Shown: positions 1 to 64,000 of the stretch, piece after piece
Layout of the letters: every line of letters begins with the position of its first letter
Numbering within the stretch: position 1 is the stretch's first letter
NCBI RefSeq assembly: GCF_032116555.1
Contig: NZ_CP134949.1
Location: forward strand, 2,790,001 to 2,854,000
Direction of reading: 5' to 3'
Origin: Halobaculum sp. XH14
GTDB taxonomy: Archaea > Halobacteriota > Halobacteria > Halobacteriales > Haloferacaceae
Length of the DNA stretch: 64,000 nt
Position numbers and translations under genes: made by a program
The notes under the pieces: generated by a model
The model's database searches: none
Told to the model about the DNA's origin: nothing
Seen by the model: the letters and a program-made list of their open reading frames with translations, nothing else

Positions 1-90
1 AACCGACGACCGAGCCCAGAACCACGGATACGATCCGGACCGTGAACGAGTCACAAAACCCATACCGGAGCCACGAAACGCACACCGCAA

Positions 91-819
91 ATGAGCGGTC
101 CCCGAACGCCCCTCCTCCGTCCAGGGTCGTACTTCGAATCACACGACGGCTCCCCGCCAGTGGCGGACGCCGCCATCGCCGTCGCGGTCGTCGCGGCCCT
201 TACGGCCGGCGGCGTCGGCCTGTTCCTCGGCGAGTTCGCGGCCTCCGTCGACGCGACCGTCGAGATGGACAATCCCGAGCACCGGCCCGAGTGGGCCTGC
301 GAGAACTACGAGAACATGGACGTCTCGACGCCGTCCGGCTGTGGCTCGTCCGTCCCCGAGACGGTCGACCGGGACCTGGGCACGCTCGTCGCCGAGGAGC
401 TCTCGTGGCTCCCCTGGGCGACCCTGTTCGTCGTTCCCGTCTTCTGGCTGTTCCAGGCCGGCGTGCTCCACGCGCTGACCGCGATGGCCGGCGGCGAGGG
501 GTCGTTCGCCGGCACGCTCTCGGTCGCCGGTTGGGGGATGGTGCCCAGCATCGCACGGCTGCTCGGCGTCGGCGCGGTGATCCTCTACCAGCTTCGCACG
601 ACGCCGGTTCCGGGCTCGCCAGAAGGGGCCGTCGCCGCGCTGGAGGCCGCACTCGCCGGGCTGGGAACGATCTCCATCGGTGCCGCGCTCGTGGTGGCCG
701 TCTGGGGCGGGTACGTGCGGACGTACGGGCTCGCGTCCGCCCGCGACGTCTCGTTCGACGAGGCGCTCATCATCGTCGCCGCGACGACACTCGTCGGGCT
801 CGGCTTCGAGCTGGTCTGA
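91..819 (+). CDS. Yip1-family-like integral membrane protein
   Basis: Predicted 242-residue membrane protein of the haloarchaeal Yip1-like type. About five hydrophobic segments are visible (roughly residues 25-50, 105-130, 145-165, 185-210 and 220-240). The first two are separated by a polar loop that contains two cysteines (ACENYEN and SGCGSS). The start at ATG 91 is chosen because upstream codons give low-quality arginine-rich sequence. It lies 58 bp before dcd on the same strand and may be co-transcribed with it. Function is unknown; members of the family are usually annotated only as YIP1 domain proteins. The family call is moderately sure, from the membrane pattern rather than a diagnostic motif. 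Confidence 0.7.
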
Positions 820-877
820 TCGGCCGGCCCGGGACGGAGCGGTAGGGTTTACGTCGCCGCGTAACGGTCATCGTGAC

Positions 878-1495
878 ATGATACTGGCCGACACCGACAT
901 CCTCGCGCGCCTCCGCGACGGGGACCTCGTGGTCGACCCGCTCGCGGACGTGGACATGCAGGTACAGCCCGCGAGCATCGACCTCCGACTCGGCCCGGAG
1001 TTCCTCGAGTTCCGGCGGACGAACATCCCCTGTATCCACCCGAACGACGAGCGCGAGGTCGACGAGTACGTGACCCAGACGCACGTCCCCGAGGGCGAGG
1101 ACTTCATCCTCCACCCCGGCGACTTCGTGCTCGGCACGACGAAGGAGCGCGTCGAGATCCCAGACGACCTCGTGGCTCACGTCGAGGGGCGCTCCTCGCT
1201 GGGCCGCCTCGCCATCGTCGTCCACGCGACCGCCGGCCTCTGTGACCCCGGCTACCGGGGCCAGATCACCCTCGAACTGTCGAACCTCGGCAACGCGCCC
1301 GTCGCGCTCTCGCCGGGCATGCGCGTCTCACAGCTCACCTTCACGGAGCTGAAATCGCCCGCGGACCGCCCGTACGGCAGCGAGCGCGGATCGAAGTATC
1401 AGGGCCAGTCCGGCCCGCAGGCCTCGCGCATCGGCGACGACCCGGAGTTCGTGGAGAACGGCCCCGAGGACGTCGACGGAACGGCGGTGGAGTAG
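878..1495 (+). CDS. dcd: dCTP deaminase
   Basis: Deaminates dCTP to dUTP in thymidylate supply; trimeric trigonal-fold enzyme in the cytoplasm. The 205-residue product has the family hallmarks: [10 protein letters not shown] near residue 30, [13 protein letters not shown] near 105, the TLELSNLG segment near 133 with the catalytic glutamate, and a C-terminal [15 protein letters not shown] stretch that closes over the nucleotide. The start is ATG 878 (MILADTDIL), typical of archaeal Dcd; a longer upstream frame is out of character. The stop is followed after one base by the GTG of the ThiN-domain regulator gene, so the two are probably one transcript. Archaeal homologues may be bifunctional with dUTPase; that cannot be decided here. 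Confidence 0.95.
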
Positions 1496-1496
1496 C

Positions 1497-2396
1497 GTGC
1501 GGTTCATCGAGGAGATCGTCGTCGAGGAGTTCCTCCCGACGGTGCGGTCGATGCTCGCCGGGGAACTCCGCGACCGTGGGCTCACCCAGCGGGAGGTCGC
1601 CGACGTGCTCGGAATTAGCCAGTCGGCAGTCTCGAAGTACGCCCACGGCGAGGTCGGCAGACGGGAGGAGATCCTCCGCGACGAGCGCGTCGTGGCGCTC
1701 GTCGAGCGGGTCGCGGACGGCCTCGCCTCGGGGGACATGAGCCCTGTCGCGGCGCTGGTCGAGTTCGAGGTGCTCGTGCGCGAACTGGAGGACGGCGACG
1801 TGCTCGCGGAACTCCACGAGGAGGCGATGCCGGAACTCGCGGACGCCGAGTACGACTTCGTGGTCCACGACCCCGACAGCGCGCTCCGCGAGCGCGAGCG
1901 GACGCTCGCCTCGCTCCGGCGCGGCCTGCGGACGCTCACCAACACCTCCGGGTTCGCGGGGCTCATCCCGCACGTCGGCTCGAACCTCGTCGAGTGTCTC
2001 CCGGACGCGACCGGCATCGAGGACGTCGCGGCCGTTCCGGGCCGCATCTTCGACGTGAAGGGCCGCGCGACCGTCCCCGGCGACCCGGAGTTCGGCGTCA
2101 GCGAGCACGTCGCCGGCGTCCTGCTCTCGGCGCGGGCCGCCGGGGCCGACGTGCGCGCCGCCGTGAACATCACCCACGACGCCGACATCGTGGCGACGCT
2201 GGAGGCCGCGGGCCACGACTGCGTCGCGTTCGACCCCGACGCGCCGACCGACCCCGTCCGCGCGGCGCTGTCGGACCGCGAGGTGGCCGGGACGGTCGTG
2301 GTGTACCAGGCCGGCGGCTTCGGCATCGAGCCGGTCGTCTACGTGCTCGGCCCGGACGCCGCCAGCGTCGTCGACGTGGTGCGCGAATTGGTGTGA
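1497..2396 (+). CDS. thiR: ThiN-domain transcription regulator (ThiR type)
   Basis: 299-residue protein with an N-terminal Xre-like helix-turn-helix (LTQREVADVLGISQSAVSKY, about residues 28-47) and a C-terminal ThiN domain (about 125-299, with IPHVGSNLVECLP and the PGRIFDVKGRATVPG segment). ThiN occurs as the thiamine-phosphate synthase part of ThiDN, and fused to an HTH it forms ThiR, a described archaeal repressor of thiamine genes that senses thiamine phosphate. The HTH fusion and lack of a ThiD domain favour the regulator. The GTG start at 1497 lies one base after the dcd stop, so it is translated from the same message. No thiamine gene is nearby, consistent with action in trans. Confidence 0.85.
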   Translation: MRFIEEIVVEEFLPTVRSMLAGELRDRGLTQREVADVLGISQSAVSKYAHGEVGRREEILRDERVVALVERVADGLASGDMSPVAALVEFEVLVRELEDGDVLAELHEEAMPELADAEYDFVVHDPDSALRERERTLASLRRGLRTLTNTSGFAGLIPHVGSNLVECLPDATGIEDVAAVPGRIFDVKGRATVPGDPEFGVSEHVAGVLLSARAAGADVRAAVNITHDADIVATLEAAGHDCVAFDPDAPTDPVRAALSDREVAGTVVVYQAGGFGIEPVVYVLGPDAASVVDVVRELV

Positions 2397-2425
2397 TGGC
2401 CAATCCGGCTATCGAGGGGGCCTGA

Positions 2426-3082
2426 ATGGACGCCCCCGAGTTCTACACGACGTTCTCGACGCTCTACGACGCGCTGGCCCGCCACGGCCCGGGCGTCGGC
2501 CGCCTCCGCGAGGCGCTCGCCGACGCGCTCGCGCCCGCTCCCGGCGACACGGTCGTCGAACTCGGCTGCGGGACGGGCGCGAACCATCCCCACTTCCGCG
2601 ACCTGATCGGCCCCGCCGGCCGGTACGTCGGCGTCGACTTCTCGCCGGGCGTCCTCGACGTCGCCAGCGACCGCGAGCGGGCGGCGGGCGCGGCGTTCGT
2701 CCGCGCCGACGCGACGCGGCCGCCGATCCGTTCGGCCTCGGTCGACGCCTGCTGTTCCGCGTTCGTCTCGGGGATGCTCGCGGAGCCGGCGGCCGCGGTC
2801 CGGACGTGGGCCGACCTCGTCGGCCCGGGCGGTCGGCTGGCGCTGCTCGACCTCGCGCGGACGACGCGGCCCGGCTGGCGGCTGCTCAACCCCGGCTTCC
2901 GACTGTTCGTCCGCCTCGGCTCGCCGCCCGGCGGCGCGAACCCGTTCGACGGGAGCCCGACCGCGCGGCTGGACGAGCGCGTGGCGGCGGCTCACCGGGA
3001 ACTCGGAACCCGCTGTAGCGACGTGACGACCGCGACGCTCGCGGGCGGGTTCGCCCGCGTGAGCGCCGGCACCGTGCGATAA
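2426..3082 (+). CDS. class I SAM-dependent methyltransferase
   Basis: 218-residue Rossmann-fold methyltransferase of unknown substrate. Motif I is clear (VVELGCGTGANHPHF, about residues 39-53), followed by the acidic end of strand 2 (YVGVDFSPG), a motif with FVRADATRPP, and a post-motif strand (GGRLALLDLAR). It resembles the UbiE/methyltransferase-11 group. It starts 29 bp after the ThiR-type gene, so it may belong to the dcd-thiR transcript. Nothing in the neighbourhood fixes the substrate, which could be a lipid, a quinone or another small molecule. Confidence 0.85.
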   Translation: MDAPEFYTTFSTLYDALARHGPGVGRLREALADALAPAPGDTVVELGCGTGANHPHFRDLIGPAGRYVGVDFSPGVLDVASDRERAAGAAFVRADATRPPIRSASVDACCSAFVSGMLAEPAAAVRTWADLVGPGGRLALLDLARTTRPGWRLLNPGFRLFVRLGSPPGGANPFDGSPTARLDERVAAAHRELGTRCSDVTTATLAGGFARVSAGTVR

Positions 3083-3145
3083 TCGGCCGCGTTCCCCCCT
3101 CGATTCGTCGACGGTCCCCCCGGGGCGTGGTCGCGGTCAGGCGTC

Positions 3146-3298
3146 TCAGCGCGTCGCGCGCGCCTCGCGCACGTCGCCGCCGTCCCGGACCAGGTCCTCA
3201 CAGTGGGGACACACGCGCGGTCCGTCCGTCTCGTCGGGCGCGAACACCCGAACGTACCGATCGGACACGGAGGACCCGCAGTTGGTACACTCTCGCAT
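3146..3298 (-). CDS. small zinc-finger protein (DUF7563-like)
   Basis: 50-residue protein read from ATG 3298; the frame is open further upstream but the family normally starts at the MxECxNCG motif. Two CxxC knuckles (CTNC at residues 4-7 and CPHC at 30-33) would bind one zinc. The pattern C-x2-C, YVRVFAP, RVCPHCED and the basic tail match the small DUF7563 proteins common in haloarchaea, whose function is not known. It runs convergently toward the methyltransferase gene, with 63 bp between the two stops. Confidence 0.75.
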   Translation of the reverse strand: MRECTNCGSSVSDRYVRVFAPDETDGPRVCPHCEDLVRDGGDVREARATR

Positions 3299-3633
3299 AC
3301 GAGCGGTCGGGTTTCTCGGCATCCGCCATAAATTTCGTGGCTCCGACAGTCGAAACATCGTTCTCCGTGGAGGCGACCCTTCCGCCTCCCGCGTGGCCGG
3401 AAGCGGGGAGCCGTCGTCCGGCCGTCCTCGACCACGCCAGCCGGGTACCGATCCGTCGCCACCCGGCCGGAACTGGTAAGTAACTCGTCCGAAACCGTCG
3501 ATAATCCGTCCATAACAAATCCGTCCGTCTCCGGTTAGTTCGTTGATGAGTCGCGCAGCACTCAGGGAGTCGACTGGAGCATCGAGAGCGAGTATCGGCC
3601 CCCGGCGGCCGGGGGCCGGGAGGTGACGGGCTG
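3299..3633. other. intergenic region with no recognised gene
   Basis: About 335 bases between the divergent DUF7563-like and FemAB-like genes. No convincing ORF or repeat was seen. A stretch with lower GC near 3480-3550 is the likely promoter area. Confidence 0.5.
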
Positions 3634-4629
3634 ATGAGCGTCCGCGTCGAGGAGGTCGGGGACGGGACGGAGTGGAACGAACTACTCGCCGGGAGTCGGG
3701 GCGGCTCGCCGTTCCACCGGTACGAGTTCCTCGAGACGTGTGCCCGCCACGGCGACGCCACGGTCCACCCGTACGTCGGCTACAAGGGCGAGGAGCCGAT
3801 CGGGCTGTTTCCCGTCCTCGAGGCGCGGAAGGGGCCGTTCACCGCCGCGTTCTCGCCGCCGCCTGACCTGAAGGTCCCGTATCTCGGCCCCGCGCCGCTG
3901 AACGCCGGGAAGCTGAAGCGGGGCAAACGCGAGCGGCGCAACCGCCGGTTCGTCGAGGCGGTGCTCGACCGCGTGGACCGCGAGTTCGGCCCGCGGTTCG
4001 TGAACGTCCGGACGAGCCCCGACTACGACGACGAGCGACCGTTCGTCTGGGCGGGCTACGACGCGACGCCGCGGTACACCTACGTGCTCGATCTCACCGA
4101 GAACGTCGAGGACCTTCGCATGGCGCTCAACTCGGGCGTGCGCAAGTCCGTCCGCGAGCGTGCCGACGGGTTCGAGATCGCCGAGGCGGACCTCGGCGAC
4201 GTCGAACGGATCATCGAGGGGGCCGCCCGCCGGCACGCGGAGAAGGGTGCCGACTACAACGTCACGCCGTCGTTCGTCACCGACCTCCACGACGCGCTCC
4301 CGGACGGGATGGTCCGGGCCCACGTCTGTCGACACGACGGCGAGTTCTGCGGGGGTGAGGTGTCCCTGGAGTACGACGGAACCGTCTACGGCTGGCAGTC
4401 CTACGGCGACCTCTCGCGTTCGGTGCCGGTGTACGATCTCATGTACTGGCACATCTTCCGGGCCGCGAAGGAGCGCGGCTGTACGGCCTACGACCTCCTC
4501 GGCGCGAACAACCCCGACCTCTGCCGGTACAAGGCGAAGTTCTCGCCGGAGCTACGGAAGTATCAGGCGCTGAACCGCGCGACCCTGGACATGAAGGCGG
4601 CCGCGAAGGTGTACAAGCGGCTGCGGTAG
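3634..4629 (+). CDS. FemAB/GNAT-like acyltransferase family protein
   Basis: 331-residue protein with the double-GNAT architecture of the FemAB/BioF2-type acyltransferase group. The N-terminal half holds SPFHRYEFLETCARHG and a VGYKGEEPIGLFPV strand pair; the C-terminal half holds LNSGVRKSVRER, GGEVSLEYDGTVYGWQSYGD, YWHIFRAAKERG and YDLLGANNPDLCRYKAKFSPELRKY, the last matching the conserved end of this family. In bacteria FemX-type enzymes transfer amino acids to peptidoglycan precursors; haloarchaea have no murein, so the substrate here is unknown, perhaps a surface glycan. It stands alone, so no partner is suggested. Confidence 0.8.
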   Translation: MSVRVEEVGDGTEWNELLAGSRGGSPFHRYEFLETCARHGDATVHPYVGYKGEEPIGLFPVLEARKGPFTAAFSPPPDLKVPYLGPAPLNAGKLKRGKRERRNRRFVEAVLDRVDREFGPRFVNVRTSPDYDDERPFVWAGYDATPRYTYVLDLTENVEDLRMALNSGVRKSVRERADGFEIAEADLGDVERIIEGAARRHAEKGADYNVTPSFVTDLHDALPDGMVRAHVCRHDGEFCGGEVSLEYDGTVYGWQSYGDLSRSVPVYDLMYWHIFRAAKERGCTAYDLLGANNPDLCRYKAKFSPELRKYQALNRATLDMKAAAKVYKRLR

Positions 4630-4761
4630 CGGGCGCTCGGAACCCCGCGTTTGCCCACACCGGTGATCGGCTCCTCCTCGTACGCACTCGCACCGGTAAC
4701 CCGCTCGCCATCGCACGCGCTCCCACCGCACTTGCCCCCGAACGCGCCAGAGCGGCGCGGG

Positions 4762-4769
4762 TTTTTATC
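4762..4769 (+). promoter_or_regulatory. putative TATA box of the GST-like gene
   Basis: TTTTTATC in GC-rich surroundings, 30 bp before ATG 4799, the spacing expected for a haloarchaeal leaderless transcript. It supports 4799 as the start. Confidence 0.55.
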
Positions 4770-4798
4770 GCCGGGAGCCGAACGTCGGGCACGACCAA

Positions 4799-5830
4799 AT
4801 GAGCGACGCCACCAACATGCTCGTCGACGGCGAGTGGCGCACCGACGTCAGGCGGGACACCGGCGACGGCGGCGAGTTCGAGCGGGACGAGACCAGCTTC
4901 CGGAACTGGATCGACGGCGCGGTGCCCGAGGCCGGCGCGGAGCCGGTCGAGAACCCCGAGTTCCCGGCCGAGCCCGGCCGCTACCACGTCTACATCAACC
5001 GGGCGTGCCCGTGGGCTCACCGGGTCGCGATGACGCGCGCCCTGAACGGACTGGAGGACGTCATCTCGCTCTCGCTCAGCAAGCCCGAGCGTGCCGACGA
5101 GGGCTGGGAGTTCTCCGAGGAACAGCCCGATCCGCTGTACGGCTCCGAGTACCTCCGCGAGATCTACACCCGTGCCGACGACGAGTACACCGGCCGCGTG
5201 ACCGTGCCGGTGCTGTGGGACAAAGAGCGGGAGACCATCGTCAACAACGAGAGCGAGGAGATCATGCGGACCCTCGACACCGCGTTCGACGAGTTCGGCA
5301 ACGGCGTCGACCTCTACCCCGAGGCGTACCGCGAGGAGATCGACGAGCGCATCGCCGACGTCTACCCCCGGATCAACAACGGCGTCTACCGCGCCGGCTT
5401 CGCCGGGACCCAGGCGGCCTACGACGACGCCGTCGACGACCTGTTCGACGCGCTGGACGAGTACGAACGGCGGCTCTCCGACCGGCGCTACCTTGTCGGC
5501 GACAGGCTCACCGAGGCCGACGTGGCGACGTTCGCCACGCTGGTCCGGTTCGATCACGTCTACCACACCCACTTCCGGTGTAACCGCCGGGCGATCCACG
5601 AGTACCCGAACCTCTGGGGGTACACGAAGGACGTGTTCCAGACTCCCGGCATCGAGGGGACGGTGAACCTCGATCACATCACGCGGCACTACTACAAGTC
5701 CCACGAGAGCCTGAACCCGAAACGCATCGTCCCGACTGGCCCCGACGTCGACTTCTCCGCGCCGCACGCCCGCGACAGCAAGCCCGGACTGTCGTTCGAG
5801 GAACTGGCCGAGGACGCGACGGCCGACTGA
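4799..5830 (+). CDS. glutathionyl-hydroquinone reductase-like GST family protein
   Basis: 343-residue protein of the Xi-class GST (YqjG/ECM4) family. The catalytic CPWAHR motif follows YHVYINRA at about residue 70, and LWDKERETIVNNESEEIMR forms the thioredoxin-fold end. The C-terminal helical domain has YLVGDRLTEADV and the NLWGYTKDVFQTPG segment typical of this class. The family uses glutathione to reduce glutathionyl-hydroquinones; haloarchaea use gamma-glutamylcysteine instead, so the physiological thiol is inferred to be that. Monocistronic, with its own TATA-like box. Confidence 0.9.
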   Translation: MSDATNMLVDGEWRTDVRRDTGDGGEFERDETSFRNWIDGAVPEAGAEPVENPEFPAEPGRYHVYINRACPWAHRVAMTRALNGLEDVISLSLSKPERADEGWEFSEEQPDPLYGSEYLREIYTRADDEYTGRVTVPVLWDKERETIVNNESEEIMRTLDTAFDEFGNGVDLYPEAYREEIDERIADVYPRINNGVYRAGFAGTQAAYDDAVDDLFDALDEYERRLSDRRYLVGDRLTEADVATFATLVRFDHVYHTHFRCNRRAIHEYPNLWGYTKDVFQTPGIEGTVNLDHITRHYYKSHESLNPKRIVPTGPDVDFSAPHARDSKPGLSFEELAEDATAD

Positions 5831-5919
5831 GGACGGCGCCGACGCCCGGCGGTCCCGAGTCGCCGCGTCCGGTTCGCCGGCGCGGGTATCCTTAACACGT
5901 TTCGCCCGTAGCCGTATCC

Positions 5920-7071
5920 ATGCCCAGCCCCACCGCTCGCGTCCGCGCCTGTGACCGCTCCCGCATCCGCCTCATGTTCGACCTCGCAGACGAGGCCGAG
6001 CGCGCGGGGCGGGACCCGGTGCGCCTGGAGGTCGGCGAACCAGACTTCGACACGCCCGAACACGTCACCGAAGCGGCGTTCGACGCGGCCCGCGGGGGCG
6101 CGACCCACTACACCTCGAACGCCGGCCTGCCGGCGCTCCGCGAGGCCATCGCCGACACCCTGGCGGCCGAGTTCGGGGTCCGCCGGACGGCCGGCGAGGT
6201 GGTCGTCACGACCGGCGGGATGGAGGCGCTCCACCTCGCCGTGCTGGCGACGGTCGGGCCCGGCGAGGACCTGCTGATCCCCTCCCCCGGCTGGTCGAAC
6301 TACTGGACGCAGGCGCGACTCGCCGACGCGAACCCGGTCGAGGTTCCGATGCCCGCGCCCGACTACGACCTGGACGCCGAGCGCGTGATCGACCGGATGG
6401 GACCGGACACCGCGGCGGTGATGCTCTGCTCGCCCTCGAACCCGACCGGGCGCGTCGCCGATCCGGATGCGGTCCGGGCCATCGTCGAGACCGCCGCCGA
6501 GCACGACGCCTACGTCGTCTCCGACGAGGTGTACGGGGCGCTCACCTACGACCGCGACCCCGAGAGCACGGCGTCGATGACGGGCAACCCCGAGCACGTG
6601 CTCACGGTCGGCTCCTGCTCGAAGGCGTACGCGATGACCGGCTGGCGGGTCGGCTGGCTCGCGGGCACGTCCGACGTCGTCGACGAGGCGACGAAGGTCC
6701 GGGAGTCGACCACCGCTTGCGCGCCGAGCATGGCCCAGCACGCGGCGATCGCCGCGCTCACCGGCCCGCAGGAGCCGTTCGAGGCGATGCACGAGGCGTT
6801 CCGCGAGCGCCGGGACTACGTCGACGACCGCCTCGCCGACATGGACGGCGTGACCGCGCCGCGGCCCGAGGGCGCCTTCTACGCGTTCCTAGACCCCGAG
6901 ACGGACGAGGCCAGCCTCCCGCTGGCCGAGCGCCTGCTGGACGAGGGCGGGGTGGTGCTCGCCCCCGGTGACGGCTTCGGCGAGGCAGGACGGGGACAGC
7001 TTCGGCTCTCGTTCGCGAACTCGCTGGCACGGCTGGAGGAGGGGCTGGACCGCATCGAGGCGACGATATAG
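5920..7071 (+). CDS. PLP-dependent class I/II aminotransferase
   Basis: 383-residue fold-type I aminotransferase. Visible are the substrate-binding VGEPDFDTP near residue 32, TTGGMEALHL, the CSPSNPTGRV loop with the conserved Asn, SDEVYGAL, and the PLP lysine in GSCSKAYAMTGWRVGW at about residue 233, ending with the LRLSFANS region whose Arg binds the substrate carboxylate. This fits the aspartate/aromatic aminotransferase group (AspB-like); the amino donor cannot be told from sequence. A TATA-like box (TCCTTAAC near 5889) lies about 30 bp before the ATG. Monocistronic. Confidence 0.9.
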   Translation: MPSPTARVRACDRSRIRLMFDLADEAERAGRDPVRLEVGEPDFDTPEHVTEAAFDAARGGATHYTSNAGLPALREAIADTLAAEFGVRRTAGEVVVTTGGMEALHLAVLATVGPGEDLLIPSPGWSNYWTQARLADANPVEVPMPAPDYDLDAERVIDRMGPDTAAVMLCSPSNPTGRVADPDAVRAIVETAAEHDAYVVSDEVYGALTYDRDPESTASMTGNPEHVLTVGSCSKAYAMTGWRVGWLAGTSDVVDEATKVRESTTACAPSMAQHAAIAALTGPQEPFEAMHEAFRERRDYVDDRLADMDGVTAPRPEGAFYAFLDPETDEASLPLAERLLDEGGVVLAPGDGFGEAGRGQLRLSFANSLARLEEGLDRIEATI

Positions 7072-7185
7072 GGTCCGCCGTCGGCTGCCGAATCGACGGG
7101 GGCGGTAAGTCGGAGTGGGGGTGAGGCTCCACGGGCTCCGCCCTGAGCCGGGGCCGAAACGCCCGCTGCCGGCTGGAGCGAGCGC

Positions 7186-8187
7186 TCAATCGCCACGTAG
7201 CCGCTCGGGAACTGAAACCGGCGAAGGCGGCTCCGGGAGGAGCCACGAGGGGACGACCCGCGTGAGGACGACCATCCCGCCCAGTTCGACGAGCGTCTGC
7301 GTGACGACGACTGCCGGTGCCAGCCCGTAGCCCGCCGGGAGTGCCAGCGCCAGCGGGAGGACGACCAGCGAGTTCCGGGTGACGGACGTGAACACGAGCG
7401 CCCGGCCCTCACCGACGTCCATCCGGAACAGGCCGGCCGCCAGCCGTCCGAGCAACGGCATGACGACGAGAAAGGCGACGTACACCGGGACGACGGCCGT
7501 GATCCGGCCGATCGACTCCCCTACGCGCGGGAGCTGGGAGGCGATGACGACGAACAGCGTCACGCCCATCATCGGGACGGGAAGCCACCCCATCGTCTCC
7601 TGCCAGGACTCGCCCGTCCGGGAGCGTTCCGCCCACGCCTCGGTGAGCCACGCGAGCGCCAGCGGCGACGCGATGATGACCAGAAACGCCTCGATGAACG
7701 GGCCGGCCTCGATGACTTCGGCGACCTCGGCCCCCATGAAGAGCCAGAGGTACGCCGGAAGCAACAGCAGCTGGACGAGCATCAGGGCCGGCGTCGCCGC
7801 GGTGAGCTGTTCGGAATTCCCTCCCGCGAGTTCGGCGAAGGTGATGACGTAGTCGATACACGGCGTCAGGAGAACCATGAACACGCCCACCAGGATGGCC
7901 GGCTCCGGGGGCAGAACCCGGGTGAGCACCCAGACGACGACGGGGACGACGAGGAAGTTCATCCCGAGCGCAGCCGCCATGAACCGCCCGTTCGTGAACG
8001 CACGGCGGAGCCGGACGAACGGGATCTCGAGGAAGGTCACGTAGAGCAGAACCGCGAGGACGGGGTCGATCAGCCGTTCGACGACCGGAGCCGAACCCGG
8101 ACGTGCCGCTCCGACTCCGACCGCCAGCGTGACCGCGACCGCGTACACGGCGATCTGATGCCGTCGGAGCCAGCTCCGCGTATCCAT
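7186..8187 (-). CDS. BASS/ACR3-like anion exporter
   Basis: 333-residue membrane protein with about ten hydrophobic segments, belonging to the bile acid:sodium symporter/arsenical resistance-3 superfamily. The TPCIDYVITFAELAGGN segment (about residues 109-125) matches the ACR3 region that carries the key cysteine, and FTSVTRNSLVVLPLALALP matches the second discontinuous helix. ACR3 proteins expel arsenite; no arsR, arsA or arsM lies beside it, so arsenite is a family-based guess. The start at 8187 gives a short cytoplasmic N-terminus before helix 1. Confidence 0.75.
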   Translation of the reverse strand: MDTRSWLRRHQIAVYAVAVTLAVGVGAARPGSAPVVERLIDPVLAVLLYVTFLEIPFVRLRRAFTNGRFMAAALGMNFLVVPVVVWVLTRVLPPEPAILVGVFMVLLTPCIDYVITFAELAGGNSEQLTAATPALMLVQLLLLPAYLWLFMGAEVAEVIEAGPFIEAFLVIIASPLALAWLTEAWAERSRTGESWQETMGWLPVPMMGVTLFVVIASQLPRVGESIGRITAVVPVYVAFLVVMPLLGRLAAGLFRMDVGEGRALVFTSVTRNSLVVLPLALALPAGYGLAPAVVVTQTLVELGGMVVLTRVVPSWLLPEPPSPVSVPERLRGD

Positions 8188-8372
8188 TCGTGCGCCGGTT
8201 CGGGACTACGGGAGAAACCGTCTTCGCTCCGAACCCGGCCCGACCGAGCGTTCGCCGGAGCCGGGGTCGAACGCCTGCGGAACGCCGAACCGACCTGCTC
8301 CCCGCCGAGACAGGCCGACCCAGCACGGTCGCCACCGCGGGACCTAACCCCCTCCGGCCCCTCTCCCCGGCC

Positions 8373-9536
8373 ATGTTCGGGGGCGCTCGTTCCCGCCTCG
8401 CGGCCACGTTCCGGCGCGTGGAGCCGCCGCCGCGGGTCGTGGACTGGGCGCTCGCCGCGACGGTCGCGTTCCAGATCGGGTCGGGGCTCGTCTCGTTCAC
8501 CGTCGGCTCGCCCGGCGGCGAGTGGGTGTTCTGGCTCCACTCGGCGGGCGGGCTGGCGCTCGTCGGCCTGCTCGCATTCAAACTGTGGCGCGTCCGCCGG
8601 CGGGTCACCACGCCGGCGGCGTGGGACGGCGCGACTCCCCTCTCGGTGCTCCAGGCGCTGGTCGCGGTCGCCGCGCTGGCGACGGGCGTCTTCTGGGTGG
8701 TCGGCGGCAACGTGCCGTTCCTCGGCTGGACGACGCTGAACCTCCACGTCGGGCTCGGGCTGGCACTCGTGCCCCTGATTCTGATCCACCTCGGCTCGAA
8801 GTACCACTCGCCGCGGGACGTCGACGTTGATCGCCGGGCCGCGCTCCGGACCGGCGCCCTGCTGGTCGGGGGTGCGCTCGCCTGGCAGGCCAGCGAGGCG
8901 ACGGACCGCCTGCTCGGCGGGGCGTCGCGCCGGTTCACCGGCTCGAAGCCGACCGCGGATCTCTCGGGGGCCGAGACCGAAGGCGGCGAGTTCCCGGTCA
9001 CGTCGTGGGTCGCGGACGACCCCGACCCGGTGGATCGGGACTCGTGGACGCTCTCGGTCGCCGGGCTGGTCGACGAGCCGCTCGAACTCGACTACGGCGA
9101 GGTGGACGGGGCGGCCGACGCCACGGCGGACGAGGGGGGTGGAGACGGGGCTGACGGCGACGCCGGCCGGGAGTCGAGGGCGACGCTCGAAGCCACGCTC
9201 GACTGCACCAGCGGCTGGTACACGATCCAGGAGTGGGGCGGCGTCCGCGTCGGCGACCTGCTCGAGTCGGCCGGCGCGGCCGAGGGGGCGCGATACGTCC
9301 GCTTCGTCTCGGTGACGGGCTACCGCTGGTCGCTGCCGGTCGAGGAGGCGCGGGACGTCCTGCTGGCGACGCGAGTCGGCGGGGACCGGCTGTCCCACGG
9401 CCACGGCGCGCCGGCACGACTCGTCGCCCCCGACCGGCGCGGGTTCCAGTGGGTGAAGTGGGTCGAGCGCGTGGAGGTCCGGCGGCGCGGCGACCCGGCG
9501 CAGTGGCTCGTAACCTTGGTCTCGGGGTTCGATTAG
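8373..9536 (+). CDS. membrane molybdopterin-dependent oxidoreductase with cytochrome b-like N-terminus
   Basis: 387-residue fusion read from ATG 8373 (MFGGARSRL); upstream codons of the open frame lie over the divergent neighbour's promoter. Residues 1-175 hold about four membrane helices with histidines placed like cytochrome b561 haem ligands (WLHSAGG, LNLHVGLG, LILIHLGSKYH). The C-terminal half is a sulfite-oxidase-type molybdopterin domain: FPVTSWVADDP, SWTLSVAGLVDEP, a catalytic-type cysteine in LEATLDCTSGWYTIQEWGGV, and VRFVSVTGYRWSLP. The electron donor is unknown. A poorly conserved acidic insertion sits in the middle of the Mo domain. Its 3' end overlaps the convergent Nudix gene by 4 bp. 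Confidence 0.85.
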   Translation: MFGGARSRLAATFRRVEPPPRVVDWALAATVAFQIGSGLVSFTVGSPGGEWVFWLHSAGGLALVGLLAFKLWRVRRRVTTPAAWDGATPLSVLQALVAVAALATGVFWVVGGNVPFLGWTTLNLHVGLGLALVPLILIHLGSKYHSPRDVDVDRRAALRTGALLVGGALAWQASEATDRLLGGASRRFTGSKPTADLSGAETEGGEFPVTSWVADDPDPVDRDSWTLSVAGLVDEPLELDYGEVDGAADATADEGGGDGADGDAGRESRATLEATLDCTSGWYTIQEWGGVRVGDLLESAGAAEGARYVRFVSVTGYRWSLPVEEARDVLLATRVGGDRLSHGHGAPARLVAPDRRGFQWVKWVERVEVRRRGDPAQWLVTLVSGFD

Positions 9537-10003
9537 TCGCCCTCGGAGACGAGGTGGTCGACGCCGTCGGGGGCGAACAGGTCGGCGACGCCACGCGGGA
9601 AGAACGGTTCGGGCGCGTCCAGCAGGCTCTCGACGGTCCGCCACTCGGTGTCGTACTCGAAGGAGCCGCCGTCGTCGATTCCGTGGAACGAGTCGGTCCC
9701 GTACAGCGAGTCGTCGGCGAATCGGGCCTCGCGGACGACCACGAGGTCGTGGCCCGCCCGGTCGTTCCACCGGTAGACGTTCTCGACGGTCCCGACGACG
9801 GGGCCGGCCGCCACGTCGACGCCGAGTTCCTCCCGGAACTCGCGTTCGAGCGCGTCGTCGCTCGTCTCGCCGAACTCGATGCCGCCGCCGACGAACCGGC
9901 GCGCGTCTGTCAGTTCGGGCGGCATCTCGAGGGTCTGGACGAGGTACTCGTCCGTGCCGGGTCGCCGAAGGGCGCCGAGTACCGTCGCTCTGACGGAGGA
10001 CAT
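9533..10003 (-). CDS. Nudix hydrolase
   Basis: 156-residue Nudix-fold pyrophosphohydrolase. The Nudix box is complete: GGGIEFGETSDDALEREF then REELGV (about residues 38-61), fitting G-x5-E-x7-R-E-U-x-E-E-x-G-U, so metal binding and catalysis should be intact. The substrate (NTP, NDP-sugar or other) cannot be inferred. It converges on the oxidoreductase gene with a 4-bp overlap and begins just beside repeat element A. Confidence 0.9.
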   Translation of the reverse strand: MSSVRATVLGALRRPGTDEYLVQTLEMPPELTDARRFVGGGIEFGETSDDALEREFREELGVDVAAGPVVGTVENVYRWNDRAGHDLVVVREARFADDSLYGTDSFHGIDDGGSFEYDTEWRTVESLLDAPEPFFPRGVADLFAPDGVDHLVSEGD

Positions 10004-10097
10004 GGGGATTGGGTTGGACCCGGGATTCCACTAAATTCGTGTCGGTTTTATTTGGGTTCCAGCCAGTCCTCGCTCGACGTACGACCAAGTAACCGGA

Positions 10098-10340
10098 CGG
10101 CGCGCGGCGGCCGCGCTCCGCGCGGCCGCTCGTGCGAGGGACGAGCACCGCAGCCGAAGGCGAGGAGCGCAGGAGGCTGGGGAGGGCGAGGCGCGGTGCT
10201 GTGCGGGGCGGTTGGGTGGGACTGAAAGGGGCCGCGGTTCTCGGCGAACCCCGACGACGCAAGCACCGCAACGCGACCGCAGGGAGCGTGAGGAGCGCAG
10301 CGAGGCGCGGGAGTCGAGAGCCGCGGGGGCTTTCGAGGCA
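10098..10340 (+). repeat. dispersed structured repeat, copy A (two modules)
   Basis: Fills most of the 373-bp gap between the Nudix gene and the phosphopantoate ligase gene. Module 1 (10098-10157) is a strong GC hairpin (GCGGCCGCGC, 3-nt loop, GCGCGGCCGC) followed by CGAGGGACGAGCACCGCAG. Module 2 (about 10219-10340) opens with GGGACTGAAAGGGGCC and closes with GGGGGCTTTCGAGG. Inside it the arm CGCGGTTCTC (10233-10242) pairs with GAGAGCCGCG (10316-10325) with one G-T pair, and outer GAAAG pairs with CTTTC. The same framework occurs at 27.4 and 29.1 kb with different but self-complementary arms. No ORF here is credible. Confidence 0.8.
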
Positions 10341-10376
10341 GTCGCACTCCCCACACGAGATCATCCAGTAAACGCC

Positions 10377-11192
10377 CTACTCCAGATCGCCCTCACGGAT
10401 CGCCCGCTCGGCCTCACGAAGCGCGGCCTCGCGGTCGAACTCCTGGAGCACGCGGACCAGTTCCTCCCGCGACGCGTCCGAGAGGGAACGAGCGTGCCGG
10501 GTGACGTTGGGCACCGCGCGGATGATGTTGTCGATGATCGGCACGGCGGCCATCCGCGGTGAGCGCGACAGCGGGTTGAGGTCGATGACGATCTCCGTCT
10601 TGCCCAGTTCGCCGAGCGCCTCCGCGCGGTCGCCGTCCTCCAGCGGGACGAGCACCACGTCGGCCGCGCCGATGCCGTCGGCGTCGACCTTCGCCCGCTC
10701 GTGGGCGATGCCGGGGATGCGCGCGTTCGCCGCCAGCCCCTTCACCTCGTCAGCGCCGTGCTCGCGGAGGTGTTCGGCGATGGCCGCCATCCGCTCCTCG
10801 CTCCGGTTGAACAGGTTCACCTCGATGTCGGCGCCGGTCGCGTCCGCGAGCGCGACGATCTCGCCGGGCACGAGCGCCGCGACGTTGCCGTTCACCGAGA
10901 GCACCGGGTGCTCCGCGAGGAGCAGGTGGGCGGCCGCCGCGCGGGCCGCGGCGTCGGCGCTCGGGAGGGTCTCCTCGCCGAGGAGGTAGTCGAACGCCTC
11001 GCCGCGGCCCTCGGCGATGAGCCCCTGCGTGGAGGTGATTCCCCGCTCTACGCCCTCCTCGATGCGGTGCCGCGTGAGCAGCGACTGGTACCTGGGGTGG
11101 TCCTCGGGGAGCTCCGACTCGTGGTCGACCTCCGGCGGGGCGCTCTCGTCCCCGCCGCTCGTCGCCTCGCTACCCGTCTCCTCGTCGGTCAT
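10377..11192 (-). CDS. 4-phosphopantoate--beta-alanine ligase
   Basis: Joins 4-phosphopantoate to beta-alanine with ATP to make 4'-phosphopantothenate, the second step of the archaeal CoA route that replaces bacterial PanC/PanK. The 271-residue product has the family's core (HPRYQSLLTRHRIEEGVERGI, SVNGNVAALVPGEIV, NLFNRSEERM, DLNPLSRSPRMA, IDNIIRAVPNVT) after an acidic N-terminal extension of about 30 residues. It lies directly downstream of pantoate kinase on the same strand (59 bp), so the two CoA-specific enzymes form an operon. Confidence 0.93.
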   Translation of the reverse strand: MTDEETGSEATSGGDESAPPEVDHESELPEDHPRYQSLLTRHRIEEGVERGITSTQGLIAEGRGEAFDYLLGEETLPSADAAARAAAAHLLLAEHPVLSVNGNVAALVPGEIVALADATGADIEVNLFNRSEERMAAIAEHLREHGADEVKGLAANARIPGIAHERAKVDADGIGAADVVLVPLEDGDRAEALGELGKTEIVIDLNPLSRSPRMAAVPIIDNIIRAVPNVTRHARSLSDASREELVRVLQEFDREAALREAERAIREGDLE

Positions 11193-11251
11193 ACCCGTCT
11201 CTCGGGCCCGGCGCGTGAAAACTCACTCCGTTTCGACCGACCGTCCCGTCA

Positions 11252-12163
11252 TCACTCCCTCTCCGTCGGCCGCAGCGTCGCCCCGGTCGGATGCACCGTA
11301 CAGGCGGTCGCGTCGTAGCCCGCGTCCGAGAGTCCCGAGCCGAGCGCGAACGCCGTCCGGCCGAGCATCGCCATCGACGCCGCGGATCCCTCGGCCTCCG
11401 CGGCCGCGACGGCCTCGGCGACCTCCGGGACGAGCAGGCCGGCGTCCTCCGCGAACGTGCGGGCCGAGGCGAGCAGTTCGTCGAGCGACGGGTCGCGGAG
11501 GAGCCGCGTCAGCGCGTCCTCGCCCGCCGTCCGCACCGGGTCGAGGTCGCCGTCGAGCACCTCGGCCGTCGAGAGTTCGCCGAACGTGACGTACTCGACC
11601 CGCGGCCGGGCGGGCAGCCCGTCGAACTCGCCTTGGCCCGGCGCGCCCGGTTCGAGTCGAAGGGGGAGGCCGCCCCGGAACTGCGCGACCACGTCACCCA
11701 GTCCCGTTCCGGCTTCCACCTCGGCGACGTGCGCGACGCGGACGAGTTCGTTCTCGGTTCGGTCGAGCCCGAACGCGTCGTTGGCCGCGAGCGCGGTCGC
11801 CAGCGCGGCCGCCCCGGAGACGCCGAAACCCGCGCCGACGGGGAGGTCGGATTCGACGTCCACCTCGGTCCCCGCGTCGACCCCGAGTCCCGTCAGGACG
11901 CCCGCCACGGCCGCCATCCCGACGGGGTCGCCGTCGAGGGAGACGCGCGGCCCGTCGGCTGGGTCGTCCCCGTCGCCGCTTCCGGAGGGAGACTGACCGC
12001 CGGCCCCGCCGGCGGACGCCTTCCGGACCGTCACCTCGACGCCGTCCGAGAGTGCCAGCCCCGCCCCCCGCGAGCCCGCGCGAGCGGGGTCCTCGTGGGG
12101 GTAGGGGGCGAACAGCGCCGTGACGTGGCCGGGCGCGAACGCGGTCGACTCGTCGGTCATCAC
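11252..12163 (-). CDS. pantoate kinase (GHMP kinase family)
   Basis: Phosphorylates pantoate in the archaeal CoA pathway. The 303-residue GHMP-fold protein has the glycine-rich ATP loop SDLPVGAGFGVSGAAALATA (about residues 105-124) and an N-terminal GHVTALFAPYP segment typical of archaeal PoK. Its partner enzyme follows immediately. A poorly conserved acidic loop (about residues 55-70) is inserted after the first strands. The start at 12163 is ATG; the gene is divergent from the small DUF1328-like gene. Confidence 0.92.
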   Translation of the reverse strand: MMTDESTAFAPGHVTALFAPYPHEDPARAGSRGAGLALSDGVEVTVRKASAGGAGGQSPSGSGDGDDPADGPRVSLDGDPVGMAAVAGVLTGLGVDAGTEVDVESDLPVGAGFGVSGAAALATALAANDAFGLDRTENELVRVAHVAEVEAGTGLGDVVAQFRGGLPLRLEPGAPGQGEFDGLPARPRVEYVTFGELSTAEVLDGDLDPVRTAGEDALTRLLRDPSLDELLASARTFAEDAGLLVPEVAEAVAAAEAEGSAASMAMLGRTAFALGSGLSDAGYDATACTVHPTGATLRPTERE

Positions 12164-12269
12164 CCGTCAATGGCCGGGCCGGTAGGTATCGGTTATGGAA
12201 CTCCTCCGCCGACCCGTCACTGCGGGTAAGTTCTGAGTTACCAAGGGTCTGGCCGCCGTTCACGTGGAT

Positions 12270-12485
12270 ATGTCCGCGACCTCGGCCGCGCCGTCGGCGC
12301 TGACCGCCGCCGTCGTGCCGCTCCAGTTCGGCGGCGACCTGCTCTGGCTCGCCCTCGTGTTCTTCGTGCTCGCGATCATCGCCGCCTTCGCGGGGTTCCG
12401 CGGCGTCGCGGGGCTCACGATGGAGATCGCCCGGATCCTGATCGTCGTGTTCCTCATCCTCGCCATCCTGACGTTCTTCCTCTAG
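12270..12485 (+). CDS. DUF1328-like small membrane protein
   Basis: 71 residues from ATG 12270 (an in-frame GTG lies two codons upstream). Two hydrophobic helices flank a short AFAGFRGVAGLT turn, and the protein ends ARILIVVFLILAILTFFL, which matches the small two-helix DUF1328/YtjA membrane family. Function is unknown, though bacterial members are often stress-induced. It is divergent from pantoate kinase and 70 bp before the cupin gene. Confidence 0.8.
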   Translation: MSATSAAPSALTAAVVPLQFGGDLLWLALVFFVLAIIAAFAGFRGVAGLTMEIARILIVVFLILAILTFFL

Positions 12486-12555
12486 ACGGCGTCGGGCAGT
12501 TGCGACGGACGGGTGCCGAGCGAGGGTATTTGACCCCCGAGGTCCCGGGGAGCGT

Positions 12556-13107
12556 ATGGAACGGGTCGCCGTCGACGACGTGGAGAACAGGGTCCAGCCC
12601 GCCGCGGTGTTGAAGCCGCTGACCGACGCGCTCGGCTGTACGGACCTCGCGCTGAACTACTACGAACTCGCCCCGGGCGACTCCTTCGCGTTCGCGTACC
12701 ACAGCCACGACGCGCAGGAGGAAGTGTTCGTGGTGATCGAGGGCGAGGCGACGTTCGAGACGAGCGCGCGGCCGGGCGGCACGGAGGACGCCCCGGGCGA
12801 ACCCGGGAGCGGCGACGTCCGCGAGGTTTCGGTCGGCCCGAACGAGGCGATCCACTTTGCTCCGGGCGAGTTCCAGCGCGGCTGGAACCGCGGCGACGAA
12901 CGGGTTCGCGCGTTCGCACTCGGCGCGCCGCTCGTCTACGAAGGCGGCGAGACGCTGGTCGAGTGCCCCGAGTGCGGCGATCGCACCGAACACGACATCG
13001 TCGACGCCGACGACGAACCGGCGGCGAGGGCCGTCGTCTGTACCGAGTGTGGCACGGAGACGCAGCGCTGGCGGCGCGGTCCGGACGGCGAGAACGAGTG
13101 GGTATGA
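12556..13107 (+). CDS. cupin-domain protein with C-terminal zinc ribbon
   Basis: 183-residue protein. Residues 30-125 form a cupin: YYELAPGDSFAFAYHSHDAQEEVFVVIEGEA supplies the first motif's metal histidines, and AIHFAPGEFQRGWNRG the second. The C-terminal 50 residues carry two CxxC pairs (CPECGD and CTECGT) that look like a zinc ribbon with a conserved spacing. The fusion suggests a small-molecule sensor or a nucleic-acid/protein contact, but nothing shows the ligand. The end is only 1 bp from the convergent SHOCT gene. Confidence 0.8.
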   Translation: MERVAVDDVENRVQPAAVLKPLTDALGCTDLALNYYELAPGDSFAFAYHSHDAQEEVFVVIEGEATFETSARPGGTEDAPGEPGSGDVREVSVGPNEAIHFAPGEFQRGWNRGDERVRAFALGAPLVYEGGETLVECPECGDRTEHDIVDADDEPAARAVVCTECGTETQRWRRGPDGENEWV

Positions 13108-13108
13108 G

Positions 13109-13561
13109 CTATCGGTCCCGCTCGCGTTCTCGCCGGTCACGCCGTCGTTCCGCATCCGCCCGCGCGTCCTCGACCGACTCGGTGCGGAGCAGCGCGTCGA
13201 GCCGGCGCTCGAACTCCGCCTCGTCGATCTCGTCGCGGGCGTAGCGGCGCCTGAGCGTCTCCAGCGCGTCGGACTCGGGCTCGGTGTCCTCCTCCGTCCG
13301 GCCCCGGTTGCGCTCGTAGTACCTCGCGAACGCGACCGCTGCGGGGAGGACGCCGCCGAACCCGACCGGGAACGCGACCCAGAAGAAGGGGACCTCCAGC
13401 GCGAGCAGGCCGAACGCGACCAGCAGCGTGAGCGCGGTGACGACGCCGGCGACCGCCTCCTGGAGCGGGGAGTCCCCGTCGTCCGCGTCGTCGCGTCCCC
13501 CGTCCACGGCGAAGTTCGTCTCGCACCCGCGGCGGTCGTCCCGTCGGTCCGACCGATCCAT
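13109..13561 (-). CDS. SHOCT-domain membrane protein
   Basis: 150 residues from ATG 13561 (MDRSDRRDD); the open frame upstream is low-complexity and crosses the next promoter. Two membrane helices lie near residues 35-75, then a charged linker, then a SHOCT domain (ALETLRRRYARDEIDEAEFERRLDALL, about 102-128), the short C-terminal helix pair widespread in haloarchaeal membrane proteins. The function is unknown. A second SHOCT protein in this window (43169-43611) has the same layout but is frameshifted. Confidence 0.8.
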   Translation of the reverse strand: MDRSDRRDDRRGCETNFAVDGGRDDADDGDSPLQEAVAGVVTALTLLVAFGLLALEVPFFWVAFPVGFGGVLPAAVAFARYYERNRGRTEEDTEPESDALETLRRRYARDEIDEAEFERRLDALLRTESVEDARADAERRRDRRERERDR

Positions 13562-13676
13562 GGCGGGAGGTAGGAAACGCCGGGGAAAGAAACGTTGTGG
13601 TCGGCTGACGTAGGTCGACCGCGGTCGAAACAGGGACGTAGGTTTATCAGTGTTTGCGTCGTAATATCTTGTATAC

Positions 13677-13979
13677 ATGGGTTCGATCAGCGCACGACTC
13701 CCCGACGACGAGCAGGCGGAACTCGAGGAGGTCGCCGATCTGCTCTCGTCGGACCGTAGTACCACGATCCGACGGGCGCTCAGGGAGGGACTCCGCGAGC
13801 TTCGGGTGGAACGGGCCGTCGAACGGTATCAGTCCGGCGACGTCTCGGTCAACGAGGCGGCGCGCATCGCCGGCGTCAGCCTCGGCGAGTGGCTGGAGAT
13901 CGCCCGGGAGCGGAACCTGACGACGCAGTTGATCCCCTCGGACCTGGATCGTGACGCCGAGACGGCACTCGACATCTGA
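13677..13979 (+). CDS. UPF0175-family antitoxin-like protein
   Basis: 100-residue protein with a ribbon-helix-helix-like N-terminus (SISARLPDDEQAELEEVADLL) and the UPF0175 core (VERYQSGDVSVNEAARIAGVSLGEWLEIARERN, about residues 44-76). UPF0175 proteins are regularly paired with PIN/DUF3368 proteins, and here the stop overlaps the start of such a gene (TGATG), so an antitoxin and autorepressor role is inferred. An AT-rich promoter with TATA-like GTTTATCAG (near 13640) and TAATATCTTGTATAC precedes it. Confidence 0.85.
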   Translation: MGSISARLPDDEQAELEEVADLLSSDRSTTIRRALREGLRELRVERAVERYQSGDVSVNEAARIAGVSLGEWLEIARERNLTTQLIPSDLDRDAETALDI

Positions 13980-14518
13980 TGGAGGTGTACGTCGACGCGA
14001 CGACGGTCATCTCGCTCGGCAACGTCGGTCGACTCGATCTCCTCGATGCCTTCGACGGGAGGGTCCTGATCCCCGACGAGGTCGCCGCGGAGGTGACGAC
14101 CGAGCCGGCACACAGCAACCTCTGGCAGTTTCTGGACGGGACAGTTCCCGACGACGACGGGGCGTGCGTCACGGATGCCGTCGAAACGTCGAGAGTCGAG
14201 GCACGAAGCCTGTTGAACGAGGACGAGGTGACCGGCGACGTGGTGCTCGTCGGCGCGGTGATTCGACTGCAACGGGCGGACGAGGACGTCGCGGTCGTCT
14301 CCGACGACCGCCGCGTCCGGCGCATCGCGGAGGGGCTCTGCGCTGACGTGACCGGAACTGTCGGCGTCCTCGTGCGGGCCGTCTCGGAGGACCGTCTCGA
14401 CGGGACCGACGGCGTCCGACTCGTCGAACGACTGGACGAGCGCGGCCTCCACATGACCGCGGAACTCCGTGCGCGTGCGGAAGAACTCGTTCGGAACGCG
14501 GCGGATCGCAGCCCCTGA
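13979..14518 (+). CDS. PIN-domain (DUF3368-like) toxin
   Basis: 179-residue PIN-fold nuclease candidate. The first acidic residue lies in MEVYVDATTVISLGN, the PDEVAAEVTTEP segment follows, and VVSDDRRVRRIAEGL (about residues 104-118) supplies the conserved DD pair; this is the DUF3368 layout. PIN toxins cleave RNA, often tRNA or rRNA. It is translationally coupled to the UPF0175 antitoxin gene. The C-terminal 40 residues are outside the PIN fold. Its 3' end abuts a duplicated piece of the aspS terminus (14519-14551), which may record the insertion of this module. Confidence 0.82.
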   Translation: MEVYVDATTVISLGNVGRLDLLDAFDGRVLIPDEVAAEVTTEPAHSNLWQFLDGTVPDDDGACVTDAVETSRVEARSLLNEDEVTGDVVLVGAVIRLQRADEDVAVVSDDRRVRRIAEGLCADVTGTVGVLVRAVSEDRLDGTDGVRLVERLDERGLHMTAELRARAEELVRNAADRSP

Positions 14519-14637
14519 CTACGGGCTCAGCCGCTGGCGGTCCCGCGGGAACGCGGTCGCAGCAAGCTGCTTCCTGCTCCCCCTCGCCGGCAGCGACTTC
14601 GCTTACGGGCTCAGTCGCTGCCGGTCTCGCGGGAACA
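14519..14637 (-). repeat. direct duplication of the aspS 3' end
   Basis: The last 33 bases of aspS (14605-14637) reappear at 14519-14553 with three differences. Read on the minus strand both copies encode [10 protein letters not shown] plus a stop, in the same frame, 84 nt apart; the changes are synonymous. The distal copy directly abuts the end of the PIN toxin gene. The roughly 50 bp between the copies codes for nothing recognised. Confidence 0.75.
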
Positions 14638-15907
14638 GCACCGCCTCGCGGATGTTCTCCAGGCCGAGGATCGTCATGACGAGACGCTCGGCGCCCATCC
14701 CCCAGCCGGCGTGGGGCGGCATGCCGTACCGGAACATCTTCGTGTAGTACTCGAACGCCTCGGGATCGAGCCCCTGCTGCTCGAACCCCTCGATGAGGCG
14801 GTCGTGGCGGTGCTCGCGCTGGCCGCCCGAGACGAGCTCCATCCGCGGGTGCATCATGTCGAACCCGGTCGAGAGCTCCTCGTCGTCGTCGTGGTCCTTG
14901 ATGTAGAACGGCTTGATCTCGGAGGGCCAGTCGGTGATGAAGTAGTGCTCGCCGACGTCCTGCCCGAGCGCGTGTTCGGCCTCCGTCGAGAGGTCGTCGC
15001 CCCAGACGAGGTGCTCGTCCAGCGCGCCGGTGGCGTTGATTCGCTCGATGGCCTGCTCGTAGGAGAGCCGCGGGAACTCGCCCGAGGGCACCGAAAACTC
15101 CTCGGCCGCGTCGAGCGCCTCCAGTTGAGCCTCGCAGTTCTCCGCGACCGCCTCGTAGGCGGCCTTCGTGACGGCCTCGGCGGCGTCCATCGCCTCGTGG
15201 TGGTCACAGAACGCGCCCTCGAAGTCGATGCTGTGGGCCTCGTTCAGGTGCCGGGGCGTGTTGTGCTCCTCGGCGCGGAAGATCGGCCCGATCTCGAAGA
15301 CGCGCTCCAGGCCGGAGCCGGCCATGAGCTGCTTGAACAGCTGCGGGCTCTGGTTCATGAACGCCTCGCGGCCGAAGTACGTGATCGGGAACAGCTCCGT
15401 GCCGCCCTCGGTGCCGGTGGCGACGATCTTCGGCGTGTTGATCTCCGTACAGTCGAGCTCGCGGAACGTCTCGCGGGTCGCGCGGAGGATCTCGGCGCGG
15501 ATCTCGAAGACGGCCTTCACCTCGTCCTTCCGGAGGTCGAGCGTGCGGTTGTCGAGCCGCGTCGGGAGTTCGGCGTCGACCTTGCCGGAGGGATCGAGCG
15601 GGAGTTCGGGGTCCGCGGGGGCGACGACCTCGACCGAGTCGGGGACGACCTCGACGCCGGTGGGGGCGCGGGGCTCCTCGGCGACCTCGCCGGTCACGGA
15701 GATGACCGACTCGCGGTGGACGCCGAGTCCGGTCTCGACGAGCTCATCGTCCATCTCGTCCTTCTCGAACTTCACCTGGATGCGGCCCGACGTGTCCCGG
15801 AGAATGAGGAACGCGATGCCCCCCAGGTCCCGGGTCTCGTGGACCCAGCCGGCGACGGTGACCTCGTCGCCCGGCTCGGCGTCGGCCGTGTAGGTTCTTC
15901 CCTGCAT
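14603..15907 (-). CDS. aspS: aspartyl-tRNA synthetase (archaeal type)
   Basis: 434-residue class II synthetase. The N-terminal OB fold (about 1-105; [23 protein letters not shown]) binds the anticodon. The catalytic domain shows motif 2 ([21 protein letters not shown] region, about 215-235) and motif 3 ([16 protein letters not shown], about 402-417). Haloarchaeal enzymes of this type are often non-discriminating and also charge tRNA-Asn, which is then amidated; gatB lies 25 kb away. A TATA-like TTAAAAA (near 15934) is about 27 bp upstream of the ATG, consistent with a leaderless message. The last ten codons are duplicated beyond the stop. Confidence 0.95.
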
Positions 15908-16079
15908 ACGCGTTCGTTCCGCCTCACGGGGCTTAAAAACGGTCGATTCGAGGGCGTCGGGGGGTGCCCGCGCTCAAAACGCTTTGTTCGGTATCGTTCG
16001 TTAAGATCCTGATTCGAGAAAATACCGGCTAGTTTATGCGGATTCGGCAACTACGTTGCACCAACGGAAGTGACTCGTC

Positions 16080-16571
16080 ATGAACCACGACACGATCATC
16101 ATCGGCGGACGGGGCGTCGGGGAGACGCTCGCGGAGGAGCTATCGGACGGGGGCGGCGAGGTGGCGTTCCTCGGCGAGGATCACCGCGCGGTCGAGCGCG
16201 CCGAGGCGGCCGGCGCCGACGCGCGGGTCGTGGATCTGCGATCCGGGTCCGCGCTCGACCGCGAGGGGCTCGACGGCCCGGCCGTCGTCATCGCGGCCTC
16301 CCGGGAGGACCGCCGAAACCTCCTCGTCGCACAGCTCGTTCGCGTCCGGCGGGCCGACCGCGTCATCGCGCTCGTGAACGACCCGGAGAACGTGGACGCG
16401 TTCGACGACGCGGGCGTGGAGCCGGTCTGTGCCTCGACCGCCCTGGCGTCCGCACTCGACAGGAAGCGGCGCGGCGAGGAGGTGTTCGAGACGGAGGAGG
16501 ACTCCGAGGACCACCGGCGGTCGACGAACGAGGACGAGCGGTTGCGCTCGCGCGGGGGAGGTGACGCGTAG
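16080..16571 (+). CDS. TrkA-N (RCK) domain NAD-binding protein
   Basis: 163-residue protein with a Rossmann nucleotide-binding domain (TIIIGGRGVGETLAEEL, about residues 5-21) followed by VVIAASREDRRNLLVAQLVR and RVIALVNDPEN, the TrkA-N/RCK_N layout. The last 40 residues are charged and disordered, with no RCK_C. Such stand-alone RCK proteins regulate ion channels or transporters. The TAG stop overlaps the GTG start of the downstream permease by one base, so it is likely to gate or regulate that transporter. Confidence 0.85.
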   Translation: MNHDTIIIGGRGVGETLAEELSDGGGEVAFLGEDHRAVERAEAAGADARVVDLRSGSALDREGLDGPAVVIAASREDRRNLLVAQLVRVRRADRVIALVNDPENVDAFDDAGVEPVCASTALASALDRKRRGEEVFETEEDSEDHRRSTNEDERLRSRGGGDA

Positions 16572-18802
16572 TGCCGAAAGGACTCGAACGCGACCTGGGC
16601 CTGTTCTCGGTGCTCGCCATCAGCATCGGGGCGATGATCGGCAGCGGCATCTTCATCCTCCCGGCCGTGGCCGTCGAGTACGCCGGCCCGGCGGTCGTGC
16701 TCGCGTACGTGCTCGCCGGTCTCGTCGTGCTCCCCGCGGCGCTCTCGAAGGCGGAGATGGCCACCGCGATGCCCGAATCCGGCGGCACGTACCTGTTCAT
16801 CGAGCGCGGGATGGGCCCGCTGCTCGGCACGGTCGCCGGCATCGGGACGTGGTTCGCGCTGTCGTTCAAGGGCGGGCTGGCGCTGGTGGGCGGGGTGCCG
16901 TACATCCTCTACCAGTTCAACGTCCCCCCGAGCATCACGACGCCGCTGGCGCTCACGCTCGCCACGATCCTCGTCCTCGTGAACCTGCTCGGCGCGAAGC
17001 AGACCGGCCGGGTGCAGGTCGCCATCGTCGCCATCATGCTCGTCGCGCTCGGCTGGTTCGCGGTCGGGGGGACTCCCGCGGTCGACATGGTGAACTACGG
17101 CGGGTTCTTCGACAGCGGCGCCGGCGGCATCCTCGCGGCGACCGGCCTCGTGTTCGTCTCGTACGCCGGCGTGACGAAGGTGGCGAGCGTCGCCGAGGAG
17201 ATCGAGAACCCCGGGCGGAACATCCCCATCGGCATCCTCGGCTCGCTCGCGTTCACCACGGTGCTGTACGCGCTCATCGTGTTCGTCATGCTCGGCGTCA
17301 CCGAGCGGTCCGCGATCGCCGACTCCACCGCGCCGATGGCGGTCGCCGCGGAGGCCGCGCTCGGCCCCGCGGGCGTGATCGCGGTCATCATCGCGGCGCT
17401 GCTCGCGCTCGTGAGCACGGCCAACGCGGGCGTGCTCTCCTCCTCGCGCTACCCGTTCGCGATGGCGCGGGACGACCTCGTCCCCCCGTCGCTCGGCGAG
17501 ATCCACGAGCGGTTCAACACGCCGAGCACGTCCATCCTGCTCACCGGCGCGGTGCTGCTCCTGCTCATCGCGTTCGTGCCACTGGAGAGCATCGCCAAAC
17601 TGGCGAGCGCGTTCCAGATCCTCGTGTTCGTCCTCATCAACGTCGCCGTGATCGCGTTCCGCCGCGGCACGATGGAGTACGAACCGTCGTTCGAGTCGCC
17701 GCTGTACCCGTGGATGCAGGGGTTCGGCGTGGTCGGCGGGATCGTCCTGCTCACGCAGATGGGGACCGTGCCGCTCGTCGGCGCAGTCGTCATCACGGGC
17801 GCCAGCGTCGGGTGGTACTTCCTGTACGCTCGCGGTCGCGTGGACCGCGAGGGCGCCGCCGTGGACGCCGTTCGGCGCGAACTCGGCAGGCAGGCGCTCG
17901 ACCGGACCCGCGAGGCGGTCGCGCCCACGGGGAGCGGCTACGAGGCGCTCGTCGCGGTCCCGGAGGACATGGACCCGTCCCACGAACGCGCGCTCGTGGA
18001 CGTGGCCGCGGATCTCGCGGCGCCCCAGCACGGCGGCGTGTCGGTCGTCCGGTTCGACGAGGTGGCAGACCAGGTGCCCCTGGCGGCCGCCGAGGAGCAG
18101 TCGACCGAGGACGTCGAGTTCGAGGAGCGCACGGACGACATCGCGGCCGAACTCGACGTTGACGTCCCGGTGCGGGTGAGCGAGGTCGTCAGCCACGACA
18201 CCCGTCACGCGCTCGCCAACCACGTCGAGTCGGCCGACGTCGACGTGCTCGTCATGGAGCACGAACCCGGTGGGCTACGCGAGCGGCTGTTCAGTTCGGA
18301 CGTGGACTGGGTGCTCGACCACACCGACTGCGACGCGGTGCTCGTCGACGACGGCGCGCCCGAGTCCGGCGGTCCGCGGGGCGGGATGGACGCCCCCGCC
18401 GGCGTCGGCCTCGGCGACGTGAACGTCGTCTCGGTGCTCACCGACGAGGGGCCGTACGACCCGGCCAAGGTCGCGGTCGCCGACGCGGTCGCGACGGCCC
18501 ACGACGCCGAGGTCCGCTTCGAGTACAGCGTGGACGGCTTCGTCTCGGAGGAGCAGCGGCGGGTCATCGACGACTACCACGAGGAGATCGCGGGGCTGTG
18601 CTCGGCGCCCGTCCGGACCGGGTTCGTCCTCCCCGACGGCGGCGAGGTCGACTTCGAGTCCGAGGAGACGGACGTGCTCGTCACGGGCGTCGGCGCCGGT
18701 GAGATCATCGGGAGGGTGGACTGTCCCACGCTCGTCGTCCGGCCGCGCGAGGAGACGACGCCCGGGAGGTTCGCCCGCACGCTGGAGCGCTGGCTGCTGT
18801 AG
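16571..18802 (+). CDS. APC-superfamily amino acid permease with C-terminal UspA-like domains
   Basis: 743-residue fusion. Residues 1-425 form a twelve-helix amino acid/polyamine/organocation permease; the unwound helix 1 motif IGAMIGSGIFILPA is at about 17-30 and EIENPGRNIPIG at about 213. Residues 450-600 and 610-743 resemble two universal stress protein domains (ALVAVPEDMDPSHERALVDVAADLA; VLVMEHEPGG; VVSVLTDEGPYDPAKVAVADAVA), ending with the UspA-like CPTLVVRP strand. Substrate unknown. GTG start coupled to the TrkA-N gene; an Lrp regulator follows. Confidence 0.9.
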   Translation: MPKGLERDLGLFSVLAISIGAMIGSGIFILPAVAVEYAGPAVVLAYVLAGLVVLPAALSKAEMATAMPESGGTYLFIERGMGPLLGTVAGIGTWFALSFKGGLALVGGVPYILYQFNVPPSITTPLALTLATILVLVNLLGAKQTGRVQVAIVAIMLVALGWFAVGGTPAVDMVNYGGFFDSGAGGILAATGLVFVSYAGVTKVASVAEEIENPGRNIPIGILGSLAFTTVLYALIVFVMLGVTERSAIADSTAPMAVAAEAALGPAGVIAVIIAALLALVSTANAGVLSSSRYPFAMARDDLVPPSLGEIHERFNTPSTSILLTGAVLLLLIAFVPLESIAKLASAFQILVFVLINVAVIAFRRGTMEYEPSFESPLYPWMQGFGVVGGIVLLTQMGTVPLVGAVVITGASVGWYFLYARGRVDREGAAVDAVRRELGRQALDRTREAVAPTGSGYEALVAVPEDMDPSHERALVDVAADLAAPQHGGVSVVRFDEVADQVPLAAAEEQSTEDVEFEERTDDIAAELDVDVPVRVSEVVSHDTRHALANHVESADVDVLVMEHEPGGLRERLFSSDVDWVLDHTDCDAVLVDDGAPESGGPRGGMDAPAGVGLGDVNVVSVLTDEGPYDPAKVAVADAVATAHDAEVRFEYSVDGFVSEEQRRVIDDYHEEIAGLCSAPVRTGFVLPDGGEVDFESEETDVLVTGVGAGEIIGRVDCPTLVVRPREETTPGRFARTLERWLL

Positions 18803-18846
18803 CGGCGAACGCAAACGCTTTCCGGGCCGAGTTCACGTGAGTGGTC

Positions 18847-19341
18847 ATGCCGAAGCGCGAGTTGGACGAGCTCGACGGGTACATCATCTACCGGCTGCAG
18901 GGGGATGCCCGGACCACGTCGGCCGCGGAGATCGCGGAGGACTTCGGGGTCTCCCCGAGCACGGTGCGGAACCGGATCAAGCGACTCGAGGAGGACGAGG
19001 TGATCCGCGGGAGCCACGTCGACATCGACTACGAGCTGGTCGGCTACCAGCTGTTCACGATCATCTTCTGTACCGCGCCCATCCCCCAGCGCGAGGAGCT
19101 TGCGCGTGAGGCGCTCGAGGTGCCGGGCGTCGTGTCCGTCCGCGAACTGATGACCGGCGAGGAGAACCTCCACGTCGTCGCGGTCGGGCGGAGCGGCGAC
19201 GACCTCAGCCGAATCGGGCGCGACCTCTCGGGACTGGGCCTCGAAATCGTCGAGGAGGAACTCGTCCACAACGAGTACACCTGCCCGTTCCACTGGTTCG
19301 ACCCGGACTGCGAGGACGAGACGGCGGGCGACGAGGAGTAG
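18847..19341 (+). CDS. Lrp/AsnC-family transcription regulator
   Basis: 164 residues from ATG 18847 (a GTG lies two codons earlier). The N-terminal winged HTH (LDELDGYIIYRLQGDARTT then AAEIAEDFGVSPSTVRNRIKRLEE, about 5-50) and C-terminal ligand-binding RAM-like domain (VVSVRELMTGEENLHVVAVG) are typical of Lrp. The tail carries a Cys pair (YTCPFHWFDPDC), perhaps a metal site. Its place 44 bp after the permease suggests that it senses an amino acid and controls this transporter operon. Confidence 0.88.
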   Translation: MPKRELDELDGYIIYRLQGDARTTSAAEIAEDFGVSPSTVRNRIKRLEEDEVIRGSHVDIDYELVGYQLFTIIFCTAPIPQREELAREALEVPGVVSVRELMTGEENLHVVAVGRSGDDLSRIGRDLSGLGLEIVEEELVHNEYTCPFHWFDPDCEDETAGDEE

Positions 19342-19379
19342 CCCGAACCGGGGCGAGTCGCTGATCGAGCCGGATCGGA

Positions 19380-19490
19380 ACCCGCGGGAGAAATCGAAAC
19401 CCGGGAAGGAACGCGAAATTCGAGAGGAACGCGAAGCCCGGGAGGAACGCGGGTCGCGAAACGGGACTCGCGAACGGGACCCGCGAGTTC
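19380..19490. repeat. short degenerate repeats between convergent genes
   Basis: Three imperfect units of about 18-20 bp ending GAGGAACGCGAA or AAGGAACGCGAA, then CGCGAAACGGGACTCGCGAACGGGACCCGCGAG. It separates the convergent Lrp and lipid-synthesis genes and may act in 3'-end formation; no coding role seen. Confidence 0.4.
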
Positions 19491-19497
19491 GGCGCCT

Positions 19498-20220
19498 TCA
19501 GACGTCCGCCAGTTCGGCGTGGGCGTCCCGCACGCCCTCGACGGTCTCGCGGACCGCGTCGACGCCCTCGTCGTGGAGCAGGTCGCCGACGACGATGGTG
19601 TCGGCGTGTTTTCCCATCTCGTGTGCCGAGTCGTAGTCGTGGATGCCGCCGCCGTAAAACAGCGTCGCGTCGTCGAGTGCCGCCCGTGCCGCGCCGACCG
19701 TCTCCGTGTCGCCGAAGGTGCCCGAGTACTCGACGTAGACGATCTCCTGGCCGAACATCCGCTCGGCGACGCGGGCGTAGGCGGCCACGTCGTCGGCCGA
19801 GAGGTCGCAGTCGGCGTCGGTCAACTGGGCGACGGAGGCCTCGGGGTTCAGGACGATGTACGCCTCGGTGTGGGTGCGCTCCCAGTCGAGGCCGTTGTCG
19901 ATGCGGACCCACTCCTTGTGCGCGCCGGTGATCCAGAACGGCCCGCCCGCGTTGAACACCGTCGGGACGAGGTAGCCGTCGAGCGCGTCGTCGTCGATGA
20001 CGACGCCGGGGTTCGAGGGCTCCTGGTACAGCGGGACGTCGTACGCCTCGCAGGCGTCGACGACGCGCTGCATCTTGTCGGCGGTGATGTCGAGGGTGCC
20101 GCCGATCTCGATGGCGTCGGTGCCCGTCTCGCAGACGTCCGCGAAGGTGTCGCCGTCCCGCAGGTCCTTGTCCGGGTCCACCTTCAGGACGTGGTCCCAG
20201 TCCGTCCAGGGCGTGCTCAT
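19498..20220 (-). CDS. geranylgeranylglyceryl phosphate synthase (PcrB family)
   Basis: Makes the first ether bond of archaeal membrane lipids from glycerol-1-phosphate and geranylgeranyl diphosphate. The 240-residue TIM-barrel protein shows the family signature positions: [75 protein letters not shown] and [10 protein letters not shown], where the last two form the phosphate-binding loops. Convergent with the Lrp gene. A TATA-like stretch (TTTTTAGCC read on the minus strand, near 20250) lies about 30 bp before the ATG. Confidence 0.95.
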
Positions 20221-20271
20221 TCGTGGGTGTGAGTGTGCGAGGAGGGCTAAAAAGAGCGCGGATTGGGGTAC

Positions 20272-20487
20272 TCAAAGTCGGTCGTGAAACCGCTCGGCCC
20301 GCTCGTACACCTCGTCGACGTGGTCCACGTCGGATCGGTGGATTCGGCCGGCGAACGATTCCCAACTGCAGTTGGAGGCGGAACAGTCGAAGTAGACCTT
20401 CCAGGATGAGGGTTCCTCCTTCACGCCGTATCTGAGGTCGGAGCCACATCGCGGACAGCGTCCGGAGTCGGTTCGCCGCATGATCAT
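20272..20487 (-). CDS. small zinc-ribbon protein, function unknown
   Basis: 71 residues from ATG 20487 (a second ATG, 20481, is two codons inside). CPRCGSDLRYGV and FDCSASNCSW give two cysteine pairs suited to one zinc, followed by an acidic and basic helix (VDEVYERAERFHDRL). It is divergent from the McrB-like gene, with 90 bp between starts, and sits at the left edge of the low-GC island, so it may be a cargo gene or regulator of that island. The overlapping 622-residue minus-strand frame is a shadow of the McrB gene. Confidence 0.6.
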   Translation of the reverse strand: MIMRRTDSGRCPRCGSDLRYGVKEEPSSWKVYFDCSASNCSWESFAGRIHRSDVDHVDEVYERAERFHDRL

Positions 20488-20577
20488 CGATGCGGCGTCT
20501 GGTCCCGTTATCCGTGAAGAACTCTCGCGTGGAATGCCACCTACATTTTTGTCGGCTCGACTGAACTGGACGGTAAC

Positions 20578-22116
20578 ATGGCATACGACGGGCCCAGGGT
20601 CTTTCTCGTACCGTCGAGCGGCGACGCTGCCCGCGACAACCTCGAACGGACCGTTCTGGAGGGGATCTCCTCTGAGGTGCTGGGAGAGTTTACCGACCGG
20701 GAGTTCCCCGATGGCCTCGTTCCTATCTGGGGAACTAAGGAGGGAAACAAGTCGACGTGGGACCAGATCGAGTCCGGTGATTATCTCCTCTACTACCGGA
20801 CCGGCGTGTACGACTACGCCGCCCGCGTCCTCGGAACCGAGACGAACGAACCACTCGGCAAGGAACTCTGGCCGAACTACGAGGAGGGAGACCCGTGGCG
20901 CTACATCATTTATCTCGATCAGGTTACCGAGGTCGACGTCCCACGCGACGAGATCAACGACCTCGCCGGCTATTCGGACTCGTTTGCGCCCCGTGGCTTT
21001 CAGACGCTCAACGACATGGGCGTCGGCGGAATTCGAGGAAAGTACGGTTCCGTCGAGAAGTTGACTGGCGAATCGAGGGGCTACGTGGAGGCCGGTGACG
21101 TCGAAACGGCTGCTGACCTTCACGTGGACCTTCCTGAGAGCCTGCTCTCGGACCTCCACTTCCCCGGGGACCAGGGCGAGGAGATCGTCGAGCAACTCAC
21201 CTCCGCGCTCAACGCCGGTAAACACGTCATCTTCACCGGCCCGCCGGGGACCGGCAAGACCGAAATCGCCCGGCTGACCTGCAAGTATCTCGAATCCGAA
21301 CAGGACTCGCTGTTCACCGGCTACCAGATGACGACCGCGACTGCCGACTGGTCGACGTTCGAGACCGTCGGTGGATACATGCCGAACGAGTCGGGGAGCG
21401 GCGAACTGGAGTTCGAACCGGGACAGATCCTCCGGCGGTTCAAACGGAACGGCGTCCAGCAAAACGAGCCGCTGATCGTCGACGAGATCAACCGTGCCGA
21501 CATCGACAAGTCGTTCGGGCAGTTGTTCACCCTGCTGTCCGGTCAGGCCGTCCAGCTTCCGTTCAAGCGCGACGGCGAGGAGATCGAGGTGCTTCGCGGG
21601 GAGGAGTTCGACGGCGAACTCGCCTCCCACCGGTACGTGAAGCCGGCCTCCTGGCGGCTGTTCGCGACGATGAACAGCTACGACAAGACCTCGCTGTACG
21701 AGCTTTCGTACGCGTTCATGCGACGGTTCGCGTTCATCCACGTCGACGCCCCGACGATACCCGGCGAGGACGAGCAGGAAGAGTTTGTCCGCGAGTACGC
21801 CGAGACGTGGGGAATCGACGCCGAACCCGAGACACTCCAGGGCGTCGGGGCGGTCTGGCGGGCCGCGAACACCGCCGTCGAGGACCGGAAGATCGGCCCT
21901 GCCATCATCAAGGACCTGCTCACGCACGTCCACGGCTCGAACGGCGACAGGCGCGAGGCGCTGACGCAGGCGGTCGCTAACTACGTCTACCCGCAACTCG
22001 AAGGTGTCCCCCGTCGGAAGCGAATCGTCGAGGAGATCGCCTCGACGGACGCGGTGAACGGGGTCGAACTCCGGAAACTGGCCCGGAGCGTCCTGAGCGT
22101 GACGCCGGATGAATAG
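20578..22116 (+). CDS. McrB-like AAA+ NTPase with N-terminal EVE/PUA-like domain
   Basis: 512-residue protein. Residues 1-150 resemble an EVE/PUA-like reader (RVFLVPSSGDAARDNLERT, WDQIESGDYLLYYRTG, AARVLG) with several Trp/Tyr that could form a base-flipping cage. The AAA+ part has Walker A GPPGTGKT (about 221-228), Walker B LIVDEINRAD (about 298-307) and ATMNSYDKTSLYELSYAFMRRF (about 363-384), which sits where McrB has its NTADRS GTP signature. McrB proteins drive type IV restriction of modified DNA. The next gene overlaps by 8 bp and encodes a PD-(D/E)XK protein, so the pair is a McrBC-like defence system. Base composition is less GC-rich than neighbours. Confidence 0.85.
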   Translation: MAYDGPRVFLVPSSGDAARDNLERTVLEGISSEVLGEFTDREFPDGLVPIWGTKEGNKSTWDQIESGDYLLYYRTGVYDYAARVLGTETNEPLGKELWPNYEEGDPWRYIIYLDQVTEVDVPRDEINDLAGYSDSFAPRGFQTLNDMGVGGIRGKYGSVEKLTGESRGYVEAGDVETAADLHVDLPESLLSDLHFPGDQGEEIVEQLTSALNAGKHVIFTGPPGTGKTEIARLTCKYLESEQDSLFTGYQMTTATADWSTFETVGGYMPNESGSGELEFEPGQILRRFKRNGVQQNEPLIVDEINRADIDKSFGQLFTLLSGQAVQLPFKRDGEEIEVLRGEEFDGELASHRYVKPASWRLFATMNSYDKTSLYELSYAFMRRFAFIHVDAPTIPGEDEQEEFVREYAETWGIDAEPETLQGVGAVWRAANTAVEDRKIGPAIIKDLLTHVHGSNGDRREALTQAVANYVYPQLEGVPRRKRIVEEIASTDAVNGVELRKLARSVLSVTPDE

Positions 22117-23458
22117 GGACGACCTGCTCGAACGGCTCACGCAGGACGTCTTCGCCTACGTGATGCACGGCGGATACCCCGAGGACCGATTCGTTGGGGA
22201 GATCCGACCGGAGGGGCTGGACGAACGGTTCGACGACTTCGAGTCGCTGGTCAGGCTCCACTTCGTCCTCCGACCCGAGGTGGTCCAGTTCGTCGAGGAG
22301 TTGCCGAATCGGATTCGGAGCGTGAAGACACAGACCCGAAACGTCTCGTCGACGAACCGCGGCCGCGTCGACGGTCGCATCGACTGGTCGTCGACCATTC
22401 GAGAACGGTACTCCAGAGCGCCGAGCGACACCTCGCTGTTCGTCTGTGACAACAGAACCGAGAGCTACGACATCGACGAAAACGTCGTCCTGAAGCGACT
22501 CCTGTCGATCATCTACGACACGCTCCGCGACTGCGAGACGCACCTGAAGAACGAGTACGAGTGGGTGGCCGACAGGTGGAGCGAGAACCTCGAACTCGTT
22601 GACGTCCTGACCGAGACGTTCGAGCGGAACGTCCACGTCACGCGGATTCGAGACCCGAAGGAGTACGAACCTACCGAGCGGATGCTCCAGACGGCGGAGG
22701 AATCCCGGAACGAGATTTACCGTGAGGCCGCCGGGCTGCTCCGAGAGTACGAGGACGCCGCCTCGGGGGACCGTGATGCGATTCGAACTCTGCTCGACGA
22801 GACCGCGATTACACCGGACGACGACGAGACGCTCCTCGAACTGTTCGTCCTCTTCCGGTACATCCGAGCGATCGAGGACTTCAGGAGCGAGGAGTTCAGC
22901 ATCCGGACGATCGAATCCGGTTCCCAGGAGGTGGCCAGAATGGAGGGCGACGACGCGGAGTTCGTGTTGTATCACGACCAGTCTGCTCAGGATCGCGACG
23001 TCACGTTCGTCACCGAGGAGAAGGACGCACCCGAGACCGATCTGGGCCGTGCGGAGATGGTGAAACGGAAAGCCCGCGAGGTCGAGGCTCACTACTTCCT
23101 CGACGACGAGACGAGCCCACGGACCAACAGGCCCGACGTCATCGTTCTGGAAGTGAGAACCGAGGACCAGTTGAAGTACCTCATCACCGAAGTCAAGAAC
23201 GCAACTCGACAGGAGACGATCCGCCAGGGAATCGAGGAGACGCTGGAGTATCTCGCGTTCCTCCGGCAGGATGACGAGTTCGTCTTCGACCGCGACACCG
23301 AGTTCTTCGGGAACGGCTGGAACGGCCTGCTCGTGATTCAGGACCTCGAAGACGCCGAGACGAGGAGTCTCGACGAGCAGGAGTCGATCAGAATCCTGCA
23401 GGCGTCAGAGGTCGAATCCGGAATCAAGGACGTTCTGGAGAACGCTGTTTCGACCTGA
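22109..23458 (+). CDS. PD-(D/E)XK nuclease-like partner of the McrB-like NTPase (McrC/DUF2357-like)
   Basis: 449-residue protein overlapping the McrB-like gene by 8 bp. The N-terminal half has PNRIRSVKTQTRN and RGRVDGRIDWSSTIRERYS then YDIDENVVLKRLLSIIYDTL, a layout seen in the DUF2357/McrC-type partners of McrB ATPases. The C-terminal third has a PD-(D/E)XK-like core: RPDVIVLEV (about 340-348), then YLITEVKNAT (about 357-366), with the E-x-K on the second strand. The inference is a nuclease that cuts when the NTPase recognises its DNA. McrC proper is shorter, so this may be a distinct subtype. Confidence 0.75.
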   Translation: MNRDDLLERLTQDVFAYVMHGGYPEDRFVGEIRPEGLDERFDDFESLVRLHFVLRPEVVQFVEELPNRIRSVKTQTRNVSSTNRGRVDGRIDWSSTIRERYSRAPSDTSLFVCDNRTESYDIDENVVLKRLLSIIYDTLRDCETHLKNEYEWVADRWSENLELVDVLTETFERNVHVTRIRDPKEYEPTERMLQTAEESRNEIYREAAGLLREYEDAASGDRDAIRTLLDETAITPDDDETLLELFVLFRYIRAIEDFRSEEFSIRTIESGSQEVARMEGDDAEFVLYHDQSAQDRDVTFVTEEKDAPETDLGRAEMVKRKAREVEAHYFLDDETSPRTNRPDVIVLEVRTEDQLKYLITEVKNATRQETIRQGIEETLEYLAFLRQDDEFVFDRDTEFFGNGWNGLLVIQDLEDAETRSLDEQESIRILQASEVESGIKDVLENAVST

Positions 23459-23507
23459 AACCGGTGGGTCCGGAAGTTTATACGACAATACGCCCAAACG
23501 GAGGGTA

Positions 23508-23777
23508 ATGACCGAAATCGTCAGGGACGACGCTCACAGCGACGGGGCACCCACCATCGATGGCACCGGCATCCGGGTCATCAACGTGGCGAGCGCCTAC
23601 GTCCACAGCGGCTACTCCCCCGACGAGATCGTGGACTTCTACCCCTCGCTCTCGCTGGCAGACGTCCACTCGGCGCTGGCGTACTACTACGACCACGTCG
23701 ACGAGTTCGACGTCGAGTCGGCGAGGAACGAACGCGACGGCGAGGGCGGCGCGGGCAACGAGGAAACGCCTGCGTGA
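23508..23777 (+). CDS. DUF433-family antitoxin-like protein
   Basis: 89 residues with the DUF433 core (GTGIRVINVASAYVHSGYSPDEIV then YPSLSLADVHSALAYYYDH). DUF433 is a helix-turn-helix-like antitoxin regularly paired with DUF5615 toxins, as here: the toxin's GTG start overlaps the stop by 4 bp. TATA-like AGTTTATACG near 23475 and a GGAGG just before the ATG mark its own promoter after the McrBC-like pair. The acidic glycine-rich tail is likely disordered. Confidence 0.87.
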   Translation: MTEIVRDDAHSDGAPTIDGTGIRVINVASAYVHSGYSPDEIVDFYPSLSLADVHSALAYYYDHVDEFDVESARNERDGEGGAGNEETPA

Positions 23778-24103
23778 TCTACGCGGACGAGAACGTCTGG
23801 CTTCCGGTCGTCGAGGGACTCCGCCGTCGTGGATGGGACGTGACGACAGCGAGAGAGGAGGACACCATCGGAGACGAGGATGAAGCGCAACTTCGATACG
23901 CCGCGGCACGCGGCTGGGTGGTGCTCACGTTCGACGACGACTTCCTCGGTCTCGTCGAGACGGAGTTCGTCGACATCGACCATGCAGGGGTGATTTACGT
24001 TCCACAGTACGGAAACGGCGTCGGCGAACTCGTGCGCCGCGTCGATTCGACGCTCGAACGGAACGCCGACCGCGACCTAACGGACGAAGTGTTGTACGCG
24101 TAG
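23774..24103 (+). CDS. DUF5615 PIN-like toxin
   Basis: 109-residue PIN-like (Mut7-C/DUF5615) protein from GTG 23774. The acidic residues expected of the active site are at MIYADENVW (Asp5, Glu6), DEDEAQLRYAAARG and VVLTFDDDFLG (about 50-60). It is translationally coupled to the DUF433 gene, which is the usual type II arrangement; an RNase toxin role is inferred. It closes the defence-type island begun at 20.3 kb. Confidence 0.87.
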   Translation: MIYADENVWLPVVEGLRRRGWDVTTAREEDTIGDEDEAQLRYAAARGWVVLTFDDDFLGLVETEFVDIDHAGVIYVPQYGNGVGELVRRVDSTLERNADRDLTDEVLYA

Positions 24104-24155
24104 CCGACCCAGTACGAGAACCTATACCCCAGGCCGACCCAACCCCACCCAACCG

Positions 24156-24704
24156 ATGAAGGAGGAACTCGAGACGGGCGAGGTGTACGTCCGGGTCCGC
24201 TCGACCCGCGGGACCGACACCCGGGACCAGGACGAGGTGATCGTCGCGGCCACCTACGACAGCATGGACGAGGCCGAGGACGAGTCCGACCGGCTGAACG
24301 CGCTGCTCGCGGAGCGCATCGGGGCCGCGCGGGACGTCCAGCCCGACGACGAGGGCGGGCGAAAATCCGGCGCCGAACCGCGTGGTGACGCCGGGGCCGT
24401 TGACGCCACGCCGCCGGCCGAACGGGAGCCGACCATCGACGGGGACGGCGAGGTCTCGAAGGTGTACGTCGGGCAGGGCTCGGGCATCGGCGGCGCGAGC
24501 TGGGTGCCGCTGCCGCGCGAGGTCGTGTTCGAGGAGATCGCCCCGATGGTCCGGCGGAACCGCGTGGACGACGACTCGGCCCCGCACGTCAAGATGAACT
24601 TCTCCAGCGACGTGCCGATCAGCGGCTGGACGAACGTCGACCCCGACGTGGTCCGGGAGGTCATCATGCCGCTCATCGACCGGCATCGGACGGCCGACAC
24701 GTAG
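24156..24704 (+). CDS. uncharacterised haloarchaeal acidic protein
   Basis: 182 residues, not recognised. The N-terminal 60 residues look folded (TGEVYVRVRSTRGTDTRDQDEV and VVAATYDSMDEAEDESDRLNAL region), a disordered acidic linker follows, and the C-terminal 75 residues are conserved-looking (SKVYVGQGSGIGGASWVPLP, DSAPHVKMNFSSDVPISGW). A short TATA-like CTATACC lies 29 bp upstream near 24123. It is convergent with topA and outside the island. No catalytic motif was found. Confidence 0.7.
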   Translation: MKEELETGEVYVRVRSTRGTDTRDQDEVIVAATYDSMDEAEDESDRLNALLAERIGAARDVQPDDEGGRKSGAEPRGDAGAVDATPPAEREPTIDGDGEVSKVYVGQGSGIGGASWVPLPREVVFEEIAPMVRRNRVDDDSAPHVKMNFSSDVPISGWTNVDPDVVREVIMPLIDRHRTADT

Positions 24705-24738
24705 CGGGCGCGGAGGAATCGGGGGGGACCGAGGGTCC

Positions 24739-27285
24739 CTAGTCCGCCTTCGCCTGCCAGTCCCGCACCGTGTCCGCGCCGACGCCCTCCACCTCGGCGG
24801 CCAGGTCGTCCGGCTCGCTGTCCTTCAGCGACTCCACGTCCTCCACGCCCGCCTCCTTCAGCTTCTCGGCGGTCTTCTCGCCGATGCCCTGGATCGCCTC
24901 GAGCTCGGAGCCGTTCTCCCGGGCCTGGTACTCGCGGTAGTTGCAGATGGGACAGCCGAGTTCCCACGGCTCGTCGCCCGAGTGGACCACCAGGTGCGGG
25001 AGGTCGTGCTCCTCGCACGTCTCGTCGGTGATCTCGATCTCGCCGCGGCGCGGCAGCGGGAGCGAGTAGTCGCAGTCGGGGTAGCGCGTACAGCCGACGA
25101 GCCGCGACCCCGACCGGAGGCGCTTGATGGCCAACTCGCCGCCCTCCGCCTCGCCACACTCCGGACAGACGCCGATGACCTCGTCCTCCTCCTCGTCGGC
25201 CTCGTCGGCCTTGCACTGCGGGCAGCCGTGGACGAACGTCTTCCGGCCGGCGAGCATCTTCACGTGGCTCAGCCCGTGCTCCTCACACTCCTCCTCCAGG
25301 ATCAGGGGCTTGCCCGTCGAGGGCAGCGGGAGCGTGTACGTACAGTCCGGGTAGCCGTCACAGCCGACGAAGTACGAGCCGTGCCGGGACTTGCGCACCA
25401 GCAGGTCCTCGCCGCAGTCGGGACACGGGCCGAGTCGCTTGTCCGCCTTCAGCGACTTCTGGAGCATGTCGCCCACCTCGTCGCTCGACTCGGTCAGCCC
25501 GTCGAACACGGTCTCCAGGATCTCCCGCGACTCCCGTGTCACCTCCTCGTACCCCTTCTCGCCCGCGGCGATTGCCTGCATGTCCGCCTCCAGCTGGGCG
25601 GTCATCTCGTCGGAGACGATGCGGTCGGCGAACGTCTCGCTCGCCTCCACCACCGCCTCGGCGAGCTTCGTCGGGCGCGGCGGGTCGCTCTCGATGTACC
25701 CCCGGTCGTACAGCTTCTGGATGACGTCGTGCCGGGTCGCCTTCGTCCCGATGCCCATGTCCTCCATCGTCTCGATGAGCCGCGACTGGCCGTACCGGCG
25801 CGGGGGCTGGGTCTGCTTCGCCTCGAACCGGGTGTCGGTCACGCCGAGTTCCTCGCCCTCCGAGACGTCCGGCACGAAGCTCTCGTTCGTCGAGAAGTAC
25901 GGGTAGACGGCGTGGTACCCCTCCTCCACCAGCCGCTTGCCGTTGGACTTCAGCGAGAGCGGGCCGTCGTTCGGTCCCGCTCCCCCATCCGCTGCAACCT
26001 CCGTCACGACGCGCAGGTGCTCCCACTCGGCGTCCTCCGCGACCGTGGCGAAGAAGCGACGCACGACGAGTTCGAACACCTCCCACTCGTCCTCGGAGAT
26101 CTCGGAGGCAGACGGGAGTTCGCCCGTCGGGTGGATGGGCGGGTGGTCGGTCGTCTCCTCGTCGCCCTCGGTCGGGGTGAGCTCCTCCAGGTCGAGCAGC
26201 GCGTCGGCGTCCTCGCCGAACTGCCGCGTCCCGGAGAACGCCTCCAGCAACTCCCGCTCGTCGAGGTCCTCGGGGTAGACGGTGTTGTCCGTCCGCGGGT
26301 AGGTGATGAACCCGGCCGTGTAGAGGTCCTCGGCCATGCTCATCGCGCGCTGGGCCGAGTAACCGAGCGACGACGCGGCGCGGATGAACTGGGTCGTGTT
26401 GAACGGCGCGGGCGGCTCGTCGGTCCTGTTCCGCCGGCGCACCGAGTCGACCGTCGCGGACTCGGCCCCCTCCAGCACCTCGTAGACCGCCTCCGCGGTC
26501 GCCTCGTCCCAGACGCGCTCGGCCTCGGTGCCGTCCTCTGCCTCGTAGAAGTACTGCGCCTCGAACTCCGCGCCCACCTCGTCGTCGCCGTCACCGTCGC
26601 CACCCTGCCGCTTCAGCAGGTCGGCGAACAGCTCCCAGTAGTCCTCGGGGTCGAACGCCTGGATCTCGCGCTCGCGGTCGACGATGAGCTTCAGCGTCGG
26701 CCCCTGCACCCGACCCACGGAGATGAAGTCGTCGCCGAGCTGGCGGGCCGACAGCGAGAGGAACCGCGTCAGCGCCGCGCCCCACACGAGGTCGATGACC
26801 TGCCGGGCCTCGCCGGCGGCCGCCAGATCGAAGTCGATGTCGTCCGGGTTCTCGAACGCGTCCGTCACCTCCCGTTTCGTGATCGAGGAGAAGCGCACGC
26901 GGTCGACCGGCACGTCCTCGTTCGCCTCGCGCACGAGTTCGTACGCCTCCTTCCCGATGAGTTCGCCCTCGCGGTCGTAGTCGGTCGCCACGACGACCCG
27001 GTCGGCCTTTCGGGCGAGCAGGCGCAGCGCCCGGACGATGTTCTCCTGGGTCTCGCGCTTCTGGACGGGCGCGTCGATGAGTTCGACGGGCTCGACGTCC
27101 CGCCAGTCGTCGTACTCGGGCGGGAAGTCCACCCCGACGACGTGGCCCGAGAGCCCGATACACCGGGTCCCGCCCCACCGGTAGACGTTGACACCGGCCC
27201 GGCGCTCGGTGTCGAAAGGCTCGCCCGAGAGGATCTCGGCGATCCGCCTCGCGGCGTTGTCCTTCTCGGTGATGATGAGTTCCAT
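24739..27285 (-). CDS. topA: DNA topoisomerase I (type IA)
   Basis: 848-residue enzyme that relaxes negative supercoils by single-strand passage. The TOPRIM domain is at the N-terminus (MELIITEKDNAARRIAEIL; DYDREGELIGKEAYE near 105-120 with the metal acidic residues). The active-site tyrosine is in GFITYPRTDNT (about residue 318), and QPPRRYGQSRLIETMEDMGIG follows. The C-terminus carries several four-cysteine zinc ribbons (CPDCGEDLLVRKS, CPECGEAEGG, CPIC) and ends with a helix-hairpin-helix (AIQGIGEKTAEKLKEAGV). Monocistronic; repeat B lies in its upstream gap. Confidence 0.96.
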   Translation of the reverse strand: MELIITEKDNAARRIAEILSGEPFDTERRAGVNVYRWGGTRCIGLSGHVVGVDFPPEYDDWRDVEPVELIDAPVQKRETQENIVRALRLLARKADRVVVATDYDREGELIGKEAYELVREANEDVPVDRVRFSSITKREVTDAFENPDDIDFDLAAAGEARQVIDLVWGAALTRFLSLSARQLGDDFISVGRVQGPTLKLIVDREREIQAFDPEDYWELFADLLKRQGGDGDGDDEVGAEFEAQYFYEAEDGTEAERVWDEATAEAVYEVLEGAESATVDSVRRRNRTDEPPAPFNTTQFIRAASSLGYSAQRAMSMAEDLYTAGFITYPRTDNTVYPEDLDERELLEAFSGTRQFGEDADALLDLEELTPTEGDEETTDHPPIHPTGELPSASEISEDEWEVFELVVRRFFATVAEDAEWEHLRVVTEVAADGGAGPNDGPLSLKSNGKRLVEEGYHAVYPYFSTNESFVPDVSEGEELGVTDTRFEAKQTQPPRRYGQSRLIETMEDMGIGTKATRHDVIQKLYDRGYIESDPPRPTKLAEAVVEASETFADRIVSDEMTAQLEADMQAIAAGEKGYEEVTRESREILETVFDGLTESSDEVGDMLQKSLKADKRLGPCPDCGEDLLVRKSRHGSYFVGCDGYPDCTYTLPLPSTGKPLILEEECEEHGLSHVKMLAGRKTFVHGCPQCKADEADEEEDEVIGVCPECGEAEGGELAIKRLRSGSRLVGCTRYPDCDYSLPLPRRGEIEITDETCEEHDLPHLVVHSGDEPWELGCPICNYREYQARENGSELEAIQGIGEKTAEKLKEAGVEDVESLKDSEPDDLAAEVEGVGADTVRDWQAKAD

Positions 27286-27414
27286 TGCCGAGGGATAGGC
27301 TCATTCGCCTTCTAAAGGTTTCGCGGTCGTTCGTGCGACGTGTTGTCGTGGTTTGGGTTGGTAGTGCTGTGGTTATTCGGGCGGTCGGTTTCGTGGCTGA
27401 ACTGCTGAGAACGG

Positions 27415-27540
27415 CTCGAAAGCCCCCGCTGCTCTCGGCTCCCGCGGACCACGCTGCGCTCCTCAGTCGCTCGCTTCGCTCTCTCCCTGTGGTGCTTGCG
27501 GGTCCGGAGTTCCCCGAGAGCAGCGGCCCCTTTCAGTCCC
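27415..27540 (-). repeat. dispersed structured repeat, copy B
   Basis: In the 372-bp gap between topA and the serine hydrolase gene. On the minus strand it reads GGGACTGAAAGGGGCC ... GCAAGCACCACAGGGAG ... GAGGAGCGCAGCG ... GGGGGCTTTCGAG, as in copy A. Its inner arms, on the plus strand GCTGCTCTCGG (27428-27438) and CCGAGAGCAGC (27514-27524), are perfect complements, yet differ in sequence from those of copies A and C. Module 1 is absent here. Confidence 0.8.
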
Positions 27541-27628
27541 GCCCGATGGTTGGTCGGGCCGAGCGCAACGGGCGGACACCCGCTCGTTCCGCCGTGGGGT
27601 GTCGGGGGTCGTCGCCGCCGGCCGTCGG

Positions 27629-27665
27629 GGGCGTCGTCAGTCGACGGTCGGGCGTCGTCAGTCGA
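27629..27665 (-). repeat. 21-bp tandem duplication over a stop codon
   Basis: GGGCGTCGTCAGTCGA occurs at 27629-27644 and 27650-27665. It covers the end of the serine hydrolase gene, so the Asp codon, TGA and following bases are repeated in frame 21 nt downstream. Confidence 0.7.
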
Positions 27666-29043
27666 GGTCGGGGACGCCGTCGGCGACCTTGTGGAAGTGC
27701 CAGCGGTCGTACAGCAGGTCCACGTCGTCGCCGTCGTCGACGCGGAACTCGACGGGCTCCCGGTTCCCGGCGTCGTCGAGCGCGTGGAACTCGTACTGGT
27801 TGCCGTCCTCGTCCGGAATCAGCGCGGTGCCGGTCCCGCCGAGCGCGCCGCCGAGGTCGAGCCGGAGCGTGCCGCCGTCGCGGGCGACGACGGCGCGCTT
27901 GATCCCCCTGTAGGAGGCGTACTCGCCCGAGAGCCGGTCGAAGCGGGCGCGACGCTCGAAGAACGGGACGGCCTCCTCGGGGTCCTCGCCCAGCACGGCG
28001 GCGAAGACGCCCATCCCGAGATGTGCGAGCGGGTACTCCGGCGAGGCGTTCGCGGCGACGGCGATGCCGATCCCCTCCGCCGGCGAGAAGCCGACGTAGG
28101 CGCTGGAGACGGCGATCGAGCCGGAGTGTCCCACGAGGTCCCGACCGCACGCCTCCCGGGTCCGCCAGCCGAAGCCGTACGGCCCCGACGGCGTGTCGAC
28201 CCGGCCCTCGTGGAGCGCGTCGACGCTCGACTCCGAGAGGAGTCGGTCGCCGTCGACTACGCCGCCGTTCAGGTGGAGGCGGAGGTAGTCCGCGAGTTCG
28301 CGGACGGAGGTGAGGATGCCCCCGGCGGCCCGCGAGCGCTCGCGGACGGGGAGCGAGGCGGCCACGAGGTCGCCCTCCTCGTGGAGGTACTGGGTCATGT
28401 GGTCGTCGTCCATCGCGAACTCGGTGTCGTCGAACGTCGCGCGCTCCATCCCCAGCGGGTCGAACACGTGCGAGGTGACGTACTCGTCGAACGGCTTGCC
28501 CGTACACGCCTCGATTACCTCGCCGAGCAGGGTGTAGCCGCTGTTGCAGTAGGCGAACCGCTCGCCCGGGGCTGCGGCGCGTTCGTCGGCCGCGCCCGCG
28601 AGATGCGCGTGGAAGTCGGCCTCGTCCGAGAGCGCGAGCGTGTCGGTGCCGCGGCGCAGGCGCCGGGCGATGAGCGCCTCGCTGACGCCGAGCGACGGGT
28701 AGCCCGACGAGTGGGTGAGCAGGTGCCGGAGTCGGACGGGTTCGGCAGAATCGTCGGGGAGGTCGACGTCGAGGTGCTCGCTCACGGGGTCCTCGACGGA
28801 GAGCATCCCGGACTCCTGCAACTGCACGACCGCGAGTGCGGTGACCGACTTGGTGACCGAGCCGATCCCGTACAGCGTATCAGGCGTCGCCGGGCGGTTG
28901 CCCGCGAGGTCCCGGGAGCCGAAGCCGTCGGCGAAGGTGATCGAATCGTCCTCGAGGACGGCGACGCTGACGCCCGGCAACCGATCGCGGCGCATCGTCC
29001 GTCGCACGAGGTCCCCCACGGCCCGCTCAGCGGTCGTGTGCAT
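27658..29043 (-). CDS. serine hydrolase (class C beta-lactamase/PBP-like family)
   Basis: 461-residue penicillin-binding-like serine hydrolase. The SxxK nucleophile motif is in GIGSVTKSVTALAV (about residues 60-63), the YxN motif in FAYCNSGYTLLGEV (about 164-166), and the third motif region is VGHSGSIAVSS (about 305). A C-terminal domain of about 100 residues with beta-strand character follows (DRLSGEYASYRGIKRAVV). No signal peptide is visible, so it is probably cytoplasmic. Family members are peptidases or esterases; substrate unknown. It is flanked by repeat copies B and C1 in the same orientation. Confidence 0.88.
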   Translation of the reverse strand: MHTTAERAVGDLVRRTMRRDRLPGVSVAVLEDDSITFADGFGSRDLAGNRPATPDTLYGIGSVTKSVTALAVVQLQESGMLSVEDPVSEHLDVDLPDDSAEPVRLRHLLTHSSGYPSLGVSEALIARRLRRGTDTLALSDEADFHAHLAGAADERAAAPGERFAYCNSGYTLLGEVIEACTGKPFDEYVTSHVFDPLGMERATFDDTEFAMDDDHMTQYLHEEGDLVAASLPVRERSRAAGGILTSVRELADYLRLHLNGGVVDGDRLLSESSVDALHEGRVDTPSGPYGFGWRTREACGRDLVGHSGSIAVSSAYVGFSPAEGIGIAVAANASPEYPLAHLGMGVFAAVLGEDPEEAVPFFERRARFDRLSGEYASYRGIKRAVVARDGGTLRLDLGGALGGTGTALIPDEDGNQYEFHALDDAGNREPVEFRVDDGDDVDLLYDRWHFHKVADGVPDLD

Positions 29044-29145
29044 GGGTGGTGGTCGGGGCGGGACGGCTTCAATTCACGGCTCTCGGTGTGGTGGGTTCGG
29101 TCCTGGGTGTTAGAATCAATACTGTCTCGGATGTCGTGACGACCA

Positions 29146-29274
29146 CCTCGAAAGCCCCCGGCTGGCTTCGCTCCCACGGACCGCGCTGCGCTCCTCGTCA
29201 CTCAGCCTCCGGCCTCGTTCCTGCGGTGCTTACGGGTCCGGGGTTCGCGTAGCCAGCCGGCCCCTTTCAGTCCC
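29146..29274 (-). repeat. dispersed structured repeat, copy C1
   Basis: Minus-strand copy with the same ends (GGGACTGAAAGGGGCC and GGGGGCTTTCGAGG), the internal GTAAGCACCGCAG and GAGGAGCGCAGCG boxes, and its own inner arms: plus-strand GGCTGGCTTCG (29160-29170) and CGTAGCCAGCC (29248-29258), complementary at 10 of 11 positions. Lies before the serine hydrolase start, so copies B and C1 bracket that gene as direct repeats. Confidence 0.8.
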
Positions 29275-29400
29275 ACCCCGCACCCGCACCGCACAGCCAC
29301 ACGCCTCCCCAGCCGATTCACTCGCTGGCGCTCGCTCATCCCTCGCGCGACGGCGGCGGACACGGAGGTCCACCAGCCGCGCGCCACCGGACTGGACCAA

Positions 29401-29690
29401 CCACGTGGCGCGCGGCGGCCGCGCCCTGTGCGCGGCCGAATCGCGCGAGGGACGAGCACCGCAGCCGAATGAGCGCAGCGAGTTCGGTGAGGAGCGCAGC
29501 GAGGGTCACGCGAACGAAGTGAGGGTGACCTCGGAAGTCGCAGCCGACGAGCGCAGCGAGTTCGGTGAGGAGCGCAGCGAGGGTCACGCGAACGAAGTGA
29601 GGGTGACCTCGGAAGTCGCAGCCGACGAGCGCAGCGAGGAGGACCGTCTTCCGTAGCCCCCGACCCGAGAGAGCCGGGAGCTTTCGAGGT
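29401..29690 (+). repeat. dispersed structured repeat, copy C2, with 78-bp tandem repeat
   Basis: Plus-strand relative of copy A module 1: a CGGCCGCGC/GCGCGGCCG hairpin, then CGAGGGACGAGCACCGCAG. Instead of the GACTGAAAG box it has a 78-bp unit rich in GAGCGCAGCGAG, present twice without change (29471-29548, 29549-29626) plus a 13-bp third start, and it ends GGGAGCTTTCGAGG at about 29688. With C1 it makes a head-to-head pair filling most of the 760-bp gap 29044-29803. The open frame across it is an artefact of the repeat. Confidence 0.75.
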
Positions 29691-29803
29691 GTTCGGTACC
29701 ACCCGATCAATCCACGTAGCAGTTCAACCAGCACCAAGAACCTCAAAGAAGACCCGTTCCGGTACCGGGAGCGTTTTCACCACGTCCACCCCCACCCACC
29801 ACC

Positions 29804-30547
29804 ATGCCCGAGACCGACTCCGATCTCACCACGATGACCTGGGAGGACGCGGGCGAGTCGCTCCTCACCGCCGACTGCGCCGTCCTCCCGACCGGCAGCG
29901 TCGAACAGCACTCGGTCCACCTCCCCGTCTCGACCGACACCCTGCGTGCGGACCACCTCACGGCCGAACTCGTCGAGGCCGCCGACGAGCACGGCCTGGA
30001 GTTCGTCCGCCTCCCGACGCTTCCGTACGGCTACTCCGAGCACCACATGCGCTTTCCCGGAACGGTGACGCTCTCGCAGGACACGTACAAGTCGGTCCTC
30101 GTGGACGTGGGAACCTCGCTCGCCGAACACGGCGCCGAGCGCCTGCTCTTTCTCAACACCCACGGCGGCAACGAGGAGGCGCTCGCGCTCGCAGCCGACC
30201 GGCTCAACCGCGACACCGACCTGACGGCCCACTTCGTCCACTGGACCGACTTCGCCCGCGACGAACTGGAGGAGCACTTCGGCGAGGGCTGGGGTCACGC
30301 CGGCGACCACGAGACGTCGTTCGTGGAACTGTACCGGCCGGACCTCGTGAAGGAGGGGAGAAAGGAGCCACAGACCACGAAGGAGATGCCCGAGACGCGC
30401 TCGTACGACTACTTCGACGACGTGACCGAGCAGGGCGGGCTGGGCGACCCGATGAACTCCGACCCCGAGTTCATGGAGACGGTCGTCGAACACGCGACCG
30501 ACCGCATTCTGGAGTCGTTGAAGCGCGACGTCGAGTCCGGCTGGTGA
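29804..30547 (+). CDS. creatininase-family amidohydrolase
   Basis: 247-residue member of the creatininase superfamily. The metal-binding signatures are present: LPTGSVEQHSVHLPVSTDT (about residues 29-47), FLNTHGGNEEAL (about 115-126) and GHAGDHETSFVEL (about 164-176; the family more often has HAGExETS, so Asp replaces Glu here). Relatives include creatininase, FAPy deformylase (ArfB) of the riboflavin/F420 pathway and mycofactocin MftE. No pathway genes adjoin it, so the substrate is open. Confidence 0.85.
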   Translation: MPETDSDLTTMTWEDAGESLLTADCAVLPTGSVEQHSVHLPVSTDTLRADHLTAELVEAADEHGLEFVRLPTLPYGYSEHHMRFPGTVTLSQDTYKSVLVDVGTSLAEHGAERLLFLNTHGGNEEALALAADRLNRDTDLTAHFVHWTDFARDELEEHFGEGWGHAGDHETSFVELYRPDLVKEGRKEPQTTKEMPETRSYDYFDDVTEQGGLGDPMNSDPEFMETVVEHATDRILESLKRDVESGW

Positions 30548-30617
30548 TCGGGAGCAGGCGGTGCGAACCGGAGCAGTTCCGCATGAAAGGAGAGCGGTCC
30601 CGAACGGGGAGCGTCGC

Positions 30618-31732
30618 TCAGACGGCCGGCCTGTTCCGTGACTCCCCGTCCGCGCCGCCGAGTTCGTCCGCCCCGTCGTCGCCGACGCGGCGCGCCCGCA
30701 GGACGAGCAGCACCGCGCCCGCACCGACGACCGTGAGCGCCAGCCGAACGAGCCCCCCGCCGGGGACGAACCGGGTCAGCGCGACGACGAGCAGGCCGAC
30801 GCCGAGCGCGAGCAGGCGAGCGTACTCGACGCGGTCGCGGTCGAGCGCCCGGGTCCCGAGGACGTACGCGCCCAGCACGAGCCCGACCCACAGCAGCAGG
30901 CCGTAAGCCACCCCGCCGAGCACCGCGAGCGGAATGCCGACCAGCGTGACGGCGAGCAGCACGAGCAACACCGGGACGAGCAGCAGCGCCGCCAGCCCGA
31001 CCGCTCCGCTGTGGACCGTGTCGCCGAGCCCCGACTCGCCGACCTCCGAGACGAACCGCGGGGCGAGGACGAGCAGCATCGCCCCGAGCCATAGGTGAAC
31101 GAGCGTCGTGGAGAGCACGCTCAGCCACGACGGGACGGCGACGGGGACGAGGTCGAACTCGCCGACGCTCGCGCCGAGGTCGCGCTGGTCGACCGACCCG
31201 GCGACGCCGTCGCCCTCGAGGCGAAGTCGGGCGAGTCGTACGCCACGTCGCCGCCGACTGTGGCGGTGGGGCCGATGCGGACGCGGTCCGCGCCGACGGC
31301 CACGTCGCCCGCGACCGCGCCGTCGATGAGCGCCTCCCCGGCGCCGACGGTCAGGTCGCCGCCGACGGCGCCCGACTCGCGCAGCGCGAACGCTCCGGTC
31401 CCGAGTTCGACGACCCCGTCCACGCGGCCCTCGATGGTCACCGCGCCGGCCGCGCCGGCGAGGTCGCCGGTGACGACGCCGGTGGGCGAGACGAGCACCG
31501 TGCCGCCGACGGCGTTCAGGTCCCCGTCGACCGTCCCGTGGACGACCACCGTGCCGCCGACCGCGTCGAGGCCGCGGACCGTCTCGCCCTCCCCGACGAC
31601 GACGGTGCCGCCGACGCTCGACTCCTGTGCTGCCGCCGGCCCGCTCGCAACCAGAAGGAGCACGAGAAGCGCCGTGAGTAGCCGCACCGCCGTGGGTTTC
31701 AGATCGGAGGCTAGATCGCGTCCGGTCGGCAT
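30618..31732 (-). pseudogene. bactofilin-like/polymer-forming membrane protein, frameshifted
   Basis: Two overlapping minus-strand frames form one protein. Residues 1-170 (from ATG 31732) have a signal peptide ending near SGPAAAQE, then repeated VGGTVVV/GDLAGAAGAV strands of a bactofilin-like right-handed beta-helix, up to AYDSPDFA. The continuation LEGDGVAGSVDQRDLG, then about four membrane helices, lies in another frame ending at 30618. The switch is near 31215-31225 and one added base would restore a single 370-residue protein. This is a real frameshift or a sequencing error. Intact homologues are common envelope proteins of unknown role in haloarchaea. Confidence 0.8.
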
Positions 31733-31841
31733 AAGCTAGCGTTGACGCGGGATAGCACGTCGCTCGTGGCGTCGTCGGAGCGACCGCCCCGGGACGACGA
31801 CGAACCGACCTCGCTCGTGATGGCGCCACCCGACCCCCGGC

Positions 31842-33755
31842 TCAGACGTGCTCGTCGAGGAACTCGGCGATCGCCTCGAACTCCGTGATGAGGTTCTCGC
31901 GGCTCGTCGTGTGGTGGCCCTCGTCCTCGAAGATCAGTTTCTCGACCGGCACTCCCTGCTCGCGGGCCGCCTCGGCGACCTGCTCGGCCTCGCCGACCGG
32001 CACCCGCGGATCGTTCGCGCCGTGCTGGACGAACAGCGGGCACCGGATCTCGTCGACGTGCGTGAGCGGCGAGATGGACTTCAGGAACTCGTAGTCGTCC
32101 GCGAGGCTGCCGTACTCGGCCTCACGGTGGCTCCGCCGCCACTCGCCGGTGTTCTCGAGGAACGTCGTGAAGTCCGCGATGCCCACGAAGTCGACCGCGG
32201 CGGCCCACAGGTCGGGGTACTCCGTGATCGCCGCGAGCACCATGAACCCGCCGTACGAGCGCCCGTAGGCGACGACGCGGTCGGAATCGACCGCCCGCTG
32301 CTCCCCGAGCCACTCCACCGCGGCGGCGACGTCCGCGACCGAGTCCATCCGCCGTTCCACGTCGTCGAGGTGGGCGTACGCCGTCCCGTAGCCCGAGGAG
32401 CCGCGGACGTTCGGCTCCAGCACCGCGTAGCCGCGGTTCAGGAAGTACTGCTTCGTCGGATAGAACCACGGCCGGCGCTGGTGTTCGGGCCCGCCGTGGA
32501 CGTCGACGATGACCGGGACGGGCTCCTCGGGCGTCGCGCCGTCTGGCATCGCCACCTCGCCGGCGTCCGGCGGTGCCGGCTCGGGCATCGTCCAGTACGC
32601 CGGGATCTCGCGCCCGTCGAACGTCTCGTAGTGGATCGTCTCGGGTTCCCGGAACGACGCCTCCGGCACGCCGTTCGTCCCGGCCGGCGTCCAGTCGGCC
32701 GAGTCGCGCTCGCCCCAGTCGGTCACCCGGACGCCGTACGGCTCCGTCGGGGCCGTGTGGGTGAACGCCACCCGCTCGGCGTCGGGGCCGAACGCGAACT
32801 CGGACGCGATGCCGTCCACGTCGGGCGCGTCGGCGGGGGTAAACTCGGTGCCCTCGAGGGTGCCCGCGCGGACCGCCGAGTAGCCGTCCTCGTTGCGCGC
32901 GAAGACGGCCCGGCCGGCGTCGCGGTCGTACGCCAGCGCGTCCACGTCCCAGGCGTCGGTTCCGGGTTCTCCGCTCTGATTCCCGTCGCCTCCTGCGACT
33001 TTCTCGAGTTCGCCAGTGGCGAGATCGAACCGTCCCACGTAGGCCGTGTCCGTACCGTGGTCGGTGACGCAGTAGAGCCCGCCCGCGCCGTCGAACTGGA
33101 GGTGCGAGTAGGTCGCCCCGGCGTCGTCCGAGAGCGTCCGGGGCGTGCCGGAGTCGAGATCCAGCAGCGACAGATCCACGTCGTAGCTGGAGTGGGGGTT
33201 CAGGAGGGCGAGTCGCTCGCCGCGCGGGCCGAACGCGGCGACGGTGAGCCAGCCGCCGGGGCCCTCGTGGAGCTTCCGCGGACTACCGTGTGCGTCGCCG
33301 TCGCCGGGCCGCCCGACCCGCTGCACGTACACGTCGAACCGGCCGTCGGCCTCCCGGTTCGCGGTGTAGGCGACCCGCTCGCCGTCGGGCCCCCACGCAC
33401 CCCAGGCGTGCTTGGCCGTCGGCTCGTCGGTCAGCGCCGTCTCGACGCCGGTTTCGAGGTCGTAGTGGGAGAGCTGGTCCCGCTCGTCGCTGCCGGCGTC
33501 CATGCCGAAGACGAACGCCTCGTCGGTCGGCGAGGCCGCGAGCGTCGAGACGCGCTCCTCGTGGGGTGTGAGCCGCCGGGGCCACGCGCCCGGCTCGTCG
33601 GTCGTCCAGACCTGTGGCGTCCCTGAGGTGTCGGCGAGAAACAGCAACCGGCCGCCCGGCGTGAACGCCGGCGAATTCACCTGCTCGACCGCGAGGTACC
33701 GCGCCACGCCGTAGCCGGTCGTCCCCGCGTCGGTATCGGGGTCGGAGTCAGTCAT
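31842..33755 (-). CDS. S9-family serine peptidase (prolyl oligopeptidase/acylaminoacyl peptidase type)
   Basis: 637-residue two-domain peptidase. The N-terminal 370 residues form a WD/beta-propeller with repeated strand blocks (GRLLFLADTSGTPQVWTTDE; GERVAYTANREADGRFDVYV). The C-terminal alpha/beta-hydrolase domain has the nucleophile in YGRSYGGFMVLAA (about residue 493), Asp in HGANDPRVPVGEAEQV (about 580) and His in FEDEGHHTT (about 612). No signal peptide, so cytoplasmic peptide turnover is likely. Monocistronic. Confidence 0.93.
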   Translation of the reverse strand: MTDSDPDTDAGTTGYGVARYLAVEQVNSPAFTPGGRLLFLADTSGTPQVWTTDEPGAWPRRLTPHEERVSTLAASPTDEAFVFGMDAGSDERDQLSHYDLETGVETALTDEPTAKHAWGAWGPDGERVAYTANREADGRFDVYVQRVGRPGDGDAHGSPRKLHEGPGGWLTVAAFGPRGERLALLNPHSSYDVDLSLLDLDSGTPRTLSDDAGATYSHLQFDGAGGLYCVTDHGTDTAYVGRFDLATGELEKVAGGDGNQSGEPGTDAWDVDALAYDRDAGRAVFARNEDGYSAVRAGTLEGTEFTPADAPDVDGIASEFAFGPDAERVAFTHTAPTEPYGVRVTDWGERDSADWTPAGTNGVPEASFREPETIHYETFDGREIPAYWTMPEPAPPDAGEVAMPDGATPEEPVPVIVDVHGGPEHQRRPWFYPTKQYFLNRGYAVLEPNVRGSSGYGTAYAHLDDVERRMDSVADVAAAVEWLGEQRAVDSDRVVAYGRSYGGFMVLAAITEYPDLWAAAVDFVGIADFTTFLENTGEWRRSHREAEYGSLADDYEFLKSISPLTHVDEIRCPLFVQHGANDPRVPVGEAEQVAEAAREQGVPVEKLIFEDEGHHTTSRENLITEFEAIAEFLDEHV

Positions 33756-33931
33756 GCCCGAACCGGGAGTCCGGCCCGGCTAAAGGGTTCGGCTGCCGGC
33801 GAGCCGCGAGCGCGCTGAGAAGCGTGAAAACCGCCTGACGACGGCCCGAATCGGAGCTGGTTCCTCCCATCCGGACGTCCCGAAACGGCGGACGCCGTCT
33901 CGGGCCCGAGGGTGCGGGCCAACCCGAAGCC

Positions 33932-33954
33932 TCGGCATACGTCGGGTATGCCGA
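33932..33954. promoter_or_regulatory. 9-bp perfect inverted repeat before the acidic operon
   Basis: TCGGCATAC, 5-nt spacer, GTATGCCGA; 58 bp before ATG 34012 in the divergent gap with the S9 peptidase gene. A dimeric regulator site is the simplest reading. Confidence 0.45.
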
Positions 33955-34011
33955 TGGTAACCGGCAAATGCGTGCCGAACCGCCTCCCGTGTCGCCGCCC
34001 ATGTCCATCGC

Positions 34012-34791
34012 ATGCCATCCTGCCCCGACGACGAGGCGAGCCCAGTTGTCGAGTCGCGGTCGGACGCACGGGCCGGCCAGCCGCGGGACGCCGGAAGTGG
34101 GGACGAGCGACCGGCGGAGCACCCGCGTCGGCCGGTCACCGATGGCGGCGAGGACGAGGCGGAGGAAGCCGAGGAGGACGGGAGCGAACACGAGCAGAAC
34201 GGGAACGAACAAGAGCAGGACGAGGAAGCGGCCGAGGAGTCGGCCGCGGAAGCCGAGCAGGAGACGCCGGAGGAGGCCGAGGACGACGAGGAGTCCGCGG
34301 AGGAGGAACGGGATGGGGAGACATCGGAAGAGGATGAGGGCCGCTCGCGCGTCCTCCACCTCGACCTCCAGGGGCTGTTCCTCGACCTGCTCGGCCTCGA
34401 AGTCGACCTGAACGAGGTCGTCCTGGACGTCGACGCCGTCGAGGGGAACGACAACCTGCTGGGTAACCTCCTCTCGGGCGTCGCTGGCCTGCTCAGTCCG
34501 CCCACCGGCGGCGGCCTCAGGGGGCTGCTCGGTAGCCTGACCGACTTCGACGGCGTCGGCGGGTTCGGCGGCCTCGGCGGCCTCCTCGGGTCCTCGGACG
34601 AGGATGACGAGGAGGGGGAGGGACGCATCTCGGGGATGGTCTCGTCGGCGAAGGAGTCGGTGTCGGAGACGGCGGGCGACGCGCTGGAGGAGGTGGACCT
34701 CAACGACCTGCTGACGGACCTCCTGAAGGAGTTCGTGAACCAGCTGTTCGAGACGAGTTCAGACGAGTCGAACGGGGAGTCCGAGTCATGA
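34012..34791 (+). CDS. acidic protein with GNLLGNLL motif domain
   Basis: 259 residues, function unknown. Residues 35-110 are almost entirely acidic low complexity. Residues 112-160 read VLHLDLQGLFLDLLGLEVDLNEVVLDVDAV then GNDNLLGNLLSGVAGLL, a domain seen in many bacterial and archaeal hypothetical proteins, which commonly has Cys where this one has Ser (NLLS). A glycine/leucine-rich stretch and an amphipathic helix (DLNDLLTDLLKEFVNQLFE) follow. It heads a four-gene operon whose next ATG overlaps its stop (ATGA). Confidence 0.75.
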   Translation: MPSCPDDEASPVVESRSDARAGQPRDAGSGDERPAEHPRRPVTDGGEDEAEEAEEDGSEHEQNGNEQEQDEEAAEESAAEAEQETPEEAEDDEESAEEERDGETSEEDEGRSRVLHLDLQGLFLDLLGLEVDLNEVVLDVDAVEGNDNLLGNLLSGVAGLLSPPTGGGLRGLLGSLTDFDGVGGFGGLGGLLGSSDEDDEEGEGRISGMVSSAKESVSETAGDALEEVDLNDLLTDLLKEFVNQLFETSSDESNGESES

Positions 34792-35141
34792 GCGACGACG
34801 GCGGCGGCGACGCGGAGGCGGGCGGACTGCTGGAGACCGTCGAGGGCATCGACTTCGAGGAGGTGTTCGAGGGGACGCCGCTGGAGGGCTCGTTCGCGGA
34901 GAGCGGGTCCGTCTCCGAGACCGTCGGCGGCTACATGGGGTCGGTCGTCGGCAGAAGCGTCGGCGAGTGGCTCGGCGGCCTCGTCGCCGGCGCTCTGCTC
35001 AGCGCGCTCGAGGTGGGTGGGGAGGAAGGGGAGAACGAGGAGGGCGAAGACGTGGGGGAGGAAGAGGAGGACGACGGCGGCGAAACGGAGCGAGACGAGG
35101 AGGAAGAACCCGACGACGGAGAGGGCGGGGAGTCGGCGTGA
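34788..35141 (+). CDS. small acidic protein of the acidic operon
   Basis: 117 residues, not recognised. The first 75 residues look folded and contain a glycine-rich amphipathic helix (GGYMGSVVGRSVGEWLGGLVAGALLSALE); the rest is a Glu/Asp tail. The same VGRSVGEWLGG-like helix idea recurs in the third gene (VGRALGATVGRRLGREL), so the products may be related or interact. Translation is coupled to gene 1 through ATGA. Confidence 0.65.
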   Translation: MSDDGGGDAEAGGLLETVEGIDFEEVFEGTPLEGSFAESGSVSETVGGYMGSVVGRSVGEWLGGLVAGALLSALEVGGEEGENEEGEDVGEEEEDDGGETERDEEEEPDDGEGGESA

Positions 35142-35178
35142 CCCGCACCCGCTGCCGGTTCGCACGGGGTGAGCGTCC

Positions 35179-36018
35179 GTGAGCGACGCGCCGGACCCCA
35201 GGGAGGCCCTCCTCGACGAATTCACCGAGCAGACGGACCTCCGGGATCTGGTGAGCGGCGACGACCTGACCGAGCGACTCGACCTCGAATCGCTGGGTCG
35301 GGCCGTCGGCAGGGCGCTCGGGGCCACGGTGGGGCGACGGCTCGGACGCGAACTCTCACGTCGCGTCCGGTCGGCGGTCCCGTTCGTCGGCGGGTCGGAC
35401 CGGGACCGACCGTCGGTCGGGCGCGTCCTCGAGGCGCTGGCCGTCGCCGTCGTCAGGACGGTCTCCCGGCCGCCGTACCGCGGCGCGATCGGCGACGCGC
35501 TGTCCGCGCTGGTCGAGAAGCGCGAGGCGGCGCGGGAGGCAGCCGAGTCCGCCGAATCGACGGTCGAGGACGCAACGGAAGCGGCAGGGGAGACGGCGGA
35601 GAGTGCGACCGAAACGGCCGGGGAAACGGCGGAGTCGGCCGCCGACGCCGCGTCGGACGCCGGGTCGAGCGCAGCCGACGTGCTGCCGACCGACCGGGAC
35701 GACATCAAGCGCGACACGTACCGCGAACTGCTGGAGGTGCTGTCGTACTCGGACCTCCAGTCGGTCGCCAAATCGGTCGACGTGACGGCGAACCTGAGCC
35801 GCGAGGAGATGATCGACGCCATCGTCGAGGAGTTCTCCGCGGGGGACGTCGAACGGGGCGAGGGAGAATCGGAGGACGACGGCGAGGGTGACGGGGACGA
35901 AGCGAACGACGACGGCGACGAAGCGAACGACGACGGCGACGAAGCGAACGACGACGGCGACGAAGCGAACGACGACGGCGAGGATGACGGAAACGGAGCC
36001 GACGGGGGGAGCGACTGA
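35179..36018 (+). CDS. acidic coiled-coil/SAP-like protein of the acidic operon
   Basis: 279 residues from GTG 35179. Order: helix with VGRALGATVGRRLGRELSRRV (about 42-62), an alanine-rich AESAEST/ETAESATETAGETAESA repeat helix (about 115-165), then YRELLEVLSYSDLQSVAKSVD with SREEMIDAIVEEF (about 176-213), which resembles a SAP or Rho-N-like nucleic-acid-binding helix pair, and a disordered tail with four GDEANDD repeats. Function unknown. Its stop overlaps the next ATG (TGATG). Confidence 0.7.
   Translation: MSDAPDPREALLDEFTEQTDLRDLVSGDDLTERLDLESLGRAVGRALGATVGRRLGRELSRRVRSAVPFVGGSDRDRPSVGRVLEALAVAVVRTVSRPPYRGAIGDALSALVEKREAAREAAESAESTVEDATEAAGETAESATETAGETAESAADAASDAGSSAADVLPTDRDDIKRDTYRELLEVLSYSDLQSVAKSVDVTANLSREEMIDAIVEEFSAGDVERGEGESEDDGEGDGDEANDDGDEANDDGDEANDDGDEANDDGEDDGNGADGGSD
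35896..35979 (+). repeat. four 21-bp tandem repeats inside a coding region
   Basis: GACGAAGCGAACGACGACGGC repeated four times without visible change, coding GDEANDD in the tail of the third acidic-operon protein. Identical copies suggest recent slippage expansion. Confidence 0.85.
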
Positions 36019-36713
36019 TGGGCGAGGACGTCGCCGGGGACCGGGAGGACCGGTCGCTGGAGCTCACGGAGCAGTTCTCCGAGACGGCCGAGGCCGTCGC
36101 CCCCCTGCTCGATTCCGACGACGGTGGCTCGCCCGACGACGAGGAGGCGGCCCGGGAGACCCTCGGGGACCTGGCGGCGACGGTCCGCGACGCGGGGTTC
36201 GACGACCTGCTCCGCGCGGCCGGCGTGGAGAACCTCCCGGAGGACCCGACGCCGGCCGACCTCCCGGAGCTGATGGCCGACGCGGACGAGGGTGACCTTG
36301 CCGTGGTCCGTCGCCTGCTCGGTGCCCGCGACCTGGCCGACGGGTGGGACGCGATGGAGTCCGACGAGCGGACCGAGCGGCTCATGGACCTCTTCGGCGG
36401 CGTCGCCGACGTGGACGAAAAAGCGAGGGAGGGCGGGGAGAAAGCGGAGTCGGATGACGCCGAAGCGGAGACCGACTCGCTCGCCGACCGACTCCGGGAG
36501 GCCGCGGACGAACTCGTTGCGGGTGAGGGGTCGGAGGCCGACGAGGACGACGGGAGCGACGAGGGCGAGACGGACGAGGACGAAGCCGAGCGGCGCTCGG
36601 ATCGAGAGTTCCCCGGCCGACGGCGGCGCTACTCGTCGGTCCCGTCGCGCAGGCCGGACATGCGCGGCGTGGGGCGCGCGTCGACGATGCCCCGGCGCAG
36701 GCGCGACGGGTAG
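36018..36713 (+). CDS. acidic helical protein of the acidic operon
   Basis: 231 residues, not recognised. The N-terminal 140 residues are helical and acidic (ELTEQFSETAEAVAPLLDS, ETLGDLAATVRDAGFDDLLRAAGV, DLPELMADADEGDLAVVRRLLGARDLADGW). A Glu/Asp linker follows, then an abrupt strongly basic tail (about 198-231; GRRRRYSSVPSRRPDM and MPRRRRDG), unusual in a haloarchaeon and suited to nucleic acid or acidic-partner binding. Last gene of the four-gene operon. Confidence 0.7.
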   Translation: MGEDVAGDREDRSLELTEQFSETAEAVAPLLDSDDGGSPDDEEAARETLGDLAATVRDAGFDDLLRAAGVENLPEDPTPADLPELMADADEGDLAVVRRLLGARDLADGWDAMESDERTERLMDLFGGVADVDEKAREGGEKAESDDAEAETDSLADRLREAADELVAGEGSEADEDDGSDEGETDEDEAERRSDREFPGRRRRYSSVPSRRPDMRGVGRASTMPRRRRDG

Positions 36714-36747
36714 GGCGAGCCCCCGCGGTCGCCGGTCCGGGCGCCGG

Positions 36748-38118
36748 TCAGTCGGCGAGGCGTTGGTCCGCGAGGCGCCGGAGGACCGCCGCCGTCGTCC
36801 GGATGCCGTTCTCGAAGCAGTCGAGGTCGAGGTGCTCGTTGGGCGAGTGGTTGCCCTGGTCGGGGTTCGCGTACGGGACGACGAGCACCGGCACGTCGGC
36901 GAGCGCGTCGACGCGCCGGAAGAACGCGGCCGGGAGCGACCCGCCCAGCACCGGAAGTTCGACCGGTTCGTCGCCCCAGACGGCCGCGAGCGCGTCTCGA
37001 ACCGGGCCGGCGGCCGGGGCGTCGACCGGCGTCTTCATCGGCGGGAACGTCGTCCCCTTCGTCACCCTCACGTCGGGGTGTTCGTCGGCGACGTGGTCCC
37101 GGAGAGATTCGAAGACTGCGTCGGGGTCCTGGCCAGGAACCAGCCGGCAATCGCACTTGGCCGTGGCCTCGCTGGGGATGACGGTCTTGCTTCCCTCGCC
37201 CTGGTAGCCGGAGTCGAGGCCGTTGACGCTCAGCGTCGGTTCGAGGAGGAGCCGCTCGTAGTACGACCGGTCGGTCGCGAGGTGGGTGAGCCCGAGTTCC
37301 TCCCTGATCTCGTCCTCGTCGTCCGGGAGGCGGTCGACCAGTTCCCGGTCGGCGTCGGTCACCTCGCTGCCCTCGTGGAAGCCCTCGACCGTGACCCTGT
37401 CGCCGTCCACCATCGAGGCGAGCACCTCGGTCAGTTCCGTCGCGGCGTTGGGGACCGGCCCGCCGAAGTTGCCCGAGTGGAGGTCGGCGTCGGCGGTCGT
37501 CAGGTCGAGCCGGAACGTCAGGATGCCGCGGTTGCCGTAGATGAGCGTCGGTCGGCCGCTCCGATGCTGGGGGCCATCGGCCACGTACACGAGGTCGACG
37601 TCGGCCAGGGCGTCGGGACCGGTCGCCAGGTAGTCCGCGAGCCCGCGACTGCCCGACTCCTCGCCGCCCTCGACGAGCAGCTTCACGTTCACGTCCGGGA
37701 GTTCTCCAGCCCTGTCGAGCGCGTCCACGGCGAACGCGTGGCAGGCGAACTGGCCCTTGTTATCGCCGGCGCCGCGGGCGTAGATTGCGCCGTCGCGGAC
37801 CGTCGGCTCGAACGCCGGCGAGTCCCACGCGCCCGGGTGTTCTGCGGGCTGGACGTCGTAGTGGCCGTAGAACAGCACCGTCGACGCGTCGTCGTTCGCG
37901 TCGGCGAGCCGTTCGGCGTACACCGCCGGATAGTGGTCCGTTTCGACTCGCCGCGCGTCGAAGCCGTGATCCGCGAGGAACTCGCGGACCGCGTCGGCGC
38001 CCTCGTCCATCCCCTCGCCGGTCGCGCTGACGGTGGGCCGAGCGAGGAGGTCGAACAGCGCCCCGCGGTAATCGTCGATCCGGTCATCGATCGTCGCGCC
38101 GACGTCGCCCGTGCTCAT
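36748..38118 (-). CDS. M20-family metallopeptidase (dipeptidase/ArgE-DapE type)
   Basis: 456 residues from ATG 38118 (MSTGDVGAT); the open frame continues upstream through low-quality codons. Zinc ligands are in FYGHYDVQPAEH (about residue 80), GDNKGQ (about 115) and VEGGEESGSRG (about 148-158, with the catalytic Glu); the dimerisation domain follows from about 190 (ADLHSGNFGGPVPNA). The architecture fits carnosinase-like dipeptidases that act on short peptides in the cytoplasm. It is convergent with the acidic operon, 35 bp apart. Confidence 0.9.
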   Translation of the reverse strand: MSTGDVGATIDDRIDDYRGALFDLLARPTVSATGEGMDEGADAVREFLADHGFDARRVETDHYPAVYAERLADANDDASTVLFYGHYDVQPAEHPGAWDSPAFEPTVRDGAIYARGAGDNKGQFACHAFAVDALDRAGELPDVNVKLLVEGGEESGSRGLADYLATGPDALADVDLVYVADGPQHRSGRPTLIYGNRGILTFRLDLTTADADLHSGNFGGPVPNAATELTEVLASMVDGDRVTVEGFHEGSEVTDADRELVDRLPDDEDEIREELGLTHLATDRSYYERLLLEPTLSVNGLDSGYQGEGSKTVIPSEATAKCDCRLVPGQDPDAVFESLRDHVADEHPDVRVTKGTTFPPMKTPVDAPAAGPVRDALAAVWGDEPVELPVLGGSLPAAFFRRVDALADVPVLVVPYANPDQGNHSPNEHLDLDCFENGIRTTAAVLRRLADQRLAD

Positions 38119-38222
38119 CGGTGGGACGGGCACGCCCGGCGGCTTCGGTGTTGCGGGGCCGGCGGGCCGTGCTGGTTCGGCGACAGCGTTCAAGTGGCTC
38201 GCGCGGAATCGCCCGGACTGCC

Positions 38223-38447
38223 ATGGACGAAGCACTAGAAGCCGTCGAGGTCATCGCCGATTCGGGACTGGAGGGCGCGTTCGTGTGGCTGCTCAGGCTC
38301 CTCGGCCTCCTTGCGATCGCAGGAGGGCTGGGCCTCTGGCTGTTCACCGAGATGGGCCTGCTCGTCATGCCGGCGCTGCTCGTCGTCGTCGGGGTCGTGC
38401 TGCTCGTCGCGCCGAGCGTCCTGCTCGCGCTCGCGGAACTGACGTGA
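38223..38447 (+). CDS. small two-helix membrane protein
   Basis: 74 residues from ATG 38223; the longer frame begins inside the M20 gene's promoter. A short acidic N-terminus is followed by two hydrophobic helices (about 20-45 and 48-70) with a turn at FTEMGLL. Uncharacterised haloarchaeal type, divergent from the M20 peptidase gene. Confidence 0.65.
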   Translation: MDEALEAVEVIADSGLEGAFVWLLRLLGLLAIAGGLGLWLFTEMGLLVMPALLVVVGVVLLVAPSVLLALAELT

Positions 38448-38879
38448 CCTCGGACGGGGCCGCCGTTCCGGTCGAGTCGCCGTTCCCGCGGCGGCGACGT
38501 TCCTGCCCGGGACGACACTGACTCGACAGAGATTCACCAACTCTTCTTCGCCGCGTTCGGTGCGGAGCACGTCAACCGGGTTGGCCGCGACCAGAACGGC
38601 GAGGCCGACGTCGAACGGACACGGCAGACGAGAGACGGTGAGCGGTCGGGAGGCGGGTACACGCGGCCGATTTCGTCAAAATCAGCAGACGGCGTCGGGT
38701 GGAGTCCCGAGCATCGACCCGCAAACGGGGACGTGTTTCTGGCCCCGCCGAAAAATTTGATATAGCGAAATGAAGTTCACTCTCCCGAGTCGTCGAACAC
38801 GAATTCGGGTCGAAAACCGCCCGAACGCTTCCGGATGCACAAGGATTACCGACCGTGAGGACGAGGTTCGGACGCTCAC
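38448..38879. other. intergenic region before the MATE gene
   Basis: 432 bases without a supportable gene. A frame of about 80 codons that lacks a start (reading EIHQLFFAAFGAEHVNRVGRD near 38530-38590) ends at 38765 and could be a gene remnant; no family is recognised. An AT-rich block (AAAAATTTGATATAG, 38751-38765) stands out as a possible promoter or terminator. Confidence 0.45.
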
Positions 38880-40307
38880 GTGGCGAACGAGGACGCGCGC
38901 GTCGACATGACGACCGGACCCATCAGCCCGCGGCTCTTCTCGTTAGCCTGGCCGCTCGTGCTCGGCAACCTCGTCCAGACGCTGTACAACCTCGCGGACA
39001 TGTTCTGGGTCGGGCGCGTGGGGCCGGAAGCGGTCGCGGCCGTCTCGCTCATGTTCCCGCTCTCGTGGATGTTCGTCTCGACGGCCATGGGGCTCACCGC
39101 CGCGACCATCGCGCTCGTCTCCCAGCACGTCGGCGCGGGCGAGGACCGGGCGGCCGACCGCGTCGTGGGGCAGACGACGCTGCTGGCGGTGGTCGTCTCG
39201 CTCGCGCTCACGGCCGCAGGGCTGGCCGCGCGGCGGCCGCTCCTGTACTGGATCGGCGCGCGCGGCGAGGTGTTCGTCCAGTCGCTCGCCTACATCGAGG
39301 TCATCTTCCTCACGCTGCCGCTCACGTTCCTCTTTTTCGCGTTCCGGTCGTCGCTCCAGGGCGCGGGCGACACCCGGACGGCAATGTGGCTCGTCGCGGT
39401 GTCGGCAGGCGTCAACATCGTCCTCGACCCGTTTCTCGTGCTCGGCTGGGGACCGTTCCCGGCCTGGGGGACCCGCGGTGCCGCGGTCGCAACGTTCCTC
39501 TCGCGGGGGCTCGCCGCCGTCGTCGGCGTGTACATCCTCCTGCGGGGCGACTGGGGCATCCAGCTTCACCTCCGGGATCTCAGGCCGGACCCCGACCTCC
39601 TCCGCAGGCTGGTGGACGTCGGGTATCCCGGGACGCTCGACGGGTGGGCGCGGTCGTTCGCGTCGGTGGCGATGGCCGCGCTCGTCGCGCGGTTCGGCCC
39701 GGCCGCGACGGCCGCCTACGGCATCGGGATCAGGCTGATGTCCGTCTCCTGGACCGTGTCGGGCGCGGTCGGGCAGGCGACCGCGACGGGCGTGGGCCAG
39801 AACCTCGGCGCGGGGACGCCCGAGCGCGCGAGCCGGGTGACCGCGACCGCGACCGCGGGCACGATGGCGCTGCTGTTCGTGGCCGGCGGGCTCGTCTGGT
39901 GGTTCCCCGCGACGGCCATCCGGGTGTTCGTCGGCGATCCGGCCGTCGTCGCGGAGGGCGTGACGTTCCTCCGAATCATCGCGCTGTCCTGGGGATTCTT
40001 CGGCGGTCTGATGGTCGTCCAGGGCGCGTTCCGCGGCGCGGGCGACACCCGGATCGCGATGGCGCTCTCGCTGTGTTCGCGGTGGCTCTTTCGCGTTCCC
40101 GTCGCGCTCGTGGTCGCGTTCGCCTGGACCGTCACCGTGCCGGGGCTCGGGTCGGTCTCGGGGCTTGGCGTCGGCGTCGAGGGGCTCTGGTGGTCGTTCG
40201 CGCTGAGCGCGCTCGCCTCGTTCGTCGTCGGCGTCGCGTGGTTCCTCCGGGGCACCTGGACCGAGGGCGTTATCGACCGCGACGTGCCGAGCGCCGGAGA
40301 TGACTAG
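38880..40307 (+). CDS. MATE-family multidrug/sodium efflux protein
   Basis: 475-residue twelve-helix transporter with the two MATE repeats: SLAWPLVLGNLVQTLYNLADMFWVGRVGPEA near residue 20 in the first half, and YPGTLDGWARSFASVAMAALVARFGP near 250 in the second. Helix-end motifs FRSSLQGAGDTRTAM and FRGAGDTRIAMALSL recur at matching places. It would export cationic compounds in exchange for Na+ or H+. GTG start at 38880, followed within a few codons by MTTGPISPRL, so an ATG at codon 10 is an alternative start. Confidence 0.92.
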   Translation: MANEDARVDMTTGPISPRLFSLAWPLVLGNLVQTLYNLADMFWVGRVGPEAVAAVSLMFPLSWMFVSTAMGLTAATIALVSQHVGAGEDRAADRVVGQTTLLAVVVSLALTAAGLAARRPLLYWIGARGEVFVQSLAYIEVIFLTLPLTFLFFAFRSSLQGAGDTRTAMWLVAVSAGVNIVLDPFLVLGWGPFPAWGTRGAAVATFLSRGLAAVVGVYILLRGDWGIQLHLRDLRPDPDLLRRLVDVGYPGTLDGWARSFASVAMAALVARFGPAATAAYGIGIRLMSVSWTVSGAVGQATATGVGQNLGAGTPERASRVTATATAGTMALLFVAGGLVWWFPATAIRVFVGDPAVVAEGVTFLRIIALSWGFFGGLMVVQGAFRGAGDTRIAMALSLCSRWLFRVPVALVVAFAWTVTVPGLGSVSGLGVGVEGLWWSFALSALASFVVGVAWFLRGTWTEGVIDRDVPSAGDD

Positions 40308-40359
40308 ACGGCGGTGGGAATCGGAGAAGTTCGACCCGGTCGTCGACGGGTCCTCGAAC

Positions 40360-41877
40360 TCAGTCGTTCAGCCGTTCGCGGAGCAACTCGTTCACCGTCC
40401 CCGGGTCCGCCGAACCGCCCGTCGCGGCCATCACCTGGCCGACGAGAAAGTTGAGCGCGCCGTCGTCGCCGTCGTGGTAGTCCGCGACCGCGTCGGGGTT
40501 GTCGTCGACCGCGTCCTCGACGGCCGCGGTGACCTGGTCGTCGTCGGCCTTGCCGAGGCCCTCGCGCTCGATGACCTCGTCGGGGTCGAGTCCCTCGTCG
40601 AGCATCGTTCGCAGCACCGTCTCCTCGGCGTTCTTGGTCGTCACCTCGTCGGTGGCGACGAGTTCGACGAGGCGCGTGAACTCGTCGAGGCGGTCGGTCA
40701 CGTCCTCGACGGCCATGTCGCGGTAGTTGAGTTCGCCGAGCAGGTTGTCGGCGACCCACGTCGCCGCGAGGTCCGGGTCGAACTCGGCGGCGACCGCCTC
40801 GTAGAAGTCCGCGACCGCCTTGCGCGAGGTGAGCTTCGAGGCGGCCTCCGAATCGAGGCCGTACTCCTCGCGGAAGCGCGCGCGGCGGGCGTCCGGCAGT
40901 TCGGGGATGGGGAGCTCCGCCTTCCAGTCGGACACCTGGAGGGGCGGCAGGTCGGCCTCGCGGAAGTAGCGGTAGTCCTTCTCCTCCTCCTTCGAGCGCA
41001 TCGAGACGGTGTTGCCGTGCGTCTCGTTGAAGTGGCGCGTCTCCTGCTCGACGGCGCCGCCCGACTGGATGAGCCGGCGCTGGCGGCTCTCCTCGTAGGA
41101 GAGCGCCTTCTCGGCGCCACGGTGGCTGGAGATGTTCTTCACCTCGGTCCGGTTCGCGGACTCGAGCGTCTCGTCCGCGACGTCGCCGTCCGCGCCGACT
41201 TCGTCGGCCGGCACCATCGAGAGGTTCGCGTCGATTCGGAGGCTGCCGTCCCGCGAGGCGTCGAAGATGCCGAGGTACTCGAACACCTCCTCCAGCTTCT
41301 CGAGGAACGCGCGGACCTCGCTCGGGTCGCGGAAGTCGGGTTCGGTGACGACCTCCATCAGCGGCGTGCCGGCGCGGTTGTAGTCGACGAGCGTGTAGTC
41401 CGCGCGGTCGACGGAGGTGGTGCGGACGTCGAGCGACTCGGAGCCGTCCCGGACGTGCCGGAGGCTTCCCGGGTCCTCCTCCAGATGAGCGCGGCGGACC
41501 GTCACCGTCCGGCGCTCGCCCTCGTGGGAGAACTCGAGTTCGCCGTTCGCACAGAGCGGGGCGTCGTACTGGGTGATCTGGAAGTTCTTCGGCAGGTCGG
41601 GGTAGAAGTAGTTCTTCCGGTGAAAGCGGGTTTCCTCGGGGATGTCGGCCTCGAGCGCCTTCCCCACCTTGACGGCGGCCTCGACGGCGGCCTCGTTGAG
41701 GACGGGGAGCGCCCCGGGAAGCCCCAGACAGACCGGGCAGACGCGCGTGTTCGGGGCCTCGTCCTCGGCGGGCTCGGTCGAGCACCCGCAGAAGACCTTC
41801 GTGTCGGTCTCGAGCTGGACGTGGACCTCCAGCCCGATGACGGGTTCGAGGTCGGCCCGCTCGGCTGCTCGTGCCAT
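40360..41877 (-). CDS. gatB: Asp-tRNA(Asn)/Glu-tRNA(Gln) amidotransferase subunit B
   Basis: 505-residue GatB, the kinase and tRNA-binding subunit of GatCAB. Clear features are IGLEVHVQLETDTKVFCGCS (about 14-33), the zinc-type cysteines (CGCS then CPVCLGLPGALP), YFYPDLPKNFQITQYD, TSVDRADYTLVDYNRAGTPLMEVVTEPD, and a C-terminal GatB/YqeY helical domain (LVELVATDEVTTKNAEETVL). It lets the cell form Asn-tRNA indirectly from Asp-tRNA made by a non-discriminating AspRS. GatA/GatC are not adjacent. Confidence 0.95.
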   Translation of the reverse strand: MARAAERADLEPVIGLEVHVQLETDTKVFCGCSTEPAEDEAPNTRVCPVCLGLPGALPVLNEAAVEAAVKVGKALEADIPEETRFHRKNYFYPDLPKNFQITQYDAPLCANGELEFSHEGERRTVTVRRAHLEEDPGSLRHVRDGSESLDVRTTSVDRADYTLVDYNRAGTPLMEVVTEPDFRDPSEVRAFLEKLEEVFEYLGIFDASRDGSLRIDANLSMVPADEVGADGDVADETLESANRTEVKNISSHRGAEKALSYEESRQRRLIQSGGAVEQETRHFNETHGNTVSMRSKEEEKDYRYFREADLPPLQVSDWKAELPIPELPDARRARFREEYGLDSEAASKLTSRKAVADFYEAVAAEFDPDLAATWVADNLLGELNYRDMAVEDVTDRLDEFTRLVELVATDEVTTKNAEETVLRTMLDEGLDPDEVIEREGLGKADDDQVTAAVEDAVDDNPDAVADYHDGDDGALNFLVGQVMAATGGSADPGTVNELLRERLND

Positions 41878-41995
41878 TAGCGCCGAGTTCGCGACGCCGG
41901 AGGTAAAGGCTAACGGGACGGCGTCCGGGTCGTGGCGGGTCGCGTGCCCGACCGGGGCTCGGTGCCGTCGTGAGCGGCGCGTTCGAACGGGCGAC

Positions 41996-42226
41996 TCAGC
42001 GCGCGTACAGCGTCGCCCCGAGCAGGTCGGCGAGTTCGACCGGGCCGGTCGGCGTGACGGCGACGTACGGGTGTGCGACCGGCCCGAACACGTCGACGAC
42101 GCGCCCGACCGTCGAGAGCGAGTCGTCGACGACCATCGTGCCGATGTCGCTCGGCTCCTCGTCCTCGGGCACCCGGAGGACGGCGAGCCCGCCCGCGGTC
42201 CGGACCACGTCGCCGACGCGGCGCAT
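41996..42226 (-). CDS. gar1: Gar1-like H/ACA RNP protein
   Basis: 76 residues from ATG 42226. RVGDVVRTAGGLAVLRVP, then GTMVVDDSLSTVGRVVDVFGPVAHPYVAVTP, is the small beta-barrel Gar1/Naf1 fold used in archaeal H/ACA ribonucleoprotein for rRNA pseudouridylation. The start overlaps the srp19 stop by one base, giving an ATGA coupling, and srp19-gar1 pairing is frequent in archaea. Confidence 0.87.
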   Translation of the reverse strand: MRRVGDVVRTAGGLAVLRVPEDEEPSDIGTMVVDDSLSTVGRVVDVFGPVAHPYVAVTPTGPVELADLLGATLYAR

Positions 42227-42507
42227 CACTCGCCCCGCAGGATGGCGACGTAGGCGGCGACCGCCTGCACGAGGTCGTTCTTCGCGGTGTCCTCGGTGCC
42301 CGAGACGAGCACCCGGCCGCGCTCCTCGTACTCGCGCGAGTAGGTCCTGTCGCGCTCGATCTTGGCGTCGTAGCCGACCTGCTGGACCGCCTTCGCGATC
42401 TCGTCCACCGTCGGCTCCGCGACCGCCTGCTCCAGGGAGACGCGCCGCCCCGCCGCGCGGGTGAGCGCCGCGTCGAAGTACGCGGGCCAGAGGACGTTCT
42501 CGACCAT
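42226..42507 (-). CDS. srp19: signal recognition particle subunit SRP19
   Basis: 93 residues from ATG 42507 ([24 protein letters not shown]). The N-terminal WPAYFDA motif, [39 protein letters not shown] and basic/helical end are typical of archaeal SRP19, which binds 7S RNA and prepares it for SRP54. Frames upstream of this ATG are low-quality and ignored. Coupled to gar1. Confidence 0.93.
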
Positions 42508-42601
42508 ACCGGAGAGGTGCGCGCCGCGCGGAAAAAGGGTGCTATCGACCGCGAGCGCGGTCGGCGTCGCGGCCCGGTCCGGCCGCGTCAGGGAACCGGG
42601 G

Positions 42602-42910
42602 TCAGTCGGCGTTGCCGGGCGCCCCACGGGGCGTCGGTGACTCCTCCTCGCCCGACTCGACCCCGTGGTCGAGCGGGTGGGGAGAGCGGAGGAACGCGAT
42701 GACGCTCCACATGACGCCCGTGAGGAGCGAGCCGACCGCGGACATCGTCATCCCGAGGGTGAAGAACGTCGTCCCGTACACGAGGCCGATGGTGGCCGAC
42801 GGCAGTGAGGTTCCGAGCGGGACGTTCGCCATCGAGTCGCGCAGGGTCGGCACGAGCACGACGAGCGAGAGGACGCTGCCACAGAGGAACACCAGGTCCT
42901 GCCACATCAT
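42602..42910 (-). CDS. uncharacterised three-helix membrane protein
   Basis: 102 residues with three hydrophobic helices (about 5-20, 38-55 and 57-75) and a charged, proline-rich C-terminal tail. Two ATG codons stand at the start. It matches the general pattern of small haloarchaeal membrane proteins of unknown role. Upstream, about 80 bp from the start, is a strong palindrome (42989-43010) that may be its operator. Confidence 0.7.
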
Positions 42911-42988
42911 CGGTCACCCGGGGTCGGGAGGGCTTTCTCGGCGGGAGGTTCGGTCATCGACGGGAACGAGTCGGCGGCCGGTGATAAG

Positions 42989-43010
42989 ACTTACTCGTTA
43001 TCGAGTAAGT
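42989..43010. promoter_or_regulatory. 22-bp palindrome, putative operator
   Basis: ACTTACTCG, TTAT, CGAGTAAGT: a perfect 9-bp inverted repeat next to a TATA-like GTCTTATC on the minus strand. Placed upstream of the 42602-42910 gene it suggests a dimeric repressor site. Confidence 0.55.
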
Positions 43011-43116
43011 TCTTTCGTGACGGTCGTAGGCGTCAGTTACCGTCACGGGGAGCCGGAAGATTCCCCGACTACGTCGCCGCCGCGGACGGCTCGTTGTCGG
43101 AGCCAGTCGCGCCCGT

Positions 43117-43141
43117 GGGCAGAACCAGCGCTGGTTTGCCC
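43117..43141. terminator. hairpin downstream of the frameshifted SHOCT gene
   Basis: GGGCAGAACCAGC faces GCTGGTTTGCCC, a near-perfect stem with one bulged base, 28 bp past the minus-strand SHOCT stop. It may help 3'-end formation; archaeal termination does not require hairpins, so this is tentative. Confidence 0.35.
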
Positions 43142-43168
43142 GCGGCTACCGCGTCGTCTCGGCCGCGA

Positions 43169-43611
43169 CTACCCGGATCGCTCCTGCTCCCGTTCGCGCG
43201 CGTGATCCTCCACGTCCTCCAGCGATTCGTACTCGAGAAGCCGGTCGAGCTTGCGCTCGAACTGCTCGTCGGTCAACTCGCCGCGCGCGTAGCGGTCCCG
43301 GAGGGTCTCGATCGCGTCGCGGCTGGTTTCGTCCGGCTCGTCGGCGTCGTCGCGTTCGGTCGCGTCCTTCGACGTCGATCCGCCCCACGACCACCAGTCG
43401 TCGCCCCAGTTGTCCTCCCACCACTCCTCGACGTCCTCCTCGTCGCCGAACACAGCGCGACCAGCGGGACGACGACGACGTAGCCCAGCAGCAGCGCCGC
43501 CAGCCACCAGCTCTGTCCGGTGAACAGCGCGGCGAGCCAGATGCCGGTGACGACCGTCCCGGCGATCTCGGTCGCGTTCTCCCGGAGCCGGTCACGAGGT
43601 GTCGCGGCCAT
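43169..43611 (-). pseudogene. SHOCT-domain membrane protein, frameshifted
   Basis: From ATG 43611 one frame gives MAATPRDRLRENATEIAG and two membrane helices ending YVVVVPLVAL. The expected continuation, VFGDEEDVEEWWEDNWGDD, a linker and the SHOCT helices (AIETLRDRYARGELTDEQFERKLDRLL), lies in another frame to 43169. The switch is near 43452-43458, where one added base restores an intact protein of about 147 residues with the same order as the SHOCT gene at 13.1 kb. Recent mutation or sequencing error cannot be told apart. Confidence 0.8.
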
Positions 43612-43697
43612 ACCGATGAGAGAGCGAGGACCGGGATAAAAGGGGATGCCGGTTCGCGGGACCGACCCCTGCACGGAGCCGCCTCCCGCGCGTGGTC

Positions 43698-44897
43698 CTA
43701 CCGCCCGCGGCGGGCCAGCAGCGCGCTCGCGAGCAGCGCCAGCGCGGCGACCGCCGCGCCGAGGCCGGCCGCGGTCGTCTCGGTCGAGTCAGGCTCGTCG
43801 GTCGGCTGGCTCGCCCCGTCCTCGGTCGGTTCGGCGGTGGGTTCGGGAGTCGGCTCGGTCTCGACGCTCACCTCGCCCCGGGCGACGAACTCGGCGTTCG
43901 CGGCCGCCTCGGGGTGGAACCCCTCCGTGAGGTTCCGCACGGCGTACACCACCGAACGCGGCGCGGGCTGGTTCAGGTAGTTCCTGTTCACCCGCACCGT
44001 CTCGTTGTTCCGCACGGCCGCGAGGCTCGCGTACGGCTCCTGTGCGGTGAGGTACGTGGTCGAGCCGGTGAGCACGAGGACCTCCGGGGAGAGCTGGACG
44101 ATGACCTCGTCGTTCACCTGCGGGTACGTGGTCGAGAAGTTCCGCTGGCCGGCGACGTTCTCGCCGCCCGCGGCCTCGATCATCGCGGAGATGAACGTGC
44201 CCGTGTTGGCGACGTAGCCGCCGCCGAGCGGGTAGAGCGCGGTCGGGCGCTCCAGGTCGGCCGTCGCCGTCGCGGCCGCCTCCACGTTCGCGTCCATCCA
44301 CGCGTTCGCCTCGGCCGCACCCTCGCAGTTACCCGTGAGCTGGCCGGTGAGCGTCGTCTTCTCGCGGACGTCCTCGATGGTCTTCGCCTCCGAGAAGTAG
44401 AAGACGGTGAGGCCGGCCTCGCGCAGCGCCGCGACCGTGTCGGCCGAGCTCGCGCTCGGCGCGAGCACGAGGTCGGGGTTCGTCCCGACGACCGTCTCGA
44501 CGTTCACGCCGAAGCCGGCCGCCGAGACGTTCGTCCGCGACTCCGCCCCCTCGAGGTAGGTCGCGAACTGCGAGAGCCCGACGACCTGCTCGCGGCCGCC
44601 GATCTCCCACATCGTCTGGGCGGCGCTCGGGTTGAGAGTCGTGACGCGCTCGGGACGCTCCTCCACGGTGACTTCCGTCCCCGTCGCGTCCGTCGCGGTG
44701 AACGGGAACGAACAGGACTCCACGCCGTCGTCGGTCCGTGCCGCGACGCTCCCGAGGCTCGACACGACCGCGGTCGCGTCGGTCGCGGTGGCGGGGCCGG
44801 CCGACGCGGCCGGACTCGCCGCGCCGGCGGCGACGGCCGGCGCGGCACCCGCCAGCACCAGGGCGGTCGCCAGCAGGATCGCTGTGTATCGTCTCAC
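43698..44897 (-). CDS. btuF: ABC transporter substrate-binding protein, BtuF/FepB type
   Basis: 399 residues from GTG 44897. A Sec-type signal ([18 protein letters not shown]) precedes a periplasmic-binding-protein-2 domain ([49 protein letters not shown]). After a Thr/Pro/Glu-rich stalk ([13 protein letters not shown]) the C-terminus is one hydrophobic helix plus ARRGR, like PGF-CTERM anchors but without an obvious PGF tripeptide. It is divergent from the permease gene across a 58-bp shared promoter. The cobamide operon in this window favours corrinoid; a siderophore cannot be excluded. Confidence 0.85.
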
Positions 44898-44921
44898 ACC
44901 CGTTCGGTCCGGACAAGACAA

Positions 44922-44931
44922 TAAATATTTA
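44922..44931. promoter_or_regulatory. palindromic TATA box shared by btuF and btuC
   Basis: TAAATATTTA is its own reverse complement and is centred 29.5 bp from each GTG start (44897 on minus, 44956 on plus). One box could therefore drive two leaderless transcripts, and it supports both start choices. Confidence 0.75.
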
Positions 44932-44955
44932 CCTAAAGCAACCCACCTTGTCATC

Positions 44956-46053
44956 GTGCGAGTCTGGGGCCGGGCAGCCGTCGCCTCGGCGGGCCTGCTG
45001 TGCCTGCTGGTCGCCGTCGTCACGGTGAGCGCCGGCGTCGGCCCGGTCGAGGTGCCCGCGCGGAACGTGCTCGCGGCGATCGCGAACGCGGTCGTCGTCC
45101 CCGTCGGGTTCCGGCGGGTCGCGGGCGCCGCGAACGCGGGCCTCGCCGGCACCGGAATGTCGCTCGCGTACGTCCGTCCGTTCGCCTTCCCGGTCCCGGA
45201 CGTGCACCAGACGATCGTCATGACCGTCCGCCTCCCGCGCATCGTGCTCGGCGCGCTGGTCGGCGTCGCGCTCGCGGCCGCGGGGACGGTCATGCAGGGC
45301 TTCTTCCGCAACCCCATGGCCGACCCCTCCATCGTCGGCGTCTCCTCGGGCGCGGCCGTCGGCGCCGTCTTCGCCATCGTCACCCCGCTGGCGCTTCCAC
45401 TCGGTCTGGGCCTCCGCGGTGCCGCCTTCGTCGGCGCGCTGCTCGCGGGCTTTGGCGTCTACCTCGTCTCGACGCGGAACGGCCGGACCCCGGTCGCGAC
45501 GCTGCTGCTCGCGGGCATCGCCGTCCAGACGTTCCTCGGCGCGGTCGTCTCGTTCATGCTCCTCCGTTCGGGCGAGTCGATGGAACGGGTCGTCTACTGG
45601 CTCATGGGCCACCTCGACAACGCGACCTGGGGCGACGTGAGCAGCGTCGCGCTGGTCGTGCCGGTGCTCGTCGTCGTCCTGCTCGCCTACGCGCGGGACC
45701 TGAACGTCCTGCTGCTGGGCGAGGGCGACGCGAGCGCGCTCGGCGTCAACGTCGAGCGGAGCAAGCGCGCGCTGCTGGCCGTCTCGTCCGTGCTCACCGC
45801 CGCGGCCGTCGCCGTCTCGGGCGTCATCGGCTTCGTGGGGCTCGTCGTCCCGCACGTCCTCAGGCTCGTCGTCGGCCCGGACCACCGCATCCTCCTGCCG
45901 ACGAGCGCGCTCGCGGGCGGGACGTTCCTCGTCGCCGCCGACACGGTCGCCCGGGCCGGGGCCGCGGAGGTCCCGGTCGGCATCGTCACCGCCGCCGCCG
46001 GCGCGCCGTTCTTCCTCTATCTCCTCCGCAAGCGCGAGGTGTACGAACTGTGA
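44956..46053 (+). CDS. btuC: FecCD/BtuC-type ABC transporter permease
   Basis: 365 residues from GTG 44956 with about ten helices. Family marks: [47 protein letters not shown] (about 88-134), [64 protein letters not shown], the last containing the coupling helix that contacts the ATPase. A loop of about 35 residues between helices 1 and 2 is longer than in Escherichia coli BtuC. Its stop overlaps the ATPase start by 4 bp. Confidence 0.92.
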
Positions 46054-46826
46054 TCCGGGCGCGCGACGTCTCGGTCGAACTCGGCGGCGAACGGGTGCTG
46101 TCGAGCGTTTCCCTCTCGGCGGAGTCGGGCGAACTCGTCGGGCTGGTCGGCCCGAACGGCGCGGGGAAGACGACGCTGCTGTCGACCCTGAACGGGACGC
46201 TCTCGCCCGAATCGGGGGGCGTGGAGATCAACGGGACCGACGTGGCCACGCTCTCGGCCAGGGAGGTCGCCCGCCGGGTCGCCACCGTCCCGCAGGACAC
46301 GTCGCTCTCGTTCGAGTTCACCGTCGAGGAGGCCGTCGAGATGGGCCGAACCCCCTACGTCTCTCGGTTCGGACGGACGACGCCCGCGGACCGCGACGCG
46401 GTCCGGACGGCCATGGAGCGCGCGCAGGTCGCCGAGTTCGCCGAGCGCGCCGTCACGACGCTCTCGGGCGGCGAGAAACAGCGGCTGCTGTTCGCCCGCG
46501 CGCTGGCCCAGGAGACGCCCGCGCTGCTGCTCGACGAGCCGACCGCGAGCCTCGACATCAACCACCAGTTGCGGACGTTCCGGCTCGTCGAGGACGCCGT
46601 CGCGGACGGGAAGGCGGCGCTCGCGGCCATCCACGACCTCAACCTCGCGGCACGCTTCTGTGACCGACTCGTCCTGCTCGCGGGCGGCGAGGTCCGGGCC
46701 GAGGGCTCGCCCGAGGCCGTGCTGGGCGACGACGCGCTCGCGGCCGCGTTCGGCGTGGAGACCGTGCTGAACCGGGATCCGGCCGTCGACGCGCCGCTCG
46801 TCACCGCGCTCTCCGAGGGCGAATAG
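46050..46826 (+). CDS. btuD: ABC transporter ATPase, BtuD/FecE type
   Basis: 258 residues from GTG 46050, overlapping btuC. Walker [10 protein letters not shown] (about 33-41), Q-loop VPQDTSL, signature LSGGEKQR (about 135-142), Walker [12 protein letters not shown] (about 155-165) and the switch histidine in [12 protein letters not shown] are all intact, so it should hydrolyse ATP. It energises the BtuC permease. A decayed copy of its C-terminal coding end lies 2.5 kb downstream (49298-49357). Confidence 0.93.
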
Positions 46827-47010
46827 GGCGGGCGGTCGCCGACGCCGACCGACTCCGAAACCGACTGCCGTGACGACCGGGTGAGGAACGGAGACCGAGC
46901 GTCACCGTCGGGACCGCTCGACCGAGTTCGGTTCCGTCCGGTCCGCGTGGGACGATGAAACCGCCCGGAGACGCCGTCGCTCCGGCGAACCAACAGTTTT
47001 ACCACGAGGT

Positions 47011-47043
47011 GTAAAGTACGCTTTACTGTAAAGGAAGCTTTAC
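47011..47043 (+). promoter_or_regulatory. tandem palindromic operators before the secreted serine hydrolase
   Basis: GTAAAGTACGCTTTAC (47011-47026) and GTAAAGGAAGCTTTAC (47028-47043): two copies of GTAAAG-N4-CTTTAC, 17 bp apart, between the TATA-like TTTTAC (46997) and ATG 47051. The placement predicts repression by a dimeric regulator blocking transcription. Confidence 0.7.
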
Positions 47044-47050
47044 CCCTCCT

Positions 47051-49270
47051 ATGAGCGACGATCAGAACGCGGTCCACGGACGTGTCGAACCGATAGAATC
47101 GCACGACGGAGCCACGGACGATGACGGTTCCCGATCGGGCCGACTCACCCGGAGACGGGTGCTGGCGACGTCGGGCGCGCTGCTCGTCGCCGGGGTCGGC
47201 GGCGCGGGTCCCGCGGCCGCGGCCGGCAGCAGTGGCGGAAGGGTGCAGCCGCCGTCGGCGTCCGCGTCGCCGGGGCCGATCGACCCGCGGCCACCGGGCG
47301 ACGTGTCGCTCGAGAGCGTCGAGGCCGTCGTCGACGAGCGGATGGCCGACGTCGTCGAGAACGGCGACGTGGTCGGCGCGAACGCGGCAGTCGTCCGCGG
47401 CGGCGAGCCGGTGCTCACCGCCGGATACGGGGACACGAGCCTCACCGACGGCGAGGCGGTCGACGCCGACACGCCGTTCCGGGTCGGCTCGCTCTCGAAG
47501 CCGCTCGTCTGGACCGCCGCGATGGGGCTGATCGAGGCCGGAGAGATCGACCCCGAGGAGGACGTGCGGACGTATCTGGACGCCGTCCCGGTCGCCGACG
47601 GCGAGCCGATCACGATGGCGCACCTGGCGACCCACACGGCGGGGTTCGAGGAGCGAAACCAGGGGCTGTGGGTGAGCGACCCCAACGAGGCGCGACCGCT
47701 CGCGACGGTGCTACAGGAAGAACAGCCCGCCCGCGTTCGACCGCCCGGCGAACTGGCGTCCTACTCGAACTACGGGACCGCGCTGGCCGGCCAGGTCGTC
47801 GCCGACGTCGCGGCCCGGCCGCTCGACGAGTACGTCGAGGAGCAGGTGTTCGAGCCCCTCGGGATGGAGACGGCGGCCTTCGAGCAGCCGCCGCCCGACG
47901 GGAGCGCCGCGGGCTACACCGCCGCGCTGGGCACGCCGAGCCCGGCACCCGGGCTCGCGCTCGAACTGTGGCCGGCGGGCTCGCTGTGTGCGAGCGCGAC
48001 CGACATGAGCCGGTTCATGCGCTCCCAGCTCGGCGACGGCAGCGTCGACGGCGGCCGCGCGCTCACGGCCGACGGCCTCGCCCGGATGCAGGAACGATGG
48101 TTCGCCCACCACCCCGCAGTCGACGGGATCGGGTTCGGCTGGTTCGAGGACACCCGCGGCGACGTTCGGACGCTCTGGCACAACGGCTCCATCCCGGGCT
48201 CGTTCTACAGCCACCTGCTGTTGCTCCCGGAGGCCGACGTCGGCGTGTTCCTCGCCTACAACACGGACGTCGGCGCAAGCGCGGCGAGGGACGTGCTCGA
48301 CGGCGTCCTGTCGGAAGCAGTCGGATCGACGGAGCCGTCCGAGCGACGGCCGTCGGGGCGTCCCGAGCGAGCAGGGGCCCTCGAGGGCACCTACCGGGGG
48401 CTCCGCATCGCGGAGACGACCCACTCGAAGCTGTTCACGACGCTCCAGGCCGCCGAACTCTCCGTGAGCGTGGACGACGAGGGCTATCTCGTGACCCAGG
48501 CCGGCGGCGGACGGACGCGGTGGGTCGAGCGGGAGCCGCTCGTGTTCGACCAGGCCGACGGGACCGAGACGCTCGCGTTCGGCGGGTCGGACGACGAGAT
48601 CACGGACCTGTACGTCGGGTGGCAGGCGCTACGGCGTCGCTCGCGGTTCGAATCGCTCGGGCTCCACGGGGCGCTCGCTGCCGGGTCGGCGGTCGGGATG
48701 CTCGCCGGCGTAGTGGGGTATCCCGCGCTCGCCGGCTGGCGGTCGCTCCGCGGGAGCGACGGGGACGAGGCGGACGATGGAAGCAACGAGGACGGCGGCG
48801 AGAGGAGCGACGAGGACGGTATGGATGGGAGCGACGTGGACACGGCCGACGCCCGGGCGCAGAAATACTCCGACGGCGGCGAGTCCCCGACTCCGACCGG
48901 CGAACGGGTGAACGCCGGGGACGAGTCCCGGCTCGGGGCGCTGCTGGCGATGCTCGATTCCCCGGGCGTCGCCCGGTCAACGATCGGCGGCTCCATCGTG
49001 GCCATCCTGGCGTTCCTCGTCGGGGGGACCGCCGGAATCGTGGTCGATCCGACGCTCCTCTCGGACCCGCCCGGCTGGTACCGGGCGCTCCTGCTCCTGC
49101 CGGTTATCGCCTCGCTCGGAACTGCCGTCTCGCTCGCGTCCGCGACCCTCGCGTGGCGCTCGGGAACGTGGAGCCGGCGGTCGCTGCTCCACTACGGCGT
49201 CGTCGCGGCGGGGACCGCGCTCGCCTGCTGGTTGCTGTACTACTGGAACCTGTTCGGGACGCCCGGGTGA
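47051..49270 (+). CDS. exported serine hydrolase (beta-lactamase-like) with C-terminal membrane segments
   Basis: 739 residues. The signal TRRRVLATSGALLVAGVGGAGPAAAAG (RR near residue 34) is of Tat type. The beta-lactamase-like domain has SxxK in VGSLSKPLVW (about 150), YxN in ASYSNYGTALAG (about 238-240) and HNGSIPGSFYS (about 377-387). After about residue 540 come a hydrophobic helix, an acidic disordered stretch (EADDGSNEDGG region) and about three more helices, so the catalytic part is probably tethered outside the membrane. The substrate is unknown. Two palindromic operators precede it, and a btuD remnant follows it. Confidence 0.87.
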   Translation: MSDDQNAVHGRVEPIESHDGATDDDGSRSGRLTRRRVLATSGALLVAGVGGAGPAAAAGSSGGRVQPPSASASPGPIDPRPPGDVSLESVEAVVDERMADVVENGDVVGANAAVVRGGEPVLTAGYGDTSLTDGEAVDADTPFRVGSLSKPLVWTAAMGLIEAGEIDPEEDVRTYLDAVPVADGEPITMAHLATHTAGFEERNQGLWVSDPNEARPLATVLQEEQPARVRPPGELASYSNYGTALAGQVVADVAARPLDEYVEEQVFEPLGMETAAFEQPPPDGSAAGYTAALGTPSPAPGLALELWPAGSLCASATDMSRFMRSQLGDGSVDGGRALTADGLARMQERWFAHHPAVDGIGFGWFEDTRGDVRTLWHNGSIPGSFYSHLLLLPEADVGVFLAYNTDVGASAARDVLDGVLSEAVGSTEPSERRPSGRPERAGALEGTYRGLRIAETTHSKLFTTLQAAELSVSVDDEGYLVTQAGGGRTRWVEREPLVFDQADGTETLAFGGSDDEITDLYVGWQALRRRSRFESLGLHGALAAGSAVGMLAGVVGYPALAGWRSLRGSDGDEADDGSNEDGGERSDEDGMDGSDVDTADARAQKYSDGGESPTPTGERVNAGDESRLGALLAMLDSPGVARSTIGGSIVAILAFLVGGTAGIVVDPTLLSDPPGWYRALLLLPVIASLGTAVSLASATLAWRSGTWSRRSLLHYGVVAAGTALACWLLYYWNLFGTPG

Positions 49271-49297
49271 GGGCCGTTCCACGGGAGTGACAGTCGG

Positions 49298-49357
49298 AGC
49301 GCCGAGGCGGTGCTGGGCGACGACGTGCTCGTGGCCGCGGTCTCCGAGGACGAGTAG
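49298..49357 (+). pseudogene. remnant of the btuD 3' end
   Basis: Reads SAEAVLGDDVLVAAV then SEDE and a stop. Intact BtuD has [15 protein letters not shown] and later LSEGE and a stop, so the fragment corresponds to the BtuD terminus with an internal deletion of about 70 bp between short GCCGCG/ACCGCG repeats. It has no start or ATPase part. The serine hydrolase gene lies between the intact and decayed copies. Confidence 0.75.
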
Positions 49358-49594
49358 TGTTCGTCGCGCGATCGTCTGACGCCGGGGTCTCCGGTCGAAC
49401 ACGTGCCGACGGGGAGTACCGGACGTCAGCGGAGAGACGCCGAGAAGTAGCGTCCTACGGCCGAATTTCGGCCGCCATTGGCAAAATACTTGGGCGGAGA
49501 ACCTCTCGGTAGAGGTACGCGTGCATTCTCTCTCACCTGGCCGACAGCGAACCGCTCCCGCAACCGAGTGGCCCGAGGACACCCCGGGAGGACT
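49358..49594. other. intergenic region before the coiled-coil gene
   Basis: About 240 bases with no credible gene. The open frame that starts at 49478 is continuous with the next gene but its extra 39 residues are low-quality. AAAATACTTGG near 49485 is the only AT-rich patch. Confidence 0.45.
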
Positions 49595-50101
49595 GTGAAT
49601 CCGAGCCGCGTCGACTCGATCGTCGACCTCACGTACGGCCTGCTGATCGCGGTCTCGGTCAGCCTCATCATGATCGCGGGCAACGCGATCGGGCTGGCGT
49701 TCGGGTTCGGCGTCCTCATCTCGTACATCATCCACGTCGTCTGGAAGATGTCCCGGTTCGACCCGGACTGGATGACCACGGCGGTCAAGGAAACCGTCGA
49801 GGAGACCGTCGACGAGACCGTCGAGGAGAAAGTCGGTGAGACGGTCGAGAAGACTGTCGACGAGACCGTCAGTGAAACCGTCGAGGAAACCGTCGAGAAG
49901 ACGGTCGACGAGACCGTCAGTGAAACCGTCGAGGAAACGGTCGGCGAGACGGTGGAGAAGACTGTCGACGAAACCGTGGAGGAGACGGTCGGCGAAACCG
50001 TCGAGAAAACGGTCGAGGAGACGCTGGAAGAGCAGTTGGCGGCGGCCGAGAAGGAAGAGGAGGAGGGAGACTCCGACACCAGCCCGGACGAGGACGGCTG
50101 A
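49595..50101 (+). CDS. membrane-anchored protein with ETVE tetrad-repeat helix
   Basis: 168 residues from GTG 49595. Two hydrophobic helices (about 8-30 and 32-50) are followed by about 20 tandem tetrads of the type [E/K]TV[E/D/G/S], coded by degenerate 12-bp repeats at 49790-50029, then an acidic tail. Valine every fourth residue makes a long helix with a drifting apolar stripe, unlike a heptad coil. The stop overlaps the phosphate permease ATG (TGATG), so the two are co-translated and the protein may regulate or brace that permease. Confidence 0.75.
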   Translation: MNPSRVDSIVDLTYGLLIAVSVSLIMIAGNAIGLAFGFGVLISYIIHVVWKMSRFDPDWMTTAVKETVEETVDETVEEKVGETVEKTVDETVSETVEETVEKTVDETVSETVEETVGETVEKTVDETVEETVGETVEKTVEETLEEQLAAAEKEEEEGDSDTSPDEDG

Positions 50102-51180
50102 TGGTCGAACTCCTGCTCGTCGTCGGCGTCCTCGTCGCGATGTTCGTCGCGTACAACATCGGCGGCTCGACGACGGGCCCGGCGTTCGGACCGGCCGTCG
50201 GCGCGGGCGCCATCTCGAAGACGGTCGCGGCGGCGCTGATGGGCGTGTTCTTCTTCGTCGGCGCCTGGACCATCGGCCGGAACGTCGTGACGAAGCTCGG
50301 AACGGAACTGGTCGTCGACCCCGGCGTGTTCACGCTCGAGTCGTCCATCGCGGTCCTCTTTTTCATCGGCGTCGCGCTCCTCGTCGGGAACGTCTTCGGC
50401 GTGCCCGCCTCGACCTCGATGACCGCCGTCGGGGCGATCGCGGGGCTGGGACTTGCCGGTGGCGTGCTGGACTTTGCCGTCATGGGCGAGATCCTCACCT
50501 GGTGGGTCGTCTCGCCGATCATCGGCTTCTGGGTGTCGCTGATCATCGGCCGGTACTTCTACGCGCGGCTCAACCGCGTGGTCGCGATGGAGCGCAGCGA
50601 GGGGTCGCTGTTCGACGTCGATCGCTCGGGCGCGGTGCCGATCCCGCGCGTCCATCGGACGACCAACCGCCGGGAGCTGGCCGGGACGATCACCGTCGTC
50701 GCCATCGGCTGTCTGATGGCGTTCAGCTCCGGGACATCGAACATCGCCAACGCGGTCGCGCCGCTAGTCGGGAGCGGGGAACTGGCGATGAACCCGGCGA
50801 TCGTGTTCGGCGGCGTCGCCGTGACGATCGGCGCGTTCACGATCGCTCGCCGGACCCTGGAGACAATGGGGAGCGACATCACGGAACTGCCGCTGACGGC
50901 CGCGATCGTCGTCGCGACGGTCAGCTCCGCACTCGTCGTCTTCCTCTCGGCGCTCGGCATCCCCGCGAGCTTCGTCGTCATCGCGACGATGTCGATCATC
51001 GGGCTCGGCTGGGGCCGGGCGACCCGACCGAGGACCGCCTCCTCGGACGTCCCCACTGCGACGGACCTGTTCAACCCCGCGACGACCGTCCGGATCGTCC
51101 TGATGCAGAACGTCGTGCCGGCGATCGCGACGCTGGGCGCGTATCTCACCTTCCGGTTCGTCCCGGCGTTCGGGTTCTGA
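50101..51180 (+). CDS. inorganic phosphate transporter (PiT family)
   Basis: 359-residue PiT/PHO-4 permease with about ten helices. The two inverted PiT signatures are VAYNIGGSTTGPAFGPAVGAGAIS (about 15-38) and FSSGTSNIANAVAPLVG (about 208-224), degenerate forms of the GANDVANA repeats; FGVPASTSMTAVGAIAG is the linked serine-rich segment. Imports phosphate with Na+ or H+. It is coupled to the tetrad-repeat protein, where other PiT operons often have a PhoU-like partner. Confidence 0.87.
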   Translation: MVELLLVVGVLVAMFVAYNIGGSTTGPAFGPAVGAGAISKTVAAALMGVFFFVGAWTIGRNVVTKLGTELVVDPGVFTLESSIAVLFFIGVALLVGNVFGVPASTSMTAVGAIAGLGLAGGVLDFAVMGEILTWWVVSPIIGFWVSLIIGRYFYARLNRVVAMERSEGSLFDVDRSGAVPIPRVHRTTNRRELAGTITVVAIGCLMAFSSGTSNIANAVAPLVGSGELAMNPAIVFGGVAVTIGAFTIARRTLETMGSDITELPLTAAIVVATVSSALVVFLSALGIPASFVVIATMSIIGLGWGRATRPRTASSDVPTATDLFNPATTVRIVLMQNVVPAIATLGAYLTFRFVPAFGF

Positions 51181-51306
51181 GTGGTCGCTCTGAGCGGGGC
51201 CTCGCCGACCCCCACACCCACAGTCGTGAACCCCGTCCACCCCGTGCGAACGGACCCCGAACCCGCGAACCGGTAGCCCTTTCGCCACCCGTCGGCGAGA
51301 CGAACC

Positions 51307-52290
51307 ATGCGCGTTCCGTGCGTCAGGGTGCCCGTCGAGGCGGGCGAGGCGACCCGCACGCTGCTGGCCGACGCCGGCCTGCTCGACGGCGACCGCGAGA
51401 TCTCGGTCGAGGACGGCGACATCTTCGTTCCCGTCACCGACGCCGAGGCGGTGCCCGACGAGTACGACGTGGTCGAGCGGGAGGCCGCCGAGCGCACGGG
51501 ACAGGTGACGCCCGCCGACGTCCTCGGCTACGAGCCCTCGTACGAGCGCCTGGGCGACGTCGCCATCGTCGACGTCGACGACCCCGAGGAGGCCAGGCGC
51601 GTCGCCGAGGCGATCATGGAGGCCGACTTCCCGTGCGAGACGGTCGTGAACCGCGCCTCGAAGGTGCGGGGCGAGTATCGCGTCCGCGACTGGGAGGTGC
51701 TCGCGGGCGACGGGACGGAGACGGTCCACCGCGAGTACGGCCACGAGTTCCTGCTCGACATCGCCGAGGTGTACTTCTCGCCCCGGCTCGCCACCGAGCG
51801 CCACCGCGTGATCGAGCAGGTCGCGGCCGGCGAGCACGCCGTCGACATGTTCGCGGGCGTCGGCCCGTTCGCCGTGCCGATGGCCGCCCGCGGTGCCGAT
51901 GTCGTCGCCTGCGACGTGAATCCGCGCGCGATCGAGTATCTCAGAGAGAACGCCCGACGAAACGGCGTTTCGGAGCAGGTCACCGCGATCGAGGGCGACG
52001 TGCGGGAGGCGGCGGGCGAGTACGAGGGCTGGGCCGATCGCGTGGTGGCGAACCTCCCCCACTCGGCGAGCGACTTCCTCGACACGGCGGTCGCTCTGGC
52101 GGGCGAGGACTGCGTCCTCCACCTCTACGACATCCAGCACGAGGACGACCCGTTCGGCCCCGGCGAGCGCGCGGTCCGCGATGCCGCCGGCGACGAGTAC
52201 GAGGTGCGCGTGGAGACGCGACGGGAGGTCCGGTCGTACGCCCCCCACGAGCTGAACGTCTGTCTGGACGTCCGTCTCTCGCGGGTGTGA
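51307..52290 (+). CDS. trm5: tRNA (guanine(37)-N1)-methyltransferase Trm5
   Basis: 327 residues. The N-terminal D1-like domain (MRVPCVRVPVEAGEATR) and middle domain (YERLGDVAIVDVDDPEEARRVAEAIM, KVRGEYRVRDWEVLAG) precede a class I SAM domain with EVYFSPRLATERHRVIEQV, AVDMFAGVGPFAVPMAARG (about 180-198), DVNPRAIEYLRENARRN and the catalytic-type NLPHSASDFLD (about 252-262). Trm5 makes m1G37 next to the anticodon to prevent frameshifting. It sits just before tRNA-Thr. Taw2-type enzymes are related but lack this full domain order. Confidence 0.93.
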   Translation: MRVPCVRVPVEAGEATRTLLADAGLLDGDREISVEDGDIFVPVTDAEAVPDEYDVVEREAAERTGQVTPADVLGYEPSYERLGDVAIVDVDDPEEARRVAEAIMEADFPCETVVNRASKVRGEYRVRDWEVLAGDGTETVHREYGHEFLLDIAEVYFSPRLATERHRVIEQVAAGEHAVDMFAGVGPFAVPMAARGADVVACDVNPRAIEYLRENARRNGVSEQVTAIEGDVREAAGEYEGWADRVVANLPHSASDFLDTAVALAGEDCVLHLYDIQHEDDPFGPGERAVRDAAGDEYEVRVETRREVRSYAPHELNVCLDVRLSRV

Positions 52291-52321
52291 ACCCGGGTCA
52301 CGGCGCCCCGGTTTCGGAATC

Positions 52322-52328
52322 CTTATTT
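52322..52328 (+). promoter_or_regulatory. TATA box of tRNA-Thr
   Basis: CTTATTT, 30-36 bp before the first tRNA base, in otherwise GC-rich sequence. Confidence 0.6.
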
Positions 52329-52357
52329 CCGTCATGCCGGTATCACCGTATGCGAGC

Positions 52358-52430
52358 GCCGGTGTAGCTCAGCTGGCAGAGCGATTCCTTCGTAAGGAAT
52401 AGGCCGAGGGTTCAAATCCCTCCATCGGCT
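52358..52430 (+). tRNA. tRNA-Thr (anticodon CGU)
   Basis: 73 nt without encoded CCA. The acceptor arms GCCGGTG and CATCGGC pair with one G-T; the D arm is GCTC-AGCTGGCA-GAGC; the anticodon arm ATTCC-TTCGTAA-GGAAT puts CGT at positions 34-36; the T arm is GAGGG-TTCAAAT-CCCTC; the discriminator is T. No intron. A TTTT run follows directly (52430-52434) and may terminate transcription. It reads the ACG codon, which is frequent in such GC-rich genomes. Confidence 0.95.
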
Positions 52431-52500
52431 TTTCCACGTCGCTTTTCCGGGGGAGGTGCCCGTTTGCCTCTCGGTGTTCACGCCCGTTTTTCGATGAAAT

Positions 52501-52519
52501 CCGGTAGAGGGATTTGAAC
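52501..52519 (-). repeat. inverted fragment of the tRNA-Thr 3' end
   Basis: CCGGTAGAGGGATTTGAAC matches the reverse complement of tRNA positions 52410-52428 at 17 of 19 bases, including an exact run of 13. It lies 71 bp beyond the tRNA. Such fragments often mark former integration sites; here the orientation is inverted and no integrase is present. Confidence 0.55.
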
Positions 52520-52605
52520 GGTAAGAGGGGAGGGCCGAAGGAGTGCAGGGTCCGCGCTACCGTCTCGACGCCGCGAATCCGTCAGGAGGGCCGAACCGTC
52601 AGGGG

Positions 52606-53313
52606 TTACTCCTCGAGCGTCACCGAGAACTCGCCGGCCGGCTCGACGGAGAGCCAGCCGACGTCACCCGGGATGGAAACGTCCGTCGTCGTCTCGACCG
52701 CCTCGGTCCCGTACACCGAGAGGGCGGCGATCGCACCCGAGGCGTCACGGACCGCGACGGTGTTGGTGCCACCGCCCGCCGCCGTCACCGACAGCGTCCG
52801 CGCGGCAGAGAAGTCGATCGGCCCGTCGACGGCCGGGGTGGTTCCCTCGAACGCGACGGGCCACTGGGTCTGGACCTCACCCAGCGCGTAGCGGGGCTGC
52901 TGGACGACCTCGGCGGACCACTGGCCCGCCGCGCCGGCGGTGAGCGTGCACTCACCCGGCGAGAGCGCGAGCGCGTACGTGCCGGTCCACGCCGCGTCGT
53001 GCTCCCGGCGCAGGTCGAGCTGGGTCCCGTCTGCGTCCGCGATCGTCACGGCGAAGCGCCCCGCGCTCTCGTGTCCGAGCCGGAGCACCGTCGGCCCCTC
53101 GCGTTCGACCCGGAACTCCTTCGTGACGTCCGCGCCCGCCCCCGAGAACGACGTCTCGACGGGCCCGGACCCGTCCGGCGTCGACCCGGGCGTCGACCCC
53201 GGCGTGCCGGTAGGCCGGCCGGACTGGTTCGATGACGCGGTAACGCTTCCCATACCGCCGACGATACTCGTCAGGGCTGCACCGCCTGTCAGAAGGTACT
53301 GGCGTCGGTCCAC
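52606..53313 (-). CDS. secreted protein of unknown function (paralogue 1)
   Basis: 235 residues from GTG 53313. A Tat-like signal (MDRRQYLLTGGAALTSIVGG) is followed by a Thr/Pro/Gly linker and a beta-rich domain (VETSFSGAGADVTKEFRVEREGPTVLRL; SVEPAGEFSVTLEE at the end). It aligns along its whole length with the next minus-strand protein (53751-54470): shared features are the VETS/IETS-SGTGA entry, VVQQP-YAL/LVQQPLYEL, GPIDFSA-RTLS and DVGWLSV blocks. The two-block fold resembles exported carbohydrate- or ligand-binding beta-sandwiches, but no family is recognised. Confidence 0.75.
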   Translation of the reverse strand: MDRRQYLLTGGAALTSIVGGMGSVTASSNQSGRPTGTPGSTPGSTPDGSGPVETSFSGAGADVTKEFRVEREGPTVLRLGHESAGRFAVTIADADGTQLDLRREHDAAWTGTYALALSPGECTLTAGAAGQWSAEVVQQPRYALGEVQTQWPVAFEGTTPAVDGPIDFSAARTLSVTAAGGGTNTVAVRDASGAIAALSVYGTEAVETTTDVSIPGDVGWLSVEPAGEFSVTLEE

Positions 53314-53361
53314 ACGTGGGACCAGTACGCGTCCGATAAAATCCGTATCGCCGGCTTGGGG

Positions 53362-53399
53362 ACTGGTAACCGCGTTCTACTTCCCCGCTTGTGACCAGT
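53362..53399 (-). promoter_or_regulatory. ACTGGT/ACCAGT inverted-repeat element, paralogue 1
   Basis: ACTGGT (53362-53367) and ACCAGT (53394-53399), 32 bp start to start, 49 bp upstream of GTG 53313. The same arms, spacing and flanking GGTTGG-like bases occur before paralogue 2. Confidence 0.6.
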
Positions 53400-53750
53400 T
53401 TTCCGGACGAGGTGACCCGAGCCCGTCCGCGCCGGGCGTGCCCGACGACTCGCCGACGCGTCCCCCGTGGCAGGTCGTACGACCCCGTTACCGAACTGAT
53501 GACCCCGATATCGAACCGGTAACGCCGGCGTTCCGGGGCGCGCCGGCCGCGGTCCGGTCGGGACGGCGATCCGGGTCAAGCTCTCGTCGACACGCTCGCT
53601 CGACCGCCCGGTTCAGGACGTCGGTAGAGGGGCCGTACTCCCCATGTGCGCTGGGACGCCACGAGCGGTCGGCGTCGCCCACGACCGCCCGACGTCAGGG
53701 CGAGCATCCGCGCGCGTCACCGCCGACGATCCGGCTCGTTCCGGCGTCGG
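53400..53750. other. intergenic region between the two paralogues
   Basis: About 350 bases. A 64-codon minus-strand frame (53488-53682) begins MGDADRSWRPSAHGEYG, but it has no recognisable motif, so it is not called as a gene. No repeats seen besides the element before paralogue 1. Confidence 0.4.
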
Positions 53751-54470
53751 TCACTCGACCGAGAGCGTGTAGGACCCGCCGTCGGTGTCGACCGAGAGCC
53801 AGCCGACGTCCTGGGCGATCGAAATTTCGATGCTCGTCTCGACGGGCGACGTCTCGTTCACGAGCACGCTCAGCCGCTCGCCGGAGGCGTCATGGAGGAT
53901 GAGGACGTTGTGATCCTCGCCGTCGGACGTGAACGAGAGCGTCCGGGGCGCGGAGAAGTCGATCGGCCCGTACAGCTGCGGGGACGAGCCCTCGAACTCG
54001 ACCGGCGGCGTCGTCCCGACGTCCGCGAGCTCGTACAGCGGCTGCTGGACCAGGGTGATCGACCAGCTCCCGCCGGCCTGAACCCGGAGTTCGTACGCGC
54101 CCGGCTCGATGTCGTACGCCAGTTCGCCCGACCACGGGCCGGTGTAGTTCACGGTTCGCTCGATCCGCGTGCCGTCGGCGTCGACGACGTCGACGACGAA
54201 GCTCCCCGACCCGCCGTGGCGCATGTCGAAGACGATGGGGCCGCGGCGTTCGATCCGCACGTCGAGGCCGACGGTCGCGCCGGTGCCCGAGTAGCTGGTC
54301 TCGATCGGCTCCGTCCCGTCGGGGCCTCCGTCCTGCCGGCGACTCACCGGCGGTCGTCCGTGGCTGCCCTCGGTCGGTCGAGCGGTGGCGGCGGCCGTCG
54401 CCGCCCCGACACCGCCGAGAAGCCCCGAGACGACGGCACCGCCGGTCAGGAGACACTGGCGTCGATCCAT
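53751..54470 (-). CDS. secreted protein of unknown function (paralogue 2)
   Basis: 239 residues from ATG 54470. A Tat-like signal (MDRRQCLLTGGAVVSGLLGG), a disordered linker (RPPVSRRQDGGPDGTEP) and the same beta-rich domain as paralogue 1 (IETSYSGTGATVGLDVRIERRGPIVFD; LVQQPLYELADV; GPIDFSAPRTLSF; AQDVGWLSV). Cys6 within the signal is unlikely to be a lipobox. Tandem duplication of an ancestor, with the upstream control element kept, is inferred. Function unknown. Confidence 0.75.
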   Translation of the reverse strand: MDRRQCLLTGGAVVSGLLGGVGAATAAATARPTEGSHGRPPVSRRQDGGPDGTEPIETSYSGTGATVGLDVRIERRGPIVFDMRHGGSGSFVVDVVDADGTRIERTVNYTGPWSGELAYDIEPGAYELRVQAGGSWSITLVQQPLYELADVGTTPPVEFEGSSPQLYGPIDFSAPRTLSFTSDGEDHNVLILHDASGERLSVLVNETSPVETSIEISIAQDVGWLSVDTDGGSYTLSVE

Positions 54471-54842
54471 GGGGCATGGCTCTCGTGGCCAGGCAAATCG
54501 CTGCCGCCGGGTTGGTGACTGGTCGGTCCGGACTGCGTTCACCCTGTCGACCAGTTTCCCGCAAGAACGGCCATCGGATCGACCGGCTACGGACACGTCG
54601 GTACCGACGGCGGAGGGATGCTCGCCGGCCGTGCGTACGTTCGTCGTTCGATGCGTGCCAACGTGCCCGGCGGTGAGACGACCAGTCGGCGTCCGGCGTC
54701 GAGAGCCGACGGCTCGACGTCCGCCGATCCGGCGTCCGCCGGTGAGCCGACGGCTCGACGGCAGCCGGCGAGGATTCACACGACGGTACGGGAGCCATAA
54801 CAAGGGAGGCGACCGGCGTGGGGTCCCCTACGCGGATCACGC
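54471..54842. other. promoter-side gap between paralogue 2 and the GNAT gene
   Basis: About 370 bases. Besides the inverted-repeat element at 54518-54555 it holds two copies of GAGCCGACGGCTCGACG (54703-54719 and 54744-54760), each nearly self-complementary. No credible ORF. Confidence 0.5.
54518..54555 (-). promoter_or_regulatory. ACTGGT/ACCAGT inverted-repeat element, paralogue 2
   Basis: ACTGGT (54518-54523) and ACCAGT (54550-54555), with the same 32-bp offset as before paralogue 1 and 48 bp from ATG 54470. The two 38-bp blocks also share flanking and internal bases (GCGTTC, GACCAGTTT-CC). Confidence 0.6.
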
Positions 54843-55934
54843 ATGGAGGGAAACACGATCCGGTGGTATCGAGCCGACGATCGGGAGCGGTATCTCGACC
54901 TGCACGAGGACGTGCTGGGGGAGCGACCGCGGGGGGAGGACTGGTTCGAGTGGAAGTACGAGTCGAACCCCTACGTGGATCACGTCCCGATCGTCCTCGC
55001 GGAGCACGAGGGCGAGCTCGTCGGGGCCCGCTCGTTCTTCGCCCTCCCGATGTCGGTCGGCCGCCGGCGGCACGCCGCGCTGCAGCCGTGCGACACGATG
55101 GTCCGGCGGGCCCACCGGCGCCGGGGACTGTTCACCCGCATGACCGAGGAGGCGATCGACCGGTACGAGCGCGAGGAGCCGGCGTTCTTCTTCAACTTCC
55201 CGAACGAGGCGACCCTCTCGGGCAACCGGAAGCTCGGCTGGCGAGTCGTCGGGCAGGACCCCCGACACTACCGCATCGAGGACGTCGGGACGCTCGTCGC
55301 GTCCAGGACCGACAACCCGGGACTCCGGCTGGCTGGAGCCGTCTCGACGCCCGTCGTCGCCGGCTACAACCGGCTCCGGCAGGCGATGGCGTCGAGGTCG
55401 TCCGACGTGTCGGTGCGGCGGGCGTCGGGCGTGCCTGCCGACGCGCTCGCGTCGATCTACCGACGGCGAGTGCCGGAGGCGATCCACACCGTCCGGGACC
55501 GACCGTTCTATCGGTGGCGCTTCGAGAACCCCGACTGGGCGTACACGACGTACGTGACCGAGGGCGACCCCGACCCGGTCGGGATGGTCGTCGCCGTCCC
55601 GCGAAACGGGGCCGGCGTGAGCGAGGGCGTGACCCGGGTCGTCGACGTGGTCCCGCTCCGTGGCGACGAGCGGACCGAGCAAGTCGCCGCGCTGCTCGAT
55701 CGGGTCCAGTCGGACAACGCGGACTCGGAACTGTTCGTCGCCCCCTCGGGCGTGCTGGATCGGACGCTCCTCCGGCGGTTCGGGTTCCGCCGCGACGACC
55801 GCGCACCCGTCTCGTACCTGAAGCAGCCGCGGATGCACGCCGTCCGGTCGCTGTCGGCCTGGGAGATCGAGGGGCTGGACGTGACGCGACCGGAGAACTG
55901 GCGGATGACGTTCGCGGAGCTCGACACCGGGTAG
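54843..55934 (+). CDS. GNAT-family N-acetyltransferase
   Basis: 363-residue protein with an N-terminal GNAT domain (WYRADDRERYLDLHEDVLG; GARSFFALPMSVGRRRHAALQPCDTMVRRAHRRRGLFTRMTEE, the latter holding the Q/RxxGxG/A-like CoA loop at about 88-98) and a second GNAT-like half (RPFYRWRFENPDWAYTTYVTEGDPD). This two-domain form is common in haloarchaeal surface-glycan regions. It lies 125 bp before an AlkP-superfamily gene; both may act on an envelope polymer, but that is inference. Confidence 0.83.
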   Translation: MEGNTIRWYRADDRERYLDLHEDVLGERPRGEDWFEWKYESNPYVDHVPIVLAEHEGELVGARSFFALPMSVGRRRHAALQPCDTMVRRAHRRRGLFTRMTEEAIDRYEREEPAFFFNFPNEATLSGNRKLGWRVVGQDPRHYRIEDVGTLVASRTDNPGLRLAGAVSTPVVAGYNRLRQAMASRSSDVSVRRASGVPADALASIYRRRVPEAIHTVRDRPFYRWRFENPDWAYTTYVTEGDPDPVGMVVAVPRNGAGVSEGVTRVVDVVPLRGDERTEQVAALLDRVQSDNADSELFVAPSGVLDRTLLRRFGFRRDDRAPVSYLKQPRMHAVRSLSAWEIEGLDVTRPENWRMTFAELDTG

Positions 55935-56059
55935 GGACGGGAAGACACCCGATGTGGACCCCGAGCCGCTCGGTCGTCCCGGGATAGCCGGACGTTACGC
56001 GAGGTAACGGGATCGATAACAATGCGGTTGGTCCGGGCAGTGCCACCACGAACGACACC

Positions 56060-57670
56060 ATGACTGACGACAACGGTTCCGACGGCTCGACGCGCGCGTT
56101 CGTCCTCGGGCTCGACGGCGTCCCGTGGGGGATGCTCCGAAAGTGGGCCGAACGGGGCGACCTCCCCGCGTTCGCCGAACTGCTGGAGACCGGGGCGGCA
56201 GGCCCCCTGGAGAGCACGACGCCCGCGACGACCCCGCTCGCGTGGCCCTCCATCGCGACCGGGACCAACGCGGACAAACACGGAATCTACGGGTTCCAGA
56301 AGCTCTCCCGGGACGGGACCCACCGGATGTACTCCAGCGACGACCTCCGCCAGCCCGCGCTGTGGGAGCGGCTCTCCCCGTCGATGGTCGGCAACGTGCC
56401 GATGACCTACCCCGCCCCCGAGATCGACGGCACCCTCGCGGCCGGGATGATGGCCCCGGGCGTCAACGACCGCTGGGGCCATCCCGACTCGTTCCTGGAG
56501 CGGGTCCGCGAGGAGATCCCCGAGTACCGGATCGGCCTCGAGTGGGAGCAGTACGGCGACCGGCCCGAGGAGTTCCGGGCGGAGCTCGCCGACCTGCTGG
56601 CCGCCCGACGGAAGCTGATGCGGCTCCAGATGGAGCGGGAGGACTGGCGGCTGTTCTTCTTCGTGTACACGGCCCCCGACCGCCTCCAGCACCTCGTCTG
56701 GGACGAGGACGTGCTGCTCGACCACTACGAACAGCTCGACGACATCCTCGGCGAGGTGATGGCGTACGCCGACCGGTTCGACGCGGCACTGTACGTCGTC
56801 TCAGATCACGGGTTCGGTCCCGTCGAGCAGTTCGTCTCCGTGCCGCTGATCCTCGAACGCGCCGGCCTGCTCGCCCGTCGTCGGGACTCGGGCAGTCGCG
56901 GGCGACTCGCCCGGCTCGGCGTCACCAAGGACGCCGTCCGGTCGTGGCTCGACCGCGTCGGCATCGAGGACCGCACGCTCGTGGACCACCTCCCCGAGTC
57001 GTTCGTCGATCGGGTGGCCCAGGAGATTCCCGGCGACCACGCGCTGTACGACATCGACCGAACCCGGACCGACGCGTTCGTCCACGGCCCCGGCAACGTG
57101 TACGTCAACGCGGCCGAGCGGTTCACCGACGGGCGGGTGGAGCCGGGCGACGTGGCGTCGGTCAAACGCGAGGTCGCGGAGCTGCTCGCGGACGTGCGTG
57201 ACCCGAAGACCGGCGAGCGGGCGCTGGTCGTCCACGACGGCGCGGAGCTGTTCCCCACCGACGAGCGGTCGCCCGACCTCGTCGTCAAGGGCCGGCCGGG
57301 CTACGAGTCCGCGACGTCGTTCAACGACGACGTGTTCGTCGACAGCGACGCCAAGGCGGCGAACCACCGCTCCGAGGGCGTCTTCTTCGCCCGGGGACCC
57401 GAGTTCGAGCCCGGCGGCGCGCCGACCGACGCGTCGGTCGTCGACGTCGCGCCGACGCTCCTGCACGCGCTCGGCGAGCCGGTGCCGGCCGAGATGGACG
57501 GCCGCGTCCTCACGGAGACGTTCGCCGACGGCTCCGGGCCCGCGGAACGGGCCGTCCGGATCGACGACGAGGACGACGCCACCCGACGGTCCCGCAGGGA
57601 GGAATCCACGGACGAGGAGGCGCGCGACGGCGTCGAGGACCGGCTGCGGGGGCTCGGATACATCGACTGA
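56060..57670 (+). CDS. alkaline phosphatase superfamily phosphodiesterase/pyrophosphatase-like protein
   Basis: 536-residue member of the AlkP superfamily (type I phosphodiesterase/nucleotide pyrophosphatase group). FVLGLDGVPWGMLRKW holds the first metal Asp; the catalytic Thr is in STTPATTPLAWPSIATGTNADKHGIYGF (about 52-80); FVYTAPDRLQHLVWD and VVSDHGFGP (about 247-255) give further metal ligands; FFARGPEF near 438 precedes the final region. No signal peptide or membrane helix, so cytoplasmic. The natural substrate is unknown. Related proteins flank polysaccharide and glycosylation genes in haloarchaea. Confidence 0.87.
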   Translation: MTDDNGSDGSTRAFVLGLDGVPWGMLRKWAERGDLPAFAELLETGAAGPLESTTPATTPLAWPSIATGTNADKHGIYGFQKLSRDGTHRMYSSDDLRQPALWERLSPSMVGNVPMTYPAPEIDGTLAAGMMAPGVNDRWGHPDSFLERVREEIPEYRIGLEWEQYGDRPEEFRAELADLLAARRKLMRLQMEREDWRLFFFVYTAPDRLQHLVWDEDVLLDHYEQLDDILGEVMAYADRFDAALYVVSDHGFGPVEQFVSVPLILERAGLLARRRDSGSRGRLARLGVTKDAVRSWLDRVGIEDRTLVDHLPESFVDRVAQEIPGDHALYDIDRTRTDAFVHGPGNVYVNAAERFTDGRVEPGDVASVKREVAELLADVRDPKTGERALVVHDGAELFPTDERSPDLVVKGRPGYESATSFNDDVFVDSDAKAANHRSEGVFFARGPEFEPGGAPTDASVVDVAPTLLHALGEPVPAEMDGRVLTETFADGSGPAERAVRIDDEDDATRRSRREESTDEEARDGVEDRLRGLGYID

Positions 57671-57718
57671 GCGGAATCTTCTCCCCGCCGACTTCCTCCC
57701 GAGAAGTCGTGACGCGCG

Positions 57719-59221
57719 CTACCGACCGGGGTCGGCGCGTTCGAGGCCGACGCGCTCGAGGTCGACGTGGGTCCGGATCAGTTCCGCGGCGGCGTCGAAC
57801 GGCGCGTGCTCGTCGGCCGACCGCGTCGGGCGGTCCGTCCCGGCCGCCGCGAACGCCGCGTCGAGGAACGCGTCGCGGGCGATCCGGTTCTCGAACAGCC
57901 CGTGGAGGTACGTGCCGAGGGCGCGCTCGGTCGCCGCGCTTCCCGGGCCGAGCGGCCGGTCCACGTCGCCGACCGGGATCGACTCGCCCATGTGGATCTC
58001 GTAGCCCGTCACCGTCCCGCGCGCGCCGGCGAGCGGGCCGCTCCCGTCGAGTTCGCGGGTCACCGCCTCGACCCGTTTGTCCGGGGAGAACCGGGTCTCG
58101 ACCGGGAGGAGTCCGAATCCCGCGAGGTCGTCCCGTCCGGTCGTCCCCTCGACGGCCGCGTTCGTGAGCCGCTCGCCGAGCAGCTGGTAGCCGCCACAGA
58201 GGCCGACGACCGGGCCCTCGAACGCCGCGAGCGCGTCGCCGAATCCGGCCTCACGGAGCGCGAGCAGGTCGTCGACGGTGTTTTTCGTCCCCGGGAGCAC
58301 CAGCGCGTCGGCCCCCGAGAGGTCGTCGTCGAGCGGGACGTAGGCGACGCGGACGCCTGGTTCCCGCGCCAGCGGTTCGAGGTCCGTGAAGTTCGAGACG
58401 CGGGGGAGCCGGGGGACCGCGACCGTCACCGCTCGGTCGGCGGCGACGCCGTCGTCCGCGCCCCGTACCGCGGTCCCTCCGGGGGCGGGCAGCGAGACGC
58501 TGTCCTCGGCCGGGAGTCCGGGGTCGTCGTACGGGAGGACGCCCACGACGGGGACGCCGGTCATCGACTCGAACTCCTCGATGCCGGGCGAGAGCAGGGA
58601 CACGTCGCCCCGGAACTTGTTGACGAGCGCGCCGACCACGCGCTCGCGGACGTCCCCGGGCAGGAGTTCGACCGTCCCGTAGAGGCTGGCGAACGCGCCG
58701 CCGCGCTCGATGTCGACCACCAGGAGCACGTCGGCGTCGGCGAACCTGGCGGTCTCGAGGTTCGCCAGGTCGCGGTCGTGGAGGTTGATCTCCGCGATGC
58801 TGCCGGCGCCCTCGGCGACGACGACGTCGTGCTCGGCCGCGAGGCGGTCGTGGGCGGCGGCCGCGGCACGACGCGCCCGCTCCCAGTGTTCGTCGTAGTA
58901 CGTCCCCGCCTCGTAGTGGCCGACCGCCTCGCCGTCGACGACGAGCTGGCTCTCCCGGTCGCCGCGGGGTTTGAGCAGCACCGGGTTCGTGTCGGTCGTC
59001 GGCGTGACCCGCGCGGCCCGGGCCTGGACGTACTGTGAGACGCCGATCTCGCCCCAGCCGCCCTCGGGGGTCGCGGCCGCCCGGGCGTTGTTGCTCATGT
59101 TCTGGGCCTTGAACGGCGCGACGGAGACGCCGCGGTCCGCGAGCAGCCGACAGAGGCCCGCGACGACGGTGCTCTTGCCGACGTGGCTCGCCGTCCCCGC
59201 GACGAGCAGCGTCCGCGTCAT
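57719..59221 (-). CDS. cbiP: adenosylcobyric acid synthase
   Basis: 500 residues from ATG 59221. Amidates side chains b, d, e and g of adenosylcobyrinate diamide. The N-terminal dethiobiotin-synthetase-like domain has [21 protein letters not shown] (P-loop, about 4-24) and [13 protein letters not shown]; the C-terminal triad glutamine amidotransferase has the catalytic cysteine in [13 protein letters not shown] (about 348) and the histidine in [10 protein letters not shown] (about 448). Upstream frames are ignored because [10 protein letters not shown] is the usual start. Last gene of the cobamide operon. Confidence 0.95.
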
Positions 59222-59291
59222 CGGGCACCGACCCCCCGCCGGTGCTGGCGCCCCGCGGTCCGAGCGCGACCGCCGAACCGAGCGCCGCGAG

Positions 59292-60044
59292 TCACGGCGC
59301 GAACACCTCCGCACGTCGGCCGGTGACGACGCCGTACTCCGCGTCCGCGACCGAGCCGGGACGCGCCCGCTCGGCGTACCGCGACTGCAGGCTGGCCCGC
59401 ACCGCGTCGCGGACGCAGGCGCGCGCCGCCGCGCCGACCGCCGTCGCGCTCCCGGCGAACGGTTCGGGCTCGCCGTCCGCGTCGCTGCCGACGACGACGG
59501 CGTCGGTCGTCGTCCCCGGCACGCCGGCCTCGGCGAGCAGCGTCGCCGTCTTCGCCTCGACCGCGACGCCGAGCAGCGTCGCCAGCCCCGCGTCGTCCAG
59601 CCGCCGCGTCGTCCCGACGACGACGTTGACCGTGCCGACATCGGGCGGGTCCGACGATTTGGTCGAATCGGGCGAATCGGCCGGACCGGTCAAGTCGGCG
59701 GATTCTGGCGCACCGTCCCCGCCGTCGCCGGCCGGCTCCATCGGCAGCGCCGCCGGGTTCGACAGGCCCGCGGTCGCGTACGCGACGGCCGGGTCGAGCC
59801 GCGCGCCCCTCGCGTGTCGCTGTTCGACGCCGGTGAGCAGCGTCGGCCCCGCCGCCTCGAACCCGGCGCGCTCGCGTCGGTGCTCGATGTACGCGTCGAG
59901 GTCGGTCCGGTCCCACCCCTCGGGCACCGTGACGTTGTACGCGGCGTCGGCGTCCGCGAACCCGCCGTCCCAGCCCGTCGAGAGCCAGGTCGTCCCCGGC
60001 CGGGCGAGTCGCAACACGCCGTCCGCGAGGGCCGTCTCAAACAT
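59292..60044 (-). CDS. cbiZ: adenosylcobinamide amidohydrolase
   Basis: 250 residues. Removes the aminopropanol arm of scavenged adenosylcobinamide to give adenosylcobyric acid. Family blocks are [25 protein letters not shown] (about 20-44), [66 protein letters not shown] and [14 protein letters not shown]. An acidic disordered insertion (about 103-135) interrupts the fold. It overlaps cobD by 8 bp. Its presence shows a salvage branch: the product re-enters the pathway at the CbiB step. Confidence 0.93.
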
Positions 60045-61056
60045 CCGAAAGCGCCTCCAGCAGCCGGTCGTTCTCCTCGGCCAGCCGGACGGCGACCCGG
60101 ACGTGCGAGTCGAGGTCGCGGAAGGTGGTGGCGTCCCGGAGCGCGATTCCCGAGTCGCGCGAGCGAGCGAGGACCGCCTCGACGTCCCGGTCGCCGACGT
60201 CGAGCAGGAGGAACGGCGCGCGCGAGGGGTGCACCGCGAACCGCTCCGCGAGGGTTGCTCGCAGCCGCTCGCGCTCCGTGCGAACCCGCTCGCGCGTGGC
60301 CGCGACGAAGTCGTCCCGCTCCATGCAGAACGCGCCCGTCGCGAGCGCGGGGGCGCTCACGTTCCAGGGCCGGCGCGCGGCACGCAGCGCCTCAAGCAGT
60401 TCCCCCGTGGCGACCGCAAAGCCCGTGCGGATGCCCGGCAGCCCGAACAGCTTCGTCAGCGAGCGGGCGACGACGACGCCCTCGGTTCCGGCCAGCGAGG
60501 GCAGGTCGGTGAAGCCGAGGAACGCCTCGTCGACGAGCAGCGGCGTCCCGGCCCCACGACAGCGAGCGGCGAACGCCGCGAGCGCGTCCGGGTCGGAGGC
60601 GTTCCCGGTCGGGTTGTTCGGCGTGCAGACGACCGCCAGCGCGTGTCCCGACGGATCGGCATCCAGAATCTCGTCCTGTGGGACGAACGTCGGCTCGCCG
60701 CCCCGGAGGCGCACCTCGCGGGCGTACTCGGCGAAGCTGGGGGCAGGCACCAGCGCGGAGTCGCCCTCCCCGACCGTCAGCGCGACAGTGAGCCGGATCG
60801 CCGCCAGCCCGCCCGGCGTCGGGACGACCCGTTCGGGCGCGCAGTCGACGTACTCCGCGGCGGCCTCCCGGAACGCCGTCGGCGGTTCGGCCGGGTACGA
60901 ACGCGAGCGCTCGAACGCGTCGCGGTAGACCGCCTCGACGCCGTCGGGCGTCCGCGGGTTCGTGTTCGCGCTGAAATCCAGCACGTCGGGGTCGTCGCTG
61001 CTCCCGTGTGGCTCGCGGCCGACCCGGCGGGCCGTCTCACGCCGCACGCGTGCCAC
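60037..61056 (-). CDS. cobD: L-threonine-O-3-phosphate decarboxylase-like aminotransferase
   Basis: 339-residue PLP enzyme of the HisC/CobD group. LDFSANTNPRTPDGV near residue 26 is the CobD-type start, VVCTPNNPTGNA (about 142-153), LLVDEAFLGF and the PLP lysine in VVARSLTKLFGLPGIRTGF (about 200) are intact. CobD makes (R)-1-amino-2-propanol phosphate, which CbiB attaches to the corrin ring. Context (cbiB, cobS, cobY) argues against histidinol-phosphate aminotransferase. GTG start at 61056; a second GTG is three codons inside. 183 bp separate it from cobY. Confidence 0.9.
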   Translation of the reverse strand: MARVRRETARRVGREPHGSSDDPDVLDFSANTNPRTPDGVEAVYRDAFERSRSYPAEPPTAFREAAAEYVDCAPERVVPTPGGLAAIRLTVALTVGEGDSALVPAPSFAEYAREVRLRGGEPTFVPQDEILDADPSGHALAVVCTPNNPTGNASDPDALAAFAARCRGAGTPLLVDEAFLGFTDLPSLAGTEGVVVARSLTKLFGLPGIRTGFAVATGELLEALRAARRPWNVSAPALATGAFCMERDDFVAATRERVRTERERLRATLAERFAVHPSRAPFLLLDVGDRDVEAVLARSRDSGIALRDATTFRDLDSHVRVAVRLAEENDRLLEALSDV

Positions 61057-61239
61057 CTCCCGTGAGTCGTGCGGGGGGGCGACGCGGCATCGCCGCCGAC
61101 GGGGGAAGGCGTTCGTGACGGTCGACTCGACCGATCATGTGGACACGCCTCCCATTCGCCCCCACCGACTGAAAGCTTGCGTGCGGACGCGCCGGTCCGA
61201 GGAAGGGACGCAGGCGGACGCCGGTCGACGGCACGCGCC

Positions 61240-61818
61240 TCACAGCAGCGCCTCCGCGACGCGGGCGTCCCGGCGACGGTTCACGTTGACCGTGAACCGG
61301 ACGTCGTCGGTCGTGAACGCGTCCTCCTCGTCGCCCGCGGCGACCACGTTGACGCCGGCGGGGAGCAGGTCCCGGTCGCCGTCGGTCAGCCTCGCGTCGA
61401 CGCTCACGCCCAGCGCCCGCTTGGCGGCGACGGGGACGCGGACGGCGAGCGAGTCGCCGGCGAACTCCCGGAGCACGGCGTCGACCGCGTCGCCGTCGAG
61501 CAGCGGGAGGTCCGCGGCGACCGTCAGGACGGGGCGCTCGACCCGCTCGAGGGCGTCCCCGAGGTCGGCGACGTAGCCCTCGCCCGGCGCGTCGATGATC
61601 GAGCAGTCGGCGTCCGCGCCGGCCGCGATCCGGTCGATATGGTCCCGTGTCCGGGGCGCGTGTGGGGAGACGACCGCGTGCGTCGTCTCCACGCGACCGT
61701 CGGCGAGCGCGTCGAGCACCCGGTCGACCATCGGGCGGCCGCCGACCTCGAAGAGGGGCTTTTCCGCGTCGGCGTCGAGGCGGGTCCCGCGCCCGCCACA
61801 CATCACGAGAGCGTCCAC
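61240..61818 (-). CDS. cobY: adenosylcobinamide-phosphate guanylyltransferase (archaeal CobY)
   Basis: 192 residues from GTG 61818. The nucleotidyltransferase signature CGGRGTRLDADAEKPLFEVGGRPMVDRV (about 7-34) and VLTVAADLPLLDGDAV (about 95-110) identify CobY, the archaeal replacement of CobU that transfers GMP to adenosylcobinamide phosphate but lacks the kinase function. It overlaps cobS by 16 bp. The frame is open far upstream, but those codons are antisense-like shadow of cobS. Confidence 0.92.
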   Translation of the reverse strand: MDALVMCGGRGTRLDADAEKPLFEVGGRPMVDRVLDALADGRVETTHAVVSPHAPRTRDHIDRIAAGADADCSIIDAPGEGYVADLGDALERVERPVLTVAADLPLLDGDAVDAVLREFAGDSLAVRVPVAAKRALGVSVDARLTDGDRDLLPAGVNVVAAGDEEDAFTTDDVRFTVNVNRRRDARVAEALL

Positions 61819-62549
61819 GCTACCACCCCGACGTGGAGCGCGGCGACCCGCGCGAGTTCGTTCGTCGCCCCGATCACGTCGCCGCTCACCCCGCCCAGCG
61901 TCGCCCGCGCCCACCGGAGGACGAGGAGCGCCACGAGCGGCCCGGTCGCCAGCGTCGCCGCCGCGGGCACGACGCCGGGCCAGGTCAGCAGCGCCGCCGG
62001 CGCGGCGAGCAGGAGGACCGGGACGAGGGAGCGAGCGCTCGCGTGCTCGGAGAGTGCGGAGCCGAGCCCCTCGTGGGTCGCCGAGCCGAGACAGACGACG
62101 GTCGCCATCGCCGCCTTCGCCGCCACCTCGGCGGCGACGACCAGGGGGAGCGCCCTCGCGGGGAGGCCGACGAGGCCGGCGCCCGCGGTGGCGAGCCCGA
62201 GCACGATCACCGCGATCGCGACCGCGCCGCCGACGCCGACGACGGTGTCCCGCATGACCTCGCGCCGCTCCGCGGTGGGGCCGTGGACGACCGCCGCGTC
62301 GCCGAGGTCGGCGACGCCGTCGAAGTGATTGATGCCGGTGACGACCGCGACGCCGACGACGAACAGGAGCGCCGCCGTCGCCGGCGGCACGGGGAGGAGC
62401 AGCGGAAGCGCGACGAGCGGGCCGAGCACGTAGCCGACGAACGGGAAGGCGCTGGGCGTCCGCGCGAACGCCGCCCAGGCCTCGTCGTCGTGGCCGACGG
62501 GGAGCCGGGAGAGGAAGCCGAGCGCGCCCCGGAGCGCGGTCAGAACCAC
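61803..62549 (-). CDS. cobS: adenosylcobinamide-GDP ribazoletransferase (cobalamin synthase)
   Basis: 248 residues from GTG 62549 (VVLTALRGALGFLSRLPVG). Membrane enzyme joining GDP-cobinamide to alpha-ribazole. The CobS signature TGINHFDGVADLGDAAVVHG (about 62-81) is intact and about seven hydrophobic helices follow. It overlaps cbiB by 10 bp and cobY by 16 bp, so the three are tightly co-translated. Confidence 0.93.
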   Translation of the reverse strand: MVLTALRGALGFLSRLPVGHDDEAWAAFARTPSAFPFVGYVLGPLVALPLLLPVPPATAALLFVVGVAVVTGINHFDGVADLGDAAVVHGPTAERREVMRDTVVGVGGAVAIAVIVLGLATAGAGLVGLPARALPLVVAAEVAAKAAMATVVCLGSATHEGLGSALSEHASARSLVPVLLLAAPAALLTWPGVVPAAATLATGPLVALLVLRWARATLGGVSGDVIGATNELARVAALHVGVVAWTLS

Positions 62550-63442
62550 GCGCCCACCCCGGCAAGGATGAACGAGCACAGACCGGCGAGGCCGACGACC
62601 CGGATCCCGCGCCGTGCCCGCGCGGCCGTCGGCAACTCGGCAGCCGGGTGTAGCACGTAGACGCCGGGCTTCTCCAGTCGCACGTCGAGGAGCGTCGCGA
62701 GCGTCGCCATCGGCCACCCCGAGTTGGGCGAGGGCGGGTCGGCCCGCCAGGCGCGCGCGCGAAGGAGGGCACCCGGACGCCGGCCCGCGAGCGCGACGAG
62801 CACCGCGCCGAGCCTCGCCGGAACCCACATGACGACGTCGTCGAGGCGGGCGCTCGCCCAGCCGACCGGCTTCGACCGGTAGCCCAGCATCGAGTCGAGC
62901 GTGTTCACCGCCTTCACCCAGACTGCGGCGGCGACCGCGACCGGGAGCGAGAGCTGTGCGCCGAGCGCGAACGCGAACAGCGGCGCGACGAGGCCGTCGA
63001 CGAGGTTCTCCGCGGCGCTCTCGACGGCCGCGCTCCTGAGCTGGCCGGCCGAGAGCGCCGCGGCGTCCCGCCCGACGAGCGCGCGGACGGCCTCGCGGGC
63101 ACCATCGAGGTCCCCCTCGGTGTCGTCGATCACGTCCACAGCCACCGCGTACAGCATTCGGAGGCTCGTCGCTCCGAACAGCGCGAGCGCGGCGAGCGCC
63201 GCCGCGAACGCGGGGCCGGCGAGCGAAGCGAGCCGGACCGCGCCGCCCGCGACCGCTGCCGCCCCGAGCGGGAGGAACAGCGTCAGGAGCGCGCCGACGA
63301 GTTTCGGTCTCGACCAGCGCCGGTCGAACGGCTCGACCAGCCGGCCGAACAGCGCGACCGGGTGGACGCGGGCCGGGAACTCCGCGAACAGCACGTCGAG
63401 CGCCAGCGCGAGGCCGACCGTCGACGCGGCAGTCAGCCCCAC
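62540..63442 (-). CDS. cbiB: adenosylcobinamide-phosphate synthase
   Basis: 300-residue membrane protein from GTG 63442. It links aminopropanol (phosphate) to adenosylcobyric acid. CbiB blocks: LDVLFAEFPARVHPVALFGRLVEPFDR (about 14-40), RDAAALSAGQLRSAAVESAAENLVDGLVAPLFAFALG (about 124-160), VKAVNTLDSMLGYRSKPVGWASARLDDVVMWVPARL (about 176-211). The WPMATLATLLDV region is weaker than in bacteria. It begins 16 bp after the cobT-like stop. Confidence 0.93.
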   Translation of the reverse strand: MGLTAASTVGLALALDVLFAEFPARVHPVALFGRLVEPFDRRWSRPKLVGALLTLFLPLGAAAVAGGAVRLASLAGPAFAAALAALALFGATSLRMLYAVAVDVIDDTEGDLDGAREAVRALVGRDAAALSAGQLRSAAVESAAENLVDGLVAPLFAFALGAQLSLPVAVAAAVWVKAVNTLDSMLGYRSKPVGWASARLDDVVMWVPARLGAVLVALAGRRPGALLRARAWRADPPSPNSGWPMATLATLLDVRLEKPGVYVLHPAAELPTAARARRGIRVVGLAGLCSFILAGVGAWF

Positions 63443-63458
63443 GGTCCCTCCGCGCCCC

Positions 63459-64000
63459 TCATGGCTCGACCGCGGGCGCGTCCGCGAGCAGTCGGTCGTA
63501 CACGGTGACGATCCGCTCGCGGAGGACGGCCATCGGGACCCCCGATTCCGCGACCAGCGCGAGCGCGCCGCCCATCCCGACGCCCTCCTTCGCCTCGCCG
63601 GCGACGTAGGCGTCCGTCGCCGGATGCTCCAGACGATCGAATCCGGGGTCCGTGACGGTGACCTCGAGGTCGAGGTCGGCCGCGAGGTCGCGGATCGCCG
63701 CCGTCGGGTCGGCGGCGACGAACGAGGTGGTGGCGAGTTCGAGCGGCGCGTCGACGCCCGCGTGCCTGGCGAGCGCGGCGGCGGCCGCCAGTTGCGTCCC
63801 CCCGGCGAGCGTCACCGACGTCCCGGATTCCGCCGCGCCGACCGTCAGCCCGGCCACCGCGGCGAGCACCGGGTCGCCGACCTGCCGAACCGCCCCGGCG
63901 GGGTCGCCCGCCGCGTCGCCCTCGGCGAAGCCGCTCGATTCGAGCGCGTCCGCGACGACGTCGCGTTTGAGCGCGAGCGGGTTCTCCGGGAGCGACGAGG
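63459..64000 (-). CDS. cobT: nicotinate-nucleotide--dimethylbenzimidazole phosphoribosyltransferase-like protein (partial, 5' end outside)
   Basis: The C-terminal 180 codons of an archaeal CobT-type enzyme, which activates the lower ligand base as alpha-ribazole phosphate. Visible are [53 protein letters not shown] and [13 protein letters not shown], which match the archaeal (TIGR00303-like) branch rather than bacterial CobT. The frame runs through the window edge, so the start is not seen. First visible gene of the minus-strand cobamide operon. Confidence 0.9.

Follow-up and report, generated by a model that had tools for sequence, protein, structure and literature searches.

We found that four consecutive genes of Halobaculum sp. 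XH14, here called A, B, C, and D, form what is very likely an accessory gas-vesicle (gvp) operon of the haloarchaea whose gas vesicles lack GvpC, detached in this host from the main gvp cluster. The association of these genes with gas-vesicle genes is very secure at the level of sequence. Because they are found only with gvp genes, and only where GvpC is absent, their products are very probably undescribed gas-vesicle parts. The support comes from genome comparison: an obligate co-occurrence with gvpA, conservation of the operon, repeated linkage to gvp genes, and homology between D and GvpI.

The window analyzed was a stretch of 64,000 nt (NZ_CP134949.1, positions 2,790,001 to 2,854,000), in which the operon occupies positions 34012 to 36713 (Table 1). 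The haloarchaeal chromosome around it has a GC content of about 0.70; a dip to 0.62 to 0.63 occurs at window positions 20001 to 24000. A first-pass annotation, made from the sequence alone, had described four coupled reading frames (ATGA, GTG after 37 bp, TGATG) encoding extremely acidic proteins without assigned function, and we confirmed this description. The predicted pI values are 4.05 to 4.1, and Asp plus Glu make up 28 to 33% of residues; the window's other 49 called genes average 16.8% (SD, 6.1). Searches of A to D against Pfam and NCBIfam matched no model at its cut-off. The motifs named in that annotation were also found, namely DNLLGNLL in A, VGRSVGEWLGG in B, VGRALGATVGRRLG in C, and an Arg-rich tail in D. 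One further short, very acidic open reading frame (112 aa, 31% Asp plus Glu) lies outside the operon at window positions 43169 to 43507. The neighbors of the operon are on the opposite strand and resemble, by eye, S9-type (31842 to 33755) and M20-type (36748 to 38235) peptidases. Since relatives of one or both are kept in congeners of the host and are mostly missing near other carriers of A to D, the operon is a separate unit.

Table 1. Features of the A-to-D operon and its upstream region (window coordinates)
Feature	Position	Strand	Description and basis
Gene A	34012..34791	+	259 aa, acidic, LLGNLL core domain; ORF, and presence in 130/162 gvp+ versus 0/230 gvp− genomes of Halobacteria
Gene B	34788..35141	+	117 aa, small, acidic; ATGA overlap with A; ORF, alignment
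Gene C	35179..36018	+	279 aa, acidic; GTG start, 37 bp after B; related in part to B; ORF, alignments, B/C profile cross-matches
Gene D	36018..36713	+	231 aa, acidic, GvpI-like; TGATG junction with C; hhalign to GvpI-position proteins
A, long acidic linker	34132..34329	+	Follows conserved TDGG motif; alignment
A, conserved core	34330..34512	+	VLHLDLQGLFLDLLGLEVDLNEVVLDV...NLLGNLLSGVAGLL; 74% mean column identity; alignment
B, glycine-spaced amphipathic helix	34914..35015	+	Invariant G34, G42, G46, G50 of core; alignment
C, glycine-spaced helix	35284..35376	+	Invariant G44, G48, G52, R53, G56; alignment and model helix 36-66
C, SAP/Rho-N-like three-helix domain	35695..35841	+	AlphaFold2 pLDDT 94-97; Foldseek to Rho 5jjl and DEK 8kcy
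D, Arg-rich tail	36618..36710	+	RYSSVPSRRPDMRGVGRASTMPRRRR; counterpart of GvpI tail STVP...; alignments, GvpC-type GvpI tails
Inverted repeat upstream of A	33932..33954		9 bp, perfect, 5-nt spacer; real, not conserved

The perfect 9-bp palindrome upstream of A, noted in the first-pass annotation, does exist (TCGGCATAC-5-GTATGCCGA), is unique within the window, and is unlikely to have arisen by chance (1 of 100 shuffles of the window). It is not conserved in congeners of the host. We considered and rejected it as a regulatory site shared with the gvp genes because it is absent from the host gvp locus and from the congeners; on the same grounds it is probably incidental.

A search for C in 60 relatives gave 18 matches, and in the 18-kb regions around them all four genes were found grouped in a constant order. 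Relatives of A to D directly adjoin gas-vesicle genes in loci L026, L027, L034, L037, and L038; Pfam identified GvpH, GvpF/L, GvpK, GvpO, and Gas_vesicle among the neighbors. An independent scan of public genomes yielded 71 haloarchaeal loci, with A in 71, B in 67, C in 66, and D in 61, and with the full A-B-C-D order in 61. The genes are real, since the ordered set is conserved across dozens of genera. The scaffold proposed in the first-pass annotation is partly borne out, in that the conserved order supports a dedicated assembly module inherited as a unit, and its members are not scattered singly among genomes. At 13 or more of the 71 loci, gvp genes lie within 6 kb of the module (binomial P, about 1e-16). 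At least four arrangements were seen (between gvpH and gvpI, on either side of gvpO, and after gvpM), and linkage to gvp must thus have arisen or persisted in several lineages. The first of these, in which A with B or C stands between gvpH and gvpI, recurs in eight relatives (L037, where a B/C-like gene accompanies A inside the gvp operon, and L171, L175, L183, L193, L068, L072, and L084). In the window's own genome the operon is not beside the gvp cluster: gvpO, gvpA, and then gvpF, -G, -H, -I, -J, -K, -L, and -M lie at about 3,198,680 to 3,204,150 of C1, about 372 kb away. Neither GvpC nor GvpN was found in the host genome.

We surveyed 392 Halobacteria genomes, scoring A by its core and calling a genome gvp+ if it had a match to PF00741 (GvpA/J/M). 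PF00741 was present in 162 genomes and the A core in 130. All 130 genomes with A had gvpA, and A was found in none of the 230 genomes that lacked it (Fisher's P = 1e-73, from genome counts uncorrected for phylogeny). Counted by genus, A was present in 40 of 53 gvp+ genera versus 0 of 33 gvp− genera (P = 2e-13). The C profile matched 45 of the 48 A-bearing genomes tested, and A was not seen outside Halobacteria in a sample of 295 genomes from the phylum. The phyletic profiling that the first-pass annotation had called for thus found A to D co-inherited and A confined to gvp+ Halobacteria genomes. The association is with gas vesicles, and the envelope or nucleic-acid context suggested earlier is unsupported. 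PF00741 matches usually number 3 per genome but reach 8 to 10 in G160, G218, G222, and G237, all of genus g41. Weak matches to C in four gvp− genomes (G031, G043, G045, and G058) were rejected as nonrelatives because the alignments covered no more than the SAP-like end or low-complexity stretches of other proteins; rejected matches of this kind include uS3 in L032, L036, and L039 and an Hsp20-like protein in L033. No phage record matched the module, and only two plasmids did, both from Haladaptatus and with the genes annotated as hypothetical. Haladaptatus halobius (L077, L080) carries copies of the module on the chromosome and on plasmids NZ_CP085341.1 and NZ_CP085342.1.

The distribution of the module is complementary to that of haloarchaeal GvpC, the shell-stiffening protein. 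Of the 392 genomes, 14 gave strong matches to PF05465 (GvpC); A is absent from all of these 14, and the C profile gave one weak match among them. The 162 gvp+ genomes are therefore divided into 130 with A, 14 with GvpC, and 18 with neither at a detectable level. The division runs within genera: in both g51 and g56, GvpC occurs in one species and A in another. GvpN was found in all 14 GvpC genomes versus 22 of the 48 A-bearing genomes tested. When GvpF, -G, -J, -K, -L, -A, and -M were concatenated for tree building, all GvpC clusters fell into one clade, so the exclusivity of A and GvpC may reflect a single switch, one event rather than many. Next to this clade are L067 and L158, whose divergent GvpC-like genes are missed by PF05465, and one genome (G057) has A plus a second gvp cluster with a divergent GvpC-like gene. 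These gene contents are most fairly read as two types of gvp cluster, with A to D accompanying the one that lacks GvpC, also in genomes where the operon is unlinked.

A is not an absolute requirement for gvp, since it was not detected in 18 gvp+ genomes. These genomes are scattered across the Gvp tree, which suggests that the module was lost repeatedly. Among them, B, C, and D are still present in G216, from which the A core has been lost, and a B/C-like gene is found at the gvp locus in five others.

D is a distant paralogue of GvpI, as judged from profile comparison. It aligned with proteins at the gvpI position over 234 columns (hhalign probability, 99.2; E = 9e-20), and its profile also matched GvpI of A-bearing gvp clusters. 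The similarity spans the tail, which means that the "abrupt" Arg-rich tail noted in the first-pass annotation is present and is that of a GvpI relative. With GvpI, D has in common the STVP/Arg-rich tail and, as in the long forms, an acidic helical N-terminal part; unlike GvpI, D is acidic overall, does not end in the R-(I/L)-YG-R-(F/L) motif, and is encoded outside the gvpH-gvpJ slot. We call D a paralogue, and not GvpI, because it stands last in A-B-C-D and a separate GvpI, also present in the host, fills that slot. GvpI itself differs between the cluster types. In GvpC-type clusters (L141 to L153 and L052) it is a short, basic protein of 113 to 160 aa with a median pI of 10.6. The GvpI of A-bearing, GvpC-less clusters is a long, acidic one, with medians of 313 aa and pI 4.1. 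Earlier work on Natrialba magadii noted only a GvpI extension and one extra gene (PMC3403918), and no account of the module appears in the gas-vesicle literature we found. As far as that literature goes, the gas-vesicle system is known and the A-to-D module is new. Homology to Gvp proteins is limited to D, with no known Gvp homologue found for A, B, or C.

The C-terminal three-helix domain of C was modeled confidently by AlphaFold2, and residues 173 to 221 superpose on Rho and DEK-SAP at 0.9 to 1.7 Å, a likeness at the fold level only (E above 1, 16 to 17% identity, no Pfam match). The model supports a predicted SAP/Rho-N-like fold, as had been proposed from the sequence. B and C have a glycine-spaced helix in common, their profiles cross-match, and in some relatives they are fused. 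The AlphaFold2 model of A was of low confidence (pLDDT, 58). Its LLGNLL core recurs, with 66% identity over 50 residues, in Salipaludibacillus proteins (L117:5644-6231 and L138:5641-6231) that have a signal-peptide-like N terminus and no gvp genes nearby. Unlike A, these proteins are probably secreted and have no acidic linker; the core is thus not confined to gas-vesicle use.

C resembles GvpC in plan, with helices, an acidic linker, and a small C-terminal domain, but it lacks the PF05465 repeat, which matched nothing in A to D, and the zinc-finger-like end. Also unlike gvpC, neither C nor any other gene of the module lies directly downstream of gvpA. The C-terminal domains of GvpC and GvpC-like proteins vary: most are zinc-finger-like, those of L067:16555-17577 and L158:9684-10934 look SAP-like by eye, and that of L153:458-2083 looks helix-hairpin-helix-like by eye. 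We do not claim homology between C and GvpC because the profile of the SAP-like domain of C had no match in the divergent GvpC-like proteins.

What the module does can be approached through the proteins with which it is associated. Deletion of gvpC gives weak, misshapen vesicles, and deletion of gvpI gives very long ones; GvpI binds GvpH, GvpC, and GvpL and multimerizes GvpJ, GvpK, and GvpM (PMC4390858, PMC7688916, PMC9501494). We infer that A to D contact gas vesicles or their assembly complex. The four proteins would be produced alongside the gas-vesicle proteins and would attach to the vesicle while it grows or once it is complete. The basic tail of D would give it a GvpI-like role as an adaptor and in length control; B and C would sit on the shell or the assembly complex via their glycine-spaced amphipathic helices, with C presenting its SAP-like domain; and A would provide its conserved core and an acidic skirt. 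Jointly they would take on the stabilizing and shaping done by GvpC in Halobacterium or form an extended assembly complex. That they stand in for GvpC as a shaping and stabilizing coat, with D as the adaptor, is plausible, at close to even chances, and we favor it over a purely assembly-related role. Stated more fully, A-B-C(-D) may be a second, unrelated solution to the reinforcing and shaping of gas vesicles, a multiprotein acidic coat that replaces GvpC in most gvp-bearing haloarchaea and is often encoded away from the gvp cluster, an idea to which we give somewhat less than an even chance. Weighing against the overall reading of A to D as an accessory operon of GvpC-less gas vesicles are the distance of the host operon from gvp, the gvp+ genomes without A, the single GvpC clade and Fisher P values that ignore phylogeny, the coexistence of A and a divergent GvpC-like gene in G057, and the poor model of A.

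The module might instead be an assembly, nucleation, or chaperone complex that works with GvpF to GvpM and is not part of the shell, D being a second GvpI and A to C its partners. The paralogy of D, the eight insertions between gvpH and gvpI within the accessory operon, and the interactions known from Halobacterium, where GvpH binds GvpI, both bind GvpF/GvpL, and GvpI multimerizes GvpJ, K, and M (PMC7688916), make this a serious contender, if a tentative one. Taken alone, however, it leaves unexplained why GvpC-type genomes keep GvpI, and mostly GvpH, yet never have the module. Regulation of gvp expression and positioning of the vesicles in the cell are both less likely than shaping or assembly. 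The SAP/Rho-N-like end of C could serve a regulator replacing GvpD/GvpE, and gvpDE as well as gvpC are absent from species of this type (PMC4390858), but some GvpC+ species also lack gvpDE (PMC4390858) and GvpC genomes have no A. Moreover, D is related to GvpI and not to a regulator, no DNA-binding feature is seen in A or B, and GvpC-like proteins have small C-terminal domains too, with no known regulatory role, all of which makes regulation improbable. The same domain, and glycine-spaced helices that could insert or oligomerize, might anchor vesicles to the membrane or nucleoid or aid their partition; this leaves the exclusivity with GvpC unexplained, and we regard it as quite improbable. It is least probable of all, and very unlikely, that the gas-vesicle link is a lineage artifact, produced by an unrelated acidic operon that happens to occur in the same clades. 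The GvpC clusters are one clade and the species are related, so the counts are not independent, but the absence of A from all gvp− genomes, its tracking of gvp-cluster type within genera, several independent linkages, and the D-GvpI homology argue otherwise.

Haloarchaeal gas vesicles are understood from Halobacterium and Haloferax, both of which use GvpC. Among gvp+ genomes theirs is the minority type, with a clear GvpC in 14 of 162 versus the A module in 130. Species of Halopiger, Haladaptatus, Natrinema, Natrialba, and Natronobacterium are listed with gvp genes but with neither gvpC nor visible vesicles, and whether these genes are expressed was left open (Pfeifer 2015, PMC4390858). We found A to D in four of these five genera (Halopiger, Haladaptatus, Natrinema, and Natrialba). 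If the module does form a coat, it could explain the apparent inability, to date, of haloarchaea without GvpC to form vesicles. With the missing parts at another locus, the question of expression and vesicle formation becomes testable in Haloferax volcanii, the standard host without gvp, and the module may offer new parts for engineered gas vesicles.
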